Shown: positions 1 through 64,000 of the stretch, piece by piece
Layout: every line of letters begins with the position of its first letter
Numbering within the stretch: the stretch's first letter is position 1
Origin: Synechococcus sp. MVIR-18-1
GTDB taxonomy: Bacteria; Cyanobacteriota; Cyanobacteriia; PCC-6307; Cyanobiaceae
Length of the DNA: 64,000 bases
Direction of reading: 5' to 3'
Assembly: GCF_014279835.1 (NCBI RefSeq)
Contig: NZ_CP047942.1
Location: forward strand, 372,001-436,000
Made by a program: the position numbers and the translations under genes
Notes under the pieces: generated by a model
Told to the model about the DNA's origin: nothing
Seen by the model: the letters and a program-made list of their open reading frames with translations, nothing else
Databases searched by the model: none

Positions 1-1
1 G

Positions 2-652
2 AACTTGGTGCTGGCGATGGGGCTTTGGGATCCGATGATTTCGACCCTCGCACTGGTGTTGACGGCATCATTCTTGGCCTTGCTGATTGGTCTCCCTCTG
101 GGGGTGCTATCAGCGCGTCTTCAGTCGGTTTGGCGATTGTTACGACCTTGCCTTGACCTCATGCAGACCATGCCGGCTTTTGTGTATTTGATTCCCGCGG
201 TGATGTTGTTCAGCACAGGTGCTGTTCCAGCAATCATCGCCACCTTGGTGTTTGCAATGCCGCCGGTGGTTCGTCTCACCCAGCTCGGGATTCGTCAGGT
301 TCCACTTGATCTCATTGAGGCGGGTCGTGCTTTTGGGTGCAGTGAGTTGCAATTGCTATGGAAGGTGCAGATGCCGAGTGCTTTGCCCACGGTGATGAGT
401 GGCGTCAATCAAACGATCATGCTGGCGTTATCGATGGTGGTGATCGCCTCGATGATTGGTGGAGGCGGCCTGGGTGATGTCGTGCTGCGCGGCATTCAAC
501 AGCTGGATGTGGGCCTTGGTTTTGAGGGCGGGATTGCCGTTGTGATTCTCGCTGTGATCCTCGATCGACTCAGTCAGAGCTTGATGCTTGAAGGCGAGAG
601 GACGTTGGAAGCGCGCTCCCGTCGGTGGCGTTCGCTGTGGAGGACACCATGA
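2..652 (+). CDS. proW: Glycine betaine/proline ABC transporter permease (ProW-like), 5' end missing
   Basis: This is the inner-membrane permease of an osmoprotectant importer that would work with an ATPase (expected upstream, outside the window) and the binding protein that follows. The reading frame is open to the left edge, so the N-terminus is missing; the visible part is about 216 residues. It is strongly hydrophobic and carries the permease EAA loop ([20 protein letters not shown]) followed by a segment rich in small residues ([11 protein letters not shown]), as in ProW/OpuAB proteins. Its stop codon overlaps the start of the next gene as ATGA, which points to translational coupling. The ligand is inferred from family likeness; choline or proline betaine are alternatives. 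Confidence 0.88.
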
Positions 653-1626
653 CAGCTCCTCTTTGGCGTCGACGTGCCGTTTTGCTGTCAGGGCTCGGTT
701 TGGCTGCGGCTTCCCTATCCAGCCAAGTGCGCTTGAGCCGGCAGCGCCAGGCTGACGCCACCGCACCTACGTCTTCCACGCAAAAAGGCTTCGCCTCACA
801 ATTGGACCCTGAGGGGTCTCAATCGGGCGCAACAGGGCCATTGCGCTTGGGATGGTCTCCATGGGCTGATGCTGAAGTGATGAGCTTGATCGCCCAGCGG
901 GTGATTCAGCAGGCTTACAACCTCCCAGTCGAGCGGGTGATGGCGGATATCGGCATTCAGTACGCCTCTGTAGCAAGAGGCGATCTCGATCTCATGCTGA
1001 TGGCCTGGTTGCCTTTAACGCACAAGGATTATTGGACGCGCGTGCGTGACAGGGTGCTTGATTTCGGTTCGATGTATTCCGGTCGCCTTGGCTGGGTTGT
1101 ACCCGATTACGTGGATGCCTCTGAGCTTCGCTCTATCGCTGATTTGCGCAAGCCTGAACTGGCGGCGCGGTTCGACAACACGGTTCAAGGCATTGACCCA
1201 GGGTCAGGGCTTAATCAGGCCTCTGAACAGGCGTTGGTGGACTACAACCTGGGTGACATGCGCCTGGTTGCCTCCAGTAGCGCAGCGATGACAGCTGTTC
1301 TTGATAAAGCAATTCGAGAGCAACGTTGGGTGGTGGTCACAAGTTGGACTCCGCACTGGATGTTTGCTCGCTACAAGCTCCGCTTCTTGGAAGATCCCCA
1401 GCTCGTTTTTGGTGGAGTGGAGTGGATTCATGCCTTAGGTCGAAAGGGTTTGGATCGCGACCATCCAGATCTGGCCGGATTCCTCTCGCGTTTTCAGATC
1501 CCTGATCGTGAACTCTCTGATTTGCTTCTCATGGCTAATGAGCGATCGGCCGATGTGGCAGTCGAGGACTACCTCGATCGTCATCCGGCCCGAATTCGCT
1601 ACTGGACCACTGGAATGATCAGCTGA
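649..1626 (+). CDS. proX: Glycine betaine ABC transporter substrate-binding protein (ProX/OpuAC type)
   Basis: This is the periplasmic binding component that should deliver glycine betaine or a similar quaternary amine to the preceding permease. The 325-residue protein starts at the ATG that overlaps the permease stop (ATGA). A longer in-frame GTG start at 625 exists, but the short form puts an arginine-rich export signal ([18 protein letters not shown]) at the very N-terminus. The RRR followed by a hydrophobic stretch could be a Tat signal. The body matches the OpuAC domain: [13 protein letters not shown] near residue 67 and aromatic residues ([13 protein letters not shown]) of the kind that form the cation-binding box. 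It converges on gpgS with only a 16-base gap. Confidence 0.88.
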
Positions 1627-1642
1627 AAAGCACAAGCTGGTG

Positions 1643-2923
1643 TCATGCCGCTGCCGCAGGACGTCTTGGTGGACAAGCCATCAGGGGGCGATGGTGATGA
1701 CGTCGTGGCGTTCTGTTGGGTGCTGTCGTGATGTTGCGTTGCTGGCCTGCTTCGGCAAGGTCTGCTTGTAAGCGTTCGGTGCAACACAGCAACCTCGACC
1801 AACTCGGCAGCTGATGGGCCACGGGAGCTGCCATCAATTCCTCCACTCTGGGACGCAACAAGGTGGCGAAGCTCTGGACAGCAAGCTCCTCGCTGTGTCG
1901 GTTGTAAGGCAGACGATTAATTGTTGAATCCAAGCCAAACTGCTGAACACGGTCTTCCCCTACCCGTCGGAACAGCACTTCCAGCGTTGGGATCTGGTCT
2001 GAAGACAACATCCGACCTTCATGCTCCATGAGTCCACGAAGCACCGTGGCAAAAATTTCACCGGCCATGCGTTGCAGGCCCTCGGAAGGAGCATTGCCAA
2101 GTGTTTTGTGCTTGTGATCAAACAGTCCGAGGTCCACTTGGGCGATGCGTCGAGGGGCCACATGGCGATACACCTCCGAAAGCAAGCCGATCTCCAGTCC
2201 CCAGTCGGAAGGAATGCGCAAATTCATGGCCAGATCTCTGGTGAACGCGAACTCGCCGGCTAACGGGTAGCGAAAGGATTGGAGATAGCGCAGATAAGGC
2301 ATTGGGCCAAAGATCTGCTCCAGGCTGGTGAGCAGTGGACCTACGAAAAGGCGTGTTGCTCTTCCATGGAGCGTCTGGGTTTCGAGCGAAAGGCGGCTGT
2401 AGAACGCTTTCACATAGGCCACACCAAGCGAGGGATCGAGTAACGGTCGCAGCATTCTTTGGGGGTAGGCCGGTGAAAAGGTGCGAATGTCGGCATCGAA
2501 GAGTCCAACGATCTCAGCGTTTCTGCAAGCCACACCAAGCCCTTGCCAAACAGCCCAGCCTTTCCCAGGTGGTCCGGTCACATTGAGGCCAAGGGTCTGA
2601 AGTGACTGCAGTGATTCGGCAACGGCGGGGCCATTGGTCCAGTGCACTCTCACCGGAAATGGCATACCCGAAAAGAACGCTTCCGCTGCAGCGACGTCTT
2701 CGCTGGTTTCCGCTGACAGCGCGATCACGAGTTCTTCCAGGCCGCTTAGTTCTGCCAGAACCTCACGGATCAGTCCGAGTGCAGGACGGCTGAATTCCTC
2801 CATGAGGCATGGGATCAGCAAGGAGGTTGGCCGTTGCTTCAGCTGACGCCGAAAGTCTGGGAGGTCCAGCTTGCCGAGTCCGTAATCATGAATCGTGGCG
2901 ATTAATCCCTGCTGAAAATCCAT
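1643..2923 (-). CDS. gpgS: Glucosyl-3-phosphoglycerate synthase
   Basis: This enzyme transfers glucose from a nucleotide sugar to 3-phosphoglycerate, the first step in making the compatible solute glucosylglycerate. The 426-residue protein is a GT-A glycosyltransferase. It opens with MDFQQGLIATIHDYGLGKLD, has a nucleotide-sugar and metal motif DAD at 144-146, and the GPPGKGWAVWQG segment near 117-128. I chose the ATG at 2923; two upstream in-frame starts (2965, 2989) would run into the divergent gene and look unlike the family. The last 40 residues (RRHHHRPLMACPPRRPAAAA) are basic, low in complexity and probably disordered. It is divergent from a phosphorylase-phosphatase pair, and that context supports the glucosylglycerate role. 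Confidence 0.88.
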   Translation of the reverse strand: MDFQQGLIATIHDYGLGKLDLPDFRRQLKQRPTSLLIPCLMEEFSRPALGLIREVLAELSGLEELVIALSAETSEDVAAAEAFFSGMPFPVRVHWTNGPAVAESLQSLQTLGLNVTGPPGKGWAVWQGLGVACRNAEIVGLFDADIRTFSPAYPQRMLRPLLDPSLGVAYVKAFYSRLSLETQTLHGRATRLFVGPLLTSLEQIFGPMPYLRYLQSFRYPLAGEFAFTRDLAMNLRIPSDWGLEIGLLSEVYRHVAPRRIAQVDLGLFDHKHKTLGNAPSEGLQRMAGEIFATVLRGLMEHEGRMLSSDQIPTLEVLFRRVGEDRVQQFGLDSTINRLPYNRHSEELAVQSFATLLRPRVEELMAAPVAHQLPSWSRLLCCTERLQADLAEAGQQRNITTAPNRTPRRHHHRPLMACPPRRPAAAA

Positions 2924-3005
2924 GCGGTGATCAATGCGACAACAATTTGCGGAGCTCTGTTCCATACCTGTTGCACTTGGCAAAGGCACGGTGTCGAAGC
3001 AGTTA
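2924..3005. promoter_or_regulatory. Divergent intergenic region between gpgS and the GH13 phosphorylase
   Basis: These 82 bases must hold the 5' control signals for both arms of the osmolyte locus. I could not pick a convincing -35/-10 pair or operator by eye. An NtcA-like GTA-N8-TAC site is not evident. The assignment rests on position only. Confidence 0.4.
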
Positions 3006-4754
3006 ATGGCGCATGAGGGGTTGCCATCGCTTCTAAAGGAGCTCTACGAGCATCATTCTTCGGAGGATCTCAATCTGCTGTCGTCGCAATTGCTGCATTC
3101 CGAGCAGTCCGCGTCAGAGATTGCCGTTTCAGAGTCGCTCGATGATGGGAGTACGGATGCAACGGCAACGGGTGCGCGTTGGGATTCCTCGAGTTGTGTG
3201 TTAATTGCCTACGCCGATACGGTGAGCGCCAAGGATCAGCCTGGGCTTCGTTGTTTGCAGGCCCTCCTCCAGAAGCATTTCAACGGGATCTCATCGGTCG
3301 TGCACGTTTTGCCCTTCTTGCGCGCAACCAGTGATGGAGGTTTTGCTGTTGCCAGTCATGAGGAGATTGAGCAACGCTTCGGCGATTGGAATGACTTGGC
3401 CGCGTTAGCGGAAGGTCGCCAGTTGATGGCTGATCTGGTTCTTAATCACATTTCAGCGTCTCACCCCTGGGTGCGGGCTTTTCTGAAAGGAGAACAGCCT
3501 GGCGCTCAATGTGTGTTGGCAGCTGCTCCCAACCCTTGTTGGGACAACGTGGTGCGTCCACGTAGCTCGGCTCTTTTCACCACTCTGGCGACAGATCGGG
3601 GCCCCGAAACGGTCTGGACCACGTTTGGACCCGATCAAGTGGATGTGAACTGGCGAGAGCCTGAAGTGTTGCTTGGATTCACACGCCTCCTCGATCTTTT
3701 TGTCAGTTATGGCGTCCAATGGTTGCGCCTTGATGCCGTGGGGTTTGTTTGGAAACAGCCTTCCAGTGACTGCATCCATCAGCCGCAGGCCCACCGGTTG
3801 GTTGAAGTGTTGCGTCTTCTCTTGGAGTCGCGATGTCCTCAAGGAGTGGTGGTAACGGAAACGAATGTTCCCGAGCAGGAAAATCTGTCTTATTTGGCCA
3901 CTGGATCCGAAGCTCACCTCGCCTACAACTTCCCTTTACCCCCGCTGGTCCTCGAGGCCTGTCTCAGTCGTCGTGCTGATCTGTTGAACAACTGGCTGGC
4001 GCGTTGGCCCCAGCTCCCTCAGCAGACAGGGCTGCTCAATTTCACGGCCTGTCATGACGGGATTGGCTTGCGGCCACTCGAGGGTTTGATGGAATCGGAG
4101 CGTTTGCTCCAGTTGCTGCAGCAATGCGAGCAGCGGGGTGGTTTGGTGAGTCACCGGCGCTTGGCCGATGGTCTGGAGGTTCCCTATGAAATCAATATCA
4201 GCTGGTGGAGTGCCATGGCGGCTCCTGGGCGGGATCCATCACACCATCAACGAGCGCGTTTTTTGTTGACGCAGTTGCTGCTGCTTGCGTTGCCCGGTGT
4301 GCCTGCGTTCTATCTGCCGGCTTTACTGGCAACCCCGAATGACAATGCTCGCTTTCGTATCAGCGGTCATCGCCGCGATCTCAATCGTCCTCAGTTTCAA
4401 CTCGACCGTTTAGAGCGATTATTGGCTGATTCCGAAAGCGATACCAGTCAGGTGGTGGTGTCACTGCAACAAGCGATGGCTGTTCGTCGTGGGCTGGCGG
4501 CCTTAGATCCCTTTGCCCCAATGACGGTCCTGAGCGAAGGCCGCTCTGATCTCGTGATTCTGCAAAGGGGAGAAGGGGCAAGCACTCTGTTTGCGGTTCA
4601 CAATTTCAGTGATGTCCGCCTCAGTTTCCCGTTGAGCTCCCTTGCTGATTCCACAGAATCTGGTTGGCATGACGTGTTGAACGGGCATTCTCTTGTTGCG
4701 GGCCAAACGGCTCTCGAGCTTGAGCCGTTTGCTGTGCATTGGTTGATTCGATGA
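3006..4754 (+). CDS. GH13 sucrose phosphorylase-family enzyme, probable glucosylglycerate phosphorylase
   Basis: The enzyme belongs to the retaining alpha-glucosyl phosphorylase branch of family GH13, which splits or forms alpha-glucosides with phosphate and glucose 1-phosphate. The 582-residue protein has the family motifs in order: DLVLNHIS (143-150), RLDAVGF with nucleophile D243, VVTETNVPEQENLSYL with acid/base E285, and ACHDGIGLRP with the transition-state aspartate D351. The start is the ATG at 3006; an upstream ATG at 2934 would overlap the gpgS start. The stop overlaps the next start as ATGA. Sucrose phosphorylases share these motifs, so substrate cannot be read from them. Placement between a glucosylglycerate synthase and its phosphatase makes glucosylglycerate the likely substrate; sucrose or glucosylglycerol are alternatives. 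Confidence 0.8.
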   Translation: MAHEGLPSLLKELYEHHSSEDLNLLSSQLLHSEQSASEIAVSESLDDGSTDATATGARWDSSSCVLIAYADTVSAKDQPGLRCLQALLQKHFNGISSVVHVLPFLRATSDGGFAVASHEEIEQRFGDWNDLAALAEGRQLMADLVLNHISASHPWVRAFLKGEQPGAQCVLAAAPNPCWDNVVRPRSSALFTTLATDRGPETVWTTFGPDQVDVNWREPEVLLGFTRLLDLFVSYGVQWLRLDAVGFVWKQPSSDCIHQPQAHRLVEVLRLLLESRCPQGVVVTETNVPEQENLSYLATGSEAHLAYNFPLPPLVLEACLSRRADLLNNWLARWPQLPQQTGLLNFTACHDGIGLRPLEGLMESERLLQLLQQCEQRGGLVSHRRLADGLEVPYEINISWWSAMAAPGRDPSHHQRARFLLTQLLLLALPGVPAFYLPALLATPNDNARFRISGHRRDLNRPQFQLDRLERLLADSESDTSQVVVSLQQAMAVRRGLAALDPFAPMTVLSEGRSDLVILQRGEGASTLFAVHNFSDVRLSFPLSSLADSTESGWHDVLNGHSLVAGQTALELEPFAVHWLIR

Positions 4755-5560
4755 ATAAAACAGATGCTCTCCCCTCAATTCCCTGGTGGGTTGTGACCGA
4801 TCTCGATGGGACCCTCATGGACCATGCCTACAACTGGGAGCCTGCACGGGAGGCGATCCGTGGCTTGCAGCTGCAGGGCATTCCCGTGATTCCGTGTACG
4901 AGCAAAACGGCTGAGGAGGTGAAAAGTTTTAGGGCTGCAGCTGGGTTGAAGGATCCGTTCATCGTTGAAAACGGAGGTGCTGTGCATGGGGAAACCAGTG
5001 ATGGCGAGTTATGGGAACTTGCGCTGGGATGCCCTGTTGCGGAGCTTCGCCCGGTTTTGCAAGAGCTTGCGCAGCTGCTCAGTGAGCCGTTGCAACCGAT
5101 TGATGCGCTTTCGGATCAAGAGGCCTTGGACTTTCTTGGCCTGCAGGGCGAAGCGCTGCAGTTGGCGTGCAAGAGGCGTTGGAGTTTGCCCTTTGTGCCC
5201 CCTTCTGCGTCAGCGCGGCAACGGTTGCCAGACCTCGCCAACCGGCTTGGTTTCGCTGTTGTACAGGGCAACCGTATGGGTCACCTACTCGGCGCAGAGG
5301 TCAGCAAGGGTCGAGCCCTTGAGGTCTTGAAGCAGCGCAATGGTGGCTCCCCCGTGCGGGTGCTCGCATTGGGTGACTCTCCCAATGACCAGCCCCTCCT
5401 CGAGGCTGGTGATCTCTCAGTCGTTGTGCCTGGTGCGAATGGTCCCCATCCGATCTTTGCCGACGCCCTTGCTCAAGGCCGCTACCAGTTGGCGCCTGCT
5501 TGCCATGCGCAGGGCTGGGCAGAGGCGGTGTTTGAGCACGTCCTCAACGCACAATGCTGA
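4751..5560 (+). CDS. gpgP: Glucosyl/mannosyl-3-phosphoglycerate phosphatase (HAD-IIB)
   Basis: This enzyme removes phosphate from glucosyl-3-phosphoglycerate to give glucosylglycerate, the second step after GpgS. The 269-residue HAD protein shows motif I as VTDLDGTLMDH (nucleophile D in DLDGT), motif II as PCTSKTAEEV, the family segment FIVENGGAVHG, a K in VSKGRAL, and motif IV as ALGDSPNDQPLLEAGD. These fit the mannosyl-3-phosphoglycerate phosphatase subfamily, whose cyanobacterial members serve glucosylglycerate synthesis. The ATG overlaps the phosphorylase stop by four bases, so the two should be made together. A TTG 12 bases upstream is a weaker start. Confidence 0.87.
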   Translation: MNKTDALPSIPWWVVTDLDGTLMDHAYNWEPAREAIRGLQLQGIPVIPCTSKTAEEVKSFRAAAGLKDPFIVENGGAVHGETSDGELWELALGCPVAELRPVLQELAQLLSEPLQPIDALSDQEALDFLGLQGEALQLACKRRWSLPFVPPSASARQRLPDLANRLGFAVVQGNRMGHLLGAEVSKGRALEVLKQRNGGSPVRVLALGDSPNDQPLLEAGDLSVVVPGANGPHPIFADALAQGRYQLAPACHAQGWAEAVFEHVLNAQC

Positions 5561-5649
5561 TGCTGAATCCTTCACTCTTTTCTTTAAAGACCCAGTGAAG
5601 ATCTGCCTTGAACGGGAGCAGACTTGATCAGAGACATGATCGAGGACGG

Positions 5650-6072
5650 ATGACAGCGATTCAATGCCAATACACCGGTGACTTGCATTGCACGGCTCAG
5701 CACGGACCCTCGGGCACCGTCCTCAAGACCGATGCGCCCACTGATCATGATGGCCTTGGCGAAAGTTTTTCGCCGACTGACCTGTTGGCGACAGCCCTTG
5801 GAACATGCATCTTGACGATCATGGGGATCGCCGCACGCCGCCGCGGCTGGGACCTCGTTGATGCCAACGTCAGCGTTGAAAAAACAATGACGACCGAGGG
5901 ACCGCGCCGCATTGAAAGCCTTCAAGCTCAGATCAGCCTCCCTGTTTCTCTTAGTCAGGAACAAAAGGCCTTGTTGAAGCGGGTCGCGAATGATTGCCCT
6001 GTGAAACGAAACCTCGACGCTTCAATCACGATTGATTTGATCTGGAGCGACGCAAGTTCTACGGCTCTCTAG
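5650..6072 (+). CDS. OsmC/Ohr family peroxide-reducing protein
   Basis: OsmC-type proteins are small cytosolic thiol peroxidases that reduce organic hydroperoxides. The 140-residue protein has both redox cysteines: C53 in ALGTCILTIMG and C116 in ANDCPVKRNL. The SPTDLLATALG segment before the first cysteine is also typical. I chose the ATG at 5650; an upstream in-frame start at 5608 adds a non-conserved arginine/aspartate-rich stretch. It lies 89 bases after gpgP in the same direction, and founding members of the family are osmotically induced, so shared salt control is plausible but not shown. Confidence 0.85.
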   Translation: MTAIQCQYTGDLHCTAQHGPSGTVLKTDAPTDHDGLGESFSPTDLLATALGTCILTIMGIAARRRGWDLVDANVSVEKTMTTEGPRRIESLQAQISLPVSLSQEQKALLKRVANDCPVKRNLDASITIDLIWSDASSTAL

Positions 6073-6108
6073 TTGTTTTATCAACGCCATTCAGGCGAGG
6101 AGATTTTG

Positions 6109-6594
6109 ATGAGACTTCAATTCATACCTATTCATGTCTTTCGTGAAACACCGTCTGTCACCTTTTTTGATGCAGGAGTGCCTGGTACCAATGGAACAGA
6201 TGTTGTGTTCCACAGGGGTGCAGCGACATCACCACCCGATGTGAATGGATTTGAGCAGTACTACGTCCATCAGCATCAAGTGGATCACAATTTGGTGCTC
6301 GAGGGGCAGCGCACCTTCGTCCTTTTAAATCCTGCATGGGATCAGTCCCATCACGTCATTCATTTGATCCGCGAGATGGGTGCGCTTCAGATACCGGTAG
6401 GGACCTATCACCGCTCAACGTCTGGTGAAACAGGAAGCATGGTGTTGAACCAATCGCTGCGTGATCCCCAGTTTGATTTCAAGACGGAGTTCATTCCCGT
6501 GAGTTTGGAGGGTCGAGAAGATCTTCGACAGGCACAAGCCTCTGTTCCATGGGTATGGAGTTGGAAAGACGGCCACATTTGCCGTTTTCATTGA
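6109..6594 (+). CDS. Small cupin-like protein of unknown function
   Basis: I do not recognise a specific family. The 161-residue protein looks like a single cupin barrel: HQHQVDHNLVLEGQ near residues 57-70 resembles cupin motif 1, with two histidines plus a later glutamate, and IPVGTYHRSTSGETGSMV near 100-117 fits motif 2. The start is the ATG at 6109, which has a GAGGAG ribosome-binding site about nine bases upstream; an earlier in-frame ATG at 6073 lacks one. It faces the end of psbA across a shared terminator hairpin. Function is open; metal binding is likely from the histidines. Confidence 0.6.
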   Translation: MRLQFIPIHVFRETPSVTFFDAGVPGTNGTDVVFHRGAATSPPDVNGFEQYYVHQHQVDHNLVLEGQRTFVLLNPAWDQSHHVIHLIREMGALQIPVGTYHRSTSGETGSMVLNQSLRDPQFDFKTEFIPVSLEGREDLRQAQASVPWVWSWKDGHICRFH

Positions 6595-6660
6595 TCTAAT
6601 TGCTCTGGCGTAAGTCTTGTGATCGTTTTTTCTGTGTTGTTGAGGAAGAAAGGAAGGCAC

Positions 6661-6691
6661 AAAAAAGCCCCCTCTGTGAGGAGGGGGCTTT
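6661..6691 (-). terminator. psbA transcription terminator, possibly bidirectional
   Basis: An 11-base perfect stem (AAAGCCCCCTC at 6664-6674 with GAGGGGGCTTT at 6681-6691) encloses a six-base loop. On the minus strand it lies 38 bases after the psbA stop and its 3' side runs into six T residues. It may also end transcripts from the plus-strand cupin gene. Confidence 0.88.
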
Positions 6692-6728
6692 CTAGTTCAG
6701 TTGATCTGAACTTTGAAGGGGTTCCAGA

Positions 6729-7808
6729 TCAACCGATTGCAGGTGCTTGAAGTGCCACAGGTGTGGACTCAGCAGCTGCCAGGTCGAGGGGGAAGTTATG
6801 AGCGTTGCGCTCGTGCATCACTTCCATACCAAGTCCAGCTCTGTTAAGAACGTCGGCCCAGGTGTTCAGGACGCGGCCCTGACCATCAAGGATTGACTGG
6901 TTGAAGTTGAAGCCGTTCAAGTTGAAGGCCATGGTTGACACGCCAAGGGCGGTGAACCAGATGCCGACCACAGGCCAGGCTGCAAGGAAGAAGTGAAGGC
7001 TACGGCTGTTGTTGAACGAGGCGTATTGGAAGATCAGGCGACCGAAGTAGCCGTGAGCAGCCACGATGTTGTACGTCTCTTCTTCTTGGCCGAACTTATA
7101 GCCGTAGTTCTGGGACTCGGTCTCGGTTGTTTCACGAACCAAGGATGAGGTCACCAATGAACCGTGCATGGCGGAGAACAGTGAACCACCGAAGACACCA
7201 GCCACTCCAAGCATGTGGAAGGGGTGCATCAGGATGTTGTGCTCAGCCTGGAAGACCAACATGTAGTTGAAGGTTCCAGAGATGCCCAAAGGCATGGCGT
7301 CAGAGAAAGAACCCTGACCGAAGGGGTAGACCAGGAACACTGCAGATGCAGCAGCAACAGGTGCGCTGTATGCAACACAGATCCAAGGGCGCATGCCCAA
7401 GCGGTAGGAAAGTTCCCACTCACGTCCCATATAGGCGTAGATGCCGATCAGGAAGTGGAAGACAACCAGTTGGAAAGGACCGCCGTTGTAGAGCCACTCG
7501 TCGAGTGAGGCAGCTTCCCAGATTGGGTAGAAGTGCAAGCCAATGGCGTTGCTGGAAGGAACAACAGCACCAGAGATGATGTTGTTGCCATACATCAGTG
7601 AACCTGCAACAGGCTCGCGGATGCCGTCGATATCAACCGGAGGAGCGGCGATAAAAGCAACGATGAAGCAAGTGGTAGCGGCAAGCAGTGTGGGGATCAT
7701 CAACACACCGAACCAACCGACATAAAGACGGTTGTTGGTGGAGGTGACCCACTCACAGAACTGCTGCCAGCCGTTAGCGCCGGAGCGCTGCTGGATGGTG
7801 GTAGTCAT
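6729..7808 (-). CDS. psbA: Photosystem II D1 protein, D1:2 (Glu130) form
   Basis: D1 is the thylakoid reaction-centre subunit of photosystem II that carries the water-oxidising Mn cluster ligands and the QB site. The 359-residue protein is complete with the usual 359-360 residue length. Key residues are visible at standard positions: Y161 (TyrZ), D170, H190, H198, H215, S264, H332, E333 and D342, with the processing site after A344. Residue 130 is glutamate (YMGRE), which marks the D1:2 form; glutamine here marks D1:1. In freshwater and marine Synechococcus, D1:2 genes are induced by high light. It is divergent from a radical SAM gene across 163 bases. Other psbA copies are expected elsewhere in the genome. 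Confidence 0.98.
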
Positions 7809-7971
7809 GAGAACGGAAAAGAAGGTCTCGCAAGGAGACGGTTACGGAAGGGCAGGACGCCCTGCCGGATGCATTGTAAAGCAAGTTTGCGGTTTGTAAC
7901 CACTTATTCATGCGGTAATCCTTAAGCCCGCTGCCGGGCGTTGCAGCAGATGCAGTTGTTAGCGTCCGCAA
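7809..7971. promoter_or_regulatory. psbA promoter and 5' leader, shared with divergent radical SAM gene
   Basis: On the minus strand TACAAT (7873-7878) is a good -10 box, with GTTACA (7895-7900) sixteen bases further upstream as a weak -35. This would give a psbA leader of about 55-60 bases. The leader holds two small hairpins: GGCAGG/CCTGCC at 7851-7866 and GTCTC/GAGAC at 7825-7839, the second close to the start codon. There is no strong Shine-Dalgarno sequence before psbA. A third hairpin, GCCCG/CGGGC near 7927-7940, lies toward the radical SAM gene. Confidence 0.55.
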
Positions 7972-9576
7972 ATGAGCAACGCAGTGCCAATAAAGACTTC
8001 AAGGGCAGCAGGCGAAAGAGTCCTGTTTGTGCGCTTGCCATGCAATCCGATCTTCCCGATTGGCCCGATTTATTTGGCTGATCACCTGCACAAGTCTTTT
8101 CCGGAATTGCCTCAGCGCATTCTTGATTTGGCAGCCCTGCCGGTTCTTGATGTTGAGGGTGTTCTGCTCAATGTGGTGGACCAGTTTCAGCCCACGCTGC
8201 TCGTGTTCTCCTGGAGAGACATCCAGATTTACGCACCTGTGGATGGCAGGGGTGGCAACCCGCTTCAAAACTCTTTTGAAGTTTTTTACGCACGCAATCC
8301 TTTAAAGCGGATCAAAGGGGCCTTGGGCGGATTGCGCTTGATGACCAGTCATTACGGCGAGCTTCATCGCAATCAAAAATTGGTGCGCCATGGTTTGAAA
8401 AGGGCGCGTCGCCATCGTCCCGAGGCTCGTGCTGTTCTTGGTGGAGGAGCAGTCAGCGTCTTTTATGAACAGCTGGGCCGGTCCTTGCCCAAAGGCACCA
8501 TCATTTCAATTGGTGAGGGTGAACCGCTTTTAGAAAAGCTTCTGGCTCAACAGCCACTTGATGGAGAGCGTTGTTTTGTGGTGGGGGAGGCGCCTCGCCC
8601 GGGTTTGATTCACGAGCAACCCGAGAGCAGGCCCAAAACTGCGTGTGATTACAACTACATCTCTTCCATCTGGCCACAGCTGGATTGGTACTTGGAGGGT
8701 GGAGACTTTTACGTTGGCGTTCAAACCAAACGAGGTTGTCCCCACAACTGTTGTTATTGCGTTTACACCGTTGTCGAAGGCAAGCAAGTTCGGGTGAATC
8801 CTGTGCAGGAGGTTGTCGCTGAAATGCGTCAGCTTTACGACCGTGGAGTGCGTGGCTTCTGGTTTACCGATGCTCAGTTCATCCCAGCTCGCAAATACAT
8901 CGAGGATGCCAAGGAGCTGTTGCGCGCGATCAAGGCTGAAGGTCTAACGGGGATTCGTTGGGCGGCCTATATCCGAGCCGACAACTTAGATCCTGAGTTG
9001 GCTCAGTTGATGGTTGAAACGGGCATGAGTTATTTCGAAATTGGCATTACCTCAGGGTCTCAGGAGCTCGTGCGCAAGATGCGCATGGGGTACAACCTGC
9101 GCACTGTTTTGGACAGTTGCCGGATGCTTGCCGAGGCGGGCTTCCGTGATCACGTGTCGGTGAATTACTCCTTCAACGTGATTGATGAGCGGCCGGAAAC
9201 GATTCGGCAAACCGTGGCATATCACCGTGAACTTGAAGCAATTTTTGGTGAAGATCTGGTGGAGCCTGCCATTTTCTTCATCGGCCTACAGCCGCATACG
9301 CATCTTGAGCAATACGGCTTCGATCAAGGCCTGATCAAGCCTGGCTACAACCCGATGAGCATGATGCCTTGGACGGCTCGCAAGCTTCTCTGGAATCCTG
9401 AGCCGATGGGCAGCACGTTTGGCCGGATTTGCCTTGAAGCGTTTGATCGTGATCCCAGTCGTTTTGGCAAAACGGTGATGGGACTTCTGGAACGCGACTA
9501 CGGCACAGCTCCACTTGAAGAAGCCTTGCGAGCACCGGTTGAAGGCCGCAAGGCTTTGGCGACGGCGACCCGCTAG
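7972..9576 (+). CDS. B12-binding-domain radical SAM protein, likely the photosystem II high-light acclimation type
   Basis: The 534-residue protein has a cobalamin-binding-like N-terminal half (residues about 15-200, with a glycine-rich LGGGAVSVF stretch near 156) and a radical SAM core with the 4Fe-4S motif RGCPHNCCYC (C256, C260, C263). The pattern resembles a cyanobacterial family that I recall being labelled a photosystem II high-light acclimation radical SAM protein; I cannot confirm that here. The reaction is unknown. It starts at an ATG 163 bases from psbA and diverges from it, and that psbA encodes the high-light D1 form, so a link to photosystem II repair or modification is a reasonable inference. 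Confidence 0.72.
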   Translation: MSNAVPIKTSRAAGERVLFVRLPCNPIFPIGPIYLADHLHKSFPELPQRILDLAALPVLDVEGVLLNVVDQFQPTLLVFSWRDIQIYAPVDGRGGNPLQNSFEVFYARNPLKRIKGALGGLRLMTSHYGELHRNQKLVRHGLKRARRHRPEARAVLGGGAVSVFYEQLGRSLPKGTIISIGEGEPLLEKLLAQQPLDGERCFVVGEAPRPGLIHEQPESRPKTACDYNYISSIWPQLDWYLEGGDFYVGVQTKRGCPHNCCYCVYTVVEGKQVRVNPVQEVVAEMRQLYDRGVRGFWFTDAQFIPARKYIEDAKELLRAIKAEGLTGIRWAAYIRADNLDPELAQLMVETGMSYFEIGITSGSQELVRKMRMGYNLRTVLDSCRMLAEAGFRDHVSVNYSFNVIDERPETIRQTVAYHRELEAIFGEDLVEPAIFFIGLQPHTHLEQYGFDQGLIKPGYNPMSMMPWTARKLLWNPEPMGSTFGRICLEAFDRDPSRFGKTVMGLLERDYGTAPLEEALRAPVEGRKALATATR

Positions 9577-9577
9577 T

Positions 9578-10393
9578 TCAGTTCCACCAGCGGCGACGCA
9601 CCAGAATTAATCCCGCCAGCCCGACCCAGCCCAGGAGACCTCCGATCGGGTTGGGATTGGCCCCGCCGGGACCCAAGAGCCAAACCGGCCCTGTCGCCGG
9701 CACGCTGATCAGGCCGGATTGCAAGGCAAACCAGCCCCCGACCAGTCCGCCGTGAAGTCCAACCGATCCCCAGAGCGCACCTTGATCGGCACGCCGTTGC
9801 AGGGCTAATGCCAGCCCCAAGAGAGTCAGCCCTACCAGCAGACCAATCGCTTCGATCGCGGGCAACTGATACCAGGGATGCACCAGAGCAAAGAAGGCGG
9901 CCTGCAAGCCAATGGCCCGTTGACGGCCTCCCAGCAGCTCCAATTCACCCCAGAGCCAACCACGAAAAAGCAGCTCCTCAGCGAATCCCGCCCCCACCAG
10001 TAGGGCGACGGCATTAAGGAGTTGCCCGGCTGTGAGTTGCCCCTGCCATTGGCTTTGGCCGCTGAGCAGTAGGACCACAACCACGCCAAAAAGAAGAGCA
10101 GCTGCCTTAAGGAATCCACGAAGGAAGGCGCGTAGACCCGCGGCGGTAGGGACGACAATCCCCAGCTCTTGCCAGGGATGCTCGACGCCCCAGCTCCGTC
10201 GCAAGCGCCAAGGGAGGGTGAGCAACAGCAGCAGCAACGCCACCACCACTCCGGCCAGGTTCACCTGGTCCGGGCGCCATTGGGGGAAGATCAGCGCCAG
10301 AGGTCGTGCGCTCAGCCAACCCAGCCCGTAGAGCACCGGTACATAAAAAAGCGTTCCCCACCAGTGCAACGTTGTTCTGGTGGGGGTCTGCAT
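9578..10393 (-). CDS. CPBP-family intramembrane protease (CAAX/Abi type)
   Basis: The 271-residue protein has about seven hydrophobic segments and the glutamic protease signature: EELLFRG with E139, E140 and R144, then FFALVHPW with H172, and a later conserved GLHGG. Family members cut within membranes; substrates in cyanobacteria are unknown. The ATG at 10393 shares one base with the clpS stop (TGATG), so the two are probably translated together. An upstream GTG at 10396 is possible. The 3' end meets the radical SAM gene almost base to base. The protein is very rich in leucine, tryptophan and glycine. Confidence 0.8.
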   Translation of the reverse strand: MQTPTRTTLHWWGTLFYVPVLYGLGWLSARPLALIFPQWRPDQVNLAGVVVALLLLLLTLPWRLRRSWGVEHPWQELGIVVPTAAGLRAFLRGFLKAAALLFGVVVVLLLSGQSQWQGQLTAGQLLNAVALLVGAGFAEELLFRGWLWGELELLGGRQRAIGLQAAFFALVHPWYQLPAIEAIGLLVGLTLLGLALALQRRADQGALWGSVGLHGGLVGGWFALQSGLISVPATGPVWLLGPGGANPNPIGGLLGWVGLAGLILVRRRWWN

Positions 10394-10704
10394 CACTCTT
10401 CTGGTTCGATGGTGCTGGTCAGGCCCTTGTTCTTCAAGGTTTCGCAGTAAAACTCTGCAGGCTCAATGTCGCAAACGATCACCAGGCCTACCCCCGTGTT
10501 GTGCGTTTCCAGCATCACGGCCATCGCGTCTTGCTCACTGAGCTGGGGAACCACCTGCTGAAGCGTGACGACGACGTACTCCATGCTGTTGACAGGGTCG
10601 TTGTGAAGCAAAACCTTGTAGCGGGGCGATGTCTTACGCACCCGCTCGGTTTGCTTGTCAAGAACCGCTGCCCCACCGGGGCTACGGCTGGGTGTATCCA
10701 CCAT
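10393..10704 (-). CDS. clpS: ATP-dependent Clp protease adaptor ClpS
   Basis: ClpS hands proteins with destabilising N-termini (N-end rule) to the ClpAP/ClpCP protease. The 103-residue protein has the family core YKVLLHNDPVNSMEYVV, whose N-D pair binds the substrate N-terminus, followed by METHNTGVGLVIVCD. I start at the ATG at 10704; a GTG two codons earlier is the alternative. Its stop is fused to the start of the CPBP protease (TGATG). Cyanobacteria often have two ClpS forms; this looks like the standard one. Confidence 0.93.
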   Translation of the reverse strand: MVDTPSRSPGGAAVLDKQTERVRKTSPRYKVLLHNDPVNSMEYVVVTLQQVVPQLSEQDAMAVMLETHNTGVGLVIVCDIEPAEFYCETLKNKGLTSTIEPEE

Positions 10705-10745
10705 TGCCACTGATTCCCATTAGCTCCAATCTAGGAGTGATCAGG

Positions 10746-11972
10746 TCATAGGTTGCGAATGCGGGCCATGGCTTCGTCCACATTGCTACGGCTGTTGAAG
10801 GCAGAAAGGCGGAAATAGCCCTCTCCTGCAGCACCGAAGCCACTCCCTGGGGTCCCCACCACGTTGGCCTTCTGAAGGAGGTGATCGAAGAAGCTCCAGG
10901 AGTCCATTCCGGAAGGTGTTTTCAGCCACACATAAGGGGCGTGCTCACCGCCATGCACTTCGATTCCTGCAGCGCTGAGCTCGCGCCGGATAATGGCGGC
11001 GTTCTCCATGTAGAAGCTCACGAGTGCCTTCACTTCCTGTTGCCCAGCAGCGGAATACACCGCTTCTGCGCCGCGCTGAATGATGTAGCTCACGCCGTTG
11101 AACTTGGTGCTCTGCCGACGGTTCCAAAGGCCCCAAAGCTCCACTTCTGAACCATCGTCGGCTTTGCCCTTGAGCCCTTTGGGCACAACGGTTAAGGCGC
11201 AGCGGGTGCCTGTGAATCCGGCGTTTTTGGAGAAGGAGCGGAATTCGATCGCACAGTCGCGAGCACCCTCGATCTCATAGATGGAATGGGGCAGCTCGGG
11301 ATCTTGAATGAACGCCTCGTACGCGGCATCAAACAGGATCAAGGCCTTGTTGGCACGGGCGTAGTCGACCCATTCCTTCAGTTGGGCCTTCGTTGCGACA
11401 GCGCCGGTGGGGTTATTGGGGTAACAGAGGTAGATCAGGTCAACAGGTTCACTGGGAATCTGTGCTGCAAACCCGTTGTCTGCGCTGATCGGCAGGTAGG
11501 TCAGGCCGCCATAACGGCCGTCATCGCCAGACTCGCCTGTGCGGCCAGCCATCACATTGCTGTCGACGTAAACCGGATACACCGGATCGGTCACTGCAAT
11601 GCGATTGCCACTCCCCAGGATGTCGAGAATGTTGCTGCTGTCGCATTTGGAGCCATCCGATACAAAGATCTCCTCTGCGCTGATCTCACAGCCCCTGGCT
11701 TGGAAGTCATCGCGGGCAATCGCCTCGCGAAGCCAGCCATAGCCCTGTTCCGGCCCATAGCCGTGGAATCCTTCCGCTGTTCCCATCTCGTCGATGGCTG
11801 ATTTCATGGCGTCACGGCAGGCCTGCGGTAGCGGCTCTGTGACGTCTCCGATGCCGAGACGAATCAGCTGGGCCTCGGGGTTGGCGCTACTAAAGGCCTT
11901 CACCCTGCGGCCAATCTCCGGGAACAGATAACCCGCTTTGAGTTTCAGGTAATTGCCGTTGACCTTGACCAC
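10746..11972 (-). CDS. dapL: LL-diaminopimelate aminotransferase
   Basis: DapL converts tetrahydrodipicolinate directly to LL-diaminopimelate, the short lysine and peptidoglycan route found in plants and cyanobacteria. The 408-residue PLP enzyme has the conserved N-terminus [26 protein letters not shown] near 184-190, and the cofactor lysine K249 in [13 protein letters not shown] chose the GTG at 11972 because it gives the family length and N-terminus; a much longer reading frame back to 12245 has no family likeness and overlaps the divergent gene. A gap of about 57 bases separates it from the divergent radical SAM gene. Confidence 0.93.
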
Positions 11973-12029
11973 GAATGACTGGGGTTGCTTCGGGCATCCT
12001 GCTACATACGATGAAAGAAGCAGGGCCTG

Positions 12030-14732
12030 GTGGTCGTGATTGTCGCCCCGTCCCCCACGAAACAGGATCCCGATCCCAACGCTGTTGTGGCGTTTGATCA
12101 GCTTGTGGATGCCTCCATCAATCGTCCCGCCCGGTACATGGGGCATGAGTTGGGGGTGGAGCCACGGGATTGGGAGGCGGCGCGTGTGCGCTGGGCTCTG
12201 ACCTATCCCGAGATTTACGAGGTGGGCTCCAGCAACCTCGGCCACATCATTCTTTATTCCATCCTTAATGCTGTTCCTGGTCAGCTATGTGATCGGGCCT
12301 ACCTCCCGGCAGCGGATCTTTCAGAGAGGCTGAAAGAGCGGAATCAAGCCTTGTTTGCTGTGGAGAGCAGGAGGCCGCTCCCCGCCTTTGACATCCTGGG
12401 CTTCAGCCTCAGCTATGAGCTGGGTGCGACCAATATTCTCGCCATGTTGGATTTGGCGAAAGTGCCGCTTTATGCGGCAGAGAGAGGAGATTTGCCCCTT
12501 TCTCACCCCGAGTCTCCGCCTCTGATTTTTGCTGGCGGTCCCACAGCCACCAGCAATCCTGAGCCTTACGCAGCTTTCTTTGACTTCATTGCTTTAGGCG
12601 ATGGCGAAGAGCTTCTCCCTGAGATTGGATTGGTGGTGGCAGAAGCCAAAGCTGCGGGCCTGTCTCGAACGGACTTGCTCCGTGACCTGGCTGTTGTCCC
12701 AGGGGTTTATGTTCCGTCTCTCTATGGACCTGATCAGCAAGGGATCAGCGTGGAGCCGCTGGAGGATGGTCTTCCGGCCCGCTTGTTGAGGCGTGTTGCT
12801 ACGCCCATGCCCCATTACGCGATGGGACTCGTTCCCCATGTGGAGACCGTGCATGACCGATTGACGGTGGAAATTCGTCGTGGTTGCACCCGAGGCTGCC
12901 GTTTTTGCCAGCCGGGAATGCTGACAAGGCCAGCGAGGGACGTGGAGCCTGAGGCCGTGATTGAGGCGATTGAAACGGGAATGCAGCGAACGGGTTACAG
13001 CGACTTCTCTTTGCTGTCGTTGAGCTGCAGCGATTACCTGGCATTGCCCGCTGTGGGGGTCGAGCTTCGCAATCGTCTCGCCGATCGCAATGTCACGCTT
13101 CAATTGCCCAGTCAGCGGGTGGATCGGTTTGATGACGACATCGCTCACATCCTTGGGGGCTCCCGCCAGTCGGGCCTGACGTTTGCACCGGAAGCCGGCA
13201 CCCAACGGCTGAGAGACATCGTGAACAAAGGCCTCACGGATGCCGATCTTGTGGATGGAATCCGCACAGCAATGCAAAACGGCTTCCGCAAGGTGAAGCT
13301 CTATTTCATGATCGGGTTGCCGGGTGAGACCGATGCCGATGTGCTGGGCATCGCTGAGACCTGTCGGATGTTGCTCGACCGCTGCCGCGATTTAGGTCGC
13401 CTCAATCTCAACATCACCATCAGTAATTTCACCCCGAAGCCGCATACGCCGTTTCAGTGGCACAGCGTTTCGACGGCGGAGTTCTTAAGGCGTCAGCAGT
13501 TGCTGAGGGAAGCCGGAAAGCGTCTTCGCGGAGTGCGCTTCAACTTCACGGATGTGAGGCTTTCCGCTATGGAGGACTTCGTCGGTCGCGGAGACAGGAG
13601 CTTGGCGCCTGTCATCGAAGCGGCATGGCGAGCGGGTGCAGGGATGGATGCATGGTTTGAGGCCCTCGATCGCACCTATGAGGCTTGGACGGGCGCCATC
13701 GCAGCAGCAGGTCTTGAGGGCCGCTACCGGGCCCTTGAGCTCGGTGGCTGGGGACGTGCGAATGCGCTCAGCGAGGAAGGGTTGGATGCGTTCTGTTCTC
13801 AGCCGCTGCCTTGGGACCACATCGATACCGGGATTGATAAGGGCTGGTTGGCAGACGATCTCAAGCGAGCTCTTGAAGCGGCTGTTGTTCCGGATTGTTC
13901 GTTCGAGGGATGCAGCAGTTGTGGGGTCTGTGGCCCGGACCTAGGCCACAACGTTGTGATTGCTCCTCCTGAGATTCCTGTTCAGAAGCCAAGGCAGGCT
14001 CCACCGAGCGATCGGGTCTGCCGGATCAGGTTTCGTTTCAGCAAAACAGGCGCGATGGCCCTGCTCAGCCATCTCGATTTGGTGCGCTTGTTTGAGCGTG
14101 CGCTTCGACGTGCTGAATTACCGATCAGTTTTACCGGTGGCTTTCATCCGCTTCCCCGCCTTCAGCTCGCCTTGGCCTTGCCGCTTGGCGTGCAAGGAGA
14201 GGGGGAATGGATGGATTTGGAATTCATTGAACAGGTTGAGGCGCTTCAGGTTTTGAAGCGTTGGCAACAGACCCTTCCCCCAGGACTTTTGTTGATGGAG
14301 GCCTATGAAGTGCCAGTGTCTGGCCAGAGCCTCTCGCAACAATTGGAGGCAGCCCGATGGAGCTTTGAGCTGAAAACTCAAGCGGGAGATCCTTCGATTT
14401 CCTTGGATCAGTGGAGGCAGGTGGTGGATGATTTGTTGTCGCGAGACACGCTCGTTTGGGATGACACCGATAAAAAAGGACGTCCTCGTCAGCGCGATTG
14501 CAGACCTGCTTTAGAGACGCTTGAAATCGTGGCTCCGGTTGATGGAGCGGTTGATGGAGCCGTTGATGGAGCGGTGGAGAGCGGGGTAACGCTTGAGTGC
14601 CTCGCTCACATCGATGATCAAGGAAGGAGCCTTAAGCCCGCTCAGCTCCAGCACTGGTTGTCTGAAGGCTTAGAGCAGTCTTTGCATCTCCACAATGTGC
14701 GTCGCCTCGAACTACGGCTTGTGCGGTGCTAA
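12030..14732 (+). CDS. Radical SAM protein with C-terminal DUF2344 domain
   Basis: This 900-residue protein joins a B12-binding-like N-terminal region (residues about 50-250), a radical SAM core with [14 protein letters not shown] (C286, C290, C293), a cysteine-rich link ([10 protein letters not shown], about 630), and a DUF2344 domain from about 665 to the end. In many bacteria the first part and DUF2344 are separate neighbouring genes beside RNase E/G, and RNase E follows here too, so a role linked to RNA or ribosome modification is often suggested but not proven. The start is uncertain: GTG at 12030 or GTG at 12036. Near residue 835 there is a triplet in-frame repeat of VDGA. Confidence 0.8.
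14534..14575 (+). repeat. In-frame 12-base tandem repeat (three copies) in the DUF2344 gene
   Basis: The unit GTTGATGGAGCG occurs three times in a row with one or two changes and encodes VDGA each time. It sits in a likely loop in the C-terminal domain and could vary in copy number between strains. Confidence 0.85.
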
Positions 14733-14883
14733 ATTCAAAACAAGACGTCAAGCCACGGGCCTGCGCCACGGTTTCGTCCCGACCTTCTTGTTCCCACATC
14801 CTGCGGAATAAGAGGCCAGAGTCTCCTGTTTCAATCAACGCCCAGGCGTTGCAGTCGAGCTCCAAATCAGAGGAGTTATTCAC
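14632..14883 (-). CDS. Possible small protein upstream of rne, antisense to the radical SAM 3' end
   Basis: I do not recognise this 83-residue frame. It fills most of the otherwise empty 261-base gap before rne and overlaps the last 101 bases of the radical SAM gene on the opposite strand. Its first 45 residues (NAWALIETGDSGLLFRRMWE and following) read like a normal protein sequence, which is why I keep it; the tail over the neighbouring gene looks random. A GGAG lies only three bases before the ATG, which is tight spacing. It could equally be chance. Confidence 0.3.
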   Translation of the reverse strand: MNNSSDLELDCNAWALIETGDSGLLFRRMWEQEGRDETVAQARGLTSCFEFSTAQAVVRGDAHCGDAKTALSLQTTSAGAERA

Positions 14884-14993
14884 TCCGAATGCTTAGACCT
14901 AATCGGTCACTTGAATTCATTCCAACCCCGTGCGACATGCCGGCTGGCTGTTGATCGGGCTTCCGTCCTGACGGGCGTCGTCAGTCATTGTTT

Positions 14994-17018
14994 ATGCCCC
15001 AACAAATTGTTATTGCTGAGCAACTGCGCATTGCCGCAGTTCTCACAGATGAATGCGTCGATGAATTAATTGTTGCCCAAGGGCGTTACCAGATCGGTGA
15101 TGTCTATCTGGGCACTGTTGAAAATGTTCTCCCAGGGATTGATGCGGCTTTCGTCAACATTGGCGAAAGTGAAAAAAATGGCTTTATTCATGTCACTGAC
15201 TTAGGCCCTTTACGCCTTAAAAAAGGTGCCGCCGGAATTACAGAACTGCTGGAACCACGCCAAAAAGTTCTGGTTCAGGTGATGAAGGAGCCCACGGGGA
15301 CGAAAGGTCCTCGGTTGACTGGCAATCTGGCGCTGCCAGGTCGTTACCTCGTGCTTCAACCCAGCGGTCAGGGGGTCAATATCTCCAGGCGCATCGGTTC
15401 GGAAGGAGAGCGGAACCGGTTGCGCGCCCTGGGTGTGTTGGTGAAGCCCCCAGGGGCGGGCCTGCTGATTCGTACGGAAGCCGATGGAATCAGCGAAGAA
15501 TTGCTGATTGACGATCTCGAATCGCTTTTACGTCAATGGGAGGCGATCCAAAAAGCTGCTGAGACGGCTTCCCCCCCGGTTCTTCTCAACCGCGATGAGG
15601 ATTTCATACATCGCATTCTTCGCGATCACACCGGTTTGGATTTGGACCGGGTGGTGGTGGAGTCACCCGCTGCTGTGGAACGGGTGCGTTCCTTCCTCGG
15701 AGACGAGGGAAGTCACGTTGTGGTGGAAGCCCATCCCGAGCCTTCTGAGCTGCTCGAGCACTACAAAGTCAATGGGGCTATTCGTGATGCCCTAAAGCCG
15801 AGGGTTGATCTTCCCTCCGGTGGTTACGTGATCATCGAGCCCACCGAGGCCCTCACGGTGATTGATGTCAACTCTGGTTCGTTCACCCGCTCGGCGAATG
15901 CCAGGGAAACGGTGCTCTGGACCAACTGTGAGGCAGCCATAGAGATTGCCCGGCAGTTGCGTTTGCGCAACATCGGTGGGGTGATCATCGTCGACTTCAT
16001 CGACATGGACTCCCGTCGTGATCAGTTGCAGCTGCTGGAGCATTTCACCAGTGCGATTCGTGATGACGCCGCTCGCCCCCAAATTGCCCAGCTCACGGAA
16101 CTCGGTCTTGTTGAGCTGACGCGTAAGCGTCAGGGCCAAAATATTTATGAGCTGTTCGGGCGAGCCTGTCCCAGTTGCGGGGGACTTGGTCACGTTGCTG
16201 TGCTTCCTGGAAAGGATCTGATGCAGCCCCTCGCCACGGCTACGGGGCTGGTGCGTTCTGCAGCGTCGGCTCGCGCTGAAGCTCCTCAGTCTGGAGAGGC
16301 CTCGAATGCCCGTCGGCGTCGTGGTGCCCGAGGGAAGGCTGTGGCGGCTTCAGGTCCTGTCGACAGCAGCGATGCGCTTTTGGATGAGATGGAGACTGCT
16401 AGTGCGTCTACGTCCGTGTCGACGTCTGCTGCCATTGAGCCTGCCAGCGTGAGCCGACGTCAGGACCCTGAGCTGGTTGCGGTTCCTATGGATGAAGACG
16501 AAGAGCAGGTCTATGGATGGCTTGGTCTGAATCCAGCCTTGCTCCTGGAGTCTCAGCCGGAGCTGGACAACTTGATGGTGCGCGTTGTCCGTCCCGGCGA
16601 AGATGCAGAGCAGGTGCTTGAGCAGGCTCGACAGCAAATGTCGGCTAACGCAGGTCGCCGTCGCCGCCGTGGGCCGAGGGGGAATGGACGTGGCGCGGGC
16701 ACTGGTTCGGGCCGTTCTGCTGCATCAGCTGGCGGAGACGATTCAGCACCCACGACCGTCGTCACTCCCCTGGAGCCAGACGAGAATGCACAGCCTTTGC
16801 TTGTGGAGATCACGCCTTTGATTGAGACCCCACTCCCGGTGATGTCTCCTGAGCCTGAAGTGGTTTCAGTATCTGAACCCGTCTCCGTATCCATCTCTGA
16901 ATCGGTCGCGAGTTCTCAGCCTGAGGTCAGTCCTGATCCTGAGCCTGCTGACACCTCTGAAGCAAGGCCCGGTCGCCGTCGTCGTCGCGCGTCTGCATCG
17001 ACGTCTGATCACGACTAA
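14994..17018 (+). CDS. rne: Ribonuclease E/G
   Basis: RNase E is the main single-strand endoribonuclease for mRNA decay and rRNA/tRNA processing. The 674-residue protein has an S1-like domain (about 35-120), the RNase H-like and DNase I-like core with catalytic TVIDVNSGSFTRS near 285-297, and the zinc-link CPSCGG near 390 that holds dimers together. The tail from about 425 is low in complexity and rich in R, S, E and P. It ends in a run of five arginines (GRRRRRAS) that resembles the C-terminal basic peptide reported to bind PNPase in cyanobacteria. The start is ATG at 14994 (a TTG lies six bases earlier). rnhB follows after six bases. Confidence 0.95.
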   Translation: MPQQIVIAEQLRIAAVLTDECVDELIVAQGRYQIGDVYLGTVENVLPGIDAAFVNIGESEKNGFIHVTDLGPLRLKKGAAGITELLEPRQKVLVQVMKEPTGTKGPRLTGNLALPGRYLVLQPSGQGVNISRRIGSEGERNRLRALGVLVKPPGAGLLIRTEADGISEELLIDDLESLLRQWEAIQKAAETASPPVLLNRDEDFIHRILRDHTGLDLDRVVVESPAAVERVRSFLGDEGSHVVVEAHPEPSELLEHYKVNGAIRDALKPRVDLPSGGYVIIEPTEALTVIDVNSGSFTRSANARETVLWTNCEAAIEIARQLRLRNIGGVIIVDFIDMDSRRDQLQLLEHFTSAIRDDAARPQIAQLTELGLVELTRKRQGQNIYELFGRACPSCGGLGHVAVLPGKDLMQPLATATGLVRSAASARAEAPQSGEASNARRRRGARGKAVAASGPVDSSDALLDEMETASASTSVSTSAAIEPASVSRRQDPELVAVPMDEDEEQVYGWLGLNPALLLESQPELDNLMVRVVRPGEDAEQVLEQARQQMSANAGRRRRRGPRGNGRGAGTGSGRSAASAGGDDSAPTTVVTPLEPDENAQPLLVEITPLIETPLPVMSPEPEVVSVSEPVSVSISESVASSQPEVSPDPEPADTSEARPGRRRRRASASTSDHD

Positions 17019-17024
17019 GTAGCG

Positions 17025-17630
17025 GTGTCAGGTCCGTTGAATGACAGCGATGGCCTTGGCATCGCTGGGGTGGATGAAGTGGGTCGCGGCTGTTTGTTTG
17101 GGCCCGTTTTTGCCGCCGCAGTTGTGTTGAGCGATCAAGCCGCACTGCATTTGCAGGCGGCTGGTCTCACCGATAGCAAGGCATTAACGCCGAGTCGTCG
17201 AGCTGCACTGGTTCCCCTGATTGAGGCTCATGCCCATGCCTGGGGATTGGGTCAAAGCTCTGCGCGGGCAATCGATCACGACGGGATTCGCAGCGCGACT
17301 GAGCAGGCCATGTTGTGTGCTCTTCAGCGCTTGCCTAGCCCGCCTCAGCTGGTCTTGGTGGATGGAGTGCTCCCATTGCGATTGTGGGAGGGTTCTCAAC
17401 GCACCATCGTGCGTGGTGATAGCAGCCATCCAGCCATAGCAGCTGCGAGTGTGTTGGCGAAAGAGGCTCGCGACGCTTTGATTCGGCGGCTGTCCACTCG
17501 ATTTCCGGGGTACGGGCTTGAGAGACATGCTGGATATGGAACGGCTCAACATCGAGCAGCGCTACTGGCCTCTGGCCCCACCCCCTTGCACCGGCGCTCG
17601 TTTTTGAAGAAGCTATTCGCCACTCGGTAG
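17025..17630 (+). CDS. rnhB: Ribonuclease HII
   Basis: RNase HII cuts RNA in RNA-DNA hybrids and starts removal of misincorporated ribonucleotides. The 201-residue protein has the signature [15 protein letters not shown] with the first catalytic D and E, LVDGVLPL with the next aspartate, and [13 protein letters not shown]. It starts at GTG at 17025, six bases after rne, and is probably in the same transcript. Its 3' end overlaps the convergent DUF1997 gene by 18 bases. Confidence 0.94.
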
Positions 17631-18188
17631 GGCGGACTCGCTGGCGGGAGGGTTCTCTAAATCCTTGGCCCAGGACTGGAAATCAGCCACTAACTGACGA
17701 CCGACTCGGCCTTTGATCGTGAGCAGAATTCCATTCAGGATGGATTCCCCTGTGCTCTCCAGCACTCGCTTGGGAATCAGACGTAGCAGCGGAGGCTGGC
17801 TGACCTCCACGCTCAGCGTGGCCTCTCCTTGCAGTCCCCTGGGCGTCGCCTCAAGCAGGGCTTCAAGGCTCAGTTGGAAGTCATCCACTAACCCCAAACC
17901 TTCGAGGTCTGCATCAAGAGCACGGATCCGAAGTTGTCCGCTCACTTCATCGACTTCGAGCGACACCACTGGCTTGACATGCAGTTGGAACACCTGCAGC
18001 GTTGTCACGGTGTAGCGGTAGCGCCCTGGTGCCAAGGCTGTGAGCTGGTCGGAGTCGAGCAGCGCTTTGACAACGCGGTCGTGCTCATGCAAATAAGCCC
18101 GCAGACGTTCTGACTCATCTGCGATGGGTAGATCGAGATGCTGACTGGCTCGAAAGGCCAGGGCCATGACCGTGTCCTGACGCGGCAT
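17613..18188 (-). CDS. DUF1997 family protein
   Basis: DUF1997 proteins are found in cyanobacteria and plastids and have no settled function. The 191-residue protein is soluble, with no signal peptide, and looks like a lipid-binding or START-like beta sheet fold: alternating strands such as [21 protein letters not shown] and [20 protein letters not shown], then a C-terminal helix. An alternative ATG at 18167 would shorten it by seven residues. It overlaps rnhB tail to tail and diverges from pheA. Confidence 0.7.
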
Positions 18189-18219
18189 GATCCTATCGAT
18201 CGATGTGTGTCTTGATCCG

Positions 18220-19059
18220 ATGCCGATGCGTGTGGCTTTTCTCGGGCCGGAGGGGACCTATGGAGAGCGGGCTGCTCGCAGCCTCATGAAGCTTGAAGAT
18301 ATCGAGAACCCAGTGCTGGTGGCGTGTTCGGGGCTTCGGTCTGTGGTGGAACATGTTGCTGATGGTCGCTGCGAATCGGCCGTGGTTCCTGTGGAGAACT
18401 CCGTTGAGGGTGGGGTCACGGCAATCCTTGACGCTCTCTGGTCTTATTCGAACTTGAGAATTCGTCGCGCTGTCGTTCTACCGATTCGTCATGCGCTGCT
18501 GAGCAGCGGGTCTCTTGACGGTATTTCGGAAGTCTTATCCCATCCTCAGGCTCTTGCCCAATGCAGCGGCTGGTTGGCACGTCACTTGCCGCAGGCCGTG
18601 CTACTTCCAGCAAGCTCCACCGCTGAAGCGGCCAGGATGGTGCGTGGCAGTCGCTTTAGAGCAGCCATTGCTGATCGCTCATTAGCGGGGCAGCAGGGAC
18701 TCCAGGAGCTGGCCTATCCAGTGAATGATGTGGCTGGAAACCGTACCCGCTTCTTGTTGCTTCAGAACGGTGCGGTGAGTGGCGAGGGAGATGTTGCCAG
18801 CCTTGCCTTCTCACTGCATCAAAACGCGCCTGGGGCGTTGATCGAGGCCTTGCAAGCCATCGGCGATCTCGGGCTCAACATGAGCCGGATTGAATCGCGT
18901 CCTTCAAAGCGTGAGCTTGGTGAATATGTGTTTTTTGTGGATGTGGAGTTGCCCGGGCAACGAACGTCTGAATTGCTTGAGCGGCTGAGCACAAGCCTGC
19001 AGCCTCTGTGTGAACACCTTCTCCACTTTGGGGCTTACCCCAGTTCGGTGTTGGAGTGA
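18220..19059 (+). CDS. pheA: Prephenate dehydratase
   Basis: This enzyme turns prephenate into phenylpyruvate in phenylalanine synthesis. The 279-residue protein has a monofunctional layout with no chorismate mutase part: the N-terminal catalytic lobe starts at RVAFLGPEGTYGERAA, the second lobe carries the conserved GNRTRFLLL near 180, and an ACT domain (about 195-275, with ESRPSKRELGEYVFFVD) should bind phenylalanine for feedback control. I chose the ATG at 18220; ATG at 18226 or 18187 is also possible. Its last 25 bases overlap the end of the convergent methyltransferase. Confidence 0.92.
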   Translation: MPMRVAFLGPEGTYGERAARSLMKLEDIENPVLVACSGLRSVVEHVADGRCESAVVPVENSVEGGVTAILDALWSYSNLRIRRAVVLPIRHALLSSGSLDGISEVLSHPQALAQCSGWLARHLPQAVLLPASSTAEAARMVRGSRFRAAIADRSLAGQQGLQELAYPVNDVAGNRTRFLLLQNGAVSGEGDVASLAFSLHQNAPGALIEALQAIGDLGLNMSRIESRPSKRELGEYVFFVDVELPGQRTSELLERLSTSLQPLCEHLLHFGAYPSSVLE

Positions 19060-19994
19060 TCCGTTTTAAACACGCCAAACTGCATCATTCCTCGGGCAAA
19101 AGCCCAGCGCATTAACAGCAGCGTTGGTGTTTCCCGAAGGCCTTGGAGGACGGCCTTGGGGCCAAGACGCAGGATCGCATTGGGCCTGCGGATGCCTTCA
19201 AGGATGGACTCATTCCACGAGGGCAACGTGGCGTCTGTCCAATCGGCGGTGCTGATCGTGCCGCGCTGATGAGGGCTGGTTTCAAGGTTGTGGCGAAAGC
19301 CTCGGATGCTGGCGAATTCAGGATGCGCCCATTGCGTGAGTAATTGGTGCATCACCCAGCGTTCGCGCCGATCAAGGGCACCATCCACAGGATCGCGGCG
19401 GTTCCAGTCAGCAACGGCCAGACGCCCGCCGGGTTTCAGGACTCGTAGGAGTTCGTCGGCAAATCGCTGCTTATCGGGCATATGCGGACCGGCTTCGACC
19501 GACCAAACGGCGTCAAAGCTTTGATCCTCAAGTTGGAGGTTGAGGGCATCCATCACTGCGAAGCGACAGGGCAGCGAGTCTGGCGTTAGCTGGGTGGCTC
19601 TGTTTACCTGAGCAGGACTGATGCTGATACCCACTACGTCTAAGCCGTAGTCACGGGAAAGGATCCTGGCGCTTCCTCCGATACCGCAACCCACGTCCAA
19701 AACACGCGATCCTGGTGGTAATTGATCGAAGCCACTCCAGCGGATCAACGCATGGACGAAGTCGGCTTTGGCCTGCCGGAAATCGCGAGGCTGTGGTGGC
19801 GATCCGTAATGCCCAAGATGAACATGCTCACCCCAAAGGGATTCCAGTAATTGGTCGTCGGTCCAGGCGTCATAGGCGGAAGCAACGCTCTCACTGGAGT
19901 GGTAAGCGCGGTTGCGACGATTCCAGAGCTGGTAGGCGCCAGCCAAGAGCAGTAATCCAGCTGCTGTTGGTATGAGAACAGTTGGTGAAGGCAT
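19035..19994 (-). CDS. MPBQ/MSBQ methyltransferase (tocopherol and plastoquinone pathway)
   Basis: This SAM-dependent enzyme methylates 2-methyl-6-phytyl- or solanesyl-benzoquinol. The 319-residue protein has an N-terminal membrane anchor (residues about 5-23), then SSESVASAYDAWTDD, WGEHVHLGHYG, the SAM-binding motif VLDVGCGIGGSARIL, and WSVEAGPHMPDKQRFADELL. These closely follow what I recall of the Synechocystis slr0418 protein, including the C-terminal region. gamma-Tocopherol methyltransferase is a related alternative but fits less well. Its ATG shares one base with the stop of the upstream Lon-domain gene (TAATG), so they are coupled. Confidence 0.85.
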   Translation of the reverse strand: MPSPTVLIPTAAGLLLLAGAYQLWNRRNRAYHSSESVASAYDAWTDDQLLESLWGEHVHLGHYGSPPQPRDFRQAKADFVHALIRWSGFDQLPPGSRVLDVGCGIGGSARILSRDYGLDVVGISISPAQVNRATQLTPDSLPCRFAVMDALNLQLEDQSFDAVWSVEAGPHMPDKQRFADELLRVLKPGGRLAVADWNRRDPVDGALDRRERWVMHQLLTQWAHPEFASIRGFRHNLETSPHQRGTISTADWTDATLPSWNESILEGIRRPNAILRLGPKAVLQGLRETPTLLLMRWAFARGMMQFGVFKTDHSNTELG

Positions 19995-20656
19995 TAACCG
20001 TTGCTCGGATCGGTCTCTGACAGCGTGTCGCGTAAAACGGTGCGAGCAGCAAGCTGACGACGGGTCTCATCGAGCATTTCGAACTCCTGCTCTAGACGCG
20101 TGCGTGTGCTGGTGAGCTCCAGGAGATCCTGCTGTTGGTCTGCTACCGGCCCTCCTAAATGCGCTCCAATCCAAAAGGAAAGCTCGCGAGGAAGGTCTGG
20201 AAGGTCGTCAGGCAGTGAAGATTTGGAGTCGGTCAGTTTGCCCGTGAGTTCAACAACATCTTTCAAGGCTTGCGTTACGGTCGCAGCTAAGGCCTGCAAT
20301 TCGCTGATGTTGTCGACAGGTTCGTCTTCGATCCAGCTCACCATGGCCGAACGAAAGGGCGTTTCTCTAGTGACGTTGAGCACTCGAAAGCGCTGTTGTC
20401 CGAGGGTCACGATGTTGCTGCGACCATCGTCTCCAGTTTGATGCTGGATGATTTCAGCACAACAGCCAACAGCGGCCATCGTTTGTTGATCCGGATCCCA
20501 ACGCACGATGCCAAAGCGCCGATCTGTTTCTAAGACGCTCTGCAACATCATTCGGTAGCGCGACTCGAAAATATGCAGTGGCAGAACATCACTTGGAAAT
20601 AGGACCACGTCCGGCAGAGGAAACAGAGGAAGTTCTCTGACGGACAGATCAGCCAC
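19994..20656 (-). CDS. Lon N-terminal (substrate-binding) domain protein
   Basis: The 220-residue protein consists of the Lon N-terminal domain without ATPase or protease parts. The start ELPLFPLPDVVLFPSDVLPLHIFESRYR is typical, followed by a beta-rich core to about 120 and a helical segment ending in a likely coiled coil (LLELTSTRTRLEQEFEMLDE). Stand-alone forms are widespread in bacteria and their role is unclear. It is coupled to the methyltransferase by a TAATG overlap and lies 57 bases after rpsJ, so it may receive read-through from the str operon. Confidence 0.85.
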   Translation of the reverse strand: MADLSVRELPLFPLPDVVLFPSDVLPLHIFESRYRMMLQSVLETDRRFGIVRWDPDQQTMAAVGCCAEIIQHQTGDDGRSNIVTLGQQRFRVLNVTRETPFRSAMVSWIEDEPVDNISELQALAATVTQALKDVVELTGKLTDSKSSLPDDLPDLPRELSFWIGAHLGGPVADQQQDLLELTSTRTRLEQEFEMLDETRRQLAARTVLRDTLSETDPSNG

Positions 20657-20713
20657 GCAGGATTCAAGCGAAGAGCAGAATCCTAGGCAGCTGATCGTTG
20701 GATGGGGCTCCGA

Positions 20714-21034
20714 TTAGAGCTTGACCTCGATGTCAACTCCACTAGGAAGGTCGAGCTTCATCAGAGCATCGATGGTCTTTGCTGAAGGGCTGTAGATATC
20801 GATGATGCGGCGATGGGTCCGCGTTTCGAAGTGCTCGCGTGAATCCTTATCCACGTGGGGCGAGCGCAGAACGCAGTAAATCTTGCGCTTCGTTGGCAAT
20901 GGAATTGGCCCGATGGCCGTTGCTGCCGTGTTGTCGGCAGTTTCAATGATTTTGTCGCAAGAGAGATCCAGCATGCGGCGATCAAACGCCTTGAGACGAA
21001 TGCGGATCTTTTGCTGAGCGATTGCGGTGGACAT
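20714..21034 (-). CDS. rpsJ: 30S ribosomal protein S10
   Basis: S10 belongs to the head of the small subunit and also takes part in transcription antitermination as NusE. The 106-residue protein is full length, with [15 protein letters not shown] at the start, GPIPLPTKR in the loop, and THRRIIDIY near 75. In cyanobacteria S10 follows tufA in the str operon, as here. A 154-base gap with a strong inverted repeat separates it from tufA. A 7-base stem (AGGATTC/GAATCCT, 20659-20684) follows its stop but lacks a T-run. Confidence 0.97.
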
Positions 21035-21131
21035 GGAGGCGGGAGAAAGTCCCTAAAAAGAGACCGAGAAGTTGGATTGTCTAGGTTCGGACAGGAAGAG
21101 CCTCAGGCAATGAAGCTCTTCCACTCAAGAA

Positions 21132-21173
21132 CTGTAAGGGACGGTCTCACCGCAGTCAGCCTGACCCTTACAG
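21132..21173 (-). other. Inverted repeat between tufA and rpsJ
   Basis: CTGTAAGGG (21132-21140) pairs perfectly with CCCTTACAG (21165-21173) across a 24-base loop, 16 bases after the tufA stop. There is no T-run, so it is more likely a processing or stability element than a terminator. Confidence 0.5.
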
Positions 21174-21188
21174 GGATTGAGGATTAGA

Positions 21189-22388
21189 TCATTCGATGAT
21201 CTTGGAGACCACGCCAGCTCCGATGGTGCGGCCACCTTCGCGAATAGCAAAGCGCATGCCCAATTCCATAGCAACTGGGCAGATCAACTCACCAGTCATC
21301 TGGATGTTGTCTCCAGGCATGACCATTTCAACGTTGGAGCCATCTTCCGCTGTGAAAGCGGTGATCTGACCTGTCACGTCGGTGGTACGGATGTAGAACT
21401 GCGGGCGGTAGCCAGCAAAGAAAGGTGTGTGGCGGCCCCCTTCTTCTTTCTTGAGCACGTAGACCTGGCCCTCAAACTTGGTGTGAGGGGTGATGGAACC
21501 GGGCTTTACGAGCACCATGCCGCGCTCGATGTCTTCCTTCTGGATGCCGCGAAGCAGGAGACCTACGTTGTCGCCGGCCATGCCCTCGTCGAGCAGTTTG
21601 CGGAACATCTCCACACCGGTAACAGTGGTTTTGCGGGGATCTCTGATGCCCACGACTTCGACTTCTTCGCCCACTTTGACGATGCCGCGTTCGATACGAC
21701 CCGTTGCAACGGTGCCACGTCCAGTGATGGAGAACACATCTTCGATCGCCATCAGGAATGGCTTATCGATTTCTCGCTCTGGCTCGGGGATGCTTTCATC
21801 CACTGCAGCCATCAGTTCTTCAATTTTGGCTTCCCATTCTGCTTCGCCCTCGATGGCTTTTAGGCCAGAGACTTGAACGACAGGAATATCGTCGCCGGGG
21901 AAGTCATAGCTGGAAAGCAACTCACGGATTTCCATCTCAACGAGTTCGATGATCTCTTCGTCATCAACCATGTCGCACTTGTTTAGTGCAACAACCAGGG
22001 CGGGAACGCCAACTTGCTTGGCAAGGAGAATGTGCTCCTTGGTTTGAGCCATAGGGCCGTCGGTGGCTGCACACACAAGGATGGCGCCATCCATCTGAGC
22101 AGCACCTGTGATCATGTTTTTCACATAGTCCGCGTGACCAGGGCAGTCAACGTGGGCGTAGTGGCGCTTATCCGTTTCGTACTCAACGTGAGCCGTATTA
22201 ATGGTGATACCGCGTTCGCGCTCCTCTGGAGCACCATCAATGTCGGCATAATTTTGAACCTCGGCCATCCCCTTCTTGGCGAGCACGTTTGTGATCGCGG
22301 CGGTGAGGGTGGTTTTGCCGTGGTCAACGTGGCCGATGGTGCCGATGTTGACGTGGGGCTTGTTCCTTTCGAACTTCTCGCGAGCCAT
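21189..22388 (-). CDS. tuf: Translation elongation factor Tu
   Basis: EF-Tu carries aminoacyl-tRNA to the ribosome as a GTP complex. The 399-residue protein has the P-loop [10 protein letters not shown], switch [17 protein letters not shown] for guanine recognition, and the usual domain 2 and 3 ends ([15 protein letters not shown]). It lies 41 bases after fusA within the str operon. Confidence 0.98.
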
Positions 22389-22429
22389 TTTGGTAAAGAA
22401 TCTAGGGGTGAATTAAGGAAGTGTAGAGA

Positions 22430-24505
22430 TCAGGAATTGCCCTGATTCTTGGAGATGATGGCCTCGGCCACATTGCGAGGAACATCCTCGTAGTGACTGA
22501 ACTCCATCGAGAAAATACCCCGACCCTGAGTCATGGATCGGAGTTCGGTGGCATAACCGAACATCTCAGCCAAGGGCACCTTGGAAGAGACTTTAGACGT
22601 TCCGTCGTCGACGGACTGCCCCTCAACCTGTCCTCTGCGGGAGGAAAGGTCGCCGATGACCGAACCGAGGAAATCCTCGGGGACTTCGACTTCGACCTTC
22701 ATCATCGGTTCAAGAAGCACAGGATTGCACTTCTTGACCGCATCCTTGAAGGCCATGGAGCCAGCAATCTTAAATGCCATCTCCGACGAGTCCACATCGT
22801 GGTAAGACCCATCGATAATCGTGCATTTGACATCAATCAGGGGATAACCAGCAATCACGCCTGACTCGCAGGTCTCCTTCATGCCTTGCTCTGCTGGCTT
22901 GATGTATTCCTTAGGGACGGTGCCACCAACAACTTTGTTGATGAATTCAAAGCCTGATTCAGGTTCTCCAGGCTCCATCTCGATCACGACATGACCGTAT
23001 TGGCCCTTACCACCGGTTTGCCTGGAGAACTTCCCTTCTCCTTTGGATGAACCACGGATGGTTTCTCGGTAGGACACCTGAGGAGCACCGATATTGGCTT
23101 CCACTTTGAATTCGCGCAGCATGCGGTCCACCAGGATTTCGAGGTGGAGTTCGCCCATGCCCGCAATCACGGTTTGTCCCGTTTCCTGATCGGTACGGAC
23201 CCGGAAGGTGGGATCTTCTTCGGCCAAAGACACCAATGCTTTGGAGAGCTTCTCCATGTCGCCTTTGGTCTTGGGTTCTACCGCAACTGAGATAACCGGC
23301 TCTGGCACAAAAAGTGTTTCCAGAACGATCGGATCATCTGTTGCGCAGAGGGTGTCTCCGGTGGTTGTGTTCTTGAGACCAAGAACGGCACCGAGATCTC
23401 CAGCACGCAAGGCGTCAACTTCTTCGCGATCGTCAGCTTTCAGCACAACGAGACGAGAGATGCGTTCTTTCGTGTCTTTGGTCGAATTCAAGACGTAACT
23501 CCCTTTTTCAAGGACGCCTGAATACATACGAACAAAAGTGAGCTTTCCGTAAGGGTCAGCCATCACCTTGAAGGCCAGAGCACTGAAGGGTGCACTGTCG
23601 TCGGATGGACGAACAGCTTCTTTGCCGTTTGGCAGAAGTCCTTGGATTGGAGGTACATCAATCGGAGCTGGAAGGTAATCAACAACCGCGTCGAGAACAA
23701 GTTGAACACCCTTGTTTTTGAAGGCTGAACCACACAGCACAGGAACTAGTTTGTGCTTGAGAACTCCAGTACGGATGCCTTGCTTCAAATCAGCATTTGA
23801 GAGTTCGCCTGATTCCAGAAACTTTTCGATGAGATCTTCATCATTTTCTGCAATCGTTTCCATCAAAATGTTGCGCCACTTGTCAACCTCATCTTTCATG
23901 TTTGCCGGAACATCTGTGACGTCGATGTCTTGGCCTAAATCATCTTTATAAATATTGGCTTTGTTCTCAACAAGATCGATGATTCCGCTGAGTTCGCCTT
24001 CGGCTCCAATCGGAAGCTGAATGGGAACCGCATTGGCCTTGAGGCGATCCTTGATTTGTCCAAAAACCTTCAAGAAGTCGGCACCAGTCCGATCCATTTT
24101 GTTAACAAACACCATCCGTGGCACGGAATAGCGATCGGCTTGGCGCCACACCGTCTCTGATTGCGGCTGCACGCCACCAACAGCGCAAAAAACTGCGATC
24201 ACACCATCGAGAACGCGCATGGAGCGTTCCACTTCGATGGTGAAATCAACGTGTCCAGGAGTATCAATAATATTGATCCGGTGGTCATTCCAGCTTGTGG
24301 AAATTGCAGCGGCAGTAATCGTGATCCCACGCTCACGCTCTTGAGCCATCCAGTCGGTTACGGCTGCACCGTCGTGCACCTCACCAATCTTGTGCACCAC
24401 ACCGGAGTAGAAAAGAATCCTCTCAGTGGTGGTTGTTTTACCAGCGTCAATATGGGCTGCAATACCAATATTTCTGACGCGTTCCAGGGGAAAGTCGCGT
24501 GCCAC
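22430..24505 (-). CDS. fusA: Translation elongation factor G
   Basis: EF-G moves the ribosome along the mRNA using GTP. The 691-residue protein has the P-loop [41 protein letters not shown], and the domain IV tip region near [18 protein letters not shown]. Length and order match the bacterial housekeeping form. It lies between rpsG and tufA in the str operon. Confidence 0.98.
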
Positions 24506-24550
24506 AGGATACTCCGGGGTGGGGCGTTAAAAGCAAATGTGACTCTACAT

Positions 24551-24575
24551 GTCAACCTGAGATAATCAGGTTGAC
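24551..24575 (-). other. Perfect hairpin between rpsG and fusA
   Basis: A perfect 10-base stem (GTCAACCTGA at 24551-24560, TCAGGTTGAC at 24566-24575) with a five-base loop begins six bases after the rpsG stop. It has no T-run on either strand, so it may be an RNA processing or mRNA stability site within the str operon. Confidence 0.6.
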
Positions 24576-24581
24576 TGAAGA

Positions 24582-25052
24582 TCAGTAGCGATAGTGGGCG
24601 AAAGCTTTGTTGGCTTCAGCCATCTTGTGGGTCTCTTCCCGCTTGCGGACCGCACTACCGGCTTCGTTCGCAGCGTCCATTAATTCTCCAGCAAGCTTTT
24701 GAGACATGCTGCGACCATTACGGGCTCTTGAGAAATTCACAAGCCAACGAAGGGCCATTGCTGTGCCCCGTTCTTGACGAACTTCCATCGGAACCTGATA
24801 GGTCGCGCCACCAACACGTCGTGCACGCACTTCTACAAGTGGAGTCGCGTTTTTGACTGCCGTTTCGAACAGCTCGACGGGGTCACCACCGGTGCGTTCA
24901 CCGATCAATCCAAAAGCATCCGAAAGAATGCGTTGGGCGGTGGACTTTTTCCCATGCTTCATCAACCGAGCCACCATCATCGTGGCGAGGCGATTGTTGA
25001 ATTGTGGATCCGGCAGGATCGGACGTTTGACTGCAGCGTTACGGCGTGACAT
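24582..25052 (-). CDS. rpsG: 30S ribosomal protein S7
   Basis: S7 nucleates assembly of the small-subunit head and contacts the E-site tRNA. The 156-residue protein begins [16 protein letters not shown] and contains [12 protein letters not shown] and [10 protein letters not shown], all typical. It is the second gene of the str operon, 50 bases after rpsL. Confidence 0.97.
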
Positions 25053-25102
25053 GAACCGTTAGGAGGGGAGTAACAGGGTGAAAAAAGTGGAAAGAGTGAG
25101 GA

Positions 25103-25477
25103 TCACTCTTTGGGCGCCTTGGCGCCGTACTTCGAACGGGATTGACGGCGATCCTTGACACCAGAGGTGTCCAAGGTTCCACGAATGATGTGGTAGCGAA
25201 CACCGGGAAGATCTTTAACGCGTCCTCCACGGATGAGGACCACGGAGTGTTCCTGAAGGTTATGGCCAATGCCACCGATGTAAGCCGTGACCTCGAATCC
25301 TGAGGTGAGGCGAACACGGGCCACTTTCCGTAGGGCCGAATTCGGCTTCTTCGGAGTGGAGGTATACACGCGGGTGCATACACCCCTGCGCTCTGGGCAA
25401 GCCCTAAGCGCAGGAGATTTTGTTTTCGCCTTGAGGGTTTGACGCTCGTGGCGGATTAGTTGCTGGATGGTTGGCAT
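25103..25477 (-). CDS. rpsL: 30S ribosomal protein S12
   Basis: S12 is part of the decoding centre and the site of streptomycin resistance changes. The 124-residue protein has [13 protein letters not shown], the [17 protein letters not shown] loop whose lysine is the common resistance position, and [16 protein letters not shown]. It is the first gene of the str operon; the promoter should lie in the short gap 25478-25554, but I could not define it. Confidence 0.97.
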
Positions 25478-25554
25478 CGACGGTCGGGATGCGGCCGGAG
25501 ACCCGACCTAGTTCGACAATCCGTCACCATACTGGTTCATCCGACCTTTTCTTC

Positions 25555-25893
25555 TCAACAGCGGGAAAATGCACTCCCGCATAGACAGCAACGCACATTG
25601 TCCTGGGGGCTGATCAGAAAGCCACCGCCACTCAGATCGCCGCGGTAATCCAGGCAAAGACCTTCCAGTAGATGAAGTTGCTCCTCTGGAGCGTGAAGCG
25701 TGACTCCGTCGGCTCGAGCCATGGCAATTCCTGCGAGATGCCCTGGGCGCAAGCGGATCACGTGTTGCTCACAACTTCCGGATACCAAGTCGAGGTGCAT
25801 CAATCCTGGAGTCCCTGCTACCGCAGCCTGGCGACCGAGTTCCGCCGCAGCGGAGGCGCTGATGGAGAACGTGGCGCCCATAGCCGTTCGCAT
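25555..25893 (-). CDS. A-type iron-sulfur carrier-like protein (HesB/IscA family, divergent)
   Basis: A-type carriers hold and pass on iron or Fe-S clusters using three cysteines. This 112-residue protein has the fold pattern (FSISASAAAELGRQ, LEGLCLDYRGDLSGGGFLI) and cysteines at the expected places, but the motifs are changed: the first is SGSCEQ rather than GGCSG, and the C-terminal one is CCLCGSAF rather than CGCGxSF. I start it at the ATG at 25893, ten bases after the glycosidase-like gene stop; a longer frame to 25944 would overlap that gene. Function is inferred and may differ from standard IscA/SufA. Confidence 0.65.
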   Translation of the reverse strand: MRTAMGATFSISASAAAELGRQAAVAGTPGLMHLDLVSGSCEQHVIRLRPGHLAGIAMARADGVTLHAPEEQLHLLEGLCLDYRGDLSGGGFLISPQDNVRCCLCGSAFSRC

Positions 25894-25903
25894 GCTGATG
25901 AAC

Positions 25904-27628
25904 TCAGTTTGCCAGCACCTTGGATCCAGCACGCACAAAGCCAAGACCGTTTTGTACGCGTGGAGTGATGCCCCGCCCGGTCATCACTGTTGTATTGGCG
26001 ATGAGCATGGTGGTTGAGCCGCCCCCATCGAGATTGAGTGCCTCCGTTATCCCAAGTTGACTTAGCGCCAGGCTTGTTTCCAGAAGGGTGGGATCACTGC
26101 CATTGGCGCCTTTGACGGCAAGGAGCCAAAGCCGATCCTTGTCTTGAGCCACAACGGTGCGCGGTGCTGAACCGGCAAGAAAGCCAGGGCTAAAGCCTTC
26201 CTGGCGTCCATTCAGAACCACCTTGCCTTTTTCTAGGAGAAGGGGCCCTCCCCCCAGCACTTGAGGACGTTCACCCAACGGGTTTGAGTTGCGGGTGTTG
26301 ATGGTCACTGCATCCCCAACCTGAGCTGGAAGTGCCGTTCCTCCTCGGGCCACGATCAGGTCTCCCCCTAAAGGCAAAGGGACTCCGCGAACGAGGGCGG
26401 CTTGGTCGTACACCGCATCAACACGCCCTTCCCTGAGTGTCAACGCTTGCTCTTCTCCACTGAGCGCGCGATACGTTGGGCCCCAAGCCCTGGTGTAGCG
26501 ACTGAGTCCGCGTTGGACATAGCCGCTGTTAAGCATCCCAAGAGGCCAGCGACGTTGCCCAACCACGGTCATCTCCTGGATCAACTGCAGGCGTCCAAAC
26601 ATCAGGGGGCCGTTGCGGTCCCAGCCGATGGCCCCTCGGTTGAGGATTGGACCTGAAAGCCACTCGTTGTTAAGACGAACAGCTCCAAGAGGAAGTTGGC
26701 GAACTCTGTTGAAAAAACCTCCATTCACCGCCACAAGCGCTTTGGCAGGTTGCGCCAACTGATTGAGGTAGCGCAGTCCGGGTTGGGCATGGCTGGGGGC
26801 AAGCGGGCGTAAAAGCAGAGCTGAGCTGTTGTGCTGAACGCCAGCTCGGTACAGCCTTATGGGCTTGACGCCAACTTGAACCACGCGCTGATCAAGAACC
26901 AACCCCTTCTTGATCGGACCTTGCATCTCTGGGGCGAGTAGCGCACGTTGAAAGGCTTGGTACTGACGCCGGCTTGTCGACGGATTTGTGGGGGTGATGC
27001 CGTCTAGAACAACCCGCCATGGCTCTTTAAGCGTCAAGGTCGAAAGCTTGCTCGATTGGCCCAGCAGCTTCAGCCCGCCCTGCCCCCGTCGTGTTTGCAA
27101 GCCAATCCTGCGCAGATGGCTTTCCTGCAGAGGCGTGATCTTTATTTGTAGGAGTAGATCATCGCCCTGGCGCTGAACGAGGGCAGGCCCACTGAGGTCC
27201 ATCACGAGACGATTGGCGCTGCTTCCTTTGCCTTGTCTGAGTGTTTTCAGATGGGGTTGGGGAAGCTCCACTTTCAGAGTGTTCTTGCTTCGGTTCACTT
27301 GAACCCCAAGCGCGTTCAACCAGGGCAGTGCATCGAGGGCAACTTCATCCCCGATCGTGCGTTGCTGCAAACCGCTCAAGGGCAGTTGCACGCCGTACCA
27401 CTCGAGACGTTCTCCGCCTTCATCGGATTGACGCTGAAATCCGATCTGCCCGATCAGGAGATCGAGAGGTAGCCAGAGCCGCTTTGGGTTTGTTGCTCCC
27501 TCGCCCTGCCATAGCCATGAGCTCGAGGTGTTGATGCCGCCAATCGTTAGGCGATCTCCACTGAACTGATCAGTGAGGCGAACCTCCGCACTGGGTACTG
27601 GCGGCGGAGGTGGCATTGCTGCATCCAT
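25904..27628 (-). CDS. Phosphodiester glycosidase (NAGPA domain) family protein
   Basis: The 574-residue protein has an N-terminal half of beta-rich, copper-amine-oxidase-like sequence (LWLPLDLLIGQIGF, VALDALPWLNALGV) and a C-terminal domain from about 290 that matches the NAGPA/phosphodiester glycosidase family: VAVNGGFFN, APRTVVAQDKDRLWLLAV and ALNLDGGGSTTMLI. Family members act on sugar phosphodiesters or exopolysaccharides in the cell envelope. No clear signal peptide is visible at the chosen ATG, so export is uncertain. It is followed by the A-type carrier gene and diverges from glutamate synthase. Confidence 0.78.
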   Translation of the reverse strand: MDAAMPPPPPVPSAEVRLTDQFSGDRLTIGGINTSSSWLWQGEGATNPKRLWLPLDLLIGQIGFQRQSDEGGERLEWYGVQLPLSGLQQRTIGDEVALDALPWLNALGVQVNRSKNTLKVELPQPHLKTLRQGKGSSANRLVMDLSGPALVQRQGDDLLLQIKITPLQESHLRRIGLQTRRGQGGLKLLGQSSKLSTLTLKEPWRVVLDGITPTNPSTSRRQYQAFQRALLAPEMQGPIKKGLVLDQRVVQVGVKPIRLYRAGVQHNSSALLLRPLAPSHAQPGLRYLNQLAQPAKALVAVNGGFFNRVRQLPLGAVRLNNEWLSGPILNRGAIGWDRNGPLMFGRLQLIQEMTVVGQRRWPLGMLNSGYVQRGLSRYTRAWGPTYRALSGEEQALTLREGRVDAVYDQAALVRGVPLPLGGDLIVARGGTALPAQVGDAVTINTRNSNPLGERPQVLGGGPLLLEKGKVVLNGRQEGFSPGFLAGSAPRTVVAQDKDRLWLLAVKGANGSDPTLLETSLALSQLGITEALNLDGGGSTTMLIANTTVMTGRGITPRVQNGLGFVRAGSKVLAN

Positions 27629-27730
27629 GACTCGACGCTAGCTGGGGTGGGCGAATCCTTAGGATCCGGAATAGCTCAACCAGCTACGGATTGCGAATGC
27701 CGTTGCTGTTGTACGTCTCGACTGCAGGTT

Positions 27731-30700
27731 ATGACCCAACTCACCGGTTCCGATTGGCCCTATTGCGACAGCAGTGCACCTGCTGCGGTTGCCGGGGAGA
27801 AGGACGCATGTGGTGTGGGTTTTCTGGCACAGCTGCAGGGTGAGCGCAGTCATTGGGTGCTTCAGCAGGCCCTTCGTGGTTTGGGTTGCATGGAGCACAG
27901 GGGTGGGTGCGGTGGTGATGGTGATTCCGGAGATGGTGCAGGCGTCTTGTGCGAAATCCCCTGGGAGTACTTGAGAGCGATTTGGCCAGAAGCTGCGAAT
28001 GCCAACGGTCTCGGCATGATGTTTCTGCCGAAAGATCCCAGCCGCCGTGCCGACGTTCAGCGATTTTGTGATCAAGAGGCGCAGGCCCTTGGCCTGACGT
28101 CCGTTGGCTGGCGCGAGGTTCCGATCGATTCAGCGGTTCTGGGCCCGCTTGCGCGTGAAACAGCACCTGTGATTCAGCAGTGGTTAGTGCAGAGAGATGT
28201 TGATGCTGATGCTCTGGAATCTCTGCTTTTGCGCCTGCGCCGTCGTGTTGGAGCCAGGGTTCGCAAGGAATTTGGAGCCGAAGGCGCTCGCGATTTTTAC
28301 GTCGCGTCCCTGAGTGGTCGAACTGTTGTTTACAAGGGGATGGTGCGCTCCGAGGTTCTCGCCCAGTACTACGCCGATCTGCGTGACCCTCGCTTTGCTG
28401 TGAGTTTTGCGGTCTACCACCGTCGTTTCAGCACCAATACGCTTCCCCGCTGGCCGTTGGCTCAGCCGATGCGCCTCTTGGGTCACAACGGTGAAATCAA
28501 TACGTTGTTGGGCAATCTCAACTGGGCTAAGGCATCAGAAGCTGGCTTGGAAGACGTATGGGGTGAAGCTTCAGCCGACTTGATCCCGGTTGTGAACCCC
28601 GATTTCAGCGACTCAGCGAATCTTGATGCCACGCTTGAGCTGATGGTGAGGAGTGGACGCTCAATCACCGACAGCTTGATCACTTTGGTGCCGGAAGCCT
28701 TCCGAAATCAGCCCGATCTCGACAGCCGCCCTGATGTCACGGCGATGTACGAATTCAATGCCGGGATTCAAGAGCCATGGGACGGCCCAGCATTGTTGGT
28801 GTTTGCGGATGGGAAGCGCGTGGGCGCGACCTTGGATCGCAATGGGCTGAGGCCTGCGAGGTGGTGCACAACGGCTGATGGGTTCGTGATCATGGGATCC
28901 GAGACCGGAGTGGTGGATCTCAGCGGAAAGACTGTTGTTGAAAAAGGGCGCTTAGGTCCAGGTCAGATGGTGGCCGTTGATCTTGAGCGCGGCGAGCTGT
29001 TGACCAATTGGGCGGTAAAGGAAGACGCGGCCCAACGTTTTCCCTATGGCGATTGGTTAAAGCAGTATCGCCGCTCCGTTTCGGCTCAGCCTTGGACTCA
29101 AGACTGTCAAATCAGTGAGCTTGATTTGCTGCGCTTGCAAACGGCGATGGGCTTCACCGCAGAAGATCTTGATCTTGTGATTGAGGACATGGCAGGTCTT
29201 GGCAAGGAGCCCACCTATTGCATGGGTGATGACATCCCCTTGGCGGTGCTCTCCGACAAGCCTCACCTTCTCTACGACTATTTCAAGCAGCGCTTCGCTC
29301 AAGTCACCAATCCACCGATTGATCCCCTGCGAGAGAAATTGGTCATGAGTTTGGAGATGCACTTAGGGCAGAGGCGGCCTGCTGTGAAGCCTCAGGCCGC
29401 GGCCGCGGCCTTGATTCACCTCGATACTCCAGTTCTCAATGAGGAGGAGCTGAGTGCTCTGTCTGATCAAGGGCTAGTGGTGCGATCCCTCTCGACCCAG
29501 GTTGCAGTCGAAGCCTGCGCGGGTGGGCTGCAGTCGGCCGTGGATGCTCTCTGCTCACAGGCGGAAGAGGCGGTCCGCAATGGCGCTCAGGTGTTGGTTC
29601 TGTCGGACCGCGTGAATGCTGACGGGCAGCCTGCGGAACTGATGGCCACCACTGTGGCGATGCCCGCTTTATTGGCGGTAGGAGCGGTGCACCACCACCT
29701 TTTGCGCCAGAAATTGAGACTCCACTGTTCGCTGGTTTCGGAGACCGCTCAGTGTTGGAGCACCCATCACATGGCTTGCCTGATTGGTTATGGCGCCAGC
29801 GCTGTTTGCCCATGGCTCACCTGGGAAACGACGCGCCATTGGCTCGCTCATCCCAAGACCCAGAAGCGGATCGAACAAGGCAAGTTGCAATCTTTGGATC
29901 CCGATAAGGCCCAGGCGAATGTGCGCTTGTCCCTTGAGAATGGGCTCCGCAAAATCCTCTCCAAAATCGGTATTTCGCTCCTAGCGAGTTATCACGGAGC
30001 TCAGATTTTTGAGGCCATCGGACTAGGCGCCGATGTGATTCAAAAGGCTTTCGCGGGGACGACCAGTCGCGTTGCTGGGATGACGCTTCCAGAGCTTGCC
30101 AATGAAACGCTCTCGTTGCATGCCAAGGCTTTCCCTGAGCTGAATCGCAGCAAGCTTGAGTTCATGGGTTTTGTGCAATACCGCACGGGTGGTGAGTACC
30201 ACCTCAATAGCCCGGAGATGTCGAAGGCTCTGCACAGTGCCGTTAAAGCTGGTCCTGGATACGACCACTTCTCCACCTACAAAACCCTGTTGGAAAACAG
30301 GCCGGTCACAGCTCTTCGCGATTTGCTCGAGTTCAAGCTGGCTGCGACGCCCTTGCCGATGGATCAGGTGGAGAGTGCCGAAAGCCTATGTACTCGCTTT
30401 TGTACAGGCGGCATGAGCCTGGGAGCTCTTTCAAGAGAAGCCCATGAGGTGTTGGCCGTGGCCATGAACCGTATTGGCGGGAAGAGCAATAGCGGTGAGG
30501 GTGGTGAGGACCCGATTCGTTTTCAGGTTCTCCATGATGTGGATGGAGATGGTCGCTCGTCGTCTTTCCCCAGCATCGGTGGGCTGAGAAATGGTGACAC
30601 CGCCTGCTCAGCGATCAAGCAGATTGCTTCGGGCCGGTTCGGGGTGACAGCGGAATATTTGCGCAGCGGCAAGCAACTTGAGATCAAGGTGGCTCAGGGA

Positions 30701-32329
30701 GCGAAGCCTGGTGAAGGTGGCCAACTGCCTGGGCCAAAGGTGGACGCGTATATCGCTGGGCTGCGCAACAGCAAAGCCGGCGTTGCGCTGATTTCGCCTC
30801 CGCCCCACCACGACATCTATTCCATTGAGGATCTCGCCCAGCTCATCCATGATCTGCACCAGGTGCATCCCAAAGCCCCTGTGAGTGTCAAGTTGGTGGC
30901 TGAGATTGGGATCGGCACGATCGCGGCTGGTGTGGCGAAGGCCAATGCCGATGTGATCCAGATTTCTGGTCACGATGGCGGCACGGGAGCATCGCCGCTG
31001 AGCTCGATCAAGCACGCCGGCAGTCCCTGGGAGCTGGGCCTAACCGAAGTGCATCGATCGTTGTTGGAGAACGGGTTGCGTGATCGCGTCTTGCTCCGTG
31101 CCGATGGCGGTCTCAAGACCGGTTGGGATGTGGTCGTCGCTGCCCTGCTCGGCGCAGAGGAATATGGCTTTGGGTCTGTAGCGATGATCGCTGAGGGCTG
31201 CATCATGGCCCGTGTTTGTCACACCAATAACTGCCCCGTAGGCGTGGCCACGCAGAAAGAAGCGCTACGCAAACGCTTCACCGGTGTGCCCGAACATGTG
31301 GTGAATTTCTTCTGGTACGTGGCGGAAGAGGTGCGTCAATTGATGAGTGTCTTGGGAGTGGCGCGTCTTGAAGATCTGATTGGACGCAGCGAGCTGCTGC
31401 AGCCGCGTTCCGTTGCGCTTGAGAAGACCAAATGCGTGGATCTCTCCAGCTTGTTGGCTCCAGTGGGAGACGCCAACGACCGCTCCTGGCTCAAGCACAG
31501 CCCTGAAGCCCATGGGAATGGTCCGATTCTTGAAGATCATCTCCTCGCTGATGCAGGCTTCATGGCTGCTGTCGAAAACCATGGCTCTCTCAGCCGCACG
31601 ATCGAGATTGTTAACACCGATCGCAGTGTTGGTGCACGATTCGCTGGCGAGATCGCTCAGCGCCATGGGAATCGTGGCTTTAAGGGGCAGCTGAATCTGA
31701 ACTTCCGCGGAGCTGCCGGCCAAAGCTTTGCGGCCTTCCTTGTTCAAGGCATGACCATGCGCTTGGAGGGTGAGGCCAACGACTACGTCGGGAAAGGCAT
31801 GAACAGTGGTCGGATCACTCTCGTGCCTGGTGATGGTGTCGCCAACCCTGGCGATCAGGTGATTCTTGGCAACACCTGTCTTTATGGCGCCACTGGGGGT
31901 GAGCTTTTTGCCCATGGCCGGGCTGGAGAACGCTTTGGCGTTCGTAACAGCGGAGCTCGCGCCGTGGTTGAGGGAGCCGGGGACCACTGTTGCGAGTACA
32001 TGACCGGAGGCGTGATTGTGGTGCTGGGAGGCACCGGTCGCAATGTGGGTGCCGGCATGACCGGAGGTGTGGCGTTCCTGTTGGATGAAGCGGGCGGCGT
32101 CCAGGCCCGCGTGAATCCTGAAATCGTGGAGGTGGTCAGCATCACCACCCCACAACAGGAGTCTTTGCTGAAATCACTCCTTGAGGCTCATGTCAACACC
32201 ACCTCTAGTGAGAAAGCCAAGGCGTTGCTTTCGGATTGGACCAACGCCAAGTCGTTGTTCAAGTTGTTGGTGCCCCCAAGCGAGCGAGCAGCGATGGGGC
32301 TTGAAGCGCGTGAGGTGGTTGCAGCCTGA
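27731..32329 (+). CDS. glsF: Glutamate synthase, ferredoxin-dependent type
   Basis: This enzyme makes two glutamates from glutamine and 2-oxoglutarate, the second half of the GS-GOGAT ammonium pathway. The 1532-residue protein starts with a short leader cut before C27 (KDACGVGF), the nucleophile of the glutaminase domain. It continues through the central and FMN domains ([13 protein letters not shown]) and the 3Fe-4S ligands [12 protein letters not shown], to the C-terminal beta-helix. Single-polypeptide length and the absence of a neighbouring small subunit favour the ferredoxin form. I chose ATG 27731; an earlier in-frame start at 27647 adds a cysteine-rich stretch unlike the family. Confidence 0.94.
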
Positions 32330-32353
32330 TTGCTCCGTACTGTCCCTATCGCC

Positions 32354-32662
32354 ATGCCCTGGTTTATCAAGCAGGAAACGTTTACCGCAGCGATGACATC
32401 GTTATCGGCTGAGCAGCGTCGCGTTCATTGCCATGACCATCGCCGTTGGGTTGAGGCTCAACGGCTCTCAGGGTGTGCCATGGCCAGTGGTTTTCTTGTG
32501 GATGACCAACACAAGCCGGGTGGGGGAGGTTTATTGGTCTTCGAGGCTGACAGCTACAAGGCAGCAAAAGCGTTCATCGCTGCTGATCCAATGATTGCCA
32601 GGAACCTGGTGGACTGGACGCTGCATGAGTGGAAGCCTGTTGAGGGAAGTCTTCAGGCTTAG
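32354..32662 (+). CDS. YciI family protein
   Basis: The 102-residue protein begins MPWFIKQETF and has the YCII-type ferredoxin-like fold pattern: an N-terminal strand, a helix, GGLLVFEADSYKAAKAFIAADP and a terminal strand (VDWTLHEWKPVEG). The conserved histidine-aspartate pair of the family may be present in HCHDHRRWVEAQ. Its activity is unknown. It follows glutamate synthase by 24 bases and is probably in the same transcript. Confidence 0.8.
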   Translation: MPWFIKQETFTAAMTSLSAEQRRVHCHDHRRWVEAQRLSGCAMASGFLVDDQHKPGGGGLLVFEADSYKAAKAFIAADPMIARNLVDWTLHEWKPVEGSLQA

Positions 32663-32705
32663 TTCAGACCTAGTCACTGCTGCTCTTGGTGTTGAGCTGG
32701 AGCGT

Positions 32706-33584
32706 TCAGCGAGGGTGAATGGTCATCAGTTTCTGCACCTCTCCAGCGTGGTAGCTGCTGCGCGTGAGCGGAGTGCTGACCACCTGTAAAAACCCAAGGT
32801 CTTGTTCTCCCTTGAGGCGGTAGCTCTCGAACTGCTCCGGAGTTACGAACCGGTCCACGCTCAAGTGTTTGGGGCCTGGTGATAGGTATTGGCCGATGGT
32901 GACGATGTCAACTCGGTGTTCTCTTAGATCGCGAAGCACCTCGATCACTTCCGCGTCGCTCTCGCCGAGGCCCACCATTAATCCCGACTTGCTGTAAGAC
33001 CGTGGCCAGCCATCACGAACCCGTTTGAGGAGTTCCAAGGAGCGCTCATAGATTCCCTGCGGACGAGCCTGGCGATACAGCCGCGGCACCGTCTCAATGT
33101 TGTGATTGAGCACATGGGGTGATGCCTCCATCACCGTGGCTAGCGCATCCCAATTGCCACAGAAATCGGGAATCAGCAGCTCAATTGTGGTGAGCGGCGA
33201 GTGTTGCTTCACCTGCTCGATGCAAGCCACGAACTGAGAGGCGCCTCCGTCTTCCAGGTCGTCGCGGTTCACTGAGGTGATCACAACGTGTTTGAGCCCA
33301 AGCCGGGAGACCGCCTCCCCGAGCCGTTGGGGTTCAGTTGGGTCGAGTTCTCGGACGCTCTTGTCGAAGTCGATATCGCAGTAGGGACAGGCGCGGGTGC
33401 AGCCGGGCCCCATGATTAGGAACGTCGCGGTCCCTCCGGCAAAGCATTCGCCGATATTTGGGCAGCTTGCCTCCTGGCAAACAGTGTTCAGCTTGAGGTC
33501 CAGCAGCAGGTCGGCCACCTCGCCAATGCGCTCGCGCTGGGGGGCTTTGACGCGCAACCAGTCAGGTTTCTGAATGGACGTCAT
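32706..33584 (-). CDS. lipA: Lipoyl synthase
   Basis: LipA inserts sulfur into octanoyl groups on lipoyl proteins using two 4Fe-4S clusters. The 292-residue protein has the auxiliary cluster cysteines [12 protein letters not shown] and the radical SAM motif CTRACPYC, followed by the conserved serine near the end (TRSSYHAGE), which is an auxiliary cluster ligand. It converges on the YciI gene and is divergent from tRNA-Pro. Confidence 0.96.
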
Positions 33585-33602
33585 CTTTTAAAGTCGCCTC
33601 AT

Positions 33603-33676
33603 CGGGATGTAGCGCAGCTTGGTAGCGCACTTCGTTCGGGACGAAGGGGCCGCAGGTTCGAATCCTGTCATCCCGA
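33603..33676 (+). tRNA. tRNA-Pro (anticodon CGG)
   Basis: A 74-base cloverleaf: acceptor stem CGGGATG/CATCCCG with discriminator A, anticodon stem CTTCG/CGAAG around the loop TTCGGGA (anticodon CGG), and T arm GCAGGTTCGAATCCTGT. CCA is not encoded. Confidence 0.96.
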
Positions 33677-33691
33677 CTCTATGAGTAGCGC

Positions 33692-35602
33692 TCAACTGAG
33701 TTCTGCGCCTGGATAGCCGCGCGGAGTCACCATTCGCCCCCCCTCCAGTCTGCTGCTGCTGTTGCCGATGACCAAAACAGTCAGCATGTCAATGGTTTCT
33801 ACGGGCAAGCGGTCGAGCCGGCAGAACGAGACGTGTTCCTCCTGTCGACCTAATTGCCTTGCCATCACAACAGGTGTGGAGGCAGGGCGTTCAGTGAGCA
33901 GGATGTCTTTGGCACGTTGCAGCTGCCAATCACGTCCTTTGGAGCGGGGGTTGTAGAGCGCAACGACGAAATCGCCCTTGGCGGCACCTTCTAGTCGTTG
34001 TTCAATCACGTCCCATGGGGTAAGGCGATCGCTCAAGCTCACGGTGCAGAAGTCATGCATGAGCGGTGCACCAGCTTTTGCGGCTGCTAGTTGTAGTGCG
34101 GAGATTCCTGGATGCACGGCAAAGCGAGGCCGGTCGTCCTCTGCTAAGTCCAACCAGAGCTCAAGCGCGAGCCCGGCCATTCCATAAATCCCGCTGTCGC
34201 CAGACGACACCAACGCCACGCGAACGCCCTGGCGAGCGAGGCTCAGAGCTTGCTGGCAGCGGTCCCTTTCCATGGTGAGTTGCCCATCCAGCCGGATCTG
34301 ATCTGGACGGCGCAGCGGTTCTAATAAGTCGAGGTAGAGCCCGTATCCCACCCAGGCAGGACAGCGCGCTAGGGCACTGCGGGCTTCAGGAGTGAGGAGG
34401 GCCAGATCACCTGGCCCACTGCCGATGAGATGCAGTTCGCCCCGTTGAGGTGCATGGGCCTCCATGCTTTCGGCAATCGCCACGGTGATGGCGCCGCGTT
34501 CCTCGTCGTTGGCGTGGGTGATTCGTTTGTGCAGCTTGAGTTGTGCGTTGGGTCCGGCACTCAGTAGTGCAGCTGCTTCTGCAACCGATCCCGTTCCCAT
34601 CTCTGCAGCAACCACCTTGGATGGGGTTGGCACCGGCACAGCATCTAATGCTGATGCTGTGTGCAAACGGAAGGGCCAATGGTGAAGCTGTGCGAGGTCT
34701 TGAAGCGCCCGTTCATCGCCCTTGCGATCGATGCTGCTGATGCCTGCAACGGCGGCCTCTGCCAGGCCCGCCTCCTCGAGGGCACTGCTTACGGCACGCT
34801 GGACAAGGTTCAAGCTTGTGTCGCGCTCGCAGCCAATTCCAAGCCAAAGGAGTGCTGGGTGCCAAGTGCATGCCCCCGCATGGGCGATGGATGTGCTGAT
34901 CTCCAGCGCTGGAATTGCACTGTCTTCGACTGCATTGTCTGAATTAGCACTGCCTGCCTCGGCATTAAGACCGAGGAGCTGGCTGGATTGAGCGGCCGAA
35001 CTGCTTTGCCACAGCTTGCTCCCCATTGATTGGATGAGATGGGGTCCCTCTCCACGCGCCTGGGCCTTCATCAGTTGGGTCCAGCTGGTGCTTGTTCCGC
35101 CGCGTTTCCATCCCCAAGCATGACCGAACACATCGGTTGCTAAACGGCCCGAAACAGCACTATCTCCGCTCAGAACCGCTTCCCCTCCAAGCGTGGCGGC
35201 GATCTCCCGGCTTAATTGTTCCGCACCAGCTTGGTGACCGCCAAGCAATGGGATCACTCTTTGTCCCTCTGCATCCAGAACCAGGACTGCAGGGTCACTT
35301 TCTTTGTCCTTCAACAGTGGAGCAATCAAACGGGTGACGGCACCTGTGGCTCCGATCACCATCAGCACTCCCCCCTCTTGCCAGTGCTGCTGGATCAACA
35401 TCGCAGCTGAGTTCACCAAACACGTTCCGTCTAGGTCAGCAATGGTGGCGGCTGCACCGGGAGTGAGTGCCAGTTGATCAGTGAGGCCAGATTGCTGAAG
35501 TCTTTGCATCAAAGGCCAGGCCCTCGAGGACAGACCTAGGGCCAATCGCCTGGCAGCGAACGTAGGAGAGGAGTCGTTCAGGACAGGAGCTTCGGAGGTC
35601 AA
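33692..35602 (-). CDS. cobJ: CbiG-CobJ fusion: cobalt-precorrin 5A hydrolase / precorrin-3B C17-methyltransferase
   Basis: These two steps belong to cobalamin ring synthesis, including ring contraction. The 636-residue protein has an N-terminal CbiG region (about 15-350; LGGHQAGAEQLSREIA and LWLGIGCERDTS mark its parts) and a C-terminal SAM-dependent methyltransferase from about 385 (GELHLIGSGPGDLALLTPEA, VSSGDSGIYGMAGLALEL, VVALYNPRSKGRDWQL). The start is a TTG at 35602 that overlaps the upstream stop (TTGA). A spacer rich in serine and alanine lies near 195-235. Similar fusions occur in other cyanobacteria. Confidence 0.88.
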   Translation of the reverse strand: MTSEAPVLNDSSPTFAARRLALGLSSRAWPLMQRLQQSGLTDQLALTPGAAATIADLDGTCLVNSAAMLIQQHWQEGGVLMVIGATGAVTRLIAPLLKDKESDPAVLVLDAEGQRVIPLLGGHQAGAEQLSREIAATLGGEAVLSGDSAVSGRLATDVFGHAWGWKRGGTSTSWTQLMKAQARGEGPHLIQSMGSKLWQSSSAAQSSQLLGLNAEAGSANSDNAVEDSAIPALEISTSIAHAGACTWHPALLWLGIGCERDTSLNLVQRAVSSALEEAGLAEAAVAGISSIDRKGDERALQDLAQLHHWPFRLHTASALDAVPVPTPSKVVAAEMGTGSVAEAAALLSAGPNAQLKLHKRITHANDEERGAITVAIAESMEAHAPQRGELHLIGSGPGDLALLTPEARSALARCPAWVGYGLYLDLLEPLRRPDQIRLDGQLTMERDRCQQALSLARQGVRVALVSSGDSGIYGMAGLALELWLDLAEDDRPRFAVHPGISALQLAAAKAGAPLMHDFCTVSLSDRLTPWDVIEQRLEGAAKGDFVVALYNPRSKGRDWQLQRAKDILLTERPASTPVVMARQLGRQEEHVSFCRLDRLPVETIDMLTVLVIGNSSSRLEGGRMVTPRGYPGAELS

Positions 35603-37083
35603 CGCTGGGTGCCATCGGGGTTCAATAGCTCCCGGGCTGATCCTCCCAGGGTGCTGGTTGGAGAAATTCTTTCTGGTTCGATGCTGATCGTCGGTGCCCT
35701 TGATGGGGTTTGGGCTTCCGGGGCGACGGGCTTGCTGGGTTCAGGTGAGGGTTCCGAAGGAGTCCCTGCTTTTGAAACGGGTCCCTCTGCTGTCTCCACT
35801 CCCTTCTCTGGCATCGCTGTTTCTTGTGACGCCGGTTCTGGCAATGACGTTGTTTTGGCTGGGTTGATCTTCAAATCCTCGAGCTCAGCGAGCTCTTCTC
35901 CCTCTGCTTCTCTGTCCAGAGCCTTTTCATCCATACCGTGTTCATCGATGGCTGGTTCATCGACAGACCCTTCATCCACAGCCTTTTCTTGTGTGGGCTC
36001 TTTCTTCAATACTTGTTCTTTTGGTGCCGTGGTCTCGGCGCCCTCCAGTCCAAGGATGTCGTCTTCACCCACGAGCTCTTGCGTTGCGCTCGAGTCTTCA
36101 GGCTTGGCTTCACCCAGCAAACGGGCTAGTTGCGTGTCATTGAGGCTGGATTGCAACCAGATCGGTTTTGGGCTCTGCCGCTCAGGGACCGCTCTCAATT
36201 GGTTGTTGAACATCGGCTCGAGCGATTCACCGATCCCATTCAGCAACTCCATCTGAACGGTGTTGATCCCATTTCGGTTGTCGATTCCCTGGAGCCAAAG
36301 GGCATCTTGTTGGTCCACTACAAAGCTGTCGTCGTTAACGGTGATGCGTAGGCGCCAGCGAGCATCTCCAGCTCTGAGGTTTTGAAGGGGAGCGTTCCAT
36401 ACCAACCAATCGAGCAGCAAAGGACTGTCACCCCCGAGCTCAGCTGGACTCACCACCGCGAGCCAAGGGGCATCGCTTTTTGGCTGCGTGCCTATGAGGG
36501 GCCGCAGCTGATCAACAGACCAATGCAAGCTGGCACCAGGAGTTTTGACGGCTTCTCCCCAGGGATAGGCCGCATAGGCCGTGAACCTGTGGCTCCCCGG
36601 ACTCAGGGGGGGGAGTTCAAGCGCTACTCGGTTTCCGTTTCGTTCACTTACACGGATAGCTGCTTGGTCATCAATTTGAATCGCGACGTGGGCTCCGAGC
36701 CCGAGTTCGCTGTCGATCGCAAGGGGCCAATCCTCGATTTTTAATTCCAGATTGAGTGGCCCGCCCTTGAGTTGGCTCCCATCCAAGGGGCTGATGAGCG
36801 AGAGCTGGGGATGATGCTTGGCTAAGGCTTGACGAAGCTGCTGAACCGCACCTGGTGGCTCCACTTCTCGAAGACGGCCTGAGGGGGTTTGGGTGGGAAG
36901 ATTCGTGCCTTGATTAGGAGCGGACCCGGCGTTGCGCTGATTGGCCCAAGGCAGGGGCGGAATGGCCAGCACGGGTTGCCCCAGGCCACATAGGAGGATC
37001 AGGACGAAGAGTGCTGCGAACCATCGGATGCTTGCGTGTCGCCGGCCCGATTTATCCATGGAGCGGAAAGGATGTGCTGCCAT
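35599..37083 (-). CDS. Exported protein with acidic, proline-rich C-terminal tail, function unknown
   Basis: I do not recognise a named family. The 494-residue protein has a signal sequence or anchor (WFAALFVLILLCGLGQPVLA). A beta-rich region follows (about 90-310) with repeated strands around SLISPLDGSQLKGGPLNLEL and AWLAVVSPAELGGDSPLLLD, like immunoglobulin-type domains. The tail of about 170 residues is rich in E, P, S and A. I start at the ATG at 37083, which has GGAG nine bases upstream; a GTG at 37098 and an ATG at 37059 are alternatives. It is coupled to the cobalamin fusion gene by a four-base overlap and is divergent from psaA. Confidence 0.6.
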   Translation of the reverse strand: MAAHPFRSMDKSGRRHASIRWFAALFVLILLCGLGQPVLAIPPLPWANQRNAGSAPNQGTNLPTQTPSGRLREVEPPGAVQQLRQALAKHHPQLSLISPLDGSQLKGGPLNLELKIEDWPLAIDSELGLGAHVAIQIDDQAAIRVSERNGNRVALELPPLSPGSHRFTAYAAYPWGEAVKTPGASLHWSVDQLRPLIGTQPKSDAPWLAVVSPAELGGDSPLLLDWLVWNAPLQNLRAGDARWRLRITVNDDSFVVDQQDALWLQGIDNRNGINTVQMELLNGIGESLEPMFNNQLRAVPERQSPKPIWLQSSLNDTQLARLLGEAKPEDSSATQELVGEDDILGLEGAETTAPKEQVLKKEPTQEKAVDEGSVDEPAIDEHGMDEKALDREAEGEELAELEDLKINPAKTTSLPEPASQETAMPEKGVETAEGPVSKAGTPSEPSPEPSKPVAPEAQTPSRAPTISIEPERISPTSTLGGSARELLNPDGTQR

Positions 37084-37464
37084 TCTGAATGGCTCCACTT
37101 CTCAGGTCCAGGGCACTGGCTGAGTATTAATTAGAGAAAGAAAATAAGAGGATTGTTGATATCTTTCTATCTTTATTGGGAGGGTTTCGCTGACACCACC
37201 TGTAAACCAGACCCCAGTTGCAGACTGGTTCGCCACCGGATTGAACCTTTGTAACTCGATGATGGTTTAGGCCCTCTCGTGACTCTATGCTCGAATCAGC
37301 GGTCCCCTCTTTGGGGCCCAAAGCACCAGTGATGACCAGGGTTTTCCTGGCTTGAGCTGGCGCCCGGCTAAAGCCTTCGGGTTATGGCCGGGGCCCCGGC
37401 GAACTGTCCGGTTCTCCGGAGGGGTGGCCCTCCACCTCGATCCCGTCCCTCGAGGAACGACTCG
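37084..37464 (+). promoter_or_regulatory. psaA upstream region and structured leader, likely psaA RNA motif
   Basis: The first 200 bases are AT-rich and should hold the psaA promoter, though I cannot fix -10/-35 boxes. From 37301 a run of hairpins leads to the start codon: GGTCCCC/GGGGCC (37301-37318), CCAGG/CCTGG (37336-37350), CCCGGC/GCCGGG (37363-37392) with an inner C(TTCG)G tetraloop stem at 37374-37381, TCCGG/CCGGA with loop TTCT (37407-37420), and GGAGGG/CCCTCC (37418-37433), which overlaps the previous one. A published cyanobacterial psaA RNA motif has several hairpins with UNCG loops before psaA; the position and the TTCG loop fit it. The last two hairpins exclude each other, as a switch would need. 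Confidence 0.6.
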
Positions 37465-39768
37465 ATGACCATTAGCCCACCAGAGCGTGGGAGCACCGCG
37501 AAGAGCCAAGTCGAAAAGGTTGACAATCCAGCAACCTTTGAATTGTTCGGCAAGCCCGGACATTTCGACCGATCTCTCGCGAAAGGCCCCAAGACCACAA
37601 CCTGGGTTTGGAACCTCCACGCCAACGCTCACGATTTCGATAGTCATACGAGTGACCTTGAAGAGGTTTCTCGGAAGATCTTTAGTGCTCACTTCGGCCA
37701 TTTGGCCGTGATCTTCATCTGGCTAAGCGGCGCCTTCTTCCACGGAGCCCGCTTCTCCAACTTCTCCGGCTGGCTCGCCGATCCCACCCACGTGAAGCCA
37801 AGTGCTCAGGTGGTGTGGCCCGTGTTTGGCCAGGAGATTCTCAACGGTGATATGGGTGCCGGTTTCCAAGGCATTCAGATCACTTCTGGCCTCTTTCACG
37901 TCTGGCGTGCATGGGGCATCACCAATGAGACCCAGCTGATGTCGCTTGCCATCGGCGCTCTGGTGATGGCCGGTCTCATGCTCAATGCCGGTGTCTTCCA
38001 CTATCACAAGGCAGCTCCCAAGCTCGAGTGGTTCCAGAACGTTGAGTCGATGCTCAACCACCACTTGGCAGGTTTGCTCGGTCTCGGTTCACTCTCCTGG
38101 ACCGGTCACCTACTGCATGTTTCTCTGCCGACAACCAAGTTGATGGATGCCATCGACGCCGGCCAGCCGCTGGTGCTCAATGGCAAGACCATTGCTTCTG
38201 TCGCAGACATTCCACTGCCCCATGAATTCTTTAACCAGGATTTGATCGCGCAGCTCTATCCAGGATTTGGTGCCGGTATCGGTGCCTTCTTCTCTGGTGA
38301 TTGGGCTGCCTACAGCGACTTCCTGACCTTTAAAGGTGGAATTAATCCAGTCACAGGAAGCATGTGGATGAGCGATATCGCTCATCACCACCTTGCCATT
38401 GCGGTTCTGTTCATCGTGGCTGGTCACATGTACCGCACGAACTGGGGCATCGGGCACTCCATCAAGGAGATCCTCGAAGGTCAGAAGGGTGATCCCCTCC
38501 TGTTCCCTGCCACCAAGGGTCATGACGGACTCTTTGAGTTCATGACGACCTCTTGGCATGCTCAGTTGGGCGTCAACTTGGCCATGCTCGGTTCGCTGAG
38601 CATCATCGTGGCCCAGCACATGTATGCGATGCCTCCGTATCCATACATGGCGATTGACTACCCGACTCAGATCGGACTGTTCACCCACCACATGTGGATC
38701 GGTGGTTTCCTAATCGTTGGCGCTGCTGCTCACGCAGCCATCGCCATGATTCGCGATTACGACCCTGCCAAGCATGTGGATAACGTGCTCGATCGTGTGC
38801 TCAAAGCTCGCGATGCCCTGATCAGCCACCTGAACTGGGTGTGCATTTGGTTGGGCTTCCATAGCTTTGGCCTCTACATCCACAACGACACAATGCGTGC
38901 TCTGGGGCGTCCCCAGGACATGTTTAGTGACTCAGCGATTCAGCTGAAGCCCGTGTTCGCTCAGTGGATCCAGGGTTTGCATGCCGGAGCTGCCGGTAGC
39001 ACCGCTCCTAACGCACTTGCTGGCGTTAGCGAAGTGTTCAACGGCTCCACGATTGCCGTTGGTGGCAAGGTTGCTGCTGCAGCGATTCCTCTTGGGACCG
39101 CTGACTTCATGGTGCACCACATCCACGCATTCACGATTCACGTGACTGTGTTGATCCTTCTCAAAGGTGTGCTCTATGCCCGTAGCTCCCGCCTCGTTCC
39201 AGATAAAGCAAACCTGGGCTTCCGCTTCCCTTGCGACGGACCCGGCCGAGGTGGCACCTGTCAGGTGTCTGCTTGGGACCATGTGTTCCTAGGCCTGTTC
39301 TGGATGTACAACTCCCTGTCCATCGTGATTTTCCACTTCAGCTGGAAAATGCAAAGCGATGTTTGGGGAACTGTGAATGCTGATGGCAGTGTCCAACACA
39401 TCACGAATGGCAACTTCGCCAACAGCGCAATCACCATTAATGGCTGGCTGCGTGACTACCTGTGGGCTCAGGCCGCGCAGGTGATCAACAGCTACGGCTC
39501 GAACACCAGTGCCTATGGCCTGATGTTCCTTGGTGCTCACTTTGTCTGGGCCTTCAGCTTGATGTTCTTGTTCAGTGGCCGCGGCTACTGGCAGGAATTG
39601 ATTGAGTCCATCGTTTGGGCTCACAACAAGCTGAAGGTGGCACCTGCCATCCAGCCCCGTGCGCTGTCCATCACCCAGGGCCGTGCCGTGGGTGTCGCTC
39701 ATTACCTCTTGGGCGGCATCGCGACCACATGGGCCTTCTTCCACGCCCACATCCTTGTGGTCGGCTGA
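37465..39768 (+). CDS. psaA: Photosystem I P700 apoprotein A1
   Basis: PsaA and PsaB form the photosystem I core that carries P700, A0, A1 and, between them, the FX cluster. The 767-residue protein has eleven membrane helices and the FX ligand loop [18 protein letters not shown] with its two cysteines. The start is the ATG at 37465 ([11 protein letters not shown]) with GAGGAACG upstream; the frame continues back to 37384, but that part is leader RNA. psaB follows after 21 bases. Confidence 0.99.
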
Positions 39769-39789
39769 CCTACCTGACCTTTCCCTCTA

Positions 39790-42006
39790 ATGGCAACGAA
39801 ATTTCCTTCGTTTAGCCAGGGTCTGGCACAGGACCCGACAACCCGCCGCATCTGGTACGGGATCGCCACGGCTCACGACTTCGAGAGCCATGACGGAATG
39901 ACGGAGGAGAAGCTTTACCAAAAGCTCTTCTCCACCCATTTCGGGCATCTCGCCATCATCGGCCTTTGGGTTTCGGGAAACCTGTTCCATATCGCCTGGC
40001 AGGGCAACTTCGAGCAGTGGGTCGCCGACCCACTGCACGTGCGCCCAATCGCTCACGCAATTTGGGATCCCCACTTCGGTCAAGGCGCAATTGACGCCTT
40101 CACCCAAGCGGGTGCATCCTCCCCAGTGAATATTGCCTATTCAGGTCTCTATCACTGGTTTTACACGATCGGCATGACCTCGAATGCCGAGCTGTATCAG
40201 GGATCCATCTTCATGATGATCCTGTCGGCTTGGGCTCTGTTCGCTGGTTGGCTGCACTTGCAGCCCAAGTTCCGTCCGTCCCTTGCTTGGTTTAAAAACG
40301 CCGAATCCCGCCTGAACCACCACCTGGCTGTTCTGTTCGGATTCAGCTCCATTGCATGGACCGGTCACTTGGTTCACGTGGCTATTCCTGAGTCCCGTGG
40401 TCAGCACGTTGGTTGGGATAACTTCCTCAACGTGATGCCTCACCCAGCTGGGCTGGGTCCATTCTTTACCGGCAATTGGGGCGTGTATGCCCAAAACCCT
40501 GACACCACAGGTCAGGTTTTTGGTACCGCTGAAGGATCAGGCACTGCGATCCTCACCTTCCTCGGTGGCTTCCACCCTCAGACCGAAGCCCTTTGGCTTA
40601 CTGATATCGCCCATCACCATTTGGCCATCGGCGTGATCTTCGTGATCGCCGGCCACATGTATCGGACGAACTTCGGAATCGGTCACTCCATTCGCGAGAT
40701 CCTTGAAGCGCACAACCCACCAACCGGAACCCCCGGAAACTTGGGTGCTGGCCACAAAGGTCTCTACGACACCATCAACAACAGCCTGCACTTCCAACTT
40801 GGTCTTGCTCTCGCCTCTCTTGGCGTGATCACCAGCTTGGTTGCACAGCACATGTATGCAATGCCGTCGTATGCCTTCATCGCGAAGGACTACACGACTC
40901 AGGCAGCGCTTTACACCCATCACCAGTACATCGCCATCTTCTTGATGTGTGGTGCCTTCGCCCACGGTGCGATCTTCTTTATCCGCGATTACGACCCCGA
41001 AGCCAACAAGGACAACGTCCTGGCTCGGATGCTCGAGCACAAAGAAGCAATCATCAGTCACCTGAGCTGGGTCTCCCTTTTCCTGGGCTTCCACACCCTC
41101 GGCCTCTACGTCCATAACGACGTGGTTGTGGCGTTTGGAACTCCTGAGAAGCAGATCTTGGTTGAACCCGTCTTTGCACAGTTCGTCCAGGCTGCTTCCG
41201 GTAAAGCGATTTACGGCTTCGATGTTCTCTTAGCGAACGCTGGTGGTGCTGCTGCCAATGCCAACGCTGCCTACATGGGCGGTTGGATGGATGCCATCAA
41301 CGGTGTTCGTGGTAGCAACGACTTGTTCCTGCCGATTGGCCCTGGTGACTTCCTTGTTCACCACGCCATCGCTCTAGGTCTCCACACCACCACCCTGATC
41401 CTTGTGAAGGGTGCTCTGGATGCACGTGGATCCAAGTTGATGCCTGACAAGAAGGACTTCGGTTACTCCTTCCCCTGCGACGGCCCTGGCCGTGGCGGTA
41501 CCTGTGACATCTCTGCCTGGGACGCTTTCTATCTAGCTGTCTTCTGGGCTCTGAACACAGTGGGTTGGGTCACCTTCTACTGGCACTGGAAGCATCTTGC
41601 GATTTGGCAGGGCAACGTGGCTCAGTTCAACGAGTCCAGCACCTACCTCATGGGCTGGTTCCGCGACTACCTCTGGCTGAACAGTTCACAGCTGATCAAT
41701 GGCTACAACCCATTTGGCAGCAATAACCTGGCTGTTTGGTCTTGGATGTTCTTGTTCGGTCACCTGGTTTGGGCGACAGGATTCATGTTCCTGATCTCCT
41801 GGCGTGGTTATTGGCAAGAGCTGATTGAGACCATCGTTTGGGCTCATCAGCGCACTCCTCTGGCCAACCTTGTTGGCTGGCGCGACAAGCCTGTGGCTCT
41901 CTCCATCGTCCAGGCTCGTGTTGTGGGTCTTGCTCACTTCACGATCGGGTACATCCTCACGTACGCCGCCTTCTTGATCGCCTCCACCTCTGGCAAGTTT
42001 GGCTGA
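39790..42006 (+). CDS. psaB: Photosystem I P700 apoprotein A2
   Basis: Partner of PsaA in the photosystem I core. The 738-residue protein starts [16 protein letters not shown], has the FX loop [18 protein letters not shown] with both cysteines and the conserved C-terminal helices ending ASTSGKFG. It is in one transcript with psaA and ends at a strong terminator. Confidence 0.99.
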
Positions 42007-42054
42007 TTCAGCCCAAACCTCTGCTTGATTAACGAGCCGTTTCTCAGAGATTTC

Positions 42055-42083
42055 ACCCGTCCGGTCTCCCGGGCGGGTTTTTT
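42055..42083 (+). terminator. psaAB transcription terminator
   Basis: A 10-base stem (ACCCGTCCGG with CCGGGCGGGT, one G-T pair) with loop TCTC is followed directly by TTTTTT, 48 bases after the psaB stop. Confidence 0.95.
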
Positions 42084-42200
42084 ATGTGAATCAATTATCC
42101 AGCGAGATAAACATCTTAAAAACCCTCAAGCCCAAGAACAGCTTCGGCCTCGTGCATTATTTGGTCTGATGTATGTCTGCTGGTAGGAGGGTGTTTTTGT

Positions 42201-43154
42201 TTAATTGCCGCCGCTAAAGGCGATGTCCAGCGTGCGCAGATAGGTGTGAAGGCCCGCATCTTGAATCGGCAGCACATAGGCATCTTCACCGGACTCGTTG
42301 TGGTGAGAATGCCAAGAACCAGGTGGCGTCACGAAGGCCGCTCCCGGGACCCAATCTTCCCGATGTCCATTGAGAATCATCCCGTTGGCATCAAGCTTCG
42401 TGCCGATCATGGTGTAGCAGCCGGGTTGGCAATCAACAGCGAAATCAAGAGCGATGGATTGGTGGCGGTGTGGTCGCTGGATCTGGCCAGCGGGCAAGAT
42501 TCCGAGCATGGCCCAGAGGGTATGGGTGATCGTGCGTGTCTGAGGGAAAGTGCTGTTGCCCAGCAAAACGCTCACACGGTTGGCGCGAGCACCGTTGGGG
42601 CTATTCGCAATCGCTTCTAGATGTCGTTTGCTGTCCCGATGGCTATAAAAGCTGGGCTCAAAGCGAGCTTGAGCTGGTTCAACTCCCAGGTAGCGCAGGA
42701 GTGGCGCATCATGCACCCAATACAGACCTGCTTTTTTGTGCGTGGTGTGAATCGCGTCTCCACCGGCAGGCAGCACCAACATGTCTCCTTTTGACCATTG
42801 GAACGTTTGCCCACAGGCTTGTGTCTCCCCTTCTCCATTCGTGATGAAAAAAAGCTGACTTGTCGCAATGGCACTGGTGCGTTGCTCACCACGGTCGAGG
42901 CGCACAAAATTGGCGCAAAGAGAAGGGCCGGTGGCTGGGCCAGAGCAGCCAAGCTGTTCACTCAGATCGAGAGGAAGAACATCACAACCGGTTTGATCAA
43001 AAAAATCTGGTGAAAACGAGCGAAAGGGGACCGATGCAATCAGGCCACTCTGTTGAGGGTTTGCAGCGGAGCGGTAATCAAAAAAACGGGCTTGCGCAGA
43101 AGAGGCCTGATGCACTGTGGGAGCTACCAAGGATTCGACCTCAACGAGATGCAT
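42201..43154 (-). CDS. Bicupin protein, gentisate dioxygenase-like fold, substrate unknown
   Basis: The 317-residue protein holds two cupin barrels. The first (about 95-165) has QTFQWSKGDMLVLPAGGDAIHTTH; the second (about 215-305) has the fuller metal motif QRPHRHQSIALDFAV and TPPGSWHSHHNESGEDAYVLP. Both halves and the spacing resemble gentisate 1,2-dioxygenases and related enzymes, in which one barrel binds iron through histidines. No aromatic degradation genes are nearby, so the substrate is open. It stands alone on the minus strand, facing psaB. Confidence 0.7.
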   Translation of the reverse strand: MHLVEVESLVAPTVHQASSAQARFFDYRSAANPQQSGLIASVPFRSFSPDFFDQTGCDVLPLDLSEQLGCSGPATGPSLCANFVRLDRGEQRTSAIATSQLFFITNGEGETQACGQTFQWSKGDMLVLPAGGDAIHTTHKKAGLYWVHDAPLLRYLGVEPAQARFEPSFYSHRDSKRHLEAIANSPNGARANRVSVLLGNSTFPQTRTITHTLWAMLGILPAGQIQRPHRHQSIALDFAVDCQPGCYTMIGTKLDANGMILNGHREDWVPGAAFVTPPGSWHSHHNESGEDAYVLPIQDAGLHTYLRTLDIAFSGGN

Positions 43155-43256
43155 ACTTTATCGATCAGTGAGGTATGGATTGTATGGGTTTTATCATTCT
43201 TGGAAGCCAGCCTTAGGCCAGCAGCACTGCGACACAGCATGGAGTTAGAGCTCAGT

Positions 43257-44393
43257 TCAGGCGAAGGGTGAAACAAGCTCTAAACGTTCCCTATCCCAGA
43301 GGATGAGGGAGAAGCAATCGCTAACCTGAGACAAATAAAGCCTATGGACATTCTGCACAAGGTGGATATTTGCTTCATGGCATTCTTTTAATCGGTAATT
43401 GGGAATTCGCTCCGAAAGATGGTGGATATGGTGATAGGCGATATCGGCGGTAAACCAATTTAAAATGGCTGGCATTTGTAGGAAGGAAGATCCAGACAGA
43501 GCACCACGGAAATAACTCCAATTATCTTCATCACTTGTATAAGATTCAGGGAAATTGTGTTGGATGAAAAAGACAGCAATCATTACTGCTGCACTGCAAC
43601 TCATGATCAAGGCGTAAAGGATCCAGAAGTGTGCATAGCCAATAGAGCTCCCGATCCACCACCACAACATTCCAACAACAGCTGTGTTAGCAATCATGTC
43701 TACACATTCACCACTGGTGTAAAAGAAGCTGGATTTGTAATTAGTGCAAACTTTTTTTGGCGATATCCAGTCTCCGGTCGTCACCATCTTTATGGTGCTT
43801 TTGATGGAATGACCAACGAATTCAAAGAAGCTTAAAAGTAAGGCAACTCTTGGCTTGATGATGAGATAGAAGAATCCACCAGGGAAGAGCAGCAATGGAT
43901 GGCGCAAGAGGCGATAGAGCCACTGAGAGCGTGGAGATCGTGAGTCGTATTGCTCGCGTGTGATCAGAGCGGATGGTCCGCGATAACGGTCCCAATTCCC
44001 ATTGTGTTTGTGATGGAAGGCGTGTCCTCGCGACCAGGGATGTTGTGGCATGCCGTGAATCAAGCTCAACCCGAAGGCAGCAATTCGATTCGACCGCTTG
44101 GAACGGAACAGACTCTGATGTCCGCAGTCATGCATTAGGGAAAAGCTGCGACTGAGCAGCAAAACCATCAACACCAACAGCAAGGGTGTCAACACGATCG
44201 CTGTGATGTTGAACGATGTTGTCACCGCAGACATCGCAAACCCCACTGCAATGATCGGAACCACGGTGTTCAGGATCTGCCAGCTCGCGATCCGGTCATC
44301 ACTGGCCATAAAGGGAGCGAGTTTGAAGTCGATCCGTTTGGGGTAATGGCTAGGCGCCATGTCTTGGCTCATCCTCTTGTCGGTCGTTGTCAT
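43257..44393 (-). CDS. Membrane fatty acid desaturase-family protein
   Basis: The 378-residue protein has four or more membrane segments and the three histidine boxes of di-iron desaturases: HDCGHQS near 90, HAFHHKHNGN near 125, and HHIHH near 320. It therefore most likely desaturates or hydroxylates a lipid acyl chain. The sequence around the boxes differs from the usual cyanobacterial Delta-12 and Delta-9 enzymes (for example NWDRYRGPSALITREQYDSR after box two), so the substrate is uncertain. The 3' half of the gene is visibly more AT-rich than its neighbours, which may mark acquisition by transfer. Confidence 0.78.
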   Translation of the reverse strand: MTTTDKRMSQDMAPSHYPKRIDFKLAPFMASDDRIASWQILNTVVPIIAVGFAMSAVTTSFNITAIVLTPLLLVLMVLLLSRSFSLMHDCGHQSLFRSKRSNRIAAFGLSLIHGMPQHPWSRGHAFHHKHNGNWDRYRGPSALITREQYDSRSPRSQWLYRLLRHPLLLFPGGFFYLIIKPRVALLLSFFEFVGHSIKSTIKMVTTGDWISPKKVCTNYKSSFFYTSGECVDMIANTAVVGMLWWWIGSSIGYAHFWILYALIMSCSAAVMIAVFFIQHNFPESYTSDEDNWSYFRGALSGSSFLQMPAILNWFTADIAYHHIHHLSERIPNYRLKECHEANIHLVQNVHRLYLSQVSDCFSLILWDRERLELVSPFA

Positions 44394-44464
44394 GCAGCTT
44401 CCACGTGGGGTGCCGCGATCGGCTTAGTAAAAGAACCTATCTGTTTTTTGCTTCAACCGGTTTT

Positions 44465-47400
44465 TCAATTGCCTGGTGAATGCCGAATTTGAGCCCTCTC
44501 CCTCCAGCCTTTAAGGCTCAAATAAACGGCTGGAACAACAAATAAAGAGAGCAGTGTGGAGACCAGCAAGCCGCTGAAGACCACTGTGCCAATGCTGATT
44601 CGACTTGCTGAACCCGTCCCGCTGGCCAGCAGCAAGGGCAGAAATCCAGCCAAAGAGGTAATCGCTGTCAGCACAATGGGACGCATGCGCTCTTCCGCAG
44701 CGTCGGTGATGGCCTCTCGAAGAGGCAATCCTGCGCGAAGCCTCTGATTGGCAAACTCCACAATCAGAATCCCATTTTTTGCTGCCAAGCTCACGAGCAC
44801 GAGAAGGCCCATTTGGCCGTAAACGTCTAGGGGGAGCCCGCGCAGTTTGATTCCGATCAGCGCACCGAGCAGTGCCAGTGGCACTGTCAGCAAAATCACA
44901 AGGGGGTCGAGAAAGCTCTCGTAGAGACCAGCGAGTAACAAATAGACCACCACCACGCTCAAACCAAAGAAGGCCCAAGTGACTCCTTCGGCCACTCTTT
45001 CTTCCTCTGCAAGGCCTGTGAAAGCAAGCCCGATGTTGCCTCCTCCAATTTGTTCGCCTGCTGCCTCGAGGATGTTGATGGCTTGCCCGCTACTCGTCCC
45101 TTTCCCTGGCACAGCGCTCACACGGATGGAACGGTTGAGGGCGTAATGATCAATCGATCCTGTGCCTTCAACTTTTTCAAGTCGCGCCACGCTTTCAGCG
45201 CTGACGAGCTCCCCATCACGGTTCCGGAGCATGAGCGATTGGATGTCCTCTGGGCGATTGCGGTCGCTGCCTTCCATTTGAATCCAGATGCTGCGAATCT
45301 CTCCGTCGGCGTAGGTGTCATCGAGATAGCGTCCGCCGATCGACATACCAATCGAATTCAGAGTTTCTCTGTAAGGGAGATTCAGTGCGGCCATTTGGTC
45401 CCGGTCTAAGACGAGGCGCCATCTCGGGGCGCTGGAGTCAAAACGGGTGCTGACCCGTTCGAATTGGCCCGTTCCCTTTGCGCTCGCAATGAAGGCTTTA
45501 GCGACCTGTTCGAATTGAACCAGGCTCAGTTGGCCGCCGCTGCGGTCTAGGAGCTCAACGTTTAAGGCTGAATCGCCGCTAAACCCACGCACGGTTGGCG
45601 GTGTAATCAACACCACTCTGGCATCGGTAATCGAACGATTCAGGGCTTTTTGCAGGCGTCGCTTGATGGCTTGATCGCTCTGCTCTGCACCGTCTCTCTC
45701 CTGCAACGGCTTCAATCTCAGGTAAAAAGAACCCTTGTCTTCCCCGCTTTGCCCGAACGAACTCCCTGCATAGAAGTTCCCTGACCGGATCAGTGGCTCT
45801 TGTTCAACGACAGCGCGAATGGCATCCATGCTTGCCATGCTTCGTTCCAAGCTGGCGCCTTCCGACAAGGTGAAATACCCCCGAATTTGGCCCTGGTCTT
45901 CGTTGGGTATAAAGGCTGTAGGCGTGTTGCTCAGGACAACTCCCGTGACGATCAAGCTGATGATTAAAACGATGCCCACCCGATTGGGGCGATTCAAGAG
46001 TTTGCGCAGCAGTCGTGAGTAATGCACTTCAGTGCCCTGCATGGCCTTGCGGAGACGATCGCTGAGTCGTCTGATCACGCCTGGCAATCGCCCATTCCCA
46101 GGAGTGAGGACCCTTGCTGATGCCATCGGTGTAAACGTCAGGGCGTTCAGAGTGGAAAAAACAATGGCAGCCGTAATCGTCAAAGCAATGGGTTCGTAGA
46201 GGCGACCAATCGACCCTGGAATCAGCAGAACAGGAACGAACACCGCTACAAGAACCAAGGATGTGGCCACAATTGCCCCGGCTAATTCCTGCATCGCTGT
46301 TTCAGCTGCCTTTAGGGGCGGATCTCCTTTTTCGATGCGATCGGCAATCTCCTCGCTCACGACGATGGCGTCGTCCACAACAATGCCTGTTGCAAGAATC
46401 AGCCCGAACAGAATCAAACTGTTGATATCTGAACCGCTGAGGCGGATCACCAACAAGCTGCCTACCAAGGAAATGGGTACGGCGATCCCCGGCACCATGG
46501 CTAATCGCCATCGCCCCAGGAAAAGCACCAAAACAACTAAAACCAGCAGGACTGCATCGCGGAGAGTCGCAACGGTGCGGTCGAGATTGGCCTGGATGGT
46601 GTCGGCCGAATCGACGATGGTTTGCATCGTGATGCCGGGCGGAAATCCAGATTCGAGTTTCGCGAGATTGCGGCGAATGCTTCGACTGAGAGCAAGGGCG
46701 TTCACTCCATCTCTTTGATAAATCCCTACAGCAACGGAGCGTTCTCCCTGAAGATTGATCGCAGCTCTTCCATAACTGCGTTGTCCAAGGCTGACGCGGC
46801 CGACATCTTTGAGTCGAATCAGTCCCCCATTGCCCAATCGTTTGATCACAAGGTTTTCCAGTTCGTCCTGGCTGCGCAAGCGACCGTCGGCTTCGACAGG
46901 AAGGCTGAGCAGTTGTCCTATTGGAGCCGGTGCGCTGCCGAGAGCGCCGATCGCTGCCAGAACGTTTTGCTCAATGAGCGCTGTGCTCACATCCGTAATC
47001 GTGAGATTGGCTTGCTCTAGCTTTTGAGGATCCATCCACAGGCGATAGGCCAATTCGCTGCTTCCGAACACACGAATGTCGCCCACTCCTCCAATGGATC
47101 TGAGCGATTCTCTGAGCGACTGTTCCAGCCAGCCTGGGAGAAAGGTTGGGACGTAGAGATCTTGAGGATGGCTAAAGCCCAGGATCATCAGTAAGTCGCT
47201 AGAGGAGCGATTCACGCTGAGCCCCTGGCGAGTAACGGCTTGCGGCAATCGGCGCAGCGCCAAATTCACTTCGTTTTGGACTTTGATCGCGTTCAGTTGA
47301 GGGCTGCCTTTCTTGAAGCGGAGGCTGATCCTTGATTGCCCTTCACTGCTTGTGGACTGAATGCTGTCGAGATCACTGAGCCCATTGAGTTGTTGCTCCA

Positions 47401-47602
47401 GCACAGTGGTGACGCTCTGCTCCACCACATCAGGAGACGCAGCGGGGAAGCGAGCTGTCACGCTGACCTGCGTTGGGGCCAACTGGGGTAGGTCTTCTAG
47501 ACCCAAGCCAGAGAGCGATATAAGTCCTGCCAACAGAACGAGCAGGCTGCAGACAACGGTGAGGACAGGCCGTCGCAGAAACGGCTGGGAGATGGACCGC
47601 AA
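44465..47602 (-). CDS. RND efflux transporter inner-membrane subunit (HAE1/AcrB type)
   Basis: This is a proton-driven pump protein that would export drugs or other hydrophobic compounds. The 1045-residue protein has the RND layout of twelve membrane helices with two large periplasmic loops, the proton-relay aspartates in GIVVDDAIVVSEEI (helix 4), and the helix 10 lysine in SLAAKNGILIVEFANQR. The start is a TTG at 47602, since an in-frame stop lies about 60 bases upstream and no ATG or GTG fits. No membrane fusion protein or outer-membrane channel is adjacent, so its partners must be elsewhere. Confidence 0.9.
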   Translation of the reverse strand: MRSISQPFLRRPVLTVVCSLLVLLAGLISLSGLGLEDLPQLAPTQVSVTARFPAASPDVVEQSVTTVLEQQLNGLSDLDSIQSTSSEGQSRISLRFKKGSPQLNAIKVQNEVNLALRRLPQAVTRQGLSVNRSSSDLLMILGFSHPQDLYVPTFLPGWLEQSLRESLRSIGGVGDIRVFGSSELAYRLWMDPQKLEQANLTITDVSTALIEQNVLAAIGALGSAPAPIGQLLSLPVEADGRLRSQDELENLVIKRLGNGGLIRLKDVGRVSLGQRSYGRAAINLQGERSVAVGIYQRDGVNALALSRSIRRNLAKLESGFPPGITMQTIVDSADTIQANLDRTVATLRDAVLLVLVVLVLFLGRWRLAMVPGIAVPISLVGSLLVIRLSGSDINSLILFGLILATGIVVDDAIVVSEEIADRIEKGDPPLKAAETAMQELAGAIVATSLVLVAVFVPVLLIPGSIGRLYEPIALTITAAIVFSTLNALTFTPMASARVLTPGNGRLPGVIRRLSDRLRKAMQGTEVHYSRLLRKLLNRPNRVGIVLIISLIVTGVVLSNTPTAFIPNEDQGQIRGYFTLSEGASLERSMASMDAIRAVVEQEPLIRSGNFYAGSSFGQSGEDKGSFYLRLKPLQERDGAEQSDQAIKRRLQKALNRSITDARVVLITPPTVRGFSGDSALNVELLDRSGGQLSLVQFEQVAKAFIASAKGTGQFERVSTRFDSSAPRWRLVLDRDQMAALNLPYRETLNSIGMSIGGRYLDDTYADGEIRSIWIQMEGSDRNRPEDIQSLMLRNRDGELVSAESVARLEKVEGTGSIDHYALNRSIRVSAVPGKGTSSGQAINILEAAGEQIGGGNIGLAFTGLAEEERVAEGVTWAFFGLSVVVVYLLLAGLYESFLDPLVILLTVPLALLGALIGIKLRGLPLDVYGQMGLLVLVSLAAKNGILIVEFANQRLRAGLPLREAITDAAEERMRPIVLTAITSLAGFLPLLLASGTGSASRISIGTVVFSGLLVSTLLSLFVVPAVYLSLKGWRERAQIRHSPGN

Positions 47603-47642
47603 GGCGGCACCTGCTGCACAAGCAAATCGATCTTGGCAGTTG

Positions 47643-47682
47643 AAAGCCCCTGTTGAGCGACTTTCCGCTCAACAGGGGCTTT
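47643..47682 (-). terminator. Long hairpin after psaL, probable terminator
   Basis: A perfect 17-base stem (AAAGCCCCTGTTGAGCG at 47643-47659, CGCTCAACAGGGGCTTT at 47666-47682) with a six-base loop lies between the psaL stop and the RND gene start. The T-run is only three bases, so termination may be partial or the element may protect the psaIL mRNA end. Confidence 0.7.
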
Positions 47683-47713
47683 GATGGTCGATTGAAATCT
47701 GGGTTGTCGTGAC

Positions 47714-48205
47714 TTAGCCCACGCTCCAGACTCCTCCTGCAATGTCGACAAGTGGGGCCACCAGTGCAGTTCCTGTGAGGAACCAGGCGAAAGCAGCACC
47801 GCCACATCCGCCCAGCCAGAAGCCGCTAGCAAATTCAGCCCAGCCTGCTTTGGTAAACAGATCAGCAGGAGGATTATCGATCGTGGCGTCAGGGGGCTGG
47901 ACGTTGGGGCCATTTCCTGCACTGCCGTAGATCGACATACAGATGGTCAGGATCGAAACCAATCCAATCGTGGCCAAGAGCCCCGCTGTGGTGGCGTAGT
48001 CCGTTAAGCGCATAGGCCCACACACCGTGAAGGGTCCATAGAGGAAGAATCCATGGGCCATGCCAATTTCAAGACCACGGCGGTTTGGAGACAAAGCCGG
48101 GCGATAGGCGGGCAAGGCATTGAGGAAAGCCTTGCTGAAATAGCTGCTGTTTACAGGGGTGGCCAGGTTGCCGACGGTGGGGTCGGCGACGGGGGTCACT
48201 GTCAT
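47714..48205 (-). CDS. psaL: Photosystem I subunit XI
   Basis: PsaL sits at the centre of the photosystem I trimer and holds the monomers together. The 163-residue protein has the typical VGNLATPVNSSYFSKAFLNALPAYRPALSPNRRGLEIGMAHGFFLYGPF region (shown here only by its parts NLATPVNSS and RGLEIGMAHGFFL) and two or three membrane helices. It follows psaI by 60 bases in one transcript. Confidence 0.97.
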   Translation of the reverse strand: MTVTPVADPTVGNLATPVNSSYFSKAFLNALPAYRPALSPNRRGLEIGMAHGFFLYGPFTVCGPMRLTDYATTAGLLATIGLVSILTICMSIYGSAGNGPNVQPPDATIDNPPADLFTKAGWAEFASGFWLGGCGGAAFAWFLTGTALVAPLVDIAGGVWSVG

Positions 48206-48265
48206 GGAAGGGAAGGCGAGTTGGTTGCGATGGGCAGAGTTGATCTGGGGAGAGGACTCCGCAGA

Positions 48266-48382
48266 TCAGTCGGTGGCTTCAATCACATTGAAAAGCAGAG
48301 CCATAGCCACGGCAGGTCCCATGATTCCTACAAGGGGAACAAACACCGAGGGCATCCAGGCAGCGACGAATTCTCCGGTCAT
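48266..48382 (-). CDS. psaI: Photosystem I subunit VIII
   Basis: PsaI is a one-helix subunit next to PsaL that helps photosystem I trimers form. The 38-residue frame begins MTGEFVAAWMPSVFVPLVGI and ends LLFNVIEATD, which matches the family in length and in the single membrane helix. It lies directly upstream of psaL. Confidence 0.95.
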   Translation of the reverse strand: MTGEFVAAWMPSVFVPLVGIMGPAVAMALLFNVIEATD

Positions 48383-48493
48383 GGCGACGCCAAAAGGTGT
48401 CTAATTACTGTATAGAAAGCCTTTGATGCGGCCCGTCCTCAATCGGGACGGTGACATAAAAGTTCAATCCTTCATCTTCGCGATCTCCTTCAG

Positions 48494-48985
48494 ATGAATC
48501 AGCTCATTGCCGGTGGCGCTGCGTTTGTTTTGGTCCTTGTCTTGTGGGGATTAGGGCGGCGTCCCTCCAAAACAATCTTGAGCAGTACGGATGCAGGCAT
48601 GGTTGCGGCCATCAATCGAGCTCAACTTGGGCTTGTGGATAGTGGCTTAGACAACGGGGCGCCCTCTCCTGAGCCGATGGCCGATGCAGCAGATGTTCAG
48701 CAGGTTTGGCAGAGACCTTCGTCAGAGGCGCAAGCGATTGCTCTGAGAAAGCGATTACGGGATTCCTTCAACCAAGGTCATCCGGATGAGCGCTTGGAAG
48801 CGATTCAAATCGCTTTTGAATGGGGGCATCGTTCCTGCGTGCCTCTTCTCAGGAGAGGACTGCGAGATGCGGATGCTCGAATTGTGCAGTTATCAGCTGC
48901 TGCGATCGAACGTCATCGTGCTGGCCACTCTCCTGCTGCGGCTCAACCCGTGCGGCCCCCGCGCAACGTGGCGCGGATGCGATAG
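48494..48985 (+). CDS. Membrane-anchored protein with a HEAT-like segment, function unknown
   Basis: The 163-residue protein starts with a hydrophobic anchor (LIAGGAAFVLVLVLWGLG, residues about 4-21). A linker follows, and then a helical part with a HEAT-like pair (DERLEAIQIAFEWGHRSCVPLLRRGLRD and the next helix; only part quoted as EAIQIAFEWGHRSCVPLL). The end is basic and proline-rich. I do not know a named family. Its last 43 bases overlap the end of the convergent glycosyltransferase. A 110-base gap divides it from the divergent psaI gene. Confidence 0.6.
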   Translation: MNQLIAGGAAFVLVLVLWGLGRRPSKTILSSTDAGMVAAINRAQLGLVDSGLDNGAPSPEPMADAADVQQVWQRPSSEAQAIALRKRLRDSFNQGHPDERLEAIQIAFEWGHRSCVPLLRRGLRDADARIVQLSAAAIERHRAGHSPAAAQPVRPPRNVARMR

Positions 48986-49947
48986 ATCGGTCTTCCTTGG
49001 CTTTCGTGATAAGTGCGAATGAGCAGCTCTGCCAACAGTCCAAAGCAGAACAATTGAATTCCTGCCAACCCCAAAACCACGGCCAGCGTCAGTAGGGGGC
49101 GATTGCCAATGTCTGCTCCCTGAATCTTGATCAGCAACAGATAACTACTGGAAATCACGCTCAACGCGATCGCAATCAATCCCGCAAATCCGAAGACGTA
49201 CATCGGACGGGTGAGGAATCGCTTCATGAACCACACGGTGAGTAGGTCCATGAGCACGCGGAAGGTGCGGTCAATTCCGTATTTGCTACTGCCGTACTGC
49301 CGTGCCCGGTGATTCACTTTGACTTCAGTGATTCGGGCGCCTTCAATGAAAGCCAGTGCGGGCAGGAAGCGGTGAAGCTCTCCATACAGACGCATGTCGG
49401 AGAGAACAGCCCTGTCGTAGGCCTTCAGGGAGCAGCCATAGTCATGGAGTTTCACGCCTGTGACCCTGCCAATCAGTCTGTTGGCGATTCGCGATGGCAA
49501 CTTTCGCTGAAGTTCGGCGTCCTGTCGTTGATGACGCCAACCGCTTACGAGGTCATATCCCTCTCGCAGCTTCGCTAGGAGCAAGGGAATGTCTGCTGGA
49601 TCATTCTGTAAATCGCCGTCCAGGCTGACGATGACTCGGCCACGGGCCACATCAAAACCCGCTGCCATCGCAGCGGTTTGACCGTAGTTTTTACGCAGAA
49701 GCACGCCAACGAGCTCTGGGACCTCTTGACTGACCTGCTCGAGCACTGCAGCGGTCTGATCAGACGATCCATCATTGACGAGAACCAGCTCGAAGCGCTC
49801 CCCTGTGGGCCGCAGTGATCCGAGAAGTTGCTCCACCAGTTCGGGCAGGCTCTCCTCTTCGTTGTAGAGCGGCACCACTACGGATACGTCGAGACTGCTC
49901 TCCTCGTTTGCGGGCGCATTCGAGGGTGCTGCTGGGCTCAGAGACAT
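48943..49947 (-). CDS. Family 2 glycosyltransferase (dolichol-phosphate mannosyltransferase-like)
   Basis: The 334-residue enzyme probably moves a sugar from a nucleotide onto polyprenyl phosphate. It has the GT-A start VSVVVPLYNEEESLPELV, the DXD motif in SLDGDLQNDP, and DYGCSLKAYDR, followed by two C-terminal membrane helices (about 235-255 and 270-295). I start at the ATG at 49947; a TTG at 49971 is less likely. Its 3' end overlaps the HEAT-like gene tail to tail. Confidence 0.88.
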   Translation of the reverse strand: MSLSPAAPSNAPANEESSLDVSVVVPLYNEEESLPELVEQLLGSLRPTGERFELVLVNDGSSDQTAAVLEQVSQEVPELVGVLLRKNYGQTAAMAAGFDVARGRVIVSLDGDLQNDPADIPLLLAKLREGYDLVSGWRHQRQDAELQRKLPSRIANRLIGRVTGVKLHDYGCSLKAYDRAVLSDMRLYGELHRFLPALAFIEGARITEVKVNHRARQYGSSKYGIDRTFRVLMDLLTVWFMKRFLTRPMYVFGFAGLIAIALSVISSSYLLLIKIQGADIGNRPLLTLAVVLGLAGIQLFCFGLLAELLIRTYHESQGRPIYRIRATLRGGRTG

Positions 49948-49996
49948 CCAGGTGTGGAGCGATGCGAGCAACTTAAGCCGTCATCGAGGGATCTCT

Positions 49997-50734
49997 TCAC
50001 GGAAGCGTTGAGCCGTCATGACAGCGCGTCACCCTGCCGGCTCCTCGAAGTTCTGATCGGTAGTGGCAGGCCACGGGGTTTTGGTCAGAGGGATGGATGC
50101 TGTCGATGCCAATGCCGTTGCGGCCGTGCTCTTGCCCCGAACTGTGCAGGTAGCGACCTTGTGCCAGGTGAATGGCCACATGGTTGCAGCGCTGTGCCGT
50201 GCCGAAAAACAACAAATCTCCAGGGCGCAGCAATTGATCATTCCCGGGGCGGACCGCCACCGGGCTGCAAAACCGTTCTTGTTGGTAGGCATCTCGAGGC
50301 AACCAGATGCTTTGGCTGGCAAAGGCGGTTTGCACGAGGCCTGAACAATCGAGGTCAGGCCCGATCGTGCCCCCCCATAAGTAGGTATTAGGGATCTGAG
50401 CAGCGTCCTTCAGCCACCGAAGCACCAAGGGAAGACGCTTTTGAATGTGCGTTGCATCGAGTAGGCGGGGGCTCCATTCGGCGCGGGCCACAGCCTGATT
50501 GTTGAGGTCATCGATGGCCATCCAACAGGGATAGCCATCCTCAATTAATGCCGTTCTGACGCGCTGTGCGCTCGGGGCCGGATGATCTAGAACTCGAAAG
50601 CCTCTGCCAGCACAGGCTTGAGTTGCTAACCCGCTGCCATGGCTGCGTGCATAACCTTGAACATCAGCACTCAGGGTCCAACAGCCTCCTTTGTGCAGCT
50701 GTTCGGGAGTGAGCGCTGTGCCTAAGGTCGGCAT
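49997..50734 (-). CDS. NlpC/P60 family peptidoglycan hydrolase
   Basis: NlpC/P60 enzymes cut the peptide part of peptidoglycan. The 245-residue protein has an N-terminal SH3-like binding region (to about 90) and a catalytic domain with C130 in DLDCSGLVQTAF, LRPGDLLFFG, and H185 in CNHVAIHL. No signal peptide is seen at the chosen ATG, which is unusual for a wall enzyme but common in cyanobacterial members. It diverges from a beta-lactamase-like gene with only 17 bases between the starts. Confidence 0.85.
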   Translation of the reverse strand: MPTLGTALTPEQLHKGGCWTLSADVQGYARSHGSGLATQACAGRGFRVLDHPAPSAQRVRTALIEDGYPCWMAIDDLNNQAVARAEWSPRLLDATHIQKRLPLVLRWLKDAAQIPNTYLWGGTIGPDLDCSGLVQTAFASQSIWLPRDAYQQERFCSPVAVRPGNDQLLRPGDLLFFGTAQRCNHVAIHLAQGRYLHSSGQEHGRNGIGIDSIHPSDQNPVACHYRSELRGAGRVTRCHDGSTLP

Positions 50735-50751
50735 TGACTGATGCCAGAGAT

Positions 50752-51651
50752 ATGGCGTTCTACCGTGCCGAGCCGGCGATGCAGGAGCATCTCGTCGGCT
50801 TGATTGACCATTTCGCCGACCAAGGACGCCCTGGATTGCACGAGCAGATTGCCGTGAATTGGGTGCGCTACGACCAAGCCAATCTGTCGACGGGGAGCGG
50901 ATTTGGTGCTGCCTGGGCTGATCAGAAACCGCTCTATCCAGCCAGCGTTGTGAAATTGGTCTACGCCGTTGCGGTGGAGGCTTGGCTGCAAAAGGGCCTT
51001 CTTCTGGAAACGGAGGAGTTACGGCGTGCCGTTAACGACATGATTGCCATCTCCAGCAACGATGCCACTGGATTGGTGGTGGACTGTCTGACTGGCACCT
51101 CCAGTGGACCAGATCTTCAAGGCGAAGCGTGGGTGAGCTGGCAGCGTCAGCGTCAACTCGTGAATGAGTGGTTGTCGGACTTTGGTTGGGGTGAGTTTGA
51201 GCGGGTGAACTGCTGCCAGAAAACCTGGGGAGATGGGCCCTACGGGAGGGAACAGAGGTTTTATGGAGAGAGCAACTGCAACCGCAATGCTTTAACAACG
51301 GCCTCAGTCTCTCGATTGTTAGAGGCGGTAATGACCGATGGCCTGCTTTCTCCTCCGGCTTGCCATCGCTTGCGCTCAGCGCTCGCACGTTCATTAGATC
51401 AAGGTGAGAGGGACGCTGATCCTGAAAATCAAGTGGATGGCTTTCTTGGGGAAGGTTTGCCGGCGAATAGCAGGCTTTGGAGTAAGGCTGGATGGATGAG
51501 TCAGGCCAGGCATGATGCTGCGTGGTGGAGTGAGCCTGAGGGCACAACACAGCTACTGGTTGTGTTCAGCGTGGGCGCTGAACGTGCCAATGACAACCAG
51601 TTGCTTCCAGGAATCGCGAGGGAATTGGCCGCTTTTCGGCAGGATTCTTAA
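50752..51651 (+). CDS. Serine hydrolase, class A beta-lactamase-like
   Basis: The 299-residue protein shows the penicillin-recognising motifs: S65-x-x-K68 in PASVVKLVYA, S101-x-N103 in ISSNDATG, and a KAG triad (SKAGW) near 255 in the KTG position. It has no clear signal peptide. Cyanobacterial members of this type may be wall-modifying or cytosolic rather than true lactamases. I start at the ATG at 50752; a TTG at 50734 overlaps the divergent start. The pairing with an NlpC/P60 hydrolase suggests a shared cell wall task. Confidence 0.75.
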   Translation: MAFYRAEPAMQEHLVGLIDHFADQGRPGLHEQIAVNWVRYDQANLSTGSGFGAAWADQKPLYPASVVKLVYAVAVEAWLQKGLLLETEELRRAVNDMIAISSNDATGLVVDCLTGTSSGPDLQGEAWVSWQRQRQLVNEWLSDFGWGEFERVNCCQKTWGDGPYGREQRFYGESNCNRNALTTASVSRLLEAVMTDGLLSPPACHRLRSALARSLDQGERDADPENQVDGFLGEGLPANSRLWSKAGWMSQARHDAAWWSEPEGTTQLLVVFSVGAERANDNQLLPGIARELAAFRQDS

Positions 51652-51990
51652 CTGGTGAATGGCTAGCAGTCTTAGTGCCTTTGTGGCGTCAAAAATTTTA
51701 TCTTTGTTTAAAAGCTTAGGATGCTAGTTAATTGCTTTAGATTGTCAGGATTGCTGATTTGCTTTGATGCTGATTTGCTGAGACTTTCTTCTTGTAAATA
51801 TATCTCGGCCAGGCGAATTGCAATGAATTTCGGATTTATCTTGCTGTGGTTTTATTTTTAAATTTGTTTTTTAGGATCCCAATTCGTGAGGAATTAGATT
51901 ACTGTGATTTAAAGTGTTTAAAGACTAATCTGTACACCTTGAGGTCTCTGCGCAAAGCGAAGTGACTCAAATGTAGAAACTTGTTCAGAA
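51652..51990. other. AT-rich stretch without a recognised gene
   Basis: About 340 bases between the beta-lactamase-like gene and the 3' end of tRNA-Ser are clearly richer in A and T than the surroundings and hold only very short frames. I see no copy of the tRNA 3' end here, so no attachment site can be claimed. Confidence 0.7.
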
Positions 51991-52079
51991 CGGAGAGGGA
52001 GGGATTCGAACCCTCGACAGAAGTTGCCTCCTGTAACTCCTTAGCAGGGAGCCGCTTTCAACCACTCAGCCACCTCTCC
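51991..52079 (-). tRNA. tRNA-Ser (anticodon GCT)
   Basis: An 89-base cloverleaf with acceptor stem GGAGAGG/CCTCTCC and discriminator G, anticodon loop CTGCTAA (anticodon GCT), the long variable arm of class II tRNAs, and the T arm GAGGGTTCGAATCCCTC. CCA is not encoded. Confidence 0.96.
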
Positions 52080-52117
52080 AGCAGCAAAGCCATCGTACCA
52101 AGAGGTCTGCCAAATGC

Positions 52118-53299
52118 TCAGATCACTAGGCGAGGCAAGCGATGTTTGAAACTGCAGAGCACTTCCCAGGGGATTGAATCCGCAAGTTCAGCCCAGGATC
52201 TAGGGCTGATGGTTTGTTCGCCATCGCGGCCAAGCAAGGTGACAACATCACCGCTTTCCAAGCTCTTGTGTTCCGTGGCATCAAGGATCAGCTGATCCAT
52301 GGTGATGGCTCCCACTTGAGGAAGCATGTGGCCAGCATGTAGCGCATGGATGCGGCCCGAAAGGCAACGGCTTACTCCATCGGCATAGCCGATGCTGACA
52401 ACGGCCAGACGACTGGGTCGCTGGGTGACAAAGCGATGTCCATAGCTGACGCCAACTCCTTTCGGGACGTCGCGGATCAGGCTCACTTTGGCCTTAACGC
52501 TCATCGCAGGCTCCAGATTGAGAATCCCATCGAGATGTTCGCTGGGGCAGTGACCATAAAGAGCGAGCCCCACGCGTACAAGATCATGGTGAAGGCGTGA
52601 ATCCCGCAGGGTTCCTGCTGAGTTTGCGAGATGACGTTTCAGTGTTGGGCTACGCAGTTGGCGTGTGATGCTCTCGAAGCGGTCTTCTTGGAGCTTGGTG
52701 ACTTGGGCGGCATGTCCGTTCCGCTCTCCGTCCGCTAAGGCCAAATGGCTGTAGACGCCACAGAGGCTGAGCTGGTCTAACTGCTGGATTGCATCGGCCA
52801 GCCTGTTGCCTTCCTTCCAGTCACATCCCAGGCGGGTCATCCCTGTGTCCACCTTGAGTTGGACGGGGAAACGCCGACCACTGCTATCGGCCAGGTTTTG
52901 ACAAAGCAAGGCCTCACGCATGCTGCTGAGGGTGGGCATCAGCCGCCATTGCAGACAGGCTCTGAGGTCATCGGGTTGGGAGAGATGCCCCAACACAAGC
53001 ACCGGTTGATCGAGCCCTGCATTCCTAAGGTCGATTCCCTCTTGGAGGGTTGCGACACCAAAGCTCGTTGCTCCTCCACGGACAGAGGCTTTGGCCACGG
53101 TTTCTGCTCCGTGGCCATAACCGTCTGCCTTGACGACAGCCATCAGATCACAGGAAGGACCAAGGTGGCGTTTTAGGGAACGGGCATTGGCTTCGATCGC
53201 AGAATCCGACACCTCAAGCCAAGCGCGATGGCGAGGGTTGGCTTCCGCTGGATTCTGAATCCAGTGGGTGTTTCGGTCGGCGGCGATCTGATCTCGCAT
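52118..53299 (-). CDS. alr: Alanine racemase
   Basis: Alr makes D-alanine for peptidoglycan. The 393-residue PLP enzyme has the cofactor lysine in AVVKADGYGHGA near 55, the second catalytic tyrosine in VGVSYGHRF near 275, and the family order of TIM barrel followed by a beta domain. It lies next to tRNA-Ser and diverges from the HNH gene. Confidence 0.95.
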   Translation of the reverse strand: MRDQIAADRNTHWIQNPAEANPRHRAWLEVSDSAIEANARSLKRHLGPSCDLMAVVKADGYGHGAETVAKASVRGGATSFGVATLQEGIDLRNAGLDQPVLVLGHLSQPDDLRACLQWRLMPTLSSMREALLCQNLADSSGRRFPVQLKVDTGMTRLGCDWKEGNRLADAIQQLDQLSLCGVYSHLALADGERNGHAAQVTKLQEDRFESITRQLRSPTLKRHLANSAGTLRDSRLHHDLVRVGLALYGHCPSEHLDGILNLEPAMSVKAKVSLIRDVPKGVGVSYGHRFVTQRPSRLAVVSIGYADGVSRCLSGRIHALHAGHMLPQVGAITMDQLILDATEHKSLESGDVVTLLGRDGEQTISPRSWAELADSIPWEVLCSFKHRLPRLVI

Positions 53300-53373
53300 G
53301 CGAGCAGGGTAGTGAAGATCACAGTGATGTCCCTGTGATTCTCGATAGCATGGCGGTTATTGAGGGGGCTTGC

Positions 53374-53874
53374 ATGGGCCAAGTTCTCGTACTCAACGCC
53401 TCCTACGAGCCACTGAACATCACCACTTGGCGACGAGCCATGGTGATGTTGATGAAAGGTAAAGCGGAAGGGTTAGAGCATGACCAAAGCAAGTTGATCC
53501 GTCAAGGCACGCATTTGCCAACCGTGATCCGCCTTGTTCAGTTCGTAAGGGTGCCTTTTCGCCAGCTTCCTCTAACGCGTCGCAACGTGTTTCAGCGGGA
53601 TAACCATTGCTGTCAGTACTGCGGCTCGCGCTCTGAACAGCTTTCGATTGATCACGTCATGCCCCGCAGTCGTGGTGGAGGTGACAGTTGGGACAACATC
53701 ACCACCGCTTGTTTGAGCTGCAATGTTCGCAAGGGAAGCCGAACGCCTGAAGAGGCGGGGATGCCCTTAAATCGTGTACCACGGCGTCCGCATAGCAGTC
53801 TCAGCTTTGAAGCCGTACGCCAGATCGACTCTGGTCGCTACCTCGAGTGGGCCAAGTATGTGATCGGTGCTTAA
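53374..53874 (+). CDS. HNH endonuclease family protein
   Basis: The 166-residue protein has MGQVLVLNASYEPLNITTWRRA at the start and an HNH fold near 80-125: CQYCG zinc ligands, SIDHVMPRSRGG with the catalytic histidine, DNITTACLSCNVRKG. This form is very common in cyanobacteria as a lone chromosomal gene and its role is unknown. I chose the ATG at 53374, which has GAGGGGG seven bases upstream; the frame also has earlier starts to 53335. Confidence 0.88.
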   Translation: MGQVLVLNASYEPLNITTWRRAMVMLMKGKAEGLEHDQSKLIRQGTHLPTVIRLVQFVRVPFRQLPLTRRNVFQRDNHCCQYCGSRSEQLSIDHVMPRSRGGGDSWDNITTACLSCNVRKGSRTPEEAGMPLNRVPRRPHSSLSFEAVRQIDSGRYLEWAKYVIGA

Positions 53875-53885
53875 TCGATCTCTGT

Positions 53886-54980
53886 TCAATCAGCCTGTTC
53901 GCTGAGATCGGCGAGTTTGCCTCGTTGTTCTTCGGCGATACAGGCGTCGATGACATCATCCATTTGCCCCTCCAAAACGGGATCCAGACTGAAGTTTCGG
54001 CCGAGGCGGTGATCTGTCATTCGATTGTCTTTGGCGTTGTAGGTGCGGATTTTTTCGCTGCGATCCCCCGTGCCCACTTGGGCGCGTCTTGCTGATCTTT
54101 CGCTGGCATTCGCCTCAGCGAGTTGGCGTTCATAGAGCTTGGCGCGCAGAATCTCAAGGGCGCGTTCGCGGTTTTGCATTTGCGAGCGCTCCTGGGTGCA
54201 AAACACCCTGATGCCGGTTGGTTTGTGCATGAGGTCAACCGCCGTCTCGACTTTGTTGACGTTCTGGCCACCAGCACCGCCCGACCTAGCCGTGCTGATA
54301 TCGAGGTCGCGGGGGTCGATCTGCACTTCAACGGGATCAGCCTCTGGCATCACGGCAACCGTGGCCGTTGAAGTGTGAACGCGCCCTTGGGATTCTGTTG
54401 ATGGCACCCGTTGCACCCGATGGACTCCAGCTTCAAATTTCAGTTCGCTGAAGACGGCATCCCCTTTGACCGAAAGAATCAATTCTTTGTAGCCACCTAA
54501 ATCAGCTTCATTAGCGCTGACCGGTTTCACGCTCCATCCCCTCCGACTGCTGAAGCGTTCATACATTCTCGCCAAGTCTCCAGCCCAAAGACAGGCTTCA
54601 TCTCCACCAGCACCAGCCCGGATTTCCAGCATCACGCTGCGCTCATCTCTGGGATCTTTTGGCAACAGAGCCAATGTGATCCTTTGAACGAGATCGGCAT
54701 GCTGGTGATCGAGTTCTTGAAGTTCTTGTTGAGCCAACTCTTCCATGGCGGCATCACCACGACTTTCCTTGAGCAGACTTTTGGCTTGAACCTGCTCCGC
54801 TTCCACCTTCTGAAGGCTGGCGTAATCAAGCACCAGTGGTTCGAGGCGTGAACGCTCACGGGCAATCGTTTCCAGCCGCTGTGGATCAGCTGCCACATCG
54901 GGATCTGCTAGCTGTCGTTCCAAATTGTGGAAGCTGCTGCTGGCCGCTTCCAGGCGACTGATCAGAGTTGTTGTGTCCAT
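53886..54980 (-). CDS. prfA: Peptide chain release factor 1
   Basis: RF1 ends translation at UAA and UAG. The 364-residue protein has the GGQ motif in [15 protein letters not shown] near 236 and the PxT-type recognition region near 180-190 ([12 protein letters not shown]). It lies after the ribosomal cluster but is separated by a strong terminator, so it probably has its own promoter in the gap. Confidence 0.97.
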
Positions 54981-54996
54981 CCCCTCAGGGAGCAGT

Positions 54997-55041
54997 AATT
55001 AAAAAACCTCCAAGCGCAGAAAAAATCTGCGAGAGGAGGTT
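54997..55041 (-). terminator. Terminator of the spc/alpha ribosomal cluster
   Basis: AACCTCC (55005-55011) pairs with GGAGGTT (55035-55041) outside an inner CGCAG/CTGCG stem. On the minus strand it is followed by six T residues and lies 40 bases after rpmE. Confidence 0.9.
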
Positions 55042-55081
55042 GGGCTCCCGGGTTAGAGGAGCTTATGGGCGCTACAAGCAA

Positions 55082-55348
55082 TCAGGACTCTTTGGCAGTC
55101 TCGTCTTTGTCAGCTTTCTTCTCAGACGAGGTGCTGTCAACACTTCCCATCCCGTATTTACGCATGAAACGGTCCACACGCCCTTCGGTGTCGAGGATCT
55201 TCTGCGTGCCTGTGAAGAAGGGATGGTTTCCACTCCACACATCGACATTGATTTCAGGCTGAGTGGAGCCGGTGGTCATCACAACTTCGCCGTTGCAAAT
55301 GACCTTCGCGTCTGGATACCAGGTGGGGTGAATGTCGGGCTTAGGCAT
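55082..55348 (-). CDS. rpmE: 50S ribosomal protein L31, zinc-free form
   Basis: The 88-residue protein has DIHPTWYPDAKVICNG and WSGNHPFFTG. In the zinc form, four cysteines sit in these two segments; here only one remains and the second pair is W and N, so zinc binding is lost. The charged tail (SSEKKADKDETAKES) is long. I start at ATG 55348; an upstream start at 55357 adds three residues. It is the last gene before the cluster terminator. Confidence 0.93.
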   Translation of the reverse strand: MPKPDIHPTWYPDAKVICNGEVVMTTGSTQPEINVDVWSGNHPFFTGTQKILDTEGRVDRFMRKYGMGSVDSTSSEKKADKDETAKES

Positions 55349-55380
55349 GGCAAACAAAACAGTGGGTGATGGTGTAGAAA

Positions 55381-55788
55381 TCAGCGCTTGGAGAACTGAG
55401 GCGCTTTACGAGCCTTCTTCAGTCCGTACTTACGGCGTTCTTTCGCACGGGGATCTCGGCTGAGATGGCCTTCTGTTTTAAGTGGCTTGCGGTTATCAAC
55501 AGAGAGTTCGCAAAGTGCACGAGCAGCACCTTGCTTGATGGCATCAGCCTGACCTGTCAGACCACCACCACGCACATTGACAAGCACGTCGTACTCGGTG
55601 CTGAGCCCCAAGGTCTGAAGAGGTGCTTTGACAGCAGCCAAGTAGGCGGGGTTGTAATTCAGATAGTTGTCGCCAGGACGTCCGTTGATGGTGATCGTGC
55701 CATTGCCGGGAACCAAGCGAACGCGAGCGACAGAGGTCTTACGGCGCCCTGTGCCCCAATAAACGACGGTGTTGTTTGAGCTACTCAT
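55381..55788 (-). CDS. rpsI: 30S ribosomal protein S9
   Basis: S9 contacts the P-site tRNA with its C-terminal arginine. The 135-residue protein has [16 protein letters not shown] and ends [14 protein letters not shown], both typical. Its ATG overlaps the rplM stop by four bases, so the pair is coupled as in most bacteria. Confidence 0.97.
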
Positions 55789-56237
55789 TGTGCGGAAGCG
55801 GCAGGGTCGAGCTGGAGGGTCTTGGGTTGCTGGGCGGCATGGGGATGCTCGGTGCCCTTATAAACCTTAAGTTTGCGGAACAACTGACGGCCAAGGGCGT
55901 TGTGAGGAAGCATTCCTTTGATGGCTTTCTCAACGATGCGTTCTGGCAGACGCTCCTGGAGGTGCTCGAAGGTTTCAACCTTCATGCCACCTGGACGGCC
56001 TGAGTGCCGGCGATACAGCTTCTGCTGTGGCTTCTTGCCTGAAACTCGGATCTTGTCCGCGTTCACCACAATCACAAAATCGCCGGTGTCGAGGTGTGGG
56101 GTGAAGCTGGCTTTGTTTTTTCCACGAAGCACAGAAGCTACTTCAGTCGCTAGGCGACCGAGGGTTTGATTCTCTGCGTCTACCAGATACCACTGGCGGT
56201 CGATCGAATCAATGGAGGGAACGGAGGTCTTGTTCAT
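55785..56237 (-). CDS. rplM: 50S ribosomal protein L13
   Basis: L13 is an early-assembling large-subunit protein. The 150-residue protein has [28 protein letters not shown] and [10 protein letters not shown], all typical. A 169-base gap with two palindromes (CCGGCATGCCGG at 56242-56253 and GATCAC/GTGATC near 56303) separates it from truA and may hold a promoter. Confidence 0.97.
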
Positions 56238-56406
56238 CGCGCCGGCATGCCGGTTCTCGTATACCCCGTCGCGAGCGGCGGAGCTGGGCAGGGAGCATCA
56301 GATCACCTTGGTGATCCGATCAAAGCTCAAAGATCGAGTTTACCTTGTCGCTGGTCTTGGTTTTTGATTCCTAGACCGAGGCAACTGGTTCGCTCAGGCA
56401 ATGGGC

Positions 56407-57306
56407 TTATTGGTTTTGCGGCCAAGGCGGAGGATCCGGAGGAGGATCACATGTCGCCAAAGCAAACCGCGGTTGGCAATCGTACCAGCCACCTTTGCTG
56501 AATAGATCCTCCGGGTATCCGGCTCTCAGCAGGCAAAGGCCATGGGGTGGGGCGGCTTCTCTTACTTCGTCACGTCGACATTCCCGCCAGCGCTGTTCAA
56601 ATCTCTTTGGGGTTAGGCGGTGTTCACCGACAGCGATGAGCTGCCCCATCAAAAGTCGAACCATTCCATATAAGAAGCCGCTGGCTTGAATCTCAACGCT
56701 CAAGAGATCTCCGTCACGTTCAATATTGACGTCTTGGATGGTTGTTCTTGAGTGAGATCGGCGACTGCCTGCGCGTTGAAAGGCCGCAAAATCATGTTCT
56801 CCCATTAACGCCAAGAGCGCTTGTGCCATCGCTTGCTCATCAAGTCGTCTGTGGTATCGATGCCAGCTCCAGGGAGCTAAAAATAAATTGGGACGACGTC
56901 CGTTGTAAATCGTGTATCGATATCGGCGATAGCTTGCTGAATAGCAGGCATGCCAGCTCAGGGGACGTTGGATTGCTTCTCTCACGCGGATGCTTGAAGG
57001 AAGGCGCCCGTTGAGCGCTGGTGCCCATCGACTGGCTGGTATCGGACCGTTGCAGTCAAAGTGCACCACTTGCCCTGAGGCATGGACACCGGCATCTGTT
57101 CTTCCAGCTGCAATTGCCTTAATGGGGCGGTACGGATCGAGTGCCGCAATCGCTTTTTCCAGGACTGCCTGCACGCTCTGACCACGACCCTGGGTCTGCC
57201 GTTGCCAACCACAAAAAAAAGATCCCTCGTACTGCAAGCTGATCGCAATTCTTTGAAGAATTGGGCTTTCAGCCTCAGACGAGGGATTTTGCACCACAGG
57301 CAACAC
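56407..57306 (-). CDS. truA: tRNA pseudouridine(38-40) synthase
   Basis: TruA makes pseudouridine in the anticodon arm. The 299-residue protein has [16 protein letters not shown] and the catalytic aspartate in [18 protein letters not shown]. The start is uncertain among several GTG/TTG codons near 57292-57306. The C-terminal end is proline-rich ([12 protein letters not shown]). It lies between rplQ and rplM, its usual place. Confidence 0.92.
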
Positions 57307-57332
57307 GGATGAAGCTGTGCTGATTGAATGAA

Positions 57333-57683
57333 TCAGACCAGCTCGATAATGGCCATTTCAGCATTGTCACCACGACGGGGCACCGTGCGGGTGATGCGGG
57401 TGTAGCCGCCGTTGCGATCCCCATAACGCGTTGGAGCCTTATCAAACAGGGCATGCACCAACTGCTTGTCATAGACGTAGCCCAGCACGCGACGCCTTGA
57501 GGCAAGACTGCCGTTCTTGGCCAACGTGATCATCCGCTCGGCTTCATCACGCAGAGCTTTTGCTCGCGCTTTGGTTGTCGTCACCCTGCCTTCGCGGATG
57601 AGTTGTGTTGTGAGTCCGCGAAGCAACGCCTTGCGTTGGTCAGCCGGGCGGCCCAGCAAGGGAACTCGACATTGGTGGCGCAT
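57333..57683 (-). CDS. rplQ: 50S ribosomal protein L17
   Basis: L17 lies near the peptide exit tunnel. The 116-residue protein begins [20 protein letters not shown] and has [15 protein letters not shown] and GGYTRITR. It follows rpoA by 33 bases. Confidence 0.97.
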
Positions 57684-57716
57684 GGTTCTAAGAGAAAAAA
57701 CTGGAGGATGTAAGGA

Positions 57717-58655
57717 TCAGACGCTAGTGCGACTTTGGGGGATCGAAATGCCGATGCGCTCGAGAGCTTCGATCACTTCATCCGCAGACTTCGAGCCGAA
57801 GTTTTTGATCTCGAGAAGATCTTCGTAACTGAAACCCATCAGGTCAGAAACTGAATTCACCTGTGCGCGCTTAAGACAGTTGTAAGCCCGAACAGAAAGA
57901 TTAAGCTCTTCTAGTGGAATTTGAGCTTCAGCAGAAGGTTCAGGTTCTAACCCTGGCTCTTCCACCATGGTGACGGTGGCTAGAGGCTGGAACAGCTCAA
58001 TGAGCTGATTGGCAGCCTGTGCAATCGCGTCATCAGGGGTCATGGACCCATCGGTGACAACTTCCATGCGGAGTCGTTCGCGAGCCGATCCACCCTCCGC
58101 AACGGCTGTTTCGTCCGTCGTGAAATTCACGCGGTGAACAGGCATAAACACGGCATCGATCTGGAGAAGATCGATTGCACTGGTGTCTTCATTGTGGCGA
58201 TCAACGGGGCGATAACCAACGCCGCGCTCAACATGAACTTCCAGCTCGAGGCTGTGCCCCTCGCTGACAGTGGCAATCTGACGCTCACCATCCACCACTT
58301 GAACTTGTGATGAAAACTGCAGATCCTTGGCTTTAACTGTTGCGGGCCCAGAGACGATCAGACGGCCGATTTCCAGCTCATCTGTACGACTGTTAACAGT
58401 GAGCTGCTTGCAGTTGAGAAGAATGTCAAGCACGTCTTCGCGCACACCAGGAATGGTGGCGTACTCGTGGTTAACACCAGCAATGCGCACTGCGGTGACT
58501 GCTGTGCCCTCGAGGTTGCCCATGAGCATCCTTCGTAGGGAGTTCCCGAGAGTCGTTGCTTGACCACGCTCGAGTGGGCCGATGAGAAAAACACCGGTCT
58601 GCGAGCGATCATCTGTGATCTGATGCTCGATACGGTCGATCTGGTATTGCAACAC
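57717..58655 (-). CDS. rpoA: RNA polymerase alpha subunit
   Basis: Alpha dimerises to start RNA polymerase assembly and contacts activators and upstream promoter DNA. The 312-residue protein has an N-terminal domain with [15 protein letters not shown], a linker near 235, and a C-terminal domain with [16 protein letters not shown] and [12 protein letters not shown]. It sits between rpsK and rplQ. Confidence 0.98.
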
Positions 58656-58705
58656 GGGCTGAAGCGGAGAGAGTGAGGTGGGCCTGGACTAATTCGCTGA
58701 GATCT

Positions 58706-59098
58706 TCAGACACGACGCCGCTTAGAGCGGCGGCACCCGTTGTGGGGTAGGGGAGTGACGTCGCGGATCAGGGTGATCTCCAGGCCAGCAACTTGGAGGG
58801 CGCGAATAGCTGTTTCCCGTCCTGAACCTGGTCCACGAACAAGAACTTCAATTTGGCGCATGCCTTGCTCGAGAGCGCGGCGAGCTGCTGCTTCTGCAGC
58901 TGTCTGAGCAGCAAAAGGTGTGCCTTTGCGAGCCCCTTTAAACCCACTGGCTCCAGAAGATGACCAGGAGATAACTTCTCCAGTGGTGTCGGTAATCGAC
59001 ACGATCGTGTTGTTAAACGTGCTTTGAATGTGGGCAACGCCGTTGGGGACGTTGCGCTTGGCCTTCTTGGGGCCTGATTTTTTTGCTGGCTTGGCCAT
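58706..59098 (-). CDS. rpsK: 30S ribosomal protein S11
   Basis: S11 forms part of the platform. The 130-residue protein has [18 protein letters not shown], the [15 protein letters not shown] segment and the end [13 protein letters not shown]. Confidence 0.97.
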
Positions 59099-59164
59099 GG
59101 GCTAGAGCCTGAGGGGGGTAGGGCTGTAATGAATGAAGAGAGAGACCGATTGAATCGGGCAGGC

Positions 59165-59530
59165 TTATTTCTTCTTGCCGGCCACGGTCTTCCTTGCGCC
59201 ACGGCGGGTACGGGCGTTGGTGCGGGTGCGTTGACCGCGCACTGGAAGGCTCATCCGATGACGACGACCACGCAGGCAACCAATGTCCTGCAGGCGCTTA
59301 AGGGCCATGCCCTCTTGTCGCCGCAGATCTCCCTCGATTGTGAAGGAATCAGTGGCGTTGCGCAATTTCTGCACATCGTTGTCCTCTAAATCCTTGACGC
59401 GGATGTCAGGGCTGACTCCGGCCTTGGTGAGGATGGTCTTGGCCCGAGTTGAGCCGATTCCGTAGATGTAAGTAAGTGCGACTTCGATCCGCTTGTCGCG
59501 GGGAATGTCAACACCAGCAATCCTTGCCAC
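59165..59530 (-). CDS. rpsM: 30S ribosomal protein S13
   Basis: S13 bridges the head to the large subunit. The 121-residue protein begins [19 protein letters not shown] and has the conserved [16 protein letters not shown] and [10 protein letters not shown]. Confidence 0.97.
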
Positions 59531-59604
59531 TGAGCAAATAATCGAGGGGGGACAGTTGCCGCCTTTCGGCAGCGAATGATGCGGTCAGAGTGTGGAGCTA
59601 GGGA

Positions 59605-59718
59605 TCATCCCTGGCGCTGCTTGTGCTTAGGGTTTGGGCAAATCACCATCACCCGGCCGTGGCGACGAATCACCCGGCACTTTTCACACATTTTCTTGAC
59701 CGAGGCGCGCACCTTCAT
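59605..59718 (-). CDS. rpmJ: 50S ribosomal protein L36, zinc form
   Basis: L36 is the smallest large-subunit protein. The 37-residue frame ([14 protein letters not shown] at the start, NPKHKQRQG at the end) keeps all zinc ligands: C11, C14, C27 and H32. It lies between adk and rpsM in the same direction. Confidence 0.97.
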
Positions 59719-59765
59719 GGGGTGTGGCTCTCCAAAATTCCAAACAGCGAATTTAACACAGCGAC

Positions 59766-60317
59766 CTAGGCAAGAACACCTTCGATGCGATCGGTGATCG
59801 CCTCGATGCTGCCATGGGCTTCCACCGATTGGAGCAAACCGCGTTGTCGGTAATGCTCAATCAGGGGCTCTGTTTTGTCTGCGTAGACCACGAGTCGATT
59901 GCGGATCACGGCTTCGTTGTCGTCGTCACGCCCCCTCGAGAGCAAACGTTCGATGAGAACAGCATCATCCAGGGCAAGGAGCACCACGGCTTCGATGGGT
60001 TGGTTGAGCTCTTGGAGCAGTGGATCGAGCGCTTCTGCCTGTGCAACATTGCGGGGGAATCCATCCAACAGCCATCCTTGGCCATTCAGCGCTCCGAGCT
60101 GAGCTTTCACGATGGCGAGTACGAGTGAGTCGGTTACAAGCTCACCGCGATTCATCACGGTTTCGGCTTGTTTGCCAAGTTCGGTTCCAGCAGAGACTTC
60201 CGCTCGAAGGAGGTCGCCGGTTGAGAGGTGACGCAAGCCATGACGATCACATAAAAGTGCCGCTTGGGTTCCTTTACCAGCGCCGGGAGGGCCTAAAAAA
60301 AGCAGTCGTTGTTTCAT
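59766..60317 (-). CDS. adk: Adenylate kinase
   Basis: Adk balances AMP, ADP and ATP. The 183-residue protein has the P-loop [27 protein letters not shown], and [14 protein letters not shown]. It is short because it lacks the long zinc or LID insert found in some Gram-positive forms. It follows secY, as is usual in the spc cluster. Confidence 0.97.
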
Positions 60318-60343
60318 GGAAATTGGGTTGACTGGTGGGATGC

Positions 60344-61663
60344 TTATTGGCGAACGAGTCCCTCGTAACGCTGCGAGATCACGTAGGTCTGAACCTGCTT
60401 GGCGGTGTCGATGGCGACACCTACCAGGATCAGAAGTGAGGTGGCTCCAAGCCCTTGGAAGGTTGTCACTCCTGTGGCTCTTTCAACGGCTGAGGGAATA
60501 ATGGCCACAGCGCCGAGGAAAAGTCCGCCAAGAAGAGTCAATCTATTTTTGACTCCTTCTAGATAGGCCGCTGTTGCACTTCCGGGTCTCACTCCTGGGA
60601 TAGCCACCCCGCCTCGTTTGAGGTTGGTGGCGATGTCACTCGGGTTGAGGGAAAGCGACGAATAGAAATAGGCGAATCCCAAAATCAGGGAGAAAAACAC
60701 GATCGCGTATGGCCATGGATTGGCTGCGCTCGGATTTAAGGCACTCGCTGCTCGAATCAGAAGTGGATTATTGGTGACGTTCGCGACTGTGATCGGCAAA
60801 AAGATGAGGGCTGACGCGAAAATAATTGGCATCACTCCACCGGCATTGAGCTTGAGGGGGAGATAACTCTGACGACTAGGGAGGAGCGCTGTACCTCCTA
60901 CCTGGCGCTTGGCGCTGACGATAGGTAAACGTCTTGCACCCTCCTGGACAAAGATGATTCCAACAATTGTGATCAGGAACACCAAGACCAGGACAATGAT
61001 TCCAACGACATCTCCCCGGTCTCCCGTCTGAGCCTTCTCAATCGTTGAACCCAACGCCTTCGGCAGGGTGGCCACGATATTCAGAAAGATCACAAGGGAT
61101 GCTCCTTGTCCGATGCCTCGTTCTGTGATGACTTCACTGAGCCACATCACAATCATCGAGCCAGTGACCAACGCCAGCGCTGTCTGCACGACAAAGACGA
61201 CGTCGCTTAATCCTTCGACGGCGTATTGGCGAAGAATCATCGCAAAAATGACGCTCTGGACCGTTCCCCATCCCAACGCCACGTAGCGGGTGATTTGGGC
61301 AATTTTGCGACGCCCTGCTTCGCCTTCGTTTTTCTGTAAGTCCTCGAGCTGGGGGAGCGAGGCTGTAAGCAATTGAATAATGATCGAGGCGTTGATGAAC
61401 GGCAGGATGCCCAGTGCAAAAACGCCAAGCGTGGAGATTCCGCCGCCAGTAAAGATGTCAAGGAAACCAATGAGTGTTCCGCCCTGCTCAATAAATTGCT
61501 CAAAAGCAACACGATCGATCCCAGGCATGGGGATGTAAATCCCCAAACGGACAAGCATGAGCAGCCCCAACGTTGTGAGAACCCGGCCGCGCAGCTCAGG
61601 GTTCTGCACCAACTGGGTAATCACTTCAGTGGCGCTGGGGTTACGTCCCCGACTGACAAGCAT
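60344..61663 (-). CDS. secY: Preprotein translocase subunit SecY
   Basis: SecY is the pore of the Sec translocon, serving both plasma and thylakoid membranes in cyanobacteria. The 439-residue protein has ten membrane helices, the plug region near 60-70 (GGISTLGVFALGILPFINASI), and the cytosolic loop GIRPGSATAAYLE-like segment as GVRPGSATAAYLEGV. The gap to rplO holds two hairpins. Confidence 0.97.
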   Translation of the reverse strand: MLVSRGRNPSATEVITQLVQNPELRGRVLTTLGLLMLVRLGIYIPMPGIDRVAFEQFIEQGGTLIGFLDIFTGGGISTLGVFALGILPFINASIIIQLLTASLPQLEDLQKNEGEAGRRKIAQITRYVALGWGTVQSVIFAMILRQYAVEGLSDVVFVVQTALALVTGSMIVMWLSEVITERGIGQGASLVIFLNIVATLPKALGSTIEKAQTGDRGDVVGIIVLVLVFLITIVGIIFVQEGARRLPIVSAKRQVGGTALLPSRQSYLPLKLNAGGVMPIIFASALIFLPITVANVTNNPLLIRAASALNPSAANPWPYAIVFFSLILGFAYFYSSLSLNPSDIATNLKRGGVAIPGVRPGSATAAYLEGVKNRLTLLGGLFLGAVAIIPSAVERATGVTTFQGLGATSLLILVGVAIDTAKQVQTYVISQRYEGLVRQ

Positions 61664-61698
61664 GGAGAAGGAAGAAAAGAATGGGGCTGATGCAGCAA

Positions 61699-61760
61699 AG
61701 CCGTCCCCGGATCGGAATCCAGTGGGACGGCTCAGACCTTAGATCTGCACGGAGCAGATC
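61699..61760 (-). other. Two hairpins between rplO and secY
   Basis: AGCCGTCCC/GGGACGGCT (61699-61732) encloses an inner GGAT/ATCC stem, and GATCTGC/GCAGATC (61742-61760) follows. Neither has a T-run. They sit between two genes that must be co-expressed, so a processing or partial attenuation role is likely. Confidence 0.6.
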
Positions 61761-61772
61761 GTATGGGCGAGA

Positions 61773-62225
61773 TCAGTCGAGAACCTCACAGGTCCCACCG
61801 GCAGCTTCAATTTTGGCGCGTGCAGAGGCTGTAAAGGCAGCAGCCTGAACGGTGAGCTTTGCTTTGAGTTCACCGTTGCCAAGAATCTTGAGAGGACTCC
61901 TAGGACTGGTCACAATGCCGTCTTTGACAAGCGAGTCGAGATTGACTGTGCTGCCTGCCTTGATGTCATTCATGGCACTCACATTGAGGACGGTGAATGA
62001 CTTCGGATTGACCAGGGTGAAGTGCTTGAGCTTCGGCACCCGGCGGTAAAGCGGCATCTGACCGCCTTCAAATCCAGGGCGGGTGGGACGACCTGAGCGG
62101 GACTTTTGTCCGCGCATGCCGAAACCACAGCTGGCACCTTGACCAGCTGCAATGCCACGTCCCTTACGCAATTTGCGCCGACGAGCACCTTTATTGGGTT
62201 TAAGAGATTCGAGTCTGAGAGTCAT
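61773..62225 (-). CDS. rplO: 50S ribosomal protein L15
   Basis: L15 is needed late in large-subunit assembly. The 150-residue protein has [28 protein letters not shown] near the start (basic glycine-rich region, quoted only in part as [11 protein letters not shown]) and [17 protein letters not shown]. It lies ten bases after rpsE. Confidence 0.97.
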
Positions 62226-62234
62226 GGGAGGAAA

Positions 62235-62894
62235 TCAGGAGTAGATCTGCTCGAGGGAGATCCCCCGTTCCTTGGCTGTCTCCTTGTGAGTGCGGAGCAG
62301 TTGTAGGGCCACCATGGCAGCCCGAGCATTATTGAGAGGAGTTTTACTTCCTAGGCGTTTCGCTAAGACATTTTTAATGCCTGCGAGCTCGAGCACTGTG
62401 CGGATGGATCCACCGGCAATTACACCAGTACCAGGCGCTGCTGGGCGGATGAGAACACTTGCTGCGCCTTCACGACCATTCGACAGAGTCGGGATCGAGT
62501 TGTGGCGAGTCAGAGGCACTTTCACCAGGTGCTTTTTGGCATCGGCCACGCCTTTGCGTACGGCACCGATGACATCGCCGGCCTTGCCGACACCAACGCC
62601 GACCTGACCGCGCTCATTGCCGACAACAACGATGGCGCGAAAGCTCATCTTTTTGCCGCCTTTGACAGTTTTGGAGACCCTTCGGATCTGCACAACGCGC
62701 TCTTGCCATTCGGAATCACGTTCTTGACCGCGGCGACGGTCGCCGCGACCGCCGCGACGGTCACCGCGACCGCCGCCGCCGCCACCGCCGCGGCGCTGCT
62801 CCTGTTGTTGGCCCTGACCTTCAGCTGCTGCCGGAACGTCAGAAGCCGATGGCACGTCGTTGGAGGTGGTCTGGTTGTTGGGTTCGGTCGTCAT
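62235..62894 (-). CDS. rpsE: 30S ribosomal protein S5 with Gly/Arg-rich N-terminal extension
   Basis: S5 helps reading accuracy at the mRNA entry. The core from about residue 61 ([18 protein letters not shown]) to the end is typical. In front is an extension of about 60 residues, acidic and glutamine-rich at first, then RG-rich ([20 protein letters not shown]); the whole is 219 residues against about 167 in E. coli. I start at ATG 62894; a longer frame to 62945 overlaps rplR. Confidence 0.96.
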
Positions 62895-62907
62895 AGTGAG
62901 AGCAGGA

Positions 62908-63276
62908 TCAGAACTGAAGGCCCGCTTCCCGGGCGGCATCGGCAAGGGCTTTCACCCGGCCGTGGTACAGGTTGCCGCCTCGGTCGAAGACAACTTGTTG
63001 AATGCCTTTGGCAATGGCACGTTTGGCCACTAAGTCGCCAACGGCAACTGACGCATCACAGCTACTGCCATCAGCTTTGAGGCTGGATCGCAGATCTTTA
63101 TCGAGGGTTGAAGCAGAACACAGAGTGCTCTGAGCTTCGTCGTCGATCAACTGAGCGTAGATGTGACTGTTGGAGCGAAACACGGCCAGTCTGGGACGAT
63201 CGGCAGTGCCACTGAGATGGCGACGCAGACGCCTGTGGCGTTTCTGGGTCTGCTGTTTGCGGGAAAGGATCGACAT
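62908..63276 (-). CDS. rplR: 50S ribosomal protein L18
   Basis: L18 binds 5S rRNA. The 122-residue protein has [28 protein letters not shown] and the ending [17 protein letters not shown], all typical. It lies between rplF and rpsE. Confidence 0.97.
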
Positions 63277-63309
63277 GGTGGGTAAAGCTGAAGGGTGTCT
63301 GGCAGGGAA

Positions 63310-63849
63310 TTACTTCTTGCCCGACTTGCCTGCCTTACGCAGGATGCGTTCGCCCGCATATTTAATCCCTTTGCCTTTGTAGGGCTCGGGAGGACGAATG
63401 GCGCGGATCTTGGCGGCTTCATTGCCAACCAATTCCTTGTCGGTGCCTGAAACGGTGACGTTGGTGTTGTTCTCAACCGTGAAAGTGATGCCTTCAGGGG
63501 GCACCATTTCAACGGGGTGGCTGTAGCCAGCGCTCACCACAAGGGTTTTGCCTTTGACCTGGGCTCTTGAGCCCACGCCAACGATCTCAAGCTTTTTGGA
63601 GTAACCCTCGCTGACTCCGATCACCATGTTGGAGACGAGAGTTCTGCAAAGACCGTGGCGTTCACGGGATGTGCGTTTTGTGCTGGTTGGTGCCACCACG
63701 ATGGAGTTATCCACCTGGCTGACACTTACACCAATAGGAAGGGTGCGCTTGAGCTCACCCTTGGGTCCCTTCACTGTGACGGCGAGACCGTCGAGTGTGA
63801 CATTCACCTTGTCGGGAATGGGGACTGGGTTTTTACCAATACGTGACAT
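63310..63849 (-). CDS. rplF: 50S ribosomal protein L6
   Basis: L6 lies near the factor-binding centre. The 179-residue protein begins [17 protein letters not shown] and has the signature [16 protein letters not shown]. It starts 15 bases after the rpsH stop. Confidence 0.97.
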
Positions 63850-63864
63850 GGTTCAGGTTCCGGG

Positions 63865-64000
63865 TCAATAGACGTAGCAGAGCACTTCGCCGCCCACGCC
63901 TTGCTTGCGGGCGTCGCGGTCGCTCATCACTCCTTTGGAGGTGGAGATGATGGCTACCCCTAGTCCTCCGAGGACCTTGGGCAGGCCGCGCGTGTTTTTG
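63865..64000 (-). CDS. rpsH: 30S ribosomal protein S8, C-terminal part (cut by window end)
   Basis: Only the last 44 residues are inside the window: [19 protein letters not shown] and then [21 protein letters not shown], which match the S8 C-terminus including the STSKG motif that contacts 16S rRNA. The rest lies beyond base 64000. Confidence 0.96.

Follow-up and report, generated by a model that had tools for sequence, protein, structure and literature searches.

A marine Synechococcus locus for glucosylglycerate synthesis and probable phosphorolytic recycling, next to a glycine betaine importer

The 64,000-nucleotide stretch analyzed here (hereafter the window) belongs to a genome assembled as one contig of 2.45 Mb and related to marine Synechococcus and Prochlorococcus. 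We consider it very probable from sequence evidence (probability of about 0.9) that the window carries the standard marine picocyanobacterial locus for making and recycling glucosylglycerate, and that its GH13 enzyme is a glucosylglycerate phosphorylase (GGaP, EC 2.4.1.352, GH13_18). In the proposed pathway, GpgS would transfer the glucose of a nucleotide sugar to 3-phosphoglycerate and GpgP would then dephosphorylate the product to glucosylglycerate. From glucosylglycerate and phosphate, the GH13 enzyme would produce glucose 1-phosphate and D-glycerate, and a plant-type D-glycerate 3-kinase would return the glycerate to 3-phosphoglycerate. Glucosylglycerate would serve as an osmolyte and also as a store of carbon that holds no nitrogen and can be recovered, and the products of gbmt1/2 and proVWX would make and recapture glycine betaine. 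We infer glucosylglycerate as the substrate, phosphorolysis as the chemistry, the direction of the reaction in the cell and the role in turnover.

Gene order and gene assignments

The glycine betaine importer begins upstream of the window, where proV and proW lie on the plus strand and gbmt2 and gbmt1 on the minus strand, together with a cupin gene, so the importer adjoins the glycine betaine synthesis pair. The full order is gbmt2< gbmt1< proV> proW> proX> gpgS< GH13> gpgP>. Within the window are the remainder of the permease gene proW (2..652, plus strand; BPD_transp_1, E 8e-30), whose start lies upstream, and proX (649..1626, plus strand; OpuAC, E 5e-60), which encodes the binding protein with a twin-arginine-like leader and has a longest open reading frame from a GTG at 625. 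These are followed by gpgS (1643..2923, minus strand), ggaP, also called gmgG (3006..4754, plus strand), and gpgP (4751..5560, plus strand). The first-pass annotation had described gpgS as transcribed away from a GH13-gpgP pair joined by an ATGA overlap, and open reading frame positions, strands and family matches bore out this arrangement, with the overlap located at 4751-4754.

The gpgS frame opens at 2923 with a conserved MDFQQG and closes with a stop at 1643. The longest open reading frames of gpgS (from GTG 2989) and the GH13 gene (from ATG 2934) overlap head to head; the starts favoured by relatives are ATG 2923 for gpgS and ATG 3006 or GTG 2991 for the GH13 gene, which leave a divergent gap of 67-82 bp.

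The gpgS product, a glucosyl-3-phosphoglycerate synthase with PGKG and DAD motifs, had GpgS as its best NCBIfam model (E 1e-111) and matched GpgS structures (E 8e-17). Its score of 373.6 bits was below the curated GpgS_Meth cut-off of 700, as was that of a Prochlorococcus ortholog (401.9 bits). The gpgP product, a glucosyl-3-phosphoglycerate phosphatase of the HAD superfamily and MPGP family, exceeded the curated cut-offs of the MPGP-family models (NF001217, 422 bits vs. 373; TIGR01486, 269 vs. 165). One model that the phosphatase clears is named mannosyl-3-phosphoglycerate phosphatase, which might suggest that the locus makes mannosylglycerate rather than glucosylglycerate, but that name may only reflect the shared family. 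On the synthase side, the matching models are GpgS and the matching structures are mainly GpgS, and published work on marine picocyanobacteria takes glucosylglycerate to be their solute, so a mannosylglycerate product is extremely improbable.

The ProU-type importer is complete, with an ATPase, a permease and an OpuAC binding protein; proV was over the TIGR01186 cut-off, and proW and proX were adjacent to it. The full proW gene had its best matches to choline/ProW permease models, below their cut-offs, and the nearest solved structures to ProX were OpuAC. ProX orthologs from marine Synechococcus MITS9220 and WH8102 bind only glycine betaine, and ProX of this family has been linked to gbmt1/2 (PMC10087775). 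By analogy with these two proteins, and with the OpuAC match, the window ProX appears to be rightly assigned as glycine betaine-binding, and the earlier description of a glycine betaine importer beside the locus holds.

The order gpgS< GH13> gpgP> was detected in 122 fetched loci, nearly all from Synechococcus and Prochlorococcus, and such recurrence shows that it is not a chance arrangement. Three of the 122 were pieces from a second cyanobacterial family, and two further picocyanobacterial pieces had the GH13 gene next to gpgS but no gpgP. The proX gene adjoined gpgS in the window and in two close relatives, a count to which the flanks of most fetched loci were too short to contribute; it was absent from all four Synechococcus loci printed with 6 kb flanks. 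Matches to 'proV' around Prochlorococcus loci looked spurious, and the ABC protein in the one inspected (L046) was exporter-like. A plasmid megablast of the locus returned no match.

Several other cyanobacterial families contained GH13 homologs with the TETN and PYE motifs and no gpgS or gpgP nearby (e.g., L137, L138, L139, L141, and L143). These homologs may recycle an imported solute, or the synthesis genes may lie elsewhere. In one locus (L007, genome G034), a GH13 ortholog 94% identical to that of the window lacks one base, with a frame shift near residue 64; either the gene is broken or the base was missed in sequencing. GH13 homologs with 33-36% identity are also encoded by unannotated 'Listeria phage' contigs (OR848242, OR848156, OR846735, and others), which are probably host DNA.

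Active-site residues and phylogeny of the GH13 enzyme

Glucosylglycerate phosphorylases are recognized by (T/S)ETN at the acid/base loop and a Glu in loop A (PMC7178133), the latter also given in a second study (PMC6720575). In the alignment, the window GH13 protein has both: TETN, which includes the acid/base Glu, at T308-E309-T310-N311 (codons at 3855..3866, plus strand), and P417-Y418-E419 in loop A (4182..4190, plus strand), where Y418 corresponds to Tyr344 and a Glu replaces Gln345. TETN and PYE occurred in 134/134 aligned rows of this GH13 type, a count that includes the window protein and E. coli YcjM and a few sequences fetched twice. Four sucrose phosphorylases had IEVH, VEIH or PEIH at the acid/base loop and YQ in loop A, and four amylosucrases had AEAI at the acid/base loop and lacked both signatures. 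The acceptor-loop comparison had been set beforehand as a refutation test for the phosphorylase assignment; the window protein did not match sucrose phosphorylases throughout.

A sucrose phosphorylase, or an enzyme with another specificity such as sucrose 6-phosphate or glucosylglycerol, is highly unlikely. Sucrose phosphorylase was the best NCBIfam model for the GH13 protein (E 1e-37), yet the score was far below the cut-off. Loop A and the acid/base loop are unlike the published motifs of these enzymes; the sucrose phosphorylase loop-A motif is N(L/V)D(I/L/V)YQ, and the window protein has EVPYEIN. The adjoining genes are glucosylglycerate genes, and phylogeny excluded sucrose phosphorylase: in a reduced tree, the window GH13 protein and YcjM grouped at 100/100 against sucrose phosphorylases. 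They also grouped at 100/100 against amylosucrases in a separate reduced tree. Reduced trees were made because the tree with both outgroups had long-branch problems.

The question of hydrolysis versus phosphorolysis turns on other residues. The middle gene is labelled gmgG in one study (PMC7522525), called a glucosidase in another (PMC9361551) and labelled a glucosidase in Cyanorak, and a glucosyl/mannosylglycerate glucosidase would yield free glucose along with glycerate, in place of glucose 1-phosphate. In keeping with a hydrolase, the top PDB sequence scores and nearest folds of the GH13 protein were amylosucrase and sucrose hydrolase and not the short sucrose phosphorylases. The predicted model (mean pLDDT 81.9) has an N-terminal helical part that is absent from the short sucrose phosphorylases, and this part is probably the reason for the amylosucrase-like scores and folds. 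On membership of the amylosucrase/sucrose hydrolase group (GH13_4) the evidence points both ways: overall sequence and fold lie nearest to it, but active-site motifs and the tree without sucrose phosphorylases place the protein outside. Arg135 and Tyr344 of the Bifidobacterium sucrose phosphorylase bind phosphate (PMC7178133). The window residues R208-P209-R210 (606-residue numbering; 3555..3563, plus strand) aligned with Arg133-Pro134-Arg135 of the B. adolescentis enzyme, so that R210 and Y418 match the two phosphate-binding residues, neither of which is present in the four amylosucrases; two of the sucrose phosphorylases aligned as KRK at the first site, which makes the Arg135 column less secure for them. 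A search of this genome for glucosylglycerate hydrolases with the Pfam family PF22422 gave no match. With the phosphate-binding residues kept and the grouping with YcjM, a hydrolase is unlikely.

A glucosylglycerate phosphorylase thus remains the preferred assignment. YcjM, with which the window protein shares 34% identity over 526 positions, has been reported as a strict glucosylglycerate phosphorylase (PMC7178133). A 2024 review (PMC11009771) lists characterized glucosylglycerate phosphorylases from Allomeiothermus, Spirochaeta and E. coli alone, with none from cyanobacteria. The initial proposal that the GH13 protein is specific for glucosylglycerate is supported by TETN, the loop-A Glu and the YcjM grouping, features of sequence that point to glucosylglycerate as the probable substrate.

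Glycerate kinase linkage and control of the locus

The gene directly 3' of gpgP in Prochlorococcus MIT 9302 matched solved D-glycerate 3-kinases (E 2e-17). A D-glycerate 3-kinase gene lay right after gpgP (e.g., L046:8562-9506) in 70/70 Prochlorococcus loci that had at least 1300 bases beyond gpgP, and in 0/5 Synechococcus loci. With the Prochlorococcus protein as query, a plant-type kinase homolog was detected elsewhere in the genome of the window (C1:1148314; 38% identity; E 2e-15 to a D-glycerate 3-kinase structure). The classic glycerate kinase families PF02595 and PF13660 had no member in this genome, and PF00485 had two matches, the weaker of which was a uridine-kinase-like protein. The kinase linkage agrees with a phosphorolytic route in which 3-phosphoglycerate is then recovered, and glucosylglycerate recycling in Prochlorococcus NATL2A has been drawn to glucose 1-phosphate and 3-phosphoglycerate (PMC11631117). 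The linkage does not discriminate between phosphorylase and hydrolase, since both release glycerate. A limited literature search found no paper on the linkage of the kinase to gpgP in Prochlorococcus.

The separate control of turnover and synthesis, suggested by the divergent arrangement, has mixed support in published work. In dark-tolerant Prochlorococcus NATL2A, synthesis transcripts decreased and recycling transcripts increased (PMC11631117), in agreement with separate control. In Synechococcus WH7803, gpgS and gpgP both increased under high light (PMC7393227), which is partly against it; gpgP is expected to be on the same transcript as the GH13 gene. The GpgS protein of WH8102 was grouped with nitrogen-stress proteins (PMC11020310).

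The divergent gap (2924..3005) is conserved in its first part: the 47 bp upstream of gpgS (2924-2970) are strongly conserved across Synechococcus with approximately 60% identical GH13 proteins. The conserved blocks include CAACA and CATACC and matched no known element. The short gap and the conserved first ~47 bp indicate that the gpgS and ggaP promoters probably overlap. No NtcA box was detected near gpgS, and the three matches elsewhere in the window were within shuffle expectation. A sigma-70-type promoter scan of 1..7000 gave no match, and an Rfam search across the locus detected nothing except PhotoRC-I upstream of psbA. Known cis-regulatory RNAs in the window include this PhotoRC-I element (7825-7867, minus strand) and a psaA RNA (37284-37468, plus strand).

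One speculative possibility, which we consider doubtful, is that the locus works as a two-way valve. Here gpgS and ggaP-gpgP would share the short conserved promoter region and be switched oppositely, and the recovery of glucosylglycerate as glucose 1-phosphate and, via glycerate kinase, 3-phosphoglycerate would be controlled apart from synthesis. Glucosylglycerate might then buffer the carbon supply in the dark or when nitrogen availability changes.

Comparison with known glucosylglycerate loci

The locus and its arrangement have already been published and are ordinary for marine picocyanobacteria. The genes gpgS, gpgP and gmgG were present in all marine cluster-5 picocyanobacteria surveyed (PMC9361551), and earlier studies of PCC 7002 (PMC10873239) and Prochlorococcus (PMC11631117) already take the GH13 enzyme to be a glucosylglycerate phosphorylase. 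Our analysis adds the observed linkage of a glycerate kinase gene to gpgP in Prochlorococcus and residue-level support that favours phosphorylase over glucosidase, so that, where a core gene has carried two conflicting names, ggaP is favoured over gmgG. Very abundant marine phototrophs use glucosylglycerate as a solute that contains no nitrogen, and whether they break it down by phosphorolysis, which saves energy, or by hydrolysis bears on their carbon economy.

A close likeness is to the marine Synechococcus island Syn_GI022, in which gpgS-gmgG-gpgP lies beside gbmt1/2-proVWX (PMC7522525) with the gene sets and adjacency seen here; gbmt1-2/proVWX was reported beside the glucosylglycerate cluster 'in some strains.' The middle gene of that island carries the gmgG label, whereas the residues of the window protein favour a phosphorylase. 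In PCC 7002 (SYNPCC7002_A2021-A2023; PMC10873239), where the GH13 gene is named GGAP, and in WH8102 (SYNW2436-2434, listed as SYNW2434-2436; PMC2874817), gpgS, the GH13 gene and gpgP have consecutive locus tags, as here, a likeness drawn by description. No betaine genes were reported alongside these two clusters, and proVWX of WH8102 is SYNW1915-1917. The glucosylglycerate operon of Prochlorococcus NATL2A (PMC11631117) has synthesis and recycling genes together, as in the window, but the Prochlorococcus loci examined have the D-glycerate 3-kinase gene after gpgP, where the window has an OsmC gene. E. coli YcjM (GH13_18) shares the TETN, PYE and RPR motifs and its clade with the window GH13 protein, but at 34% identity, and its gene belongs to another operon, which lacks gpgS and gpgP.
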